From NCBI GenBank assembly GCA_947632575.1, contig CANRPV010000002.1:1-35207 (forward strand): 35,207 bases of DNA, written 5' to 3'. The translations under genes were made by a program, and so were the position numbers. The stretch's first letter is position 1. The number at the start of each line of letters is the position of its first letter. The notes under the pieces are model-generated. The model searched no databases. It was given only the letters and a program-made list of their open reading frames with translations, and had not been told where the DNA came from. Origin of the DNA: an uncultured Eggerthellaceae bacterium (GTDB lineage Bacteria > Actinomycetota > Coriobacteriia > Coriobacteriales > Eggerthellaceae). Below are positions 1-35,207 of this stretch, piece by piece.

Positions 1-1
1 C

Positions 2-1738
2 TTGGAAGCGCGCGGCTATACCGCTTGGGATCCGACCAGCTACGCCTTTATCAAAGACGAGGTGCTCTGCATCCCGACCGCGTTCTGCTCCTACACCGGT
101 GAGGCGCTGGACAAAAAGACGCCGTTGCTGCGTTCCATGAAGGTTATCGAGGAGCAGGCCAATCGCGTGCTTGCCCTCTTTGGCGAGGAGAAGCAACGCG
201 TGGTGACCACCGTCGGCGCCGAGCAGGAGTACTTCCTCGTCTCCGAGAAAGATTACGAGAAGCGTCTCGACCTGGTACTGACCGGTCGTACGCTCTTTGG
301 CTATCCCGCCTGCAAGGGCCAAGAACTAGACGAACACTACTTCGGTGCAATCCGTCCGACCGTCAATAACTTCATGAAGGAATTGGACGACGTGCTCTGG
401 TCCCTGGGCATTCCCGCCAAGACCAAGCACAACGAGGTGGCTCCGGCCCAGCATGAGTTGGCGCCGATTTTCGCCAATGCCAATCGTGGCATCGACCAGA
501 ACCTCCTCACCATGGAGGAGATGCGTCTCATCGCATCCCACTACGGTCTGGTCTGCCTGCAGCATGAAAAGCCCTTCGATAACATCAATGGCTCGGGCAA
601 GCACAACAACTGGTCCATTTCCGCCGGCTCTAAGAATCTTTTGGATCCGGGCGCCAACCCGATGGAAAACCTTCGCTTCCTCGTGTTCTTGGCTGGCGTT
701 GTCCAAGCGGTCGATGACTATCAGGAGCTTTTGCGCGCATCGGTCGCCTCAGCCGGTAACGATCACCGCCTCGGGGCTAACGAGGCGCCTCCCGCCATCG
801 TCTCCATCTTCCTGGGCGATGAGCTGGGTTCAGTCGTAGATGCCCTGATCAGCAATCAGGACTACAGCTCGAGCGAGCGCGTGTCCATGGACCTCGGCGT
901 CGACATCCTGCCGAGCTTCCTCAAGGACAACACCGACCGCAACCGCACGAGCCCCTTCGCCTTTACCGGCAATAAGTTCGAGTTCCGTATGCCGGGTTCC
1001 GCGATGAACCTCTCTGACGCCAACACCATCCTCAACACGGCTATGGCCAAGAGCCTTTGCGATTTCGCCGATGCCATGGAAGGCAAGGAAGGTGAAGAGT
1101 TTAGGGAAGCCGCGTTCGAGTATGTGAGAAAGACGCTTCGCGATCACCAGCGTATCATCTTCAACGGCGACGGCTATTCGAAAGAGTGGCCCATCGAGGC
1201 TGAGAGGCGCGGCTTGGCGAACAACCGCACCACCGCTGACGCCTTGCCTTGCTATCTCGACCAGAAGAACATCGATCTCTTCGGCCGCTTCGGCGTGCTC
1301 TCCGAGACGGAGGTTCGCAGCCGCTATGAGGTGGAGCTCGAAAAGTACAATAAGATCATGAACATCGAGATCCGGACGATGAAGCGTCTGACCCGACGTG
1401 ATTATCTGCCCGCCATCAATAAGTATGCCGCCGAGGTGGCGCGTCATATCACCGAGATCAAGGCCGCGATGCCCGATGCGGATACGACTCCTCAGGAGAA
1501 CCGCCTCAAGGAGCTCACCGACGGTGTCGTCGAGATCAATAAGCAGCTCGAAAAGCTCCACAAGCTCCATTATGCGTCCCTCGAGATCGAGGATCAGCAG
1601 AAGCGCGCCGACATGAACGCCCATGAGATCATTCCGGTTATGGGCGATCTGCGCAAGGCCGTCGACTCCATGGAGATCATCGTCGAGCGTTACTGCTGGC
1701 CGGTGCCCACCTACAACGAGATCCTGTTCTACAGCTAG
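2..1738 (+). CDS. glnN: Type III glutamine synthetase (GSIII), 5'-truncated by window edge
   Basis: 578-aa ORF with GSIII-like motifs ([91 protein letters not shown]). ORF is open at the window start. Confidence 0.93.
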
Positions 1739-1817
1739 GATTTCGCCGAGGGAAACGGCTTTTGAGAAGAATCGCGATTTTAAAGAAGCTAAAGCCATAG
1801 AGGCTTTCGCCCTGCAC

Positions 1818-1849
1818 AGGAAGACTCTCGGTTTACCGGGGGTCTTCCT
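1818..1849 (+). terminator. Hairpin downstream of glutamine synthetase, possible terminator
   Basis: aggaagac ... gtcttcct 8-bp arms with an inner cggt/accg pairing. No strong T-tract follows, so termination is uncertain. Confidence 0.35.
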
Positions 1850-2001
1850 CGTTCAGCGTGAGGACAATTCGGAAAATTCCTAAGATTTTGCCGCAAGCCT
1901 TTGTTTAGCATTACAATACCAGGCTATGCGTGTTCTTTTATCGCATTCGTGACGATAGCTCATCGATGTGACGATTATCAACCGTGTGAGAAGGGGAGAA
2001 A

Positions 2002-2925
2002 ATGGCTGATATCACCGAAGTCGATTATATCTGGAAAAATGGAGAACTCATTCCTTGGGCAGAGGCTACCACTCATGTTCTGTCCCATTCGCTCCATTAT
2101 GGATCAGGCGTTTTCGAGGGAATTCGCTGCTACCAGGATCCTGATTCGGGGAAAAGCTACGTATTTCGCCTGAGGGATCATATGGAGCGCTTGGAGCGCA
2201 GCTGCAAGATCGCGATGATCGATCTTCCCTACACGGTAGACGAGCTTTGCGACGCAACGGTGGAATTGCTTCGCAAGAACGGGCTCAAGAAGGCCTATAT
2301 CCGTCCGCTTGTCTATCGCGGCTACGGTGTCATGGGCGTCGATCCGACGGGTGCCCCCATCGATGTCATCATCGCGGCTTGGCCGTGGGATGCTTATCTC
2401 GGTCCCGAGGCGCTGGCCAACGGCGTTTCCGTGGGCGTCTCCTCTTGGCGTCAGCGTTCCAACAACGCCATTCCGCCTGCTGTGAAGGCCACCGCATCCT
2501 ATATGAACTCGATCTTGGCCAAGTTGGAGGCTAAGGCTCACGGCTATGCCGAAGCCATTATGCTTAACGAGGCAGGCCTTGTGTGCGAGGGCACGGGCGA
2601 GAACATCTTCGTGGTACGCAACGGAGTGCTCTCCACGCCTCCGCTGTCCGATGGCCTTTTGGAAGGCCTTACCCGCGACACCGTCATGTGCCTCGCCGAT
2701 GATCTCGATATCGACACCATCGAGGAGAGCCTGACTCGTTCGGATCTCTATATCGCCGACGAGGTCTTTATGACGGGCTCTGCGGCTGAGCTGACTCCTA
2801 TCGGATCGGTTGACGATCGCGTCATTGGCAAGCCCGGAGAGATAACTCGCGCTCTGCAGGATCGTTTCTTCGAGGTCGCCTATGGTCACATCGACGACTA
2901 CGCCGATTGGCTGACAGAGGTCTAG
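2002..2925 (+). CDS. ilvE: Branched-chain amino acid aminotransferase
   Basis: 307 aa class IV aminotransferase: HSLHYGSGVFEGIRCY, KAYIRPLVYRGYGVMGVDP, NEAGLVCEGTGENIFVVRNG, DEVFMTGSAAELTPI. SD gagaaggggag upstream of ATG. Confidence 0.93.
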   Translation: MADITEVDYIWKNGELIPWAEATTHVLSHSLHYGSGVFEGIRCYQDPDSGKSYVFRLRDHMERLERSCKIAMIDLPYTVDELCDATVELLRKNGLKKAYIRPLVYRGYGVMGVDPTGAPIDVIIAAWPWDAYLGPEALANGVSVGVSSWRQRSNNAIPPAVKATASYMNSILAKLEAKAHGYAEAIMLNEAGLVCEGTGENIFVVRNGVLSTPPLSDGLLEGLTRDTVMCLADDLDIDTIEESLTRSDLYIADEVFMTGSAAELTPIGSVDDRVIGKPGEITRALQDRFFEVAYGHIDDYADWLTEV

Positions 2926-2937
2926 TCGCGTTCCGTC

Positions 2938-4530
2938 ATGACGGACGGTTTTAAGGATAATTCACGTCGTTCCCGGCGCTCTACGCGCCGGGAACCCGTT
3001 AAAACAGCCTCTTCACCTGTGCACGGCTCTCCCGGGCATAGTTCTCCTGCTCATGGACCCTCCGGGCATGGATCTTCTGGCCACGGCTCTCCTGGTCATG
3101 GATCTTCTGGCCACGGCTCTCCCGGGCGCGGTCGCAGTTCTTCCTATCGCAGGCACGCGGAGCAGCTTAAGCGTCCAAATCCCATTGTGCGTTTGGTTAA
3201 CGCCTGGTTTGATCGGGTCATGGGCGCTCTCGGCGATGGCGGTCTTTCCGACCAGGATGCTCAATACGCCTCCCATCGCACGACCCGCGACTTCATTTGG
3301 AACACCGTCGGTGTCGGAGCTTGGGGCATCGTTTTTCCCATTCTCACCATGATCGCCACCCAGTTGGTGGGCGTGGAGCAAGCGGGTATGTTCTCGATGG
3401 CTTTTGTCACGGGCACCCTTCTGATGATTCTCGCCAATTTCGGGGTACGCACCTACCAGGTCTCGGATCTCGAGGAACATTTCTCTTTCAAAGATTACCA
3501 GGTAAATCGTTGGATAACCTGCGTGCTTATGGTGGTCATCGGGGCGATGTACTGCCAGATACGTGGCTATGAGACGGAGATGTTTTATATCAGCATCGGA
3601 GTGTTTCTCTACCGTATGGTCGATGGACTGGCCGATGTGTACGAAGGCCGACTTCAGCAGGTGGATAAGCTTTATCTCGCGGGCATCTCTCAAGCGGTTC
3701 GTTCCATCGCCGCCCTTGTCATATTCGCGATTTTCCTGCTCATCACTCGCAGTGTCATTGTGGCGAGCTTCGCGATGGCCATAGCGGCGGCACTCAGTTT
3801 CGTCGTCTTAACCTATCCGCTTACGCTTTTGGAGACTCCCAAGTCACCTCCGGTACGCTGGGCAAGCGTCTGGGAACTTTTCAAATCGACGGCTCCGCTG
3901 TTTTTCGCTCTCTTCCTCTATGCCCTTATCGACAACATGCCCAAGTTCATCATGGAAGGTGCGCTGTCCTACGACAATCAGCTCTACTTCAACGCGCTCT
4001 ATTTCCCCGCTCAGGGAATTTTGATCACAGCTCAGTTGATCTATAAGCCCCTCCTTGTGCGCCTCGCGGGCGTCTGGCAGGACCAGTCAAAACATCGTCA
4101 GTTTGACATCATCATGATCGGCATGCTGGCCATCATTCTTGGTATCACCCTTCTCAACGTCCTCCTGATGGCCTGGATCGGCATTCCTATCATGAGCTTC
4201 CTCTATGGCATCGATTTCGAGCAATTCCGGTCCATGCTCAACATCATGCTTGCGGCAGGCGGCGTCACGGCGGCAATCGATTTCCTCTATCAGGTGATCA
4301 CCATTATGCGCAGGCAGAAAGACGTCATGGCTCTATACTTCGTGACCTTCGGTTTTTCCCTGTTCGTACCTATCATGTTGGTAACGTTTGCGGGATTGTC
4401 CGGCGCGATTATGAGCTATCTGATAGTAATGACTTTGTTATTGGTGCTGCTCGTGTGGGAGTACTTCCGGATTCGGCATAGTCTTGCCGCGAAACGGGTC
4501 TCGCTGGAGGATATAGAGGAGGATCTATGA
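2938..4530 (+). CDS. Polysaccharide biosynthesis / flippase-like multi-TM protein with low-complexity N-terminus
   Basis: 530 aa with many hydrophobic segments in a Wzx/MATE-like arrangement; N-terminal Ser/Gly/His repeat tract. Stop overlaps the next ATG (ATGA). Confidence 0.75.
   Translation: MTDGFKDNSRRSRRSTRREPVKTASSPVHGSPGHSSPAHGPSGHGSSGHGSPGHGSSGHGSPGRGRSSSYRRHAEQLKRPNPIVRLVNAWFDRVMGALGDGGLSDQDAQYASHRTTRDFIWNTVGVGAWGIVFPILTMIATQLVGVEQAGMFSMAFVTGTLLMILANFGVRTYQVSDLEEHFSFKDYQVNRWITCVLMVVIGAMYCQIRGYETEMFYISIGVFLYRMVDGLADVYEGRLQQVDKLYLAGISQAVRSIAALVIFAIFLLITRSVIVASFAMAIAAALSFVVLTYPLTLLETPKSPPVRWASVWELFKSTAPLFFALFLYALIDNMPKFIMEGALSYDNQLYFNALYFPAQGILITAQLIYKPLLVRLAGVWQDQSKHRQFDIIMIGMLAIILGITLLNVLLMAWIGIPIMSFLYGIDFEQFRSMLNIMLAAGGVTAAIDFLYQVITIMRRQKDVMALYFVTFGFSLFVPIMLVTFAGLSGAIMSYLIVMTLLLVLLVWEYFRIRHSLAAKRVSLEDIEEDL
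3022..3126 (+). repeat. In-frame 15-bp minisatellite encoding HGSPG-type pentapeptides (7 units)
   Basis: Translation HGSPG HSSPA HGPSG HGSSG HGSPG HGSSG HGSPG; catggatcttctggccacggctctcc occurs twice. Confidence 0.9.
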
Positions 4531-5324
4531 GTAACGAAAATTATTATCCCGTCTACAGCGAGGGGTGCTTGAGCGCCGCATGGCGAGACCTGACCGCAAA
4601 TGGTCCTTGGGTTGGCAAATGTTTTTTCCTCGGTCTCGTACAATGCGTCCCTATCCTCAACTTTGTCGTGTCCGGTTATGCCTACAACTGGTCTCGTGAG
4701 GTGCCTTTCGGGGCTAAGAGCGGTCTGCCTCAGTCGGTGGTGACGGGCCGCAACTTCGAGATCGGCTTTTACCTCTTCGTGATCAATATTGTTTTCGGGC
4801 TTGTGGGCTCATTGATCGCTACGGTGTTTGCCCTTGTTCCGCTTATCGGGTGGATCGCGGCGTTTCTTGTCGAGTTTGTCGTGCTTATGTTCGTCGGCCT
4901 CGCCTCGATGCGCACCGCGCTGCTCGGGCAATTGGGAGAGGGCTTTTCTCTGTCAAAGCTTTGGACGGTATTTCAAAGGAACTGGTCAAACCTGCTCATC
5001 GTTGTGCTTGTTCCGAGTCTGGTGGTGGGCTTTATCGGAACCGTCTTCGCGATGTTGTTCAGCATCATCGGCTTCGGTGGTTTAGCGGCATCGGGTGCTT
5101 TGCTTTCGAGCGCTAATGCGATCGAAGCCGTCTCCTATATGGTAGTCGGCACCGCTGGTATCTTCGTGGTGCTGTTTTGCATCGTGATCTATTGGGTGAT
5201 GTGCTCCCTGTCGGTGGTATCCGTGCTGCTTGTGGCCCGTGGTCTGGGGCATTGGGTGGCGCGTTACGCGTCAGAGTGGGCTGAAGAAGCCGCTAGTCGT
5301 GGCGTTGTTCCCCCTCAATACTAA
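4527..5324 (+). CDS. DUF4013-like multi-TM membrane protein
   Basis: 265 aa hydrophobic protein (GYAYNWSREVPFG, LLGQLGEGFSLSKLW); translationally coupled to the upstream ORF. Confidence 0.65.
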   Translation: MSNENYYPVYSEGCLSAAWRDLTANGPWVGKCFFLGLVQCVPILNFVVSGYAYNWSREVPFGAKSGLPQSVVTGRNFEIGFYLFVINIVFGLVGSLIATVFALVPLIGWIAAFLVEFVVLMFVGLASMRTALLGQLGEGFSLSKLWTVFQRNWSNLLIVVLVPSLVVGFIGTVFAMLFSIIGFGGLAASGALLSSANAIEAVSYMVVGTAGIFVVLFCIVIYWVMCSLSVVSVLLVARGLGHWVARYASEWAEEAASRGVVPPQY

Positions 5325-5347
5325 AGCGATTCTCTCATTATCCGGCC

Positions 5348-5447
5348 AGTAACTATCCAACCTGCACTGCCTTTACCTACCTTTGGCGCTTTCAGTCCCA
5401 ACGACCGCCAGGCTAGTAGCTATCCGACCTGCACTGCCTTTACCTGC
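5348..5447. repeat. Imperfect direct repeat, about 33 bp, offset 67 bp, duplicating the 3' end of the minus-strand gene
   Basis: 5348-5380 agtaactatccaacctgcactgcctttacctac versus 5415-5447 agtagctatccgacctgcactgcctttacctgc. Confidence 0.85.
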
Positions 5448-6526
5448 ACGCCAACGGGGAGGTTGTTGCCGGCGGCCTCTGGTCCGAGAACGCCCGTGAT
5501 GATGACATGGGCCCCGATGATGTCGTTCGCTGATATATCGTCGGGCAAGGTAAACGCGATGCTATTGATGTCCCAGGTATTGCCATCCACAATTAGCCGC
5601 AGGTCATCGTCAAAGCGGAGGATGAGATTACCGGCCTGTCCCGAAACAAGCCCACTCAGCTCCACTAAATCACCTACCTTGCAGGTGAGCGTGTAATTCG
5701 GTGTACGCTCATTGATGTGTATATCACTTACGCTGGAAATGGTGGGCACCCAACCGCGGTTCTCTTCCCAGTTTACCAGCAGCGTCACGGTGCAGGTGAG
5801 GAGCCTTCGGCCATCTTCCTTGGAATAATTGGCCGTTATGGTACCTCCCTCGGCGTTTAAGCTGGAGGAGATGCTTGGCGTGATGCCATTGAAGGTGCTC
5901 ACCACCGAACCATAGCTAGTTGAAAGCAGTTCATTGAGGCTTTCGCAGATAGCGGTGGCATTTGGTCCTTGAAGTGGGGTGACCTTCATATCGCCAGTTT
6001 GAATGGGTCCGGGAAGCCAGGTCTCTTGGCCGCTGTCGTAGGTGAAATCGATGCTTACGGGGATCGACGCGGTGAGATCGCCGTTGCGGAAAGTGGCGGT
6101 GGCTGTCGCGGTCTTCGTCTCGGACTGTGCCGCTTGAGCCTCGTCCTCGGCGATCGCGACGTCGGAAAACGTGGGCCCTATGAGATTGGTAGCGTTGACA
6201 TAGCTGTAGGAGGAAAGCTCCGGACGCTCGATGCCGGTTGAATTGAGTACCGATTCCACCCGGTTTGTAGTCAAGGCTACTCGCTGGGTGGGAGCGCCGA
6301 AGCTGGAATGAGTGACTAATGGCACGACCAAAAATACGCCAATGGCAACGAGAGTGCCAAGAAGCACTCCTGCGATAAGGGCTACCGCAATGCCATGACG
6401 GCGATGATGAATTTTTTGGGAACGGGCGGGCGATATAGATCCATAGCCCTCAGTCTGCACTGATTTGACAGGCTTTTTTCTTGGGCCCTGTACCGGGTTG
6501 ACGGTGCGACCGCGTTTCAGATCCAT
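5420..6526 (-). CDS. Hypothetical single-TM protein with basic N-terminus and large extracytoplasmic domain
   Basis: 368 aa; N-terminal basic region then GIAVALIAGVLLGTLVAIGVFLVVPLV TM segment; no confident family recognised. Confidence 0.7.
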   Translation of the reverse strand: MDLKRGRTVNPVQGPRKKPVKSVQTEGYGSISPARSQKIHHRRHGIAVALIAGVLLGTLVAIGVFLVVPLVTHSSFGAPTQRVALTTNRVESVLNSTGIERPELSSYSYVNATNLIGPTFSDVAIAEDEAQAAQSETKTATATATFRNGDLTASIPVSIDFTYDSGQETWLPGPIQTGDMKVTPLQGPNATAICESLNELLSTSYGSVVSTFNGITPSISSSLNAEGGTITANYSKEDGRRLLTCTVTLLVNWEENRGWVPTISSVSDIHINERTPNYTLTCKVGDLVELSGLVSGQAGNLILRFDDDLRLIVDGNTWDINSIAFTLPDDISANDIIGAHVIITGVLGPEAAGNNLPVGVQVKAVQVG

Positions 6527-6649
6527 GGCTGTCCCTTCTGCCGGCTGCGTTTGAAGTGTTGCAGACTGGGAGTACTGACGGATACTCTGCCCATTGTACT
6601 TGGGTTATGGACATTACGCCAGTGAAAGTAGGAACTTCGCGCTACAATA

Positions 6650-6845
6650 GGCGCGTATTGGCATTGATGGTCGTGCGGGCACGCACGAGGCTTAGGCCTT
6701 GGGGAAATGCCGGTGTGAATCCGGCGCAATACCAGTTACCGTAAACGCTGAGAGGCAGTGTAGGGCCAGTGGCCATCCGGGCACGGATGCTGTTTCGGAG
6801 AAGCAAAGTCGGAATACCCGTCCATCGTATCGAGCCCTGGAAAGT
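6650..6845 (+). ncRNA. Cobalamin riboswitch
   Basis: gcgtattggcattgatggtcgtgcgggcacgcacgaggcttagg ... ggggaaatgccggtgtgaatccggcgcaataccagttaccgtaa ... gggccagtggcc matches the cobalamin element core (GGTGTGAATCCGGC, ACCGTAA, GCCAGTGGCC). Immediately upstream of a lipoprotein/ECF operon. Boundaries approximate. Confidence 0.87.
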
Positions 6846-6854
6846 GAGGCCCTT

Positions 6855-7346
6855 ATGGCAAATCTTCATTCGTACCCTTCCTCCTCTTCGCTTAATCGCT
6901 GGTTATCGCGGCTTCTGGCTGTGATGCTTTTGGTTGCAAGCTTTGGACTCGCCGCCGGTTGTAGTCCCGAGCAGGGTGGAACTCCTGAGACCGTTGAACA
7001 GTCTGCGGAGACTCAAAGCGCCGTCGATGCTGAAGAGGCACACTCCATTCAGGTATTCGTGGCGGTAAGCTCCGGCGAGAACACCCCGGCAATCGATGTT
7101 CAGAAGGAAGTCTCACTTGAGGAGAACGCCAACGCCTATGACGCTCTCTTGGCGACGGATCTTCAGATCGATGCACAAGAAAGTTCCTATGGGATCTATG
7201 TGACCGCCATCGAGGGACTTGCCGCTGAAGGCTCGTCAGGCTGGACTTACACGGTAAACGGCGAGACGCCCTCTGTGGGAGCTGATAGCTATAGCCTCAA
7301 GGACGGGGATAACGTTCTTTGGTCCTATACCACCTATGAGGGCTAA
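6855..7346 (+). CDS. Secreted lipoprotein with DUF4430-like (transcobalamin-like) domain
   Basis: Signal peptide with lipobox LAAGC; YGIYVTAIEGLAAEGSSGWTYTVNGETPSVGADSYSLKDGDNVLWSYT is the DUF4430 pattern. Start set at ATG 6855, after the riboswitch, rather than the longer ORF from 6699. Confidence 0.82.
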   Translation: MANLHSYPSSSSLNRWLSRLLAVMLLVASFGLAAGCSPEQGGTPETVEQSAETQSAVDAEEAHSIQVFVAVSSGENTPAIDVQKEVSLEENANAYDALLATDLQIDAQESSYGIYVTAIEGLAAEGSSGWTYTVNGETPSVGADSYSLKDGDNVLWSYTTYEG

Positions 7347-7428
7347 GCCGATTTCGGAATCGGCGATCCTCCAACCTTTTTGGTGCTTGCGCTCTAAGGC
7401 CGCTCACGTGCTCTTACGTGGACTCTAT

Positions 7429-7536
7429 CCTCACGTTGCCGGATTGACTTTCCTTGGGTCACGCTCTCAAGCGGTCGATCTGGCCTTCCTTGAGTCATGT
7501 CCTCAAGTTGCCGGATTGGGCGTCTTTGGATCATGA
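7429..7536 (+). repeat. Degenerate tandem repeat, three 36-bp units, between DUF4430 gene and ecfT
   Basis: 7429 cctcacgttgccggattgactttccttgggtcacgc / 7465 tctcaagcggtcgatctggccttccttgagtcatgt / 7501 cctcaagttgccggattgggcgtctttggatcatga. Confidence 0.8.
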
Positions 7537-8426
7537 GGTATTCCCGTGCTATAAGGCGAAGCTGCGAGCGTCTCCATCCGCTGGTGATACTGATATACGG
7601 GTGTTTGGCGCTCGCGGTCGTTTTGGCGGTTTCAAGCCCGCTTGTTTTGGGTCTGTGCCTTATTGGCGCCCTGATCGTGAGTACAGCGCTCAAGGGCTTT
7701 CGGGTTACCTTGAGTCGCTTGGGTGCCTTTCTCGCATTTGCCTTGGCCATCGCGCTGATTAATGGTCTTTTCTCGTCGAGCGGAGCGACCCTCCTTTGGC
7801 GTTTTGGGCTCTTCTCAGTATCTGTGGAGGGGATCGCCTATGGTTGCTTTGCGGGATTGGTCCTTGTCGCGGTGGCTCTTTGGGGGATGGCGCTCGGGGA
7901 TCTTTTAGATGGTAACCAGATATTTCTGCTCATGGGTTCGCGCTTTCCTCGCATAAGCCTCATGATCGCCCTATCCCTTCGCCTTTTGCCACTTATGGTG
8001 CGCAGGGGAAAACTGATCGGAGAATCGCTTGGCGCCTGCAGTGCCGCCAATCGATCTGCCCAAACGAAAGTTCAAGGACCGTTCCGACAAATCTCTACGC
8101 TTATGGCCTGGTCAATGGAAAACACTCTCATTGCGGGAGAGACGATGCGCGCTCGATCTTGGGGGCGCATCGAGCGAGGGGGACGCCGCACGAATTACCG
8201 TAGCCGCCGTCTCAGCTCTTTTGACTGGATGGCTTTAGGGATCCTGGGCCTGCTTACGGCTTGGTTCATCATTTCTCTTGCGAGCGGTGGCTCCCGGGCG
8301 CTCGCGTTTGGTTTTTATCCTCACATGAGCAGCCTTGAGTTTTCATGGAGTCTTGTTCCTCTCGCACTCTTTTATCTCTTACCTGGCCTTTTGTTCGGAT
8401 GGGAGCTTTGCCATTGTCCGCGCTAG
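7533..8426 (+). CDS. ecfT: ECF transporter transmembrane component (EcfT/CbiQ family)
   Basis: Multi-TM protein with typical C-terminal ECF-T region (SLRLLPLMVRRGKLIGESLGA ... MENTLIAGETMRARSWG). Start could be ATG 7497 or 7533. Confidence 0.85.
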   Translation: MRYSRAIRRSCERLHPLVILIYGCLALAVVLAVSSPLVLGLCLIGALIVSTALKGFRVTLSRLGAFLAFALAIALINGLFSSSGATLLWRFGLFSVSVEGIAYGCFAGLVLVAVALWGMALGDLLDGNQIFLLMGSRFPRISLMIALSLRLLPLMVRRGKLIGESLGACSAANRSAQTKVQGPFRQISTLMAWSMENTLIAGETMRARSWGRIERGGRRTNYRSRRLSSFDWMALGILGLLTAWFIISLASGGSRALAFGFYPHMSSLEFSWSLVPLALFYLLPGLLFGWELCHCPR

Positions 8427-9988
8427 CCTATGAACACTTTTGCTTTCGCTATCCGGAGTCACCTTCTTGGGTGCTCGATTCGGTGAGCTTTTCGGTACCG
8501 GAGGGTTCATTTTGCCTTTTGACTGGTGCGACAGGCTCCGGAAAGACGACGCTTTTGCGGTCTGCTTGTCCGCAGCTGGCTCCTCATGGCTCACGGGAGG
8601 GAAAGATCCGACTCTTTAACGATCAGGTGGGCTTAGAGGCGTCGATGGCCTTGGGGACTTCAGTGGGTTTAGAGTCATCGATGGCCTTGGGGACTTCAGT
8701 GGGCTTTGTGGGGCAGGAGATAGAAGGTCAGATTCTGTCAGATGATGTTCAAGCGGAAATGGCATTTGGGATGGAGAATGAGGGTCTTCCTCGGGAGATC
8801 ATGGTTCGTCGTATTGCCGAGCTCTCGCAGTTTTTCGCTATGGAGTCTTGGCTTCATGTCCCTACCGCTGAGCTATCAGGAGGGCAGAAGGCGCTTCTCA
8901 ACCTTGTTTCGGTTCTGGCCATGGCGCCTCGGCTCCTGCTTCTCGATGAGCCTACTGCGGAGCTAGATCCCGTCGCGCGTACCAATTTCGTTCATGGACT
9001 GTTTCGGGTGAAGAACGATTTTGGTATAACCATCGTCGTAGCCACACACGAGCCGGAGGTATTCGCCGACTACGCTGATCTTCTCTTTGAGCTGAGGGAC
9101 CATTCAGTCCAAAGTCGCTCGCTGGAAGAGTTGAGACGGCACGCCCATAAGCCACTTATCCTGGAGACGTTTGAACAAGAGTCACCAAACCGAAGCTTGT
9201 TTGACGAAGAAGTGCATGGCAAAAAGCGGCGCTCTGATGATGCTGTCCCATTGAGCTCGGCACTTTCGCTCAAAGACGTCTTTTTCGCTTATCCCGATGG
9301 GGAAGATGATGTGCTTAAAGGGCTTTCTCTTAACGTCGCTTGTGGGAAGATCCATGCCATTGTGGGAGGTAACGGAGGCGGGAAGACGACGCTTCTGCGG
9401 CTTATGGCTAAAATCGCCAAGCCCGGGCGTGGAAAGGTCGTCAATAACCTGACTGATAACCAGTGTTATCTTCCGCAAGATCCCGAGGCGCTCTTTGTCT
9501 GCGATTCGGTGGAAGAGGAGCTTTTCGAATGGAGCGTCAAACCGCTGTCGGACATTTTGAGGGCGGCATCCCGCGAAGAGTCTTCGTTTCTTGAACCGTG
9601 GCTTGATGGGAACCTGCGGAAACGGCACCCCTTTGACCTCAGCAAAGGCGAGCGGCAAAAACTTGCGCTTGCCAAGCTTCTTACCGCCTCTCCTCAGCTG
9701 CTCTTTATGGATGAGCCGACGAAAAGTCTTGATAGCGTCGGGAAGGCCTTGGTGGGCAGACTGATGCGATCTCTTGCCGATCGAGGCATGACAATCGTGA
9801 TGGCAAGTCATGATTTGTCGTTTGTGGCCTGCGTGGCCGATCGGATTAGCCTCCTTTTCGACGGACAAATCGCCGTGACGCAGGCGCCTGAGGAGTTTTG
9901 TCGTGAGGCTCTCTTCTACCGACCTTATGAAGACGGTTTTACCAAGATTTGGAGCGAAGCTCATGAAGATGGCTTCAAAAAGATCTGA
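8399..9988 (+). CDS. ECF transporter ATPase, two fused ABC domains (EcfA-EcfA')
   Basis: Two Walker A motifs ([22 protein letters not shown]), two signature motifs (LSGGQKALLNL, LSKGERQKLALAKL), two Walker B (LLLLDEPTAELDP, LLFMDEPTKSLD). Confidence 0.9.
   Translation: MGALPLSALAYEHFCFRYPESPSWVLDSVSFSVPEGSFCLLTGATGSGKTTLLRSACPQLAPHGSREGKIRLFNDQVGLEASMALGTSVGLESSMALGTSVGFVGQEIEGQILSDDVQAEMAFGMENEGLPREIMVRRIAELSQFFAMESWLHVPTAELSGGQKALLNLVSVLAMAPRLLLLDEPTAELDPVARTNFVHGLFRVKNDFGITIVVATHEPEVFADYADLLFELRDHSVQSRSLEELRRHAHKPLILETFEQESPNRSLFDEEVHGKKRRSDDAVPLSSALSLKDVFFAYPDGEDDVLKGLSLNVACGKIHAIVGGNGGGKTTLLRLMAKIAKPGRGKVVNNLTDNQCYLPQDPEALFVCDSVEEELFEWSVKPLSDILRAASREESSFLEPWLDGNLRKRHPFDLSKGERQKLALAKLLTASPQLLFMDEPTKSLDSVGKALVGRLMRSLADRGMTIVMASHDLSFVACVADRISLLFDGQIAVTQAPEEFCREALFYRPYEDGFTKIWSEAHEDGFKKI
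8630..8701 (+). repeat. In-frame 36-bp tandem duplication within the first ABC domain
   Basis: GLEASMALGTSV GLESSMALGTSV; nucleotide copies nearly identical. Confidence 0.9.
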
Positions 9989-10057
9989 AGCGAATAGGCG
10001 GTTCGTATAAAGATTGGGAATACGTACGTGCTAGCTTCGTGGTGTTGGGGTGCCTAG

Positions 10058-10759
10058 ATGCCGTTTCGACTAAAATATGAATGGCTTTGGGAGCTGCTGA
10101 TTCTCATCAGCGTGCCCGTCGCATTATGGGCATGCGCGGTCTATCACCTGGCTTCTTCTGCGCTCATCACGCTTTTAGTCTGTATAGCCGCTTTGATCAT
10201 CTTCTTCTTGGGCTACGAGGCTTCTCGACCCGCTTTAGGACAAATGCTTCCTACGGTGGTCCTAGGCACCCTCGCCGCGCTTGGCAGGCTGCTCTTTGCG
10301 GCATTTCCCAGCTTTAAACCAGTGAGCGCGATCTGTCTGATTGCGGGAGCGTTATTTGGACGCCGTAGCGGTTTTATGGTGGGTGCCCTCGGCGCACTTA
10401 TCTCCAATTTCTTTCTCGGACAGGGCCCTTGGACACCATGGCAGATGTATGCATGGGGGCTCATTGGCTATCTTGCCGGTCTGCTCGCTCAGAAAGATCT
10501 CTTTCGTCACCAGTGGGTGCTCTATGGTTACGGTTTCGCGAGTGCGTTTCTGTTCGGTTTCCTTTTAGACTGCTGGACACTGGTAGCCTTCGTGCAGCCG
10601 ATAACGCTGGCTGCTGTGATCACGGTCTTCGGTGGAAGCTTTCTCTTCAACCTCACGCATGGAGTGGCAACCGTTGTCTTTTTGCTCATTCTTTATGGGC
10701 CTTGGAGAAAAAAGCTCCAGCGGATAATCAAGAAATACCAGCTTATTGAGACGTCATAG
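10058..10759 (+). CDS. ECF transporter S component, probably cobalamin/corrinoid-specific
   Basis: Hydrophobic protein with LGRLLFAAFPSFKPVSAICLIAGALFGRRSGFMVGALGALISNFFLGQGPWTPWQMYAWGLIGYLAG, typical of an ECF S component; specificity inferred from riboswitch and neighbours. Confidence 0.83.
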   Translation: MPFRLKYEWLWELLILISVPVALWACAVYHLASSALITLLVCIAALIIFFLGYEASRPALGQMLPTVVLGTLAALGRLLFAAFPSFKPVSAICLIAGALFGRRSGFMVGALGALISNFFLGQGPWTPWQMYAWGLIGYLAGLLAQKDLFRHQWVLYGYGFASAFLFGFLLDCWTLVAFVQPITLAAVITVFGGSFLFNLTHGVATVVFLLILYGPWRKKLQRIIKKYQLIETS

Positions 10760-11099
10760 GTTTTAACGTCAAGAGTGGTTAATCCGCCGATGCGTTTGAT
10801 GTTCAGTCAGTTTTTGCACTTACTAAAGATGACCTGTTTACCGTCCCAATTCAAATCACGAACCTATTCTAAATGGGGGACACTTCCTTTGATTTTGGGA
10901 GCTATCTTCCTCTGCTATGCATTTATGCCCATGAAAGCCACTTATCGGTGATTTTGCCCGCTGTCAAGCAATAAAAAGAGCTTCAAGAAAGACATATCAC
11001 CTTGTCAGAGCACGTTTTTAATAAGATTTTTGAGGACGTTTTGAGACGGTGCTAATGTAAACGTTTCCGAGTAGTTTTCTTTTATGCTGCATAATTCCA

Positions 11100-11114
11100 G
11101 GTCAAAGTTTGACC
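11100..11114. promoter_or_regulatory. Short perfect palindrome, possible operator
   Basis: ggtcaaa-g-tttgacc, 7-bp arms with a 1-bp spacer. Confidence 0.35.
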
Positions 11115-11254
11115 AACAATCAGAATTCTACTGATCCAAAACGTTCATTTCGTAGAAAGCACGGCAGTCTCGACATTACCACTATGCCCACACATCACGT
11201 TTCGTGTCGTGACACCTACACCTAGGGCGTATCCCTAGAGCACGATTTGTGTTC

Positions 11255-11297
11255 ACAAAAAACGGAACGAAGATTGTAGCCTCCGCTCCGTTTTTGG
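11255..11297 (-). terminator. Rho-independent terminator for the GG-leader peptide gene
   Basis: aaaaacggaacgaag-attgtagcct-ctccgctccgttttt hairpin (with G-U pairs); minus-strand reading ends in a T-run. Confidence 0.75.
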
Positions 11298-11327
11298 GCT
11301 TGCGATCTCACACGGTGGAGTTGGCTT

Positions 11328-11642
11328 TTAGAACGGGAAGCCGCGGATATTATAACCACCGTAGGATAATGGGTCTGGTACCGCCGAATACCACATAAAG
11401 TCTGGTGACCCAGATTTGATCCAGAAGTTCCTCGCCGCCATCTGCGCATCGCCTACGCCCCTTGAGCGCAGATAATCATCCATCGACATACCGTTGCCCT
11501 CGGCTGCATAGTCACGCTGGATATCATTTTCCATGGTGATGTCCCAGTCGATGCCCAAGTAGAACCCTCCGCCATTCACGTGAGCGAGTTCGTCATCGGA
11601 GAGCTTCTGCGGCTCGTTGATGTTCTTCTTGCTCTCGGACAC
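11328..11642 (-). CDS. Putative double-glycine-leader (bacteriocin/RiPP-like) precursor peptide
   Basis: 104 aa, GTG start with AAAGGAA SD; leader EPQKLSDDELAHVNGG|G resembles bacteriocin-type GG leaders (LSDDEL..VNGG); core has no Cys and is rich in Trp/Tyr/Asp. Confidence 0.7.
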   Translation of the reverse strand: MSESKKNINEPQKLSDDELAHVNGGGFYLGIDWDITMENDIQRDYAAEGNGMSMDDYLRSRGVGDAQMAARNFWIKSGSPDFMWYSAVPDPLSYGGYNIRGFPF

Positions 11643-12022
11643 TTATAGTTCCTTTCGATTAGTTGTTTTCCTGTCCTTCAGTATCCATTATCCCTAAGAA
11701 TTCTTGTTGCAAGATGAAGACTCTTACGTGGACGTCTTTTTGCTGCGTTCGTTACAACTTACGTAGCATTCATGTTTGATTACCGGTCAGAATTTCGCTG
11801 CTCCAAAAAATGTTTCTCCGACCACCCATATTGTCTCTCGTAGAAACAGCCGGGATTGGGACGAGCGTGTGAAAGCGGTTTCATTGGGCAATTTGCCTAC
11901 GTTCGTATCGAGTTCCAGTGCGTTCATGACAGAGTTGCACATGGATTTGATAGTAAGGACTTTAACTTAGAGCAGAGCAGCGAGGATTAGAGCTCTTGAC
12001 GATTCATGCATGTGCCCTGAGC

Positions 12023-12058
12023 GTTTTAGAACAGTGTCATTTGCCTAAGCTCTAAAAC
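12023..12058 (-). CRISPR. Solitary type II-like CRISPR repeat (36 nt), no array
   Basis: Plus strand gttttagaacagtgtcatttgcctaagctctaaaac; minus strand GTTTTAGAGCTTAGGCAAATGACACTGTTCTAAAAC. 36 nt, starts GTTTTAGAGC and ends AAAAC as type II repeats do. No second copy found by eye. Confidence 0.45.
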
Positions 12059-12101
12059 TAATGATATCGATTATTTATAAATTATGATAGGAGGCACGAA
12101 A

Positions 12102-12266
12102 ATGACCTTCCTTTGTGAGTTTGAAGTGTTCAGGGATGAAGATGGTTTTACCTTGCTTTATAGAGCTGAAAAACAGCCTAATCCGCACTCGTTGCGTCCC
12201 TGTTGCGTCCTAGCATTGGGAACGCACCTTAAAACCGAACAGGCTACCGACCAAAACGCAACCTGA
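12102..12266 (+). CDS. Short hypothetical ORF, possibly a truncated gene
   Basis: MTFLCEFEVFRDEDGFTLLYRAEKQ... preceded by aggagg SD at good spacing. The N-terminus looks natural, the C-terminus less so. Confidence 0.3.
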   Translation: MTFLCEFEVFRDEDGFTLLYRAEKQPNPHSLRPCCVLALGTHLKTEQATDQNAT

Positions 12267-12281
12267 ATAGCTCTTTTATAT

Positions 12282-12356
12282 GGTGGTCGGAGAGGGATTT
12301 GAACCCCCGACCTTGTGCTTGTAAGGCACCTGCGCTCCCGCTGCGCCATCCGACCA
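12282..12356 (-). tRNA. tRNA-Val (anticodon TAC)
   Basis: Reverse complement GGTCGGATGGCGCAGCGGGAGCGCAGGTGCCTTACAAGCACAAGGTCGGGGGTTCAAATCCCTCTCCGACCACCA; acceptor GGTCGGA/TCCGACC, T-arm GGTTCAAATCC, anticodon loop CTTACAA, encoded CCA. Confidence 0.9.
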
Positions 12357-12489
12357 CTTCAGCATGAAAAACGTACGAGAAGAGAAACGTACGTGACACG
12401 GCATTTTCCCACAGTTTTTAGGGTTTATCAACCAAAAGCCTTGTGATGTTGGCGACAGCGGGCTATTAGAATTGAATTAACGAATAGGT

Positions 12490-12519
12490 GAAATCAAATA
12501 TGCAATCAAATTTGATTTC
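12490..12519. promoter_or_regulatory. Inverted repeat upstream of uvrA-like gene, candidate operator
   Basis: gaaatcaaat-atgcaatcaa-atttgatttc: perfect 10-bp arms with a 10-nt spacer; also contains palindrome atcaaatttgat. Confidence 0.5.
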
Positions 12520-12556
12520 AACTTGCCGGTCTAACACTTGCAGGAAATGATGAATA

Positions 12557-15139
12557 GTGTCCAAGCTTGAAGCCGATAGTAAAAAACACGCAGAAACGAT
12601 TATGAACGCGGGAGATAAGAATGCACTAGACGTGCCGGACAACATCAAAATTCGAGGCGGTCGCGTGCATAACCTGAAGAACATCGACGTTGACATACCG
12701 CTTCACAAAATTGTGGGAATTGCAGGAGTTTCCGGCTCCGGGAAATCCTCGCTAGCGCTGGGTATTCTGTACGCGGAGGGTTCTCGTCGATATCTGGAGT
12801 CCCTTTCCACTTATACGCGGCGAAGAATGACTCAGGCAGAAAAGGCCCAGGTAGATGAGGTGCTCTATGTTCCGGCCGCTCTTGCGCTTCGCCAAAGACC
12901 CGGTGTCCCCGGCATTCGCAGCACCTTCGGCACGGGGACGGAACTGCTGAACAGTCTGCGTCTGATGTATTCGAGACTCGCCAGCCACCGCTGTCCGAAT
13001 GGCCATTACGTCGAGCCATCTCTCAATGTGGCAGCCGGCCTTCCTTTGCAATGCTCTGTCTGTGGAGAGAGCTTCTTCGCGCCAGGAGCGGAAGAACTGG
13101 CCTTTAACAGCCAAGGTGCTTGCAAAAAATGTGATGGTACGGGCATCGTCCGCATCGTGGACGAATCGACGTTGGTGCCGGATGAATCCCTTTCCATCGA
13201 CGAAGGCGCGGTCGCACCGTGGCAGACGCTGATGTGGTCTTTGATGAAGGATATCGCTCGCGAAATGGGCGTGCGTACCGATGTGCCGTTCCGCGATTTG
13301 ACCGAAAAAGAGCGGGATATCGTGTTTCATGGACCTGCCGTCAAGAAAAACATCATCTATCAGAACAAAACCAGCGGTGCCGCCGGCGATATGGATTTCA
13401 CCTACTTCAACGCCACCTATACCGTGGAAAACGCCCTTTCCAAAGTGAAGGACGAAAAGGGTATGAAGCGAGTGGAGAAATTCCTGCGGCAGGATGTTTG
13501 TCCTGATTGCGGTGGAACACGGCTCAGCGACGCGGCACGTGCTCCGCGGCTTCGGGGCATTTCACTGGCGCGGGCTTGCACCATGACGCTCTCCGATCTT
13601 ATGGAGTGGGTTGCTGGTGTTCCGGACTCTCTTCCTGAAGCGATGCGTCCCATGGCACAAAGCATCTGCGAGTCGTTTCAAAGCGCCGCCAAGCGTCTGA
13701 TTGACCTGGGGCTTTCCTATCTTACTTTGGATCGCGCCGCCTCTACGCTCTCTACGGGTGAGCGACAACGTATGCAACTAGCTCGTGCGGTGCGCAACCG
13801 TACCACTGGCGTTCTCTATGTTCTTGACGAACCTTCCATCGGTCTGCATCCGTCAAATCTCGAGGGACTCACCGGTGTGATGCATGATCTGGTGGCCGAT
13901 GGCAACTCGGTCGTGCTCGTGGATCACGATACTCACGTGCTTTCTGAGGCGGAGTGGCTCATTGAGCTGGGGCCGAAGGCTGGTGCAGATGGAGGCAGGA
14001 TAATCGCGCAAGGGCCAATTGCTCAGGTGGAGAACGATCCGATCTCGCGTATTGGTGATTTCCTGACAGGAAGAGCGACTATCCACAGCGGAAGACATAT
14101 CCCTACTGAGCAGATGTTTTCCCTCGGAACCATTCATCTGTCCACTTCGGAAATCCACACGGTAAAGCCACTGGAGGTGGACTTTCCGAAAGGGAGGCTG
14201 ATCGCGGTGACCGGCGTATCCGGTTCCGGAAAGACGACCATGGTCTTGGAGAGCCTTATCCCGGCCCTAGAAGCCACTATTCGAGGTAGTCAACTTCCAG
14301 ACCACGTAAAAGCCATCTCCGCCGACGGGATAGTACAGGTCAAGCTGATCGATGCCACGCCTATCGGTATTAACGTGCGATCCACGGTCGCCACTTATGC
14401 GGACATTCATGATGAACTGCGCAAAGTTTACGCAAAAACGGCAGATGCGAAGCAGCGAGGCTATAAAGCCGGCGATTTTTCCTACAACACCGGGAAGCTG
14501 AGGTGTCCCACCTGCGATGGCACGGGCACCATCAATCTCGATGTTCAGTTTTTGCCTGACGTGGAGATTCCCTGTCCTGATTGCGGAGGTTCCCGCTACG
14601 CGAAAGAGGCCAGTTTGATCTGGCGTGTGCCAAAAGAGGTAGGTAAGGCGACCACCCTTCCGGAACTCATGGATATGAGCATCGACGAGGCCCTCGTGGC
14701 GTGCGCTGATCTTTCGATCGTGGCGCGGCGACTCAGCGTCTTAAAGGAGCTCGGCCTTGGATATCTGTCGTTGGGAGAGGAGACACCGAGTCTTTCCGGT
14801 GGAGAGGCTCAGCGACTGAAGCTTGCCAGCGAGATGGGGCGTGGGCAAGCCGATACGGTATTCGTATTCGATGAGCCCACCATCGGTCTTCACCCGTTAG
14901 ATGTGGAGTCGCTTCTTCATGTATTCGAGCGCCTGATCGAACATGGGGCAACGGTTATCGTTATCGAACATGATTTGGACGTGATTAAAAACGCCGATTA
15001 TGTGATCGATATGGGTCCGGATGGCGGTATCCAAGGTGGACGAATCGTCGCGGCGGGCACGCCGGAGGAGATTTGCAAATCCAAGCAAAGCAAAACAGGG
15101 GCCTATCTTGCGCGCTCTATTGCAAAAGAGCAAAGATAA
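12557..15139 (+). CDS. UvrA paralog (class II/UvrA2-like), lacking the UvrB-binding domain
   Basis: 860 aa with GVSGSGKSSLALGILYAEGSRRYLESLSTYTRRR, LSTGERQRMQLARAV, GVSGSGKTTMVLESL, LSGGEAQRLKLASEMG, Zn-binding CxxC motifs. Start GTG 12557 or a downstream ATG. Confidence 0.88.
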   Translation: MSKLEADSKKHAETIMNAGDKNALDVPDNIKIRGGRVHNLKNIDVDIPLHKIVGIAGVSGSGKSSLALGILYAEGSRRYLESLSTYTRRRMTQAEKAQVDEVLYVPAALALRQRPGVPGIRSTFGTGTELLNSLRLMYSRLASHRCPNGHYVEPSLNVAAGLPLQCSVCGESFFAPGAEELAFNSQGACKKCDGTGIVRIVDESTLVPDESLSIDEGAVAPWQTLMWSLMKDIAREMGVRTDVPFRDLTEKERDIVFHGPAVKKNIIYQNKTSGAAGDMDFTYFNATYTVENALSKVKDEKGMKRVEKFLRQDVCPDCGGTRLSDAARAPRLRGISLARACTMTLSDLMEWVAGVPDSLPEAMRPMAQSICESFQSAAKRLIDLGLSYLTLDRAASTLSTGERQRMQLARAVRNRTTGVLYVLDEPSIGLHPSNLEGLTGVMHDLVADGNSVVLVDHDTHVLSEAEWLIELGPKAGADGGRIIAQGPIAQVENDPISRIGDFLTGRATIHSGRHIPTEQMFSLGTIHLSTSEIHTVKPLEVDFPKGRLIAVTGVSGSGKTTMVLESLIPALEATIRGSQLPDHVKAISADGIVQVKLIDATPIGINVRSTVATYADIHDELRKVYAKTADAKQRGYKAGDFSYNTGKLRCPTCDGTGTINLDVQFLPDVEIPCPDCGGSRYAKEASLIWRVPKEVGKATTLPELMDMSIDEALVACADLSIVARRLSVLKELGLGYLSLGEETPSLSGGEAQRLKLASEMGRGQADTVFVFDEPTIGLHPLDVESLLHVFERLIEHGATVIVIEHDLDVIKNADYVIDMGPDGGIQGGRIVAAGTPEEICKSKQSKTGAYLARSIAKEQR

Positions 15140-15227
15140 ACTGAGCGGCGAGCCTAGGTAAACTAACAAATCAAGATACCATAGCGAACCCAGATTTAGT
15201 GGGATCGCGCTGAGGTTTGCGCTCACG

Positions 15228-15349
15228 TCAAGCGTCTGATCCTAGACTCTTCTTCTGATGTTCTTTGATGAAATCACGGAATAATCCGGCAAGAATTTCG
15301 GTGTCTTTTGCAGTCTTTAAGTTGAGAGCAGACTGAACTAAGAAGCACG
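15228..15349 (-). pseudogene. Possible remnant of a minus-strand gene (C-terminal fragment)
   Basis: Open minus frame reads ANSCFLVQSALNLKTAKDTEILAGLFRDFIKEHQKKSLGSDA*, protein-like composition, preceded by in-frame stops. Family not recognised. Confidence 0.3.
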
Positions 15350-15403
15350 AATTTGCCTAGGTTCAAGTCCATTATTCGTCGTCAGACGAAGGACGGAGAG
15401 CCG

Positions 15404-16072
15404 ATGGGGCAAAAGAAATCAGTCATACTCGGGCTTCTGTGCGCGGTGCTTTGCGCGCTCTTTGTAACACTTTTTCTGGCTGATGTTGGGGCTCAGCAGG
15501 ACAGTCTCAGGGCTGAAGCGCTTGAGCGCTACGGCGGAGACCAGATTGAGGTTTATGTGGCAAAGCGTGATATAGCCGCCGGCGAAGCACTGAATCTTTC
15601 ATCCATTGAGCGACGTCTTTGGGTAGCGGATTTACTGCCTGCTCACCCAGTAACCACTCTTGAGGAAGTGGAAGGCCACACTATCCAATCGAGCATCCTT
15701 AAAGGTGAGGTGATTTCTGGTGATCGCTTGGGCTCTCCCGATTCCGTTCTTGACGTCCCATCGGGGATGAGCGCTGTCAGTGTTCCCGCTCGGGATGTGC
15801 AAGCTCTTGGTGGAGCTCTAAAAAGCGGTATGAAGGCCGATGTTTACGCTACAGGAGCTAGCGGAACAACACTTTTGGTTCAAGGAGCACAGGTGTTAGC
15901 TACGAGCAACGAAAAAGAAGAACTCTGGGGGACAGACAGTGTTTCTTGGATCACCCTCGCGGTTAAACCCGAACGAGTGCAAGAACTGGTGACCGCGGCC
16001 CATAATCTTGAGCTCTATTTTACTCTTCCGGTTGCCAAAGCAACTCCGACGGAAGCAGAGGTCAAATCATGA
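15404..16072 (+). CDS. cpaB: Tad/Flp pilus assembly protein CpaB (RcpC, SAF domain)
   Basis: N-terminal TM then IEVYVAKRDIAAGEALNLSSIERRLWVADLLP ... ILKGEVISGDRL ... VPSGMSAVSVPARDVQALGGALKSGMKADVYAT. Start ATG 15404 has better SD than 15353. Confidence 0.85.
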   Translation: MGQKKSVILGLLCAVLCALFVTLFLADVGAQQDSLRAEALERYGGDQIEVYVAKRDIAAGEALNLSSIERRLWVADLLPAHPVTTLEEVEGHTIQSSILKGEVISGDRLGSPDSVLDVPSGMSAVSVPARDVQALGGALKSGMKADVYATGASGTTLLVQGAQVLATSNEKEELWGTDSVSWITLAVKPERVQELVTAAHNLELYFTLPVAKATPTEAEVKS

Positions 16073-17340
16073 AAAAAGTGGTGCTTTGCGCGGATCAAGA
16101 ATGCCTCTCTAACCCTGCACTTCTTGGTCTTGAGGGCGAAAAGCTTGATAGTTATCCTTGGCTCGTACTTTTCTCGGATGGGGTCAAAGCTCGTTTCGAA
16201 CTTGCCAGATCAAATGAAGATATTGATGAGGTTTGGGTCGTTTCTAGCGATAATCTTGATGCTCTCAATCTTGCCGCCGGCATCAAAAAAGACAATCCAC
16301 AGCAAAAGATCTACCTTGTTACTGATAACACGTCCGGTTCTTTACTCAGTCGCGCTAAGTCGGCTGGTATCACGGCTGCGCTCTCTCAGGTGGCATTTGT
16401 TAAGCGCTTTGGGCTAGCGAAAAGTCGTACCGCTACATCGCCAGGTGAAAATTCATCTACAGACAGCAAGGCTAAAGCCCAGGCATTCGTTTTGGTAGTC
16501 GCTAGCGGTAGTGGTGGCGCAGGCAAATCAACGATAACTGCGATGAGCGCTCTTCTTGCTGTCAGTCGAGGTCTTAAGACTCTCGTAATTGATGCAGATC
16601 TACAGTTTGGTGATCTGGCAGGATTATTAGGACGGTCAAAACCCTTGACAGCAGAAGCGGCGATAGTCACCGATAAAGAGGGCGAAAATCCTGATCTTTT
16701 TTATGAGCAGCCAAGTCTGATCGTTCCAGGAACGAAACTTTTAGACCAAGAATTCTTCTCCCAAAGACTCTCAAGCCTGATAAAGAAATATCAATCACAG
16801 TTCGACCTGATCATAGTAAACACGGCTTCAGGTTGGAATGAGAGCCATGCGACTCTTATCGAGCTCTGTTCTAAAACTCTTCTTCTGATCGATCAGCGCG
16901 CCTCTTCAATTCATGCGACTGTCCGGGTATTAGAAATATGTGAGCAGTGCGGCATCCCATGCTCATCATTTCTTTTCGTACTTAATCACTGCAGTAAAGC
17001 GGCTCCTCTTAGCTCTATCGATGTCTCCTGCGCCCTTAAGGGCGCTCATGTCATAGAACTTCGCGAAGGAGGCTTTCAAGTTGAGGAGTGTATGGGATGC
17101 GGACGTGCGTCTGAGCTAATTAAAACCGCCCCGGACTTCTGTTTAAGCATTGGTTCAATGCTTGATGAGCTGCTTCCGCCGTCTTTGGCTGAGAATACTC
17201 AATTACCGAAAATGCATCGGTCTTTCCGAAGGTGGTTCCAAGGGTCTAAGACTGAAAAACCCTCGAAGGGCTCATCAAAACTTCTGACTCATGTTTTTGA
17301 AGACAAACAGCCCAGAACTGTCGGTGGTGATGCCCGATGA
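16069..17340 (+). CDS. tadZ: Tad pilus assembly ATPase TadZ/CpaE-like
   Basis: ASGSGGAGKSTITAMSALLAVSRGLKTLVIDADLQFGDLAGLLG deviant Walker A ParA/MinD family; receiver-like N-terminus; ATGA overlap with cpaB. Confidence 0.85.
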   Translation: MKKVVLCADQECLSNPALLGLEGEKLDSYPWLVLFSDGVKARFELARSNEDIDEVWVVSSDNLDALNLAAGIKKDNPQQKIYLVTDNTSGSLLSRAKSAGITAALSQVAFVKRFGLAKSRTATSPGENSSTDSKAKAQAFVLVVASGSGGAGKSTITAMSALLAVSRGLKTLVIDADLQFGDLAGLLGRSKPLTAEAAIVTDKEGENPDLFYEQPSLIVPGTKLLDQEFFSQRLSSLIKKYQSQFDLIIVNTASGWNESHATLIELCSKTLLLIDQRASSIHATVRVLEICEQCGIPCSSFLFVLNHCSKAAPLSSIDVSCALKGAHVIELREGGFQVEECMGCGRASELIKTAPDFCLSIGSMLDELLPPSLAENTQLPKMHRSFRRWFQGSKTEKPSKGSSKLLTHVFEDKQPRTVGGDAR

Positions 17341-18785
17341 GCCTGGCCCTGAGAGCTCAACAAGCCGAGTCGAAAGCAAGTTCGTTTGATGAGCCTCTTT
17401 CCCCGATGACGCTTAGCGATTTACGGCGTCTCGTTAAAAAACAGATTGCTTTTGAGGATTTAGCGGTTATCGCACGAGAAAATCCCTTACGTGCGCGTAA
17501 TGAGCTGCGTGCTGCCTGCCGCCAAGTACTGAGTTTCGTGGATAACCGTCAATTCCAATCAGGCGATAAAGAGCGCTTAACTGAGGCGTTAATCGACATC
17601 GTTTTTGGCTGGGGTCCCCTAGACACATTGCTGAAAGACGAAAGCATTACCGAAATCATGGTCAATGGGACCCAAAGTATTTTTTACGAGAGCCATGGTT
17701 GTCTTTACAAGAGTGACCTTTCCTTTGAGAGCGATGATCAGATTCGACTTTTGATAGATCGTATTATCGGGCCACTCGGCCGAAGGATCGACGAGTCATC
17801 ACCAATGGTCAATGCGCGCCTACCTGAAGGACATAGAGTTAACGCTATCATTCCTCCACTCGCCCTTGATGGTCCCATCCTGACTATTCGTCTCTTCCCT
17901 CATCAGAGATTAAGTCTCCAGGATCTTTATGAGAAGGGAACGTGCGATCGAGAGGTGGCTCAGTTTCTTTTCTGGGCAGTGAACACTCGGAAGAATCTCG
18001 CTGTTTCGGGAGCAACGGGTAGCGGGAAAACTACGCTGCTTAACGCGTTATCCGATGGTATTCCTAGAGACGAGCGTTTGATAACCATCGAAGATGCTGC
18101 AGAACTTCGCTTAAGGGATCATCCCCACGTGGTCCGTTTAGAGGCACGGCCTCCAAACGCCGAGGGCAAAGGCGAAGTAACCATTCGAGAGCTTGTCATC
18201 AATGCTCTCCGTATGAGACCCGATCGAATCATTGTGGGCGAGTGCCGTGGAGCTGAGGCGTTCGACATGCTTCAGGCTATGACCACCGGTCATGCGGGAT
18301 CTCTGACAACTCTTCACGCGGATGCTCCTGAAGAGGCAATCGGGCGTTTGGTGTCAATGGTGCGCTATGCCGTCGATTTGCCCCTTGATGCTATTGAGGC
18401 CCAAATTGCGAGTGCTTTCGACTACATCGTTCAAATAGAACGAAGTAAACAAGGTGATCGATTTATCTCAAGAATTGCTGAGCTGCGCTTTGATCAGGAA
18501 AAACGTCGATGTTTAACGGAGATGATCTATAGCAAAGGTCAAGACTGCGAAGCGGGCACATGGCATAAAGATCTTCCGTTTCCTCGTGAACTCCCGAAGG
18601 AACACGTTGAGAAGACAAAGGAGGTTCACCTTTGGACACAAACTTGCTCTGGTCAGGAGCCGCCATCGGATTCGGAGGAATGTCGGGTTATGCCTTTGGG
18701 AAAGCACTGTCACGGATATCAGCAGCCCCCAAGCTCTCGCAAAGTGTTCAAGAACGATTCCATCAAAGTCGTTTCGACTGGTTAA
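17337..18785 (+). CDS. tadA: Tad pilus assembly ATPase TadA/CpaF
   Basis: [102 protein letters not shown]. Confidence 0.93.
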
Positions 18786-19606
18786 TTCGAAATGGCATCC
18801 GGTTTCTTAAAATTCCTGCTCGCTATCTTTTGCGGATTCGCTTTATCCGGAACAGTGTAAACGCTCTTTTGACCATTCTTCGCAATCACAAGGTATTCAG
18901 TTCAGAAGAATCTCTTTTATCTTTATCCCTCGGCCTGCTCTCGATCGTGGCTCTGACCACGTGGTTCTTTTCGTCGTCGCTGATCTGTGCTTTGAGTCTT
19001 TGTCTTCTTCTCGTTTCTGCTGTGGTGGTATCGATACAAAATCTTTCTGAGCGGGAGGGGCGTAAGGTGAAAGAATCTATGCCTGATGCTTTGCGCACTA
19101 TGACTATCTGTTTTCAGGCGGGTCTTTCACTTCAGCAAACAATGGCCATCATCGCGAAAGAAGTATCCGGTGTCATCGGGCGGCGGTTTAGTCAAGCGGC
19201 TATGGCTCTTGAAGCAGGGGCATCGATATCAGAGGGACTAGATTGTCTTAAAAGTACAGAGAGCAATGATGGGTTGTCATTTATTGCTGTTGCCCTGGAT
19301 ATTCAGCACTTAAGCGGAGGAAGTTTAGAAAAGGTATTAAAGGCATCCCAGGAGACGCTTGAGAGTGAAATAAGACTGGAGAGATCGCTTAAAGCGCAAA
19401 CTGCGCAAGCAAAATTCTCCGCTCAAATTGTGACATTGATGCCCTTTATCCTCATCGCCCTTTTTTCGTTACTCAGTCCTCATTTTATCGAGAGTTTTTT
19501 CTCAAGCACTGCGGGGATTCTGTTGCTTGTCTGCGCCTTGGGCCTTCAAGCTTGCGGAGTCTTTTGGATACGTCGCCTTCTCCAAGAGGGAGGCCAAAGA
19601 TTATGA
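18632..19606 (+). CDS. tadB: Tad pilus inner-membrane protein TadB (T2SS F family)
   Basis: PDALRTMTICFQAGLSLQQTMAIIAKEVSG ... VALDIQHLSGGSLEKVLKASQETLESEIRLERSLKAQTAQAKFSAQIVTLMP. AAAGGAGG SD 7 nt before TTG 18632. Confidence 0.88.
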   Translation: MDTNLLWSGAAIGFGGMSGYAFGKALSRISAAPKLSQSVQERFHQSRFDWLIRNGIRFLKIPARYLLRIRFIRNSVNALLTILRNHKVFSSEESLLSLSLGLLSIVALTTWFFSSSLICALSLCLLLVSAVVVSIQNLSEREGRKVKESMPDALRTMTICFQAGLSLQQTMAIIAKEVSGVIGRRFSQAAMALEAGASISEGLDCLKSTESNDGLSFIAVALDIQHLSGGSLEKVLKASQETLESEIRLERSLKAQTAQAKFSAQIVTLMPFILIALFSLLSPHFIESFFSSTAGILLLVCALGLQACGVFWIRRLLQEGGQRL

Positions 19607-20571
19607 ATGGGCTTAATCTGTACGCCTATTTGGCGATAACGGCAAGCGGAGGCTTGGGCTATTTTGGGTACAAGCTTGTTTTCGGGGCACTGAACCTTAA
19701 ACGCTACAAACGTGCTGTACTCGCGCAAAATGGGTTTCAAAGTTCACGGTCATCGCAAGATTCAACTTCAAATAATAAATCCTGGGATATCCTTATATCT
19801 TTCCTGAGGCGGGAGACATTACGTTATAGGCAAGCCCACGTCCATCTCGCACTAACTCATGCCGATGACCGTTCTCGTCATTCTAAAGAGATGCCTCTTT
19901 GGCTGCAGACCGCTCTTCAGACAGCAGGTTTGAAGGATCTCATTAGCTATGAAGGTCTCAATCGCCTACGTTGTAAATTGAGCGTCCTCTTTGGCCTGGG
20001 CGGCTTTCTACTGGGCTTTTGCTTTTCTGGAGAGCTGGCATTTCTTTTAGGACTTGTTGCGGCTGTCTTGGGCTTTAGGATGCCCCGTCGAGTACTCAAA
20101 GAGCTAAGTCTTGGAAGAAAACGTGAATTAGAGACTCAACTCCCTGAAATGCTCGACATCGTCGCTCTTGGTCTATCGAGTGGTCTATCCTTTGATCGCA
20201 GCCTGCAGACCTATTGCGATCATTTCGGAAGTTCGTTATCTCAAGACATTCGGAGTTACCTGAACCAATGGGGACGAGGCCTCGTATCAAGAGATGAGGC
20301 TTTGAAGGAATTAGCCGCGAGCTATGATTCGCGCAGTCTGAGCCGCATCGTGGATAACATCATCCGTTCTCTTCAGTTTGGATCATCACTCGCCGAAAGT
20401 CTTTCATGCTCAGCACGCGACGCAAGAGAGGCTCGTCAGATGAGCCAACAGGAGATCATCGCCAAAATTCCCGTAAAGATTATGGTTCCTACGTGCACAT
20501 TGATTTTACCCGCCATGCTCTTACTTGTTCTTGGGCCAATCATGCTCGATCTCGGGGAAGGTTTTTCATGA
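19603..20571 (+). CDS. tadC: Tad pilus inner-membrane protein TadC (T2SS F family)
   Basis: ETQLPEMLDIVALGLSSGLSFDRSLQTYCDHFG ... KIPVKIMVPTCTLILPAMLLLVLGPIMLDL; ATGA overlap with tadB. Confidence 0.88.
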   Translation: MNGLNLYAYLAITASGGLGYFGYKLVFGALNLKRYKRAVLAQNGFQSSRSSQDSTSNNKSWDILISFLRRETLRYRQAHVHLALTHADDRSRHSKEMPLWLQTALQTAGLKDLISYEGLNRLRCKLSVLFGLGGFLLGFCFSGELAFLLGLVAAVLGFRMPRRVLKELSLGRKRELETQLPEMLDIVALGLSSGLSFDRSLQTYCDHFGSSLSQDIRSYLNQWGRGLVSRDEALKELAASYDSRSLSRIVDNIIRSLQFGSSLAESLSCSARDAREARQMSQQEIIAKIPVKIMVPTCTLILPAMLLLVLGPIMLDLGEGFS

Positions 20572-20586
20572 TGAAGGAGGTTGGAT

Positions 20587-20820
20587 ATGGGATTTCTCAA
20601 AGTGGCAAAAAGAATCGAAATGCAAGGTTGCGCGCAATGTGTGCAGAGAGCCGTCTCGAAAGCGTCCTTAAAACTTCGCAACAGCAAAGGCCAAGGTACC
20701 ACCGAATACGCCATTTTGGTCGGTGTGCTCGTCGTTATAGCCATCGTTGCCATAACCCTCTTCAAGCCCCGACTTCAAGAGCTCTGGAATGCCATAGCCA
20801 ATGGGATAAACGGTTTATAG
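20587..20820 (+). CDS. flp: Flp-type pilin
   Basis: KGQGTTEYAILVGVLVVIAIVAITLFKPRLQELWNAIANGI: G^XXXXEY prepilin motif and hydrophobic helix. AAGGAGG SD 6 nt before ATG 20587. Confidence 0.92.
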   Translation: MGFLKVAKRIEMQGCAQCVQRAVSKASLKLRNSKGQGTTEYAILVGVLVVIAIVAITLFKPRLQELWNAIANGINGL

Positions 20821-20831
20821 CGAGGGATGAT

Positions 20832-21011
20832 ATGGGGCAGGCAAGCGTCGAATACGGAATTGTGACATTTGCTTTTGTTGGAATGCTCCTTGCCCTCGGT
20901 CTCCTTTCTCAAAAGCTACAAGCAGGCCTTTTCATAGACCATGCGATTCAATCGGCAAGTCATGCGCTTGCCGCATCAACTACGTGGTTTTGCGATGTGT
21001 TTCTCTTTTGA
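20832..21011 (+). CDS. Small Flp/TadE-like prepilin
   Basis: MGQASVEYGIVTFAFVGMLLALGLLSQKLQAGLFIDHAIQSASHALAASTTWFCDVFLF; G^QASVEY motif at the N-terminus. Confidence 0.7.
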   Translation: MGQASVEYGIVTFAFVGMLLALGLLSQKLQAGLFIDHAIQSASHALAASTTWFCDVFLF

Positions 21012-21531
21012 TGATAGGGGGCAGTCAAGCATTGAGGCGGCTTTTATGCTTCCGATCTTGTTTCTGCTGCTTCTGTTGCTCATTCAGCCTGGGATCTGGC
21101 TTTACGACCGAATGGTTATGGGCGCTGCCGCAACGGAGGCCTGCCGCCTTTTATGCACATTGTCGGTTCAAGAAGTTGGGGAAGGCTACTGCGAGGACTA
21201 CATACGAAGGCGATTAGGATCCCTGCCTCCGCATGAATGCTTCCATCGTCATGAGCCTGAATGCAGTTGGAAGATCGAACTTAGCGGGAATGAAAGCTCC
21301 GAGGAAGTATCGGTACGCATCGGAAATGAGCTAATGCCGCTTCCCATCCTTGGTTTCGGCGCCAAAGTGCTCGGCATAACCAATGCGCAAGGGAATCTTG
21401 AGATAAGTGTGGAAGCGCGAGCTTTCACTCAACCAGATTGGGCTCGAACAGGATCGATGGGTGTTTCTCCAAGTCAATGGCCTGGTTTGTGGATATCGTC
21501 TCCGGAAGGTGCGGCTGAGGATCACCACTGA
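20995..21531 (+). CDS. tadE: TadE-family pseudopilin
   Basis: DRGQSSIEAAFMLPILFLLLLLLIQPGIWLYDRMVMGAAATEACRLLC typical TadE N-terminus. Confidence 0.82.
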   Translation: MCFSFDDRGQSSIEAAFMLPILFLLLLLLIQPGIWLYDRMVMGAAATEACRLLCTLSVQEVGEGYCEDYIRRRLGSLPPHECFHRHEPECSWKIELSGNESSEEVSVRIGNELMPLPILGFGAKVLGITNAQGNLEISVEARAFTQPDWARTGSMGVSPSQWPGLWISSPEGAAEDHH

Positions 21532-21571
21532 TCGTGCTTATTACGAAATGATTGTGCGAAAGTGAGGGCAG

Positions 21572-23812
21572 TTGAGACGCTTCTTTGAAGGACAAGGTAG
21601 ACAGGCCTATAAAGCGAAAGAAACGCGGCTTCCCAAAAACGGTTTCTTCTTGCGCAGGACTCGTTCCGCTCTTCGCACGTTTGATGGATTATCGCTGTTT
21701 CGGAACGAAAAAGGCCTTACCACCCTTGCCATGGCTCTCGCCCTTTTGCTTTGCGTCCTGCTCGTGCTTTCCTCCCTCCGTATCTATGGCATACAGAGCC
21801 AGTCCGCTGCCATTCAGGATGTTGCCGATGCCGTTGCTTTGGCGGCGCAAACGGAAGTGGCTGAGTTCATGGTGCTTGTAAGACTCTGTGATGCTTTGAT
21901 ACTGAGTTTTTCTCTCCTCGGCGTTTTCGCCTGTGGCGTTTCCGTTGTGCTGTTTTGCGTTCCAGGATGCCAATTATTGGGTGAAAAAGTATTTGAGCAA
22001 GGAAAAGCCATTTTTGAGGCGCAAGACAAGTTTGCCGAAAGAGCCGTATCGGCCCTCAATCGCCTGGAGCGAGCATTGCCATTTCTTGCTGCTCTCAAAG
22101 GGGCGGAGGTAGCGCAGGCCAACGGAGGGGGAATGGCTGCCTCTAGTAAAGGTGGCGCTTACTATGGGCTTGCCGTACTTTTTCCCTTGTCAGGAGAGCA
22201 TATAACCCGTGGCGATTCATCTCATGCGGATTTTGGCAATGTGGTGGAAGGTCAGAAAGATGCCCTCGAGCAAAATGCCGCAAAAGCAGAGGAGGCGGCG
22301 AATAAAGCCCTCGAAGCGAAAAGGGAGGCCTATCACCACGACTGCGGTCTTGCTCCTGAGTATTGCATGTATGAGCGAGCTTCCACCCTTGCAGCGATGG
22401 ACGGAGAATTAAATCCCTATTTTGCAAGCGTGGATAGCTGGCATTTCTCTGTCGCATTGGATCGTGCCCAAAACTATTATCGAGCCCGTCTCATGCAGGA
22501 GTCACCGGAATCTATGTCATTGGAAGCTCAGAAGCAATCTGCTTTGAGAAGCATCTTTTATCGCTATGCATCGGGAAAGCTTTCGGAAGGGTATGTTCGG
22601 GAAAGCGAGGACCATTTTGAAGCTTATTTTCCGCTTTTACCTCGAAACACCTCCGAGATGAGTCAAACCGAACTCTACCGTCAGCGAGATTACCCTCTGT
22701 CTATCGCAGCTGGCGACATCCTCATCCATGCTTGGAAAGGATGTCCAGCCCTCAATGGGGTAGATGGTTATGGTTCGCTAGAAGAGCTAGATCAGGGAAG
22801 CTACCAAATTTGTGATAGCTGCAATTTCAGGAGTAGCGATTTGGGTAAGGTAGCAGCTGCCTCAAGCTCCATTGAAAATGGTTTCGAGTTTCACTATCGA
22901 CGAGTGGCTGAGGCGGCGGAGCGCTATGAGCTTGCCCAAGAAGAACTTCGCAGCAATGCTCAGCTTGTGAAAGACCAGGTTGGTGGCCTTCTCGACCAAA
23001 TTGGATCCTTGACCCGGAGTCTTTTTAGTAAACGTTTGCAGGCGAAACCCTCGGGCTGGGCAGGAGCCATAGGCATAGTCGTTAGATCTCATGCTGATTC
23101 TGGTTTTGCCGGTTTGGCTCAAAACCTCATCGCATCAAATTCTGAGCTTGGAACCCTTCTAGCTGTTTCGGGAGCCACCCTTTTAGAGGATCAAGGCGAG
23201 GAGGGAACAACAATCATCGATGAGCTGCTGGCTGGGTTTCAGCCGAAAACCGTCCTTGGTGATGCTGGTCAAACCTTGTTAAAGCTCTGGTCTTTCCTTC
23301 TTAAAGGTTATAGTTCTGGGCAGGCGGGCATAGTGCAAGGGTTGCAAAACCTGCTTGATGGCATTCCTTTGCTAAGTACTGCTGGCTTGGGGCAGTGGGC
23401 AGCAAAACAGTGGGTTGCAACTATGGAGGGGCTTGGACTTGAGCCTGCAAAACTTCAGTCTCTCAAACCGGTTTTGATTAACACTGCCCGTGTAGCAGCT
23501 CGCGGGGGAGAGCTGGGTGACTCTTATCTCTCATTAAAGTCCAGAGCGTTGTCGTTGTCTGGTGCGTCTTCTGACCTTTCTCTCACGCTTTTAGAGAAGG
23601 CAGAGCAAAAAGCGATGGATGGGGTACATCAACTGGGCGAACGCATTGAGGTTGCCCGTCTAGAGCTTCCTTTTGCGGACATTGAGATTCCCCTTTACAT
23701 CACGCTCCCGCAGTTTTTGACCGATGCGAGCTCTGATGCCGTGCACAGTCTGTTTTCAAGAGTTAAGGACTGGCGCCAAGAGCTGAGTGGCTCAGTTACG
23801 CCATGGCGTTAG
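21572..23812 (+). CDS. Large TadG-like Flp pilus assembly protein
   Basis: EKGLTTLAMALALLLCVLLVLSSLRIYGIQSQSAAIQDVADAVALAAQTE, TadG-like N-terminal segment followed by a large extracytoplasmic domain. Confidence 0.72.
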   Translation: MRRFFEGQGRQAYKAKETRLPKNGFFLRRTRSALRTFDGLSLFRNEKGLTTLAMALALLLCVLLVLSSLRIYGIQSQSAAIQDVADAVALAAQTEVAEFMVLVRLCDALILSFSLLGVFACGVSVVLFCVPGCQLLGEKVFEQGKAIFEAQDKFAERAVSALNRLERALPFLAALKGAEVAQANGGGMAASSKGGAYYGLAVLFPLSGEHITRGDSSHADFGNVVEGQKDALEQNAAKAEEAANKALEAKREAYHHDCGLAPEYCMYERASTLAAMDGELNPYFASVDSWHFSVALDRAQNYYRARLMQESPESMSLEAQKQSALRSIFYRYASGKLSEGYVRESEDHFEAYFPLLPRNTSEMSQTELYRQRDYPLSIAAGDILIHAWKGCPALNGVDGYGSLEELDQGSYQICDSCNFRSSDLGKVAAASSSIENGFEFHYRRVAEAAERYELAQEELRSNAQLVKDQVGGLLDQIGSLTRSLFSKRLQAKPSGWAGAIGIVVRSHADSGFAGLAQNLIASNSELGTLLAVSGATLLEDQGEEGTTIIDELLAGFQPKTVLGDAGQTLLKLWSFLLKGYSSGQAGIVQGLQNLLDGIPLLSTAGLGQWAAKQWVATMEGLGLEPAKLQSLKPVLINTARVAARGGELGDSYLSLKSRALSLSGASSDLSLTLLEKAEQKAMDGVHQLGERIEVARLELPFADIEIPLYITLPQFLTDASSDAVHSLFSRVKDWRQELSGSVTPWR

Positions 23813-23821
23813 GAGGCTCTC

Positions 23822-24286
23822 ATGGGATTACAGCGCATGGTGAGTAGACTCTTGAAACAACGAAGCGGTCAGATGACTGTTGAGCTCGCAGTGGTTTTTC
23901 CTGTGGCAATTCTTCTGGCTTTAATCGCCTTGAACGCTCAGTGCTATTTGTCAGAGGCCGCATCTTTTGATCGCTTGGCCCGACAATGTATTCGAGTTTA
24001 TGGAGCAAGTCCCGATTGCGGACTAAGCGATGCGGCTATAGCGGGACAAATGGAAGCCTATCTCCAGCAATGCTTTTCGAAAGAGAACCTCTCTTGTCAT
24101 GTGGAAGTGGCGAAATCCACAGCAACACTTCGAAACTTTAAGGCCACGTTGGTCTATCGACCTGAGCTATTCGGCTTGTCGATGTCGCGTGAGGTGTTTG
24201 GAGTAGCACTTCCAGAGGTGAGCCACACCACCGAATTGACGTTGGATACCTATCGACCCGGCGCATGGTTTCGCCAGCTCGTTTGA
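23822..24286 (+). CDS. TadE/TadF-family pseudopilin
   Basis: RSGQMTVELAVVFPVAILLALIALNAQCYLSEAASFDRLARQCIRVYG; taggaggctctcATG SD. Confidence 0.82.
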   Translation: MGLQRMVSRLLKQRSGQMTVELAVVFPVAILLALIALNAQCYLSEAASFDRLARQCIRVYGASPDCGLSDAAIAGQMEAYLQQCFSKENLSCHVEVAKSTATLRNFKATLVYRPELFGLSMSREVFGVALPEVSHTTELTLDTYRPGAWFRQLV

Positions 24287-24300
24287 TTAAGGGCGTAAGT

Positions 24301-24891
24301 ATGGATTTAAAGTCTTTTGCAGGTCCGGTCATGCCCGTGTTTCTCATGACGATAGTCGTGGTGATGGCTTTGGCTTGCAACTCTCAGGACCTTGATGGAG
24401 AGCCTTTTCAGATGAATGTAGGTGCCAAAGAGCCTCTGTGGACGACAACGGATGAGTTCTTAGATCTTGTGGAAGCGAGACTCGACGCTTACGAGAGGCA
24501 AAAGATTGAAGAGCTTCCTCTTTGGTTTAAGGAGGAATTGATCGATCCTGCACCTTTGGGGCCTTGTGATATAGCGCTTTGGGAGGGAGAAAGTGTTGTA
24601 AAGAAACAAGACGACAGAAAAGAAAATGGCACTTCAGAGGGGGATGGTGCAGCGATTGCATATTTCACTTCGAATATAAATGCTCGCCAATTGATCCGGG
24701 AGATAGTGAATCAGATGGAAAGGAAAGGGTGGTCAGGGCTTTGCCAAGAAGATCTCTTGATGGCCACTATGACTAAGAAGGAAGGGAACTGCCAATGGGC
24801 ACTAATTTCATGCACCAGCCTCGACGATACAAGCAGCGTGATGTTCCAAATTCAACGAGCTCCCAGAGGCATATCGAACGAAGAGGAGTAG
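24301..24891 (+). CDS. Hypothetical secreted/lipoprotein-like protein in tad locus
   Basis: MDLKSFAGPVMPVFLMTIVVVMALACNSQDLDG: N-terminal hydrophobic segment ending in ALAC; no family recognised. Start uncertain (24265 alternative). Confidence 0.6.
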   Translation: MDLKSFAGPVMPVFLMTIVVVMALACNSQDLDGEPFQMNVGAKEPLWTTTDEFLDLVEARLDAYERQKIEELPLWFKEELIDPAPLGPCDIALWEGESVVKKQDDRKENGTSEGDGAAIAYFTSNINARQLIREIVNQMERKGWSGLCQEDLLMATMTKKEGNCQWALISCTSLDDTSSVMFQIQRAPRGISNEEE

Positions 24892-25187
24892 TTCGCTTAG
24901 CCGTGACTCCGTTACAGAAATGGAGAGGACTTCTCTTTCAGAAACCCCATAGTGATCTGCTGATCTTAAATCGTTGCAACGACGTTCATACCTTTGGCAT
25001 GCGACACGCTTTGGATATTGCTTTTCTCGATGCATTTGGACAAGTGGTTGAGGTACATAGACGGGTGGCGCCGTCTCGTCGTTTACGCTGCCCAAAAGCA
25101 TTTTTTACTGTTGAGAGGTTTCATAAACCCGGACCGTGGTTTTTTAGGGGCGACAAGGTAATCACTCTGTCGCCTCTTTCTAGATAA
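24795..25187 (+). CDS. DUF192-family protein
   Basis: VTPLQKWRGLLFQKPHSDLLILNRCNDVHTFGMRHALDIAFLDAFGQVVEVHRRVAP matches DUF192 pattern. Start uncertain (GTG 24903 alternative). Confidence 0.75.
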   Translation: MGTNFMHQPRRYKQRDVPNSTSSQRHIERRGVVRLAVTPLQKWRGLLFQKPHSDLLILNRCNDVHTFGMRHALDIAFLDAFGQVVEVHRRVAPSRRLRCPKAFFTVERFHKPGPWFFRGDKVITLSPLSR

Positions 25188-25234
25188 CGTACTCAAAAGT
25201 CACTCGAGAAAGCATCTGATTGGAGTGAAAAGTC

Positions 25235-25759
25235 ATGAAAACATGCCCCGTATGCTCAGCTCAGCTATTTGATGACATCGACACTTGCTTTGGTTGCATG
25301 TATTCGTTTACCCACGGTGGCGCGCATGGTAGACAGGAGCTGACAGAAAAGCTTCCAACGGTGCAGGCTCAAAGCTTGCATACCCAAGGGTTACATGGCC
25401 AAGAGTTACAGACTCAAAGCTTACATACCCAAGGGTTACATGGCCAAGAGTTACAGACTCAAAGCTTGCATACCCAAGGGTTGCATACCCAAGGGCTACA
25501 GGCTCAAAGGGCACAGACTCAAGGGTCACCAGCGCGGGATCAGGGAAACGATGTTACGGCGCCTTTGGTAGCAAAGGCGCCTTTGGCCACATCAGTCCCA
25601 ATGGCCTCTCTGTCTTCTTTGTCGCCCTTGCCCTATCAGAGTTCTGCGCCGAGAGTCGTGCAATCAAATGCTGAGGAATGTTGGTCACTGCGCCTTGTTC
25701 TGCAAACGGGTCAGCAGCCAAAGCGCGTTTGGGAGATCGACCTCAGCAGGCAGTCGTAG
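25235..25759 (+). CDS. Zinc-ribbon protein with pentapeptide-period LxxQx repeats
   Basis: CPVCSAQLFDDIDTCFGC zinc ribbon; tandem LHTQG/LHGQE/LQTQS; ends in VVQSNAEECWSLRLVLQTGQQPKRVWEIDLSRQS. Confidence 0.65.
   Translation: MKTCPVCSAQLFDDIDTCFGCMYSFTHGGAHGRQELTEKLPTVQAQSLHTQGLHGQELQTQSLHTQGLHGQELQTQSLHTQGLHTQGLQAQRAQTQGSPARDQGNDVTAPLVAKAPLATSVPMASLSSLSPLPYQSSAPRVVQSNAEECWSLRLVLQTGQQPKRVWEIDLSRQS
25376..25525 (+). repeat. In-frame 15-bp minisatellite (10 units; 45-bp higher-order unit)
   Basis: LHTQG LHGQE LQTQS LHTQG LHGQE LQTQS LHTQG LHTQG LQAQR AQTQG. Confidence 0.92.
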
Positions 25760-25779
25760 AGGAAGGTGGAAAGAAGGGA

Positions 25780-25849
25780 GTGATGAGAAAGAGCCGCTTG
25801 AAGCCTCTCTTAAGGAAGTGACGCTTGAGGCCTCCTCTTTCTTTATCAC
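25780..25849. terminator. Long hairpin between convergent genes, possible bidirectional terminator
   Basis: gtgatgagaaagag (25780-25793) versus ctctttctttatcac (25835-25849), near-perfect inverted repeat between the zinc-ribbon gene and thrC; T-rich following. Confidence 0.5.
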
Positions 25850-25868
25850 TTTTGCTTCTTTGCTTCTA

Positions 25869-27446
25869 CTATGCGAGAAACTCGACGACGGCGTTTTCGA
25901 TATCCGCTACGGTTCCACCAATGACCTGATCGAAGCGACGAGGAAGCTTGTCGAGCAGATCGAGGTTTGGAGGAATGGGACTTGCCTGGGTCTCTTCGGC
26001 CACGAGACGAATGAGCTGATTGCCAGTCAGTTCGCTCAGAGCCGGTGATAAGGGCTCGTCGGTGCCGATGCCATGAAGTGCCTTATAGACGCTGGCGCCG
26101 AATTTAGCCCAATGAGCAGTGGACACGATCAAGAGCGGATTCGTTCCCCGAAGATTCTGGCTAACCCGATAGGCTACGGAGGTATGGGGGTCTATCAGAT
26201 AATGATGATCTTCCCAGACCTCTTTGATGGTGTCCAAGCATTCTTGGTTTGTGGCAAACCCGCCAACAAAGGTGTCGCACATACGGCGATGAGTTTGCTC
26301 ATCGATTTGGAAGAAACGGTCCTTGTTAAGGCCATTCATCCAGTTGCGAATGCACTGGCTATCGCGATCGGTCAATTCGAAAAGCAATCTTTCGAGATTG
26401 GAGGAGACAAGGATGTCCATGGAAGGACTGTGAGTCAGTATGAACTCGCGCTCGCGGATATCATAGATACCCGTATTGATGAAGTCGGTCAGCACATGGT
26501 TATCGTTGCTCGCGCAGATAAGCCTTTCGATGGGTGCGCCCATGGCTTTCGCATACCAGGCAGCAAGGATATTGCCAAAGTTTCCCGTGGGCACGCATAC
26601 ATCCAATGGCGCGCCGGCTTCAAGTTTTCCTTCTGCCACTAGCCTTGAGTAGCTCGACAGATAGTAGACGATCTGAGGCATAAGACGTCCCCAGTTGATG
26701 GAGTTCGCGCTGGAAAGCTTAATGCGATGCTCGTCGAGAAGGCGTTCCGTGAAAGCATCGTCGGTAAATGTCTTTTTGACATTGGTTTGGCAGTCATCGA
26801 AATTGCCCTCTACGGCCCAAACGGAGACATTGTCGCCCTGTTGGGTAGACATTTGCAGGCACTGGATGTCGCTCACTCCATTATGGGGATAGCAAACGCC
26901 GATCTGCACCCCGTCGAGATCCTTGAACCCTTCGAGAGCCGCTTTGCCGGTGTCGCCGGAAGTAGCGACCAAGATGAAGAAGTCGTTTTCGATCTTGCCT
27001 TCTGCCTTAAGCTTTGCCGCGCTTGCGGTGAAGAACTGGGGAAGGCATTGGAGTGCGAGATCTTTAAAAGCGCTGGTGGGACCATGCCATAGTTCGAGCA
27101 CATGAGTGTCGTCATCAAGCGTGGTTATGGGGCAGATAGCAGGCGTGTCGAAGTTTGAACCATAGCTTTTCGCCATCAGGTTTTCTATGGCATCGGCGTC
27201 AAAATCGATGCCGAAGCTCTTATAGACGAAACTTGCCTGTTGGTAATAGGGCATTGACGCGAGTTCGAGGATTTGGCTCAGGCTGTAATGAGGGATTTCT
27301 TGAGGAACAAACAAACCGCCGCCCGAAGCGATGCCTTCAATGATGGCCTCAGAAAAGGGCAGAGGCGCTTCGCATCGACCTCGTGTGTCGAGGTATCTAT
27401 TGGTTCCGCGGTCAAAGAGCTTCGAGTTTGCGTTCAGTTCCGCCAT
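25869..27446 (-). CDS. thrC: Threonine synthase
   Basis: MAELNANSKLFDRGTNRYLDTRGRCEAPLPFSEAIIEGIASGGGLFVP ... HGPTSAFKDLALQ ... SGDTGKAALEGF ... GNFGNILAAWYAKAMG. ggagga SD upstream of ATG at 27446; ORF extends 5' without biological start. Confidence 0.93.
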   Translation of the reverse strand: MAELNANSKLFDRGTNRYLDTRGRCEAPLPFSEAIIEGIASGGGLFVPQEIPHYSLSQILELASMPYYQQASFVYKSFGIDFDADAIENLMAKSYGSNFDTPAICPITTLDDDTHVLELWHGPTSAFKDLALQCLPQFFTASAAKLKAEGKIENDFFILVATSGDTGKAALEGFKDLDGVQIGVCYPHNGVSDIQCLQMSTQQGDNVSVWAVEGNFDDCQTNVKKTFTDDAFTERLLDEHRIKLSSANSINWGRLMPQIVYYLSSYSRLVAEGKLEAGAPLDVCVPTGNFGNILAAWYAKAMGAPIERLICASNDNHVLTDFINTGIYDIREREFILTHSPSMDILVSSNLERLLFELTDRDSQCIRNWMNGLNKDRFFQIDEQTHRRMCDTFVGGFATNQECLDTIKEVWEDHHYLIDPHTSVAYRVSQNLRGTNPLLIVSTAHWAKFGASVYKALHGIGTDEPLSPALSELTGNQLIRLVAEETQASPIPPNLDLLDKLPRRFDQVIGGTVADIENAVVEFLA

Positions 27447-27521
27447 GAGTTTTCGTCCTCCTTCGTACAAGTAAGACCAGTATACTATGGCTGGCGCGTA
27501 AACCGCTGTTAGGAGATGCTC

Positions 27522-28436
27522 ATGTCCGGGCCTGCAATTTCCATCATGGGGGACTCGATTTCCACGTTCGAGGGCCAAAATCCCGAGGGCTATCGTGTCT
27601 ATTATGCGGAGGAACTTCGCGATTTTACCGGGGTCGTCGAGGTGGAGGATACATGGTGGTCCCAGGTCATTAGTCATTTCGGAGGCCATCTTTGCACCAA
27701 TGCCTCCTTTTCTGGGAGTATGGTCGAAGGTCTTGGTTTTCCCGCGGGAAATAGCGAGCGTCGAGTGGCTGATCTCAAAAATTCCTCTGGCGAAAATCCC
27801 GATGCCATTCTTATTTTCATGGGCATTAACGATTTTGGCTGGGGCGGAGCGAAAAACCAAGCAGCCGGTCGTAGTGAAGCTGTTCCTCCCTGTGTCGATC
27901 TCAGCCTCATACCTGAAGCCGATCCCGGCGAAGCCCATGCGGAGGCGCTTGAGGGATTTGCCCGCGCTTATCGACAAATGCTTGAGCGCTTGAGAAGCCA
28001 TTATCCCGATACGGAAATCTGGCCCATCACGTTGGTTCCTGGAAGAATTGTCGGCAAGGATCATTCGGCGTTTACCTATCAGCTTCGCAGTCTCGAGCTT
28101 GATTCCTATAACGACGCCATACGCCAGGCCGCTAAAGAAACTGGATGTCGGGTAGCCGATATATTCAAGCTGGGGCTTGAATACGAGGCAAAGGATGGAA
28201 CCCATCCAACTGGCAAGGGGATGGCTCAGCTGGCATCAATGATCATTCAGTGCCTTGAAGCTGACGGCTTTCTTTCGCGGTACGCCTCCGTTAGGCACCA
28301 TGAGCCTGAACGGGAAAAGGCGCTTAAAGCAACAAGATATTGTTATCAGCCGAGCTGCGTTCCCTGCTCTTTTGCTCAAAGCACCAGCTCCAAATGGAGT
28401 TGCGTCTGCGAAAAGCCCTGGTTAGAGCAAAGTTAA
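27522..28436 (+). CDS. SGNH/GDSL-family hydrolase
   Basis: ISIMGDSISTFEG block I, ILIFMGINDFGWGG block III, DGTHPTGKGMAQLA block V. aggag SD 6 nt before ATG 27522. Confidence 0.82.
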   Translation: MSGPAISIMGDSISTFEGQNPEGYRVYYAEELRDFTGVVEVEDTWWSQVISHFGGHLCTNASFSGSMVEGLGFPAGNSERRVADLKNSSGENPDAILIFMGINDFGWGGAKNQAAGRSEAVPPCVDLSLIPEADPGEAHAEALEGFARAYRQMLERLRSHYPDTEIWPITLVPGRIVGKDHSAFTYQLRSLELDSYNDAIRQAAKETGCRVADIFKLGLEYEAKDGTHPTGKGMAQLASMIIQCLEADGFLSRYASVRHHEPEREKALKATRYCYQPSCVPCSFAQSTSSKWSCVCEKPWLEQS

Positions 28437-28447
28437 CTACGGCTAAA
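28432..28447. promoter_or_regulatory. Candidate metalloregulator site copy 1 upstream of feoA
   Basis: GTTAACTACGGCTAAA, similar to copies at 28511 and 29386. Confidence 0.4.
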
Positions 28448-28510
28448 AAATTTGAAAAAACGGTGAAGCGACTATTCTCTTTTGAAAAAGTTTGCTATAT
28501 GATACTTTGC

Positions 28511-28526
28511 GTTAAACGAAGCTAAC
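28511..28526. promoter_or_regulatory. Candidate metalloregulator site copy 2 upstream of feoA
   Basis: GTTAAACGAAGCTAAC; GTTA-N8-TAAC dyad. Confidence 0.5.
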
Positions 28527-28566
28527 TTTTTAGCTCACTTTTGGTAGGAATAGTTGAGGAGATACG

Positions 28567-28848
28567 ATGCAAAACGTAATGGCATTACAGGGCGTAGATT
28601 ACGGCACCGCCACTGTAGCTGTCCGGACTCAGCAAATGCCGCTTACGTTTCTCCGCTGTGGAGATTGCGCGCGGGTGGCAAAAGTACGTGGCACTGGCGA
28701 GGTTCATCATCATCTCGAAAACCTCGGGTTTGTGGATGGAGCTCAGCTGCGTGTAGTCAATGAACAAGCTGGCAATATTATTGTTGAGATCAAAGGCACC
28801 CAGGTTGCGCTGGATCGTTCGGTGGCCTCGAAAGTAATTACGGCTTAA
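28567..28848 (+). CDS. feoA: FeoA-family ferrous iron transport protein
   Basis: 93 aa: LRCGDCARVAKVRGTGEVHHHLENLGFVDGAQLRVVNEQAGNIIVEIKGTQVALDRSVASKVIT, FeoA/SH3-like pattern. Confidence 0.85.
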   Translation: MQNVMALQGVDYGTATVAVRTQQMPLTFLRCGDCARVAKVRGTGEVHHHLENLGFVDGAQLRVVNEQAGNIIVEIKGTQVALDRSVASKVITA

Positions 28849-28866
28849 CGGGCATTGCTTACGCTC

Positions 28867-28894
28867 GAAGCGCCCGCTGGGGCGCTTCTTTTTG
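28867..28894 (+). terminator. Rho-independent terminator after first feoA
   Basis: gaagcgccc-gctg-gggcgcttc-ttttt: perfect 9-bp stem and T-run. Confidence 0.85.
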
Positions 28895-28904
28895 AGGCCG
28901 GGAA

Positions 28905-29078
28905 GGCAAAGGGAACACAAACCGTTTACCGGCTCCAGCAACGGGAGAAAAACAACGGTACAAGGGCAACGGTATACAGGTAAGGCACAAGAACAGTAGC
29001 GCAGGCAACCGTACAAGAGAAACGGTAAAAAGGCGACAGTACGCAAGGACAATGGCACAAGAGAAGGAACAAAAGGTA
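28905..29078 (+). repeat. Degenerate A/G-rich repeat tract between the two feoA genes
   Basis: Recurrent cggtacaagg / ccgtacaagagaaacgg / tggcacaagagaagg / agtacgcaagg variants. Confidence 0.5.
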
Positions 29079-29079
29079 C

Positions 29080-29313
29080 ATGGCTGAAGACCAGAAAACG
29101 TTGAGAGATGTGAAAGTAGGTGAAACGGCAGTCGTCGCGCGCCTCAAGGGAGAAGGCGCGGTCAAACGACGCATCATGGATATGGGTATCACCAAGGGCA
29201 CAAAAGTCTACGTGCGCAAAGTTGCTCCCTTAGGAGATCCCATTGAAGTAACCGTTCGCGGCTTTGAGCTCTCGCTGCGTAAAGACGAGGCGGAAAACGT
29301 CATCGTCGGATGA
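29080..29313 (+). CDS. feoA: FeoA-family ferrous iron transport protein (second copy)
   Basis: 77 aa: KVGETAVVARLKGEGAVKRRIMDMGITKGTKVYVRKVAPLGDPIEVTVRGFELSLRKDEAENVIV. Confidence 0.92.
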   Translation: MAEDQKTLRDVKVGETAVVARLKGEGAVKRRIMDMGITKGTKVYVRKVAPLGDPIEVTVRGFELSLRKDEAENVIVG

Positions 29314-29378
29314 TCATCGTCGGACAGACGCCCTGACTATCAGGATTGTCTCGACAGCGCTTCGGCGCATTTTTTACG

Positions 29379-29408
29379 GATAATAGTTAACTAGCACTAA
29401 CTATTATC
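29379..29408. promoter_or_regulatory. Perfect inverted repeat upstream of feoB, candidate operator (copy 3 of motif at 29386-29401)
   Basis: GATAATAGTTA-actagcac-TAACTATTATC: perfect 11-bp arms. Confidence 0.65.
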
Positions 29409-29436
29409 GAGGGGATAAAGGAAAGGAATCAAGATC

Positions 29437-31968
29437 ATGGCTATTTCCATTGCTCTTGCTGGCAATCCCAATTGCGGCAAGACGACCATGTTCAATGATT
29501 TGACGGGAGCAAACCAGTACGTGGGCAACTGGCCCGGCGTGACCGTCGAAAAGAAAGAGGGACGTTACGTCCGCGATAAGGAGATCGTCATTACGGACCT
29601 GCCCGGGGTCTACTCTCTATCCCCTTACTCGCCGGAGGAGATCGTCACGCGCGATTACCTGATGAGCGGTCAGCCCAATGTGGTGATCAACCTTATCGAC
29701 GCCACCAATCTTGAGCGAAATCTCTACCTCACAACGCAGATCCTGAATCTGGGACTTCCGGTCGTGGTGGCGCTTAACATGATCGACCTCGTTGAGAAAA
29801 ACGGGGATCATATCGATGTGGCTAAGCTGTCGAAGCGTCTGGGTTGTCCCATCGTGGAGACCTCGGCTTTGCGCGGCCGTGGAATGGATGAGCTCATTCA
29901 AACCGCGATAAAGGAGGCCGAGCGGGGTCAGGCGGCGGCTTCTGAGCTGCGGTTTACCAATGATGTGGAGGAAGCCCTCAACAAGATTATAGATATCCTG
30001 GGCGATCGGGTGAATGCGCGCAATGCTCGTTGGTTCGCCATCAAGCTCTTTGAAGGCGAATCGGTGACCATTGACCAGCTCAATCTGCCTGCTCGCGATC
30101 TAAGCCGCATCGCTGGCATCCGGGAGGCCATTGAAGCTCAGGAAGACGACGATGCTGAGAGCATCATCGCCAATGAACGTTACGACATCATCACCGATGT
30201 ATGTGACGAGTGCTATCGAAAGAACGTCAAGGCGATGACCACCACCGAAAAGATCGATCGGGTGGTCACCAATCGAATCCTGGGTATTCCTATCTTTATC
30301 CTGATTATGACCTTGGTCTACTACATTTCAGTCACGACGGTAGGCACCTATGTCACCGACTGGGCAAACGATGGGCTTTTCGGCGAAGGCTGGCTTTATA
30401 CCGGCACGGAGGAATACGAGCAAGCCGTCGGCGATTATGAGGGCTATCAGGCTGAAATTGACGCCTATCTGGAAGATGCCGAAGCTCGTGGTATCGATAC
30501 GGAAGGTTTCCTTACGGCGCTTGAGTCCGAAGACACGACGCCCGAGGACGAGATCGCGATGGAAAACTTCATGATCGCTGCCGATACGGCGGGGGTTATG
30601 GGTACCGTTGAGGTTGAGGATCCCGAGACGGGGGAGACGACCATCACCACGGTGGACGGTGCTGAATTCGCAGCCGCTCTTGAGGCTGAAGAGCCCGATC
30701 CGTCTCAGTTCGGCTTCTACCATGTGGGTTTGCCGGTGGTCTTAGACGGCTGGTTGGAATCTATCAACTGTGCGCCATGGCTGATCAGCCTCATTCTCGA
30801 CGGCATTGTCGCCGGCGTGGGCGCCGTGTTGGGATTCATTCCGCAGCTGATCGTGCTCTTCCTGATGCTGTCCTTCTTGGAAGGCTGCGGTTACATGGCG
30901 CGTGTCGCCTTCATCATGGATAGGGTTTTCCGACGCTTCGGGCTTTCGGGCAAGTCCTTCATCCCCATGCTGATCGCTTCAGGTTGTGGTGTGCCCGCCA
31001 TCATGGCGACCAAGACCATCGAAAACGAGAAAGATCGTCGCATGACGATCATGACGACAACGATGATTCCCTGCAGCGCGAAACTGCCGATCATCGCACT
31101 CGTGTTTGGCGCATTGGCTGGCGGGGATTTTGAGGCGACCTGGTGGGTGGCGCCGCTGTTTTACTTCTTAGGCCTGGCGGCCATCATCATCTCCTGCATC
31201 ATATTGCGGAAATTCCGCGCGTTCGCTGGAGAGGCCGCGCCCTTTATCATGGAGCTGCCCCAGTACCATCTGCCCACTGTTAAAAACGTGCTGATGGCGA
31301 CTTGGGAACGCGTCCGCAGCTACGCCATTAAGGCCGGCACCATCATCTTCTTGAGCTCGATGGTGATCTGGTTCCTGATGAACTTCGGCGTCTACGAGGG
31401 CCAATTCGGGCTGTTGGACGCGGATGTGGACCACTACATCGATTACAGCATTATGGCTGGTCTGGGTAACCTTTTGGCATGGATCTTCGCACCGCTGGGC
31501 TTTGGCAGCTGGGAGACCACCGTTGCTACGATCACCGGCCTTGTGGCCAAGGAGAACGTCGTGGCTACCGTCGGAATTCTTACCACCTTGGGCGAGGCGG
31601 GTGAGCTCGATCCTTCCATGTGGACGGCGTTTGGCGCTATGTTCGGTGGCACGTCGGTCGCGATTATGGCCTTCTGCGCTTTCAACTTGCTTTGCGCTCC
31701 CTGCTTCGCAGCCATGGGTACCATCTGGCGCCAAATGGGCAACGCGAAATGGACCTGGGCGGCCATCGGCTATCTCTGCGGATTCGCTTGGTGCATCGGC
31801 TTGATGATCTATCAGATCGGTGGCTTTTTCAGTGGCGAGGTGGCCTTCGGACCGTGGACCGTTATCGCTTTTGTCGTAGCGGCCGGATTGCTCTTCCTGC
31901 TGTTCAGGCCTTATCCTCACGATACTGGTAGGAGCTCGGTTGATGTACGGGTAAGTGATGCCGCCTGA
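29437..31968 (+). CDS. feoB: Ferrous iron transport protein B
   Basis: 843 aa: GNPNCGKTTMFNDLTGANQYVGNWPGVTVEKKEG, DLPGVYSLSPYSPEE, NMIDL, IPMLIASGCGVPAIMATKTIENEKDRRMTIMTTTMIPCSAKLP. Confidence 0.97.
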   Translation: MAISIALAGNPNCGKTTMFNDLTGANQYVGNWPGVTVEKKEGRYVRDKEIVITDLPGVYSLSPYSPEEIVTRDYLMSGQPNVVINLIDATNLERNLYLTTQILNLGLPVVVALNMIDLVEKNGDHIDVAKLSKRLGCPIVETSALRGRGMDELIQTAIKEAERGQAAASELRFTNDVEEALNKIIDILGDRVNARNARWFAIKLFEGESVTIDQLNLPARDLSRIAGIREAIEAQEDDDAESIIANERYDIITDVCDECYRKNVKAMTTTEKIDRVVTNRILGIPIFILIMTLVYYISVTTVGTYVTDWANDGLFGEGWLYTGTEEYEQAVGDYEGYQAEIDAYLEDAEARGIDTEGFLTALESEDTTPEDEIAMENFMIAADTAGVMGTVEVEDPETGETTITTVDGAEFAAALEAEEPDPSQFGFYHVGLPVVLDGWLESINCAPWLISLILDGIVAGVGAVLGFIPQLIVLFLMLSFLEGCGYMARVAFIMDRVFRRFGLSGKSFIPMLIASGCGVPAIMATKTIENEKDRRMTIMTTTMIPCSAKLPIIALVFGALAGGDFEATWWVAPLFYFLGLAAIIISCIILRKFRAFAGEAAPFIMELPQYHLPTVKNVLMATWERVRSYAIKAGTIIFLSSMVIWFLMNFGVYEGQFGLLDADVDHYIDYSIMAGLGNLLAWIFAPLGFGSWETTVATITGLVAKENVVATVGILTTLGEAGELDPSMWTAFGAMFGGTSVAIMAFCAFNLLCAPCFAAMGTIWRQMGNAKWTWAAIGYLCGFAWCIGLMIYQIGGFFSGEVAFGPWTVIAFVVAAGLLFLLFRPYPHDTGRSSVDVRVSDAA

Positions 31969-32008
31969 GTGATGGATAGGAAAGAAGGCTGGACGTTGTA
32001 AGTACAAG

Positions 32009-32103
32009 TGGATGTCTGAGCCAGATGCCATAGGGGGTATGTGGATATCCGAGCCATGCTCAGCAAGGGTATGAGAATGTCCGGGCAAGGCGCGGTAGGA
32101 ATG
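32009..32103 (+). repeat. Degenerate tandem repeat, three units of about 30-33 bp, downstream of feoB
   Basis: tggatgtctgagccagatgccatagggggtatg / tggatatccgagccatgctcagcaagggtatg / agaatgtccgggcaaggcgcggtaggaatg. Confidence 0.65.
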
Positions 32104-32159
32104 TGACTATCAAGAGGTTGAGGTAGACACGGAGATAGAGAGATATTGAAAGGTTTGAC

Positions 32160-32372
32160 ATGGAGACGTTAGCGTTTACCCCTGCGACCATAGTTTTGTT
32201 GGTGGTCATAGGCGCTTGGGCCGTTTGGGCCGTCAGACGCTTGACTTGCCGGGGGATGTGCGATTGTCATGATCACTGCGGGCAGGAAGGATGCGGAGGC
32301 GCTTGCAAGGCTTGCGCCAAGGCTGGTGCCTGTCCCGCCTGTAAACCGCTTGAGATCGGCATCAAGAAGTAA
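32160..32372 (+). CDS. FeoB-associated Cys-rich membrane protein
   Basis: 70 aa, one N-terminal TM then LTCRGMCDCHDHCGQEGCGGACKACAKAGACPACK. Confidence 0.85.
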   Translation: METLAFTPATIVLLVVIGAWAVWAVRRLTCRGMCDCHDHCGQEGCGGACKACAKAGACPACKPLEIGIKK

Positions 32373-32420
32373 AACTCTCCGGCAGATTAATCGATGCGGA
32401 TTTATCGATGCTCTCCTTCC

Positions 32421-32450
32421 GGGTCGCGCGGCTGCAAGGCTGCGCGACCC
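32421..32450. other. Strong GC-rich hairpin upstream of DtxR-like gene
   Basis: gggtcgcgcggc-tgcaag-gctgcgcgaccc; no T-run. Confidence 0.6.
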
Positions 32451-32492
32451 GCTGCTATGGTAGTATAGGGATGTCGGAATAAGGAGGCCGCC

Positions 32493-32873
32493 ATGGAAAA
32501 GATATCCATGTCCCATGAAGATTATCTTGAAGCCATGGTCATGCTGGGTGCAACGCCAGAGCATCCCATACGCTCTGTCGATGTGGCTTCCAAATTGGGC
32601 GTATCAAAAGCCTCGGTCAACAAGGCGCTTTCGATTCTGAAAGAGAAGGGCTTCGCCGAACAGCCCTATTATGGGGATATCACGCTTACCGAAGAAGGCT
32701 TCGAATACGGAAACGCGGTGCTCAACCGCCACAACATGTTGCTCACCTTTTTAACCAAAGCCGTTGGTATACCAGCGGATCGGGCGGAAGTGGAAGCCTG
32801 CCTCATGGAGCATGCCATCAGTGATGAGTCTTTTGAGAAATGGTTCGCCTACGTAGAGGGACTTGGACTCTAA
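32493..32873 (+). CDS. Short DtxR/MntR-family-like metal-dependent transcriptional regulator
   Basis: 126 aa: SHEDYLEAMVMLG ... IRSVDVASKLGVSKASVNKALSILKEKGFAEQPYYGDITLTEEGFEYGNAVLNRHNMLLTFLTKAVGI; no C-terminal SH3-like domain. Confidence 0.87.
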   Translation: MEKISMSHEDYLEAMVMLGATPEHPIRSVDVASKLGVSKASVNKALSILKEKGFAEQPYYGDITLTEEGFEYGNAVLNRHNMLLTFLTKAVGIPADRAEVEACLMEHAISDESFEKWFAYVEGLGL

Positions 32874-33018
32874 GGCCTCTTTCTCGCTGTCTTTCTCGGT
32901 TATATTTTGGTTCATTGGCGATAAGGACTCGATAATCCCAGATAGCTTGTGCTATGCTGATACCGCTCTAGCATAAACACAACACTCAAACGCAATCGAT
33001 GCTAAAGGAGCGCACTTT

Positions 33019-34071
33019 TTGTCTGGATCAGATCACATGATCTCGTTCGCCGACGTTCGGCGTTCCTCCTCTCGTACAAGAGCTTCTACGCGTGGTGAAA
33101 ATCCCAATCGCTCTGCTTCGAGTTCTGATCTTTGGCGTGATCAGAGAAGAAATGCGACCGCATCGAGGGGAGTTGCTAGACCAAGAGGCGCCTCTTCGTC
33201 TCTCTATGGTGATGCATCCGTAATTGCGCGTTCGCGATCTGCGAGCTCACCGTACCCACAGCCTCGAGGTTCTTCGCGATCCGCGCGGGTTATCTCTCTG
33301 ACTCGGGAGCCAGGGCGTAGCAGCAGGCCTCAGAGAAAACAGAGTTTTGGCGCTCAGGATCCCTCATCTTATGAAGCCTTTGAAGCCGGTTCCCTCGAAC
33401 AATCACGAGAGCGCCTAATTACCGAAGAACGCCCCGAGGGTTCCTTGGCGAAATTACGTAATAAATGGGCCAAACGTCGGCGGGCTCACTCTAAAGCCAA
33501 GGCTGACCGGGAATTTTCCCGTCATTATGCTGACGATAAGCCCTCCGAGGAGTCGGCGGGCCCCAGGGCTGCACTCTATGAGGGTCAGATGGGTCGCAAG
33601 CACCGAAAAGCGGCTCGCCTGCAGAATTCCGCCAGCGGTTTTAAGGGAGCTTCAAAGGCCTCGCATCGCTTTAATGCTCAAGCGATTCTGAGCCGTCCGA
33701 AGCTCATCGTGATGCTTGCCGTCGTCTTAAGCCTCGTGGCGACGGGGGCTTTTCTCTATACGCCAGCGCGACAGTATTATCAGGAAATGCGAGAGCGGGA
33801 TCGTCTGCAGCTTGAAATAGCCGCGGTCTCGGCGCGCAACGACGGACTTCAGCAGGAAGTGAACAGCCTTTCTACTGAGGCGGGCATTGAGGATCGGGCG
33901 CGTAGCGAGCTCGGCTGGGTGAGAGAAGGAGAGCACGCGGTCTCCGTCAACGGCGTCGAGAAGGCCTCAGAGGAATCCCGTTTCAATGCCAATATCGTTT
34001 CTTCAGACATAAAGCCGCCGGAAACCTGGTATTCTCCCCTCCTTGATCCAATATTTGGCGTTTCTTCCTAA
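33019..34071 (+). CDS. Septum formation initiator (DivIC/FtsB) family protein with long Arg/Ser-rich N-terminus
   Basis: TM segment LIVMLAVVLSLVATGAFLY then coiled coil YYQEMRERDRLQLEIAAVSARNDGLQQEVNSLSTEAGIEDRARSELGWVREGEHAVSV. AAAGGAG SD before TTG 33019. Confidence 0.82.
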   Translation: MSGSDHMISFADVRRSSSRTRASTRGENPNRSASSSDLWRDQRRNATASRGVARPRGASSSLYGDASVIARSRSASSPYPQPRGSSRSARVISLTREPGRSSRPQRKQSFGAQDPSSYEAFEAGSLEQSRERLITEERPEGSLAKLRNKWAKRRRAHSKAKADREFSRHYADDKPSEESAGPRAALYEGQMGRKHRKAARLQNSASGFKGASKASHRFNAQAILSRPKLIVMLAVVLSLVATGAFLYTPARQYYQEMRERDRLQLEIAAVSARNDGLQQEVNSLSTEAGIEDRARSELGWVREGEHAVSVNGVEKASEESRFNANIVSSDIKPPETWYSPLLDPIFGVSS

Positions 34072-34140
34072 CAATCAACCTTGAGTTGGGTCTAAGATTG
34101 GCCCACCGCTTAAGCTCGCGGCTTAAGAGAGGAAGCAAAC

Positions 34141-35112
34141 GTGGAACTTTTAGATGGACGCTATTGCGCCATAGATATCGGTACGGTCACCACGCGTATG
34201 CTGATCGCCGATGTGGATAACAACCAGGTCGTTGACCTTGATCGCGAATACACCATTACCAACCTCGGTGAGGGGGGGGATGCCAGTGGTGTTTTGTCGC
34301 GTGAGGCGATGATTCGCGTCAATAAAGCCCTTGATCACTATCTGAGCATTCGCGATTCGTTTGAACTACCTGATGATTGTATGAAAATGGCGGTCATGGC
34401 CACATCGGCGGCACGCGATGCCGCGAATGCCGATGATTTTTCCGAGCTGCTGCGCCATCAGGGATTAAGCCTGAGTGTCATCTCGGGACAAGAGGAGGCG
34501 GCGCTTGGTTTTCTTGGCGCCTCGAAGGACTTTCTGGGCGAGTCACTTATAGTCGTCGATATTGGCGGAGGATCGACCGAGGTGGTCTGCGGCCGAGCGG
34601 GGTTTAAACCCGATAAAGCCCATTCGTTCAACATTGGTTGTCGTCGGGTCACTGAGCGTTTTCTTTATGAGGATCCTCTGAGCGTCGAGGAGGTCGAGGC
34701 GGCGCGTCATTGGATTCGAGGTGAATTCCAGCCCTACTTCGATGAAATTCATGAGGAATGCCAGCCTATCGATCGTCTGGTGGCGGTAGCGGGCACGGCG
34801 ACGACGGTGGTCAGTGTGCGCGATCAGATGGTGATCTATGACAGCGAACGTGTTCACAAGTCAGAGGTCTGGGAGAGCGAACTGGAGTCGGTGGCTCATG
34901 AGCTGATGAGCGTGCCGCTTGATAAGCGCTCTCAGATCGTTGGTCTTGAGCCAGGTCGTGCGCCGGTGATCTGCGCGGGCATGATAATTCTCGAAGAGGT
35001 GCTCAGAGCCGCTCAAATGGATCGTTTCACCGTAAGCGAAACGGATATTCTTCATGGGATGATCATGGAGACCGCCCGAAAGGCGGCCTTGGAAGTCAAA
35101 GCCGACAAGTAA
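34141..35112 (+). CDS. Ppx/GppA phosphatase family protein (exopolyphosphatase-like)
   Basis: AIDIGTVTTRMLIADV, ATSAARDAANADDF, ISGQEEAALGFLGA, LIVVDIGGGSTEVVCG, VAVAGTATTVVSV. GTG start. Confidence 0.92.
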   Translation: MELLDGRYCAIDIGTVTTRMLIADVDNNQVVDLDREYTITNLGEGGDASGVLSREAMIRVNKALDHYLSIRDSFELPDDCMKMAVMATSAARDAANADDFSELLRHQGLSLSVISGQEEAALGFLGASKDFLGESLIVVDIGGGSTEVVCGRAGFKPDKAHSFNIGCRRVTERFLYEDPLSVEEVEAARHWIRGEFQPYFDEIHEECQPIDRLVAVAGTATTVVSVRDQMVIYDSERVHKSEVWESELESVAHELMSVPLDKRSQIVGLEPGRAPVICAGMIILEEVLRAAQMDRFTVSETDILHGMIMETARKAALEVKADK

Positions 35113-35130
35113 AGAATGATCTAAAAGAGC

Positions 35131-35207
35131 TGGTAGGGGCGAAGGGACTCGAACCCTTAAGCCTTGCGGCGGCGGATTTTAAGTCCGCTGCGTCTGCCAA
35201 TTCCGCC
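35131..35207 (-). tRNA. tRNA-Leu (anticodon TAA), truncated by window edge
   Basis: Reverse complement GGCGGAATTGGCAGACGCAGCGGACTTAAAATCCGCCGCCGCAAGGCTTAAGGGTTCGAGTCCCTTCGCCCCTACCA; anticodon loop CTTAAAA, T-arm GGTTCGAGTCC. Confidence 0.9.

Follow-up and report, generated by a model that had tools for sequence, protein, structure and literature searches.

What does a four-gene transport operon in an uncultured Eggerthellaceae bacterium import, and why does it begin with a gene for a lipoprotein? The operon lies within a 35,207-nucleotide stretch of DNA (the window), where four genes on the + strand follow a structured leader: a DUF4430 lipoprotein, EcfT, a double ATPase, and an S component. 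A divergent gene on the - strand (5420-6526) lies upstream and an intergenic region starts at 10760, so we treat the leader and these four genes as one unit. All four reading frames are intact. An earlier interpretation made from the letters alone (the sequence-only reading) described the genes as having one orientation and small gaps. All of them are indeed on the + strand, but the gap between the lipoprotein gene and the EcfT gene is 150-190 bp. A hairpin just after the lipoprotein gene (7347-7364) was considered as an attenuator and rejected, as its fold is no better than those of shuffled sequences (z = -0.24) and it is absent from a terminator scan. A search of 6500-10900 found no sigma-70-like promoter.

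The leader is a cobalamin riboswitch

The sequence-only reading proposed that the leader contains a cobalamin riboswitch, to be recognized by the Rfam model RF00174. At the gathering thresholds, a scan of the whole window with Rfam found no cobalamin riboswitch. With relaxed filters, RF00174 did align end to end with 6651-6840 (+ strand), as proposed, but its score of 24.5 bits is below the curated gathering score of 31.5 bits. This was the only match to RF00174 with E ≤ 0.001 in the entire 1.48 Mb genome (E = 1.9e-4).

A covariance model was then built from the aligned leaders of ten relatives, with the window excluded (nine of the ten are operon leaders, and the other, L105, is from a different contig). 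This model matched 6642-6853 at 107.3 bits (E = 5e-31) and had no other match within the window. Thus, the leader at 6651-6840 is a real cobalamin riboswitch, which belongs to a Coriobacteriia-type subclass that RF00174 scores poorly, and the miss at the gathering threshold is an effect of the subclass rather than a refutation. The core of the aptamer (GGTG..AATCC, ACCAGT.ACCGTAA, AGTCGGAA.ACC, and GCCCTGGA) is invariant and is common to the window and the relatives. Furthermore, 22 of 33 genomes with a related S component have a match to RF00174, and in 17 of the 33 the match is upstream of the operon and on the same strand, as judged by coordinates (for 14 of these 17, the length of the contig confirmed that it is the same one). 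Two relatives also pass the threshold of a related model, RF01482, at the same position in the leader.

The likely expression platform is at 6834-6849 (+ strand), where GCCCTGG adjoins a Shine-Dalgarno-like GTGAGG that is five bases 5' of the lipoprotein's ATG. In all ten relatives, GCCCTGGA is directly 5' of the ribosome-binding region and contains a CTGG that is complementary to the CCAG of the invariant ACCAGT loop. GCCCTGG and CCAG are both invariant across the ten relatives, so this pairing has no support from covariation. Other cobalamin riboswitches use a loop-loop contact and control translation. By analogy, CTGG and CCAG may form a kissing loop that controls the translation of the first gene.

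The transporter is of the CbrTUV type

The S component (10058-10759, + strand) scores above the cut-offs for both PF07155 and PF12822, in agreement with the sequence-only reading. When its profile was compared to the PDB, the best match was to ECF-CbrT (6fnp_A, E = 1e-14), and the next match was far weaker (4hzu_S, E = 0.07). The predicted structure has the fold of an S component, and its matches in Foldseek were to generic S components with weak E-values, so the assignment to CbrT rests on sequence profiles. Two additional helices are predicted in an extension at the N-terminus of the protein.

The CbrV-like transmembrane coupling protein EcfT (7497-8426, + strand; by homology, the true start is likely the ATG at 7533) was not recognized by searches against Pfam and NCBIfam. 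Nevertheless, a profile of its relatives matched a solved EcfT (5d3m_D, E = 4.3e-13), which bears out its identification from the letters alone. The CbrU-like ATPase (8345-9988, + strand; PF00005) likely starts at 8399, overlapping EcfT. It is a single-chain double ATPase, as had been claimed, with two complete nucleotide-binding sites: there are two Walker A motifs, two signature motifs (LSGGQK and LSKGER), two Walker B motifs, and two H-loops.

CbrTUV is an established group of transporters (PMC6593275, PMC8123684, PMC5997447) whose role in cobalamin transport was predicted by Rodionov et al. 2009, as cited in PMC5997447. Both cobalamin and the precursor cobinamide are substrates of ECF-CbrT from Lactobacillus delbrueckii (PMC5997447; PMC6593275). 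The window's operon resembles the described CbrTUV and ECF-CbrT systems (Santos et al. 2018, PMC5997447; plasmid pMF1298-5, PMC6722938) in having a CbrT-related S component, a dedicated EcfT and a fused, duplicated ATPase in the same operon, and a cobalamin context, which here is the riboswitch. This suggests that the substrate is a corrinoid. In contrast to the window's dedicated module, CbrT from L. delbrueckii uses a shared general ECF module (group II); the window's operon also differs from it in the N-terminal extension of the S component and in the lipoprotein gene that precedes EcfT.

The lipoprotein resembles the beta domain of transcobalamin

The first gene (6855-7346, + strand) encodes a protein of 163 amino acids with a signal peptide and the lipobox LAAGC, whose cysteine is Cys36 (6960-6962). 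The protein matches DUF4430 (PF14478) at 62.9 bits (E = 3.9e-17; the curated cut-off is 23.8 bits), and the match covers residues 105-159 (7167-7331, + strand). It is the only protein in the host genome with a match to DUF4430. The sequence-only reading stated that DUF4430 resembles the beta domain of transcobalamin, and the predicted structure agrees. The AlphaFold model (pLDDT 86.9, with 45 sequences as input) is most similar, among structures in the PDB, to the isolated, ligand-free beta domain of human transcobalamin (5no0; E = 7.6e-08, target TM 0.83, rmsd 1.8 Å), followed by the same domain with cyanocobalamin (5np4) and then by whole transcobalamin, haptocorrin, and intrinsic factor.

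The direct sequence similarity to these proteins (5no0, 5np4, 4kki) is weak: the best hit from phmmer among PDB sequences was human transcobalamin-1 (E = 0.0012). In the phmmer alignment, Tyr112 and Tyr115 of the lipoprotein align with Trp359 and Tyr362 of haptocorrin (numbering from PMC4350170), so that both proteins have aromatic residues at these positions. In haptocorrin, these two beta-domain residues are said to stabilize bound corrinoids (PMC4350170). Within the lipoprotein's family, position 115 is tyrosine or phenylalanine in 45 of 45 sequences, as is position 112 in 27 of the 37 sequences that have a residue there.

Unlike the transcobalamin family, the window's protein is bacterial and lipid-anchored, and it is a beta domain only: its 163 amino acids do not include the alpha/alpha-barrel domain, which supplies the rest of the B12 site. 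A lone beta domain is still plausible as a corrinoid binder, because the isolated human beta domain co-crystallizes with cyanocobalamin and with cobinamide when the alpha domain is absent (PMC5599065). The role that we propose below is similar to that of BtuG and BtuH, which capture B12 at the cell surface on behalf of an importer; those proteins belong to the outer-membrane systems of Bacteroidetes, and DUF4430 is not mentioned in PMC8941943, which describes them.

Gene order is conserved in relatives

We retrieved 80 loci using the S component, and 67 of these were testable, in that they included EcfT with 600 or more bases of sequence upstream. DUF4430 is immediately upstream of EcfT in 60 of the 67 testable relatives, which are from Coriobacteriia and Clostridia. 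In the other 7 relatives, no DUF4430 gene precedes EcfT, so the lipoprotein cannot be an absolute requirement. The lipoprotein that occupies this slot in L010/L013 is only weakly linked to the DUF4430 family by profile comparison (25.8% probability), and the one in L010 has no match to DUF4430 in Pfam. In Collinsella, some DUF4430 proteins have no adjoining ECF transporter.

The association extends to lactobacilli. In Latilactobacillus curvatus, the order is an LPXTG protein, DUF4430, EcfT, the double ATPase, and the S component. On plasmid pMF1298-5 of Lactiplantibacillus plantarum, whose operon has been described as CbrV, CbrU, and CbrT (PMC6722938), we found DUF4430 two genes downstream of the one for the S component, with cobS nearby. 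Given the conserved order in 60 of 67 relatives and in a lactobacillus, and the presence of DUF4430 near a published CbrVUT operon, we conclude that the window's operon encodes a CbrTUV-type importer, probably for corrinoids, along with a lipoprotein that resembles the beta domain of transcobalamin.

At twenty-two loci, there is a second and far longer DUF4430 protein farther upstream. We inspected three long upstream proteins. Two have matches to toroids of the prenyltransferase or squalene-cyclase-like type, and the remaining one has a near-threshold match to DUF4430 and a beta-propeller. The combination of a toroid and DUF4430 is similar to the layout of whole transcobalamin; the window's genome has the short form only. 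The C-termini of some of the long proteins resemble sortase-type anchors.

The sequence-only reading set the pairing of a lipoprotein with an ECF transporter apart from the usual ECF arrangement. The idea of such a pairing is not new, however: CbrTUV is a known family of predicted or proven B12 transporters, and a lipoprotein component has a published name. The gene to consider here is rtpR, which encodes a B12-dependent ribonucleotide reductase. A study of the proteome of Lacticaseibacillus rhamnosus includes an entry for an "additional lipoprotein component of putative cobalamin ECF transporter" and also names a DUF4430 protein, LGG_02295, that adjoins rtpR (PMC9963975). In our reading, these are the same protein. 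That protein, like the window's, is assigned to a cobalamin ECF transporter, and its name is by annotation only. With this entry and the DUF4430 protein beside rtpR, the pairing is already present in annotation pipelines. A search of openly accessible papers turned up no experiments that test the lipoprotein.

How the lipoprotein might act

We consider it likely that this is an import operon that is repressed by corrinoids and that the lipoprotein captures corrinoids and supplies them to the CbrT-like S component. At low levels of cobalamin in the cell, the leader would leave the first gene's ribosome-binding site accessible, so that the DUF4430 lipoprotein and its dedicated CbrTUV-type transporter would be produced. 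The lipid-anchored protein would probably bind corrinoids at the outer face of the membrane, using one side of the beta domain, and would thereby raise the local supply for the S component, which would topple with its substrate as the ATPases work. If the lipoprotein does bind corrinoids, then Gram-positive gut bacteria compete for B12 using a protein related to the human carrier of this vitamin, and ECF transporters can pair with an external binding protein, as classical ABC importers do.

A closer partnership is conceivable, and we hold it as a tentative idea: the lone beta domain and the CbrT-like S component might clamp the corrinoid between them, with the S component acting as the alpha domain does in transcobalamin. 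This would make the pair a two-part carrier and importer, in which an ECF transporter works together with an extracellular binding partner.

An unlikely alternative is that the operon imports corrinoids but that the lipoprotein merely accompanies the transporter genes as a structural or regulatory partner, or binds another ligand (for instance, a metal or a cell-wall contact), instead of capturing the substrate for the S component. A solved bacterial protein that is similar to DUF4430 (3u7z) is labelled "putative metal binding protein," 7 of the 67 relatives do without the lipoprotein, and ECF-CbrT from L. delbrueckii was described without one (the word is absent from PMC5997447). However, the closest folds to the window's lipoprotein are B12-binding beta domains, its best sequence match in the PDB is human transcobalamin-1, and the aromatic positions are conserved. 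Its gene is also the first one under a B12 riboswitch. These observations favor capture of corrinoids.

B12 use in the host genome

The host genome (1.48 Mb in 189 contigs, 86% complete) bears on what the importer is for. At this level of completeness, we found no PF02310, NrdJ (TIGR02504), QueG (TIGR00276), or EutB, and no adenosyltransferases of the PduO type or the BtuR type. A sub-threshold match to PF02607 (B12-binding_2) was discarded because it lies within a ClpX-like protein. Either the B12 users are in the missing part of the genome, or they belong to other families, or the imported corrinoid is used differently.

The missing B12 users could also mean that the substrate is a different tetrapyrrole or cofactor (heme, for example); the riboswitch would then be a remnant of evolution or would respond to corrinoids as a cue. 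An ECF transporter for heme is known from Staphylococcus lugdunensis (PMC7299338). We think this improbable for the window's operon because CbrT is the only solved S component with which its own S component groups, and because the riboswitch's core is intact and is conserved at the same operon across many genera. The same absence of B12-dependent enzymes and adenosyltransferases (among the families searched, in a genome that is 86% complete) might be expected if the genes were a relic in a lineage that lost its B12-dependent metabolism, but four intact reading frames, a full set of ATPase motifs, an intact riboswitch core, and the incompleteness of the genome make this very unlikely. The host genome has no FecCD permease of the BtuCDF system (BtuC-type), and it does encode another EcfT, of the CbiQ type, on contig 15.

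Variation upstream of EcfT in related loci

In relatives, the lipoprotein gene is preceded by one for a large protein that is putatively anchored to the cell wall (L014, 1292-3652; L004, 1808-4039; L016, 37-3597). Two of the three large upstream proteins that we inspected in relatives' loci have prenyltransferase/squalene-cyclase-like toroid matches, and in 22 loci of relatives, a second long ORF carries copies of DUF4430. With these toroid matches and DUF4430 copies, the relatives' proteins recall full transcobalamin (the human B12 carrier). The window contains no such large upstream protein.

In two relatives' loci, a different lipoprotein occupies the slot before EcfT (L010, 3733-4596; L013, 2109-2939). 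The L010 lipoprotein does not match DUF4430 from Pfam, and a match to the AdoCbl-II riboswitch (3792-3911) is located at its 5' end.

The double ATPase and the host genome

The first half of the double ATPase contains a 36 bp tandem repeat (2.2 copies; 8627-8706), which inserts a repeated GLEASMALGTSV-like peptide ahead of the Q-loop region. The genome that holds the window (86% complete) retains the predicted B12 importer; B12-binding domain, NrdJ, QueG, EutB, and cobalamin adenosyltransferase were all undetected in it.

Genes downstream of the operon

A small protein (11328-11642, - strand) begins with LSDDELAHVNGGG, which resembles a double-glycine bacteriocin or RiPP-type leader. A UvrA-like protein with a GTG start (12557-15139) lies near a tRNA gene (12284-12355, - strand). 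The region at 15353-20571, which encodes an RcpC/CpaB-like protein, a ParA/CbiA-type ATPase, and then more genes, all in one direction, is a possible Flp/Tad pilus locus. Finally, in the ORF at 25869-28205 (- strand), the threonine synthase domain begins at about residue 270 and is preceded in-frame by ~270 residues; the product is possibly a fusion.
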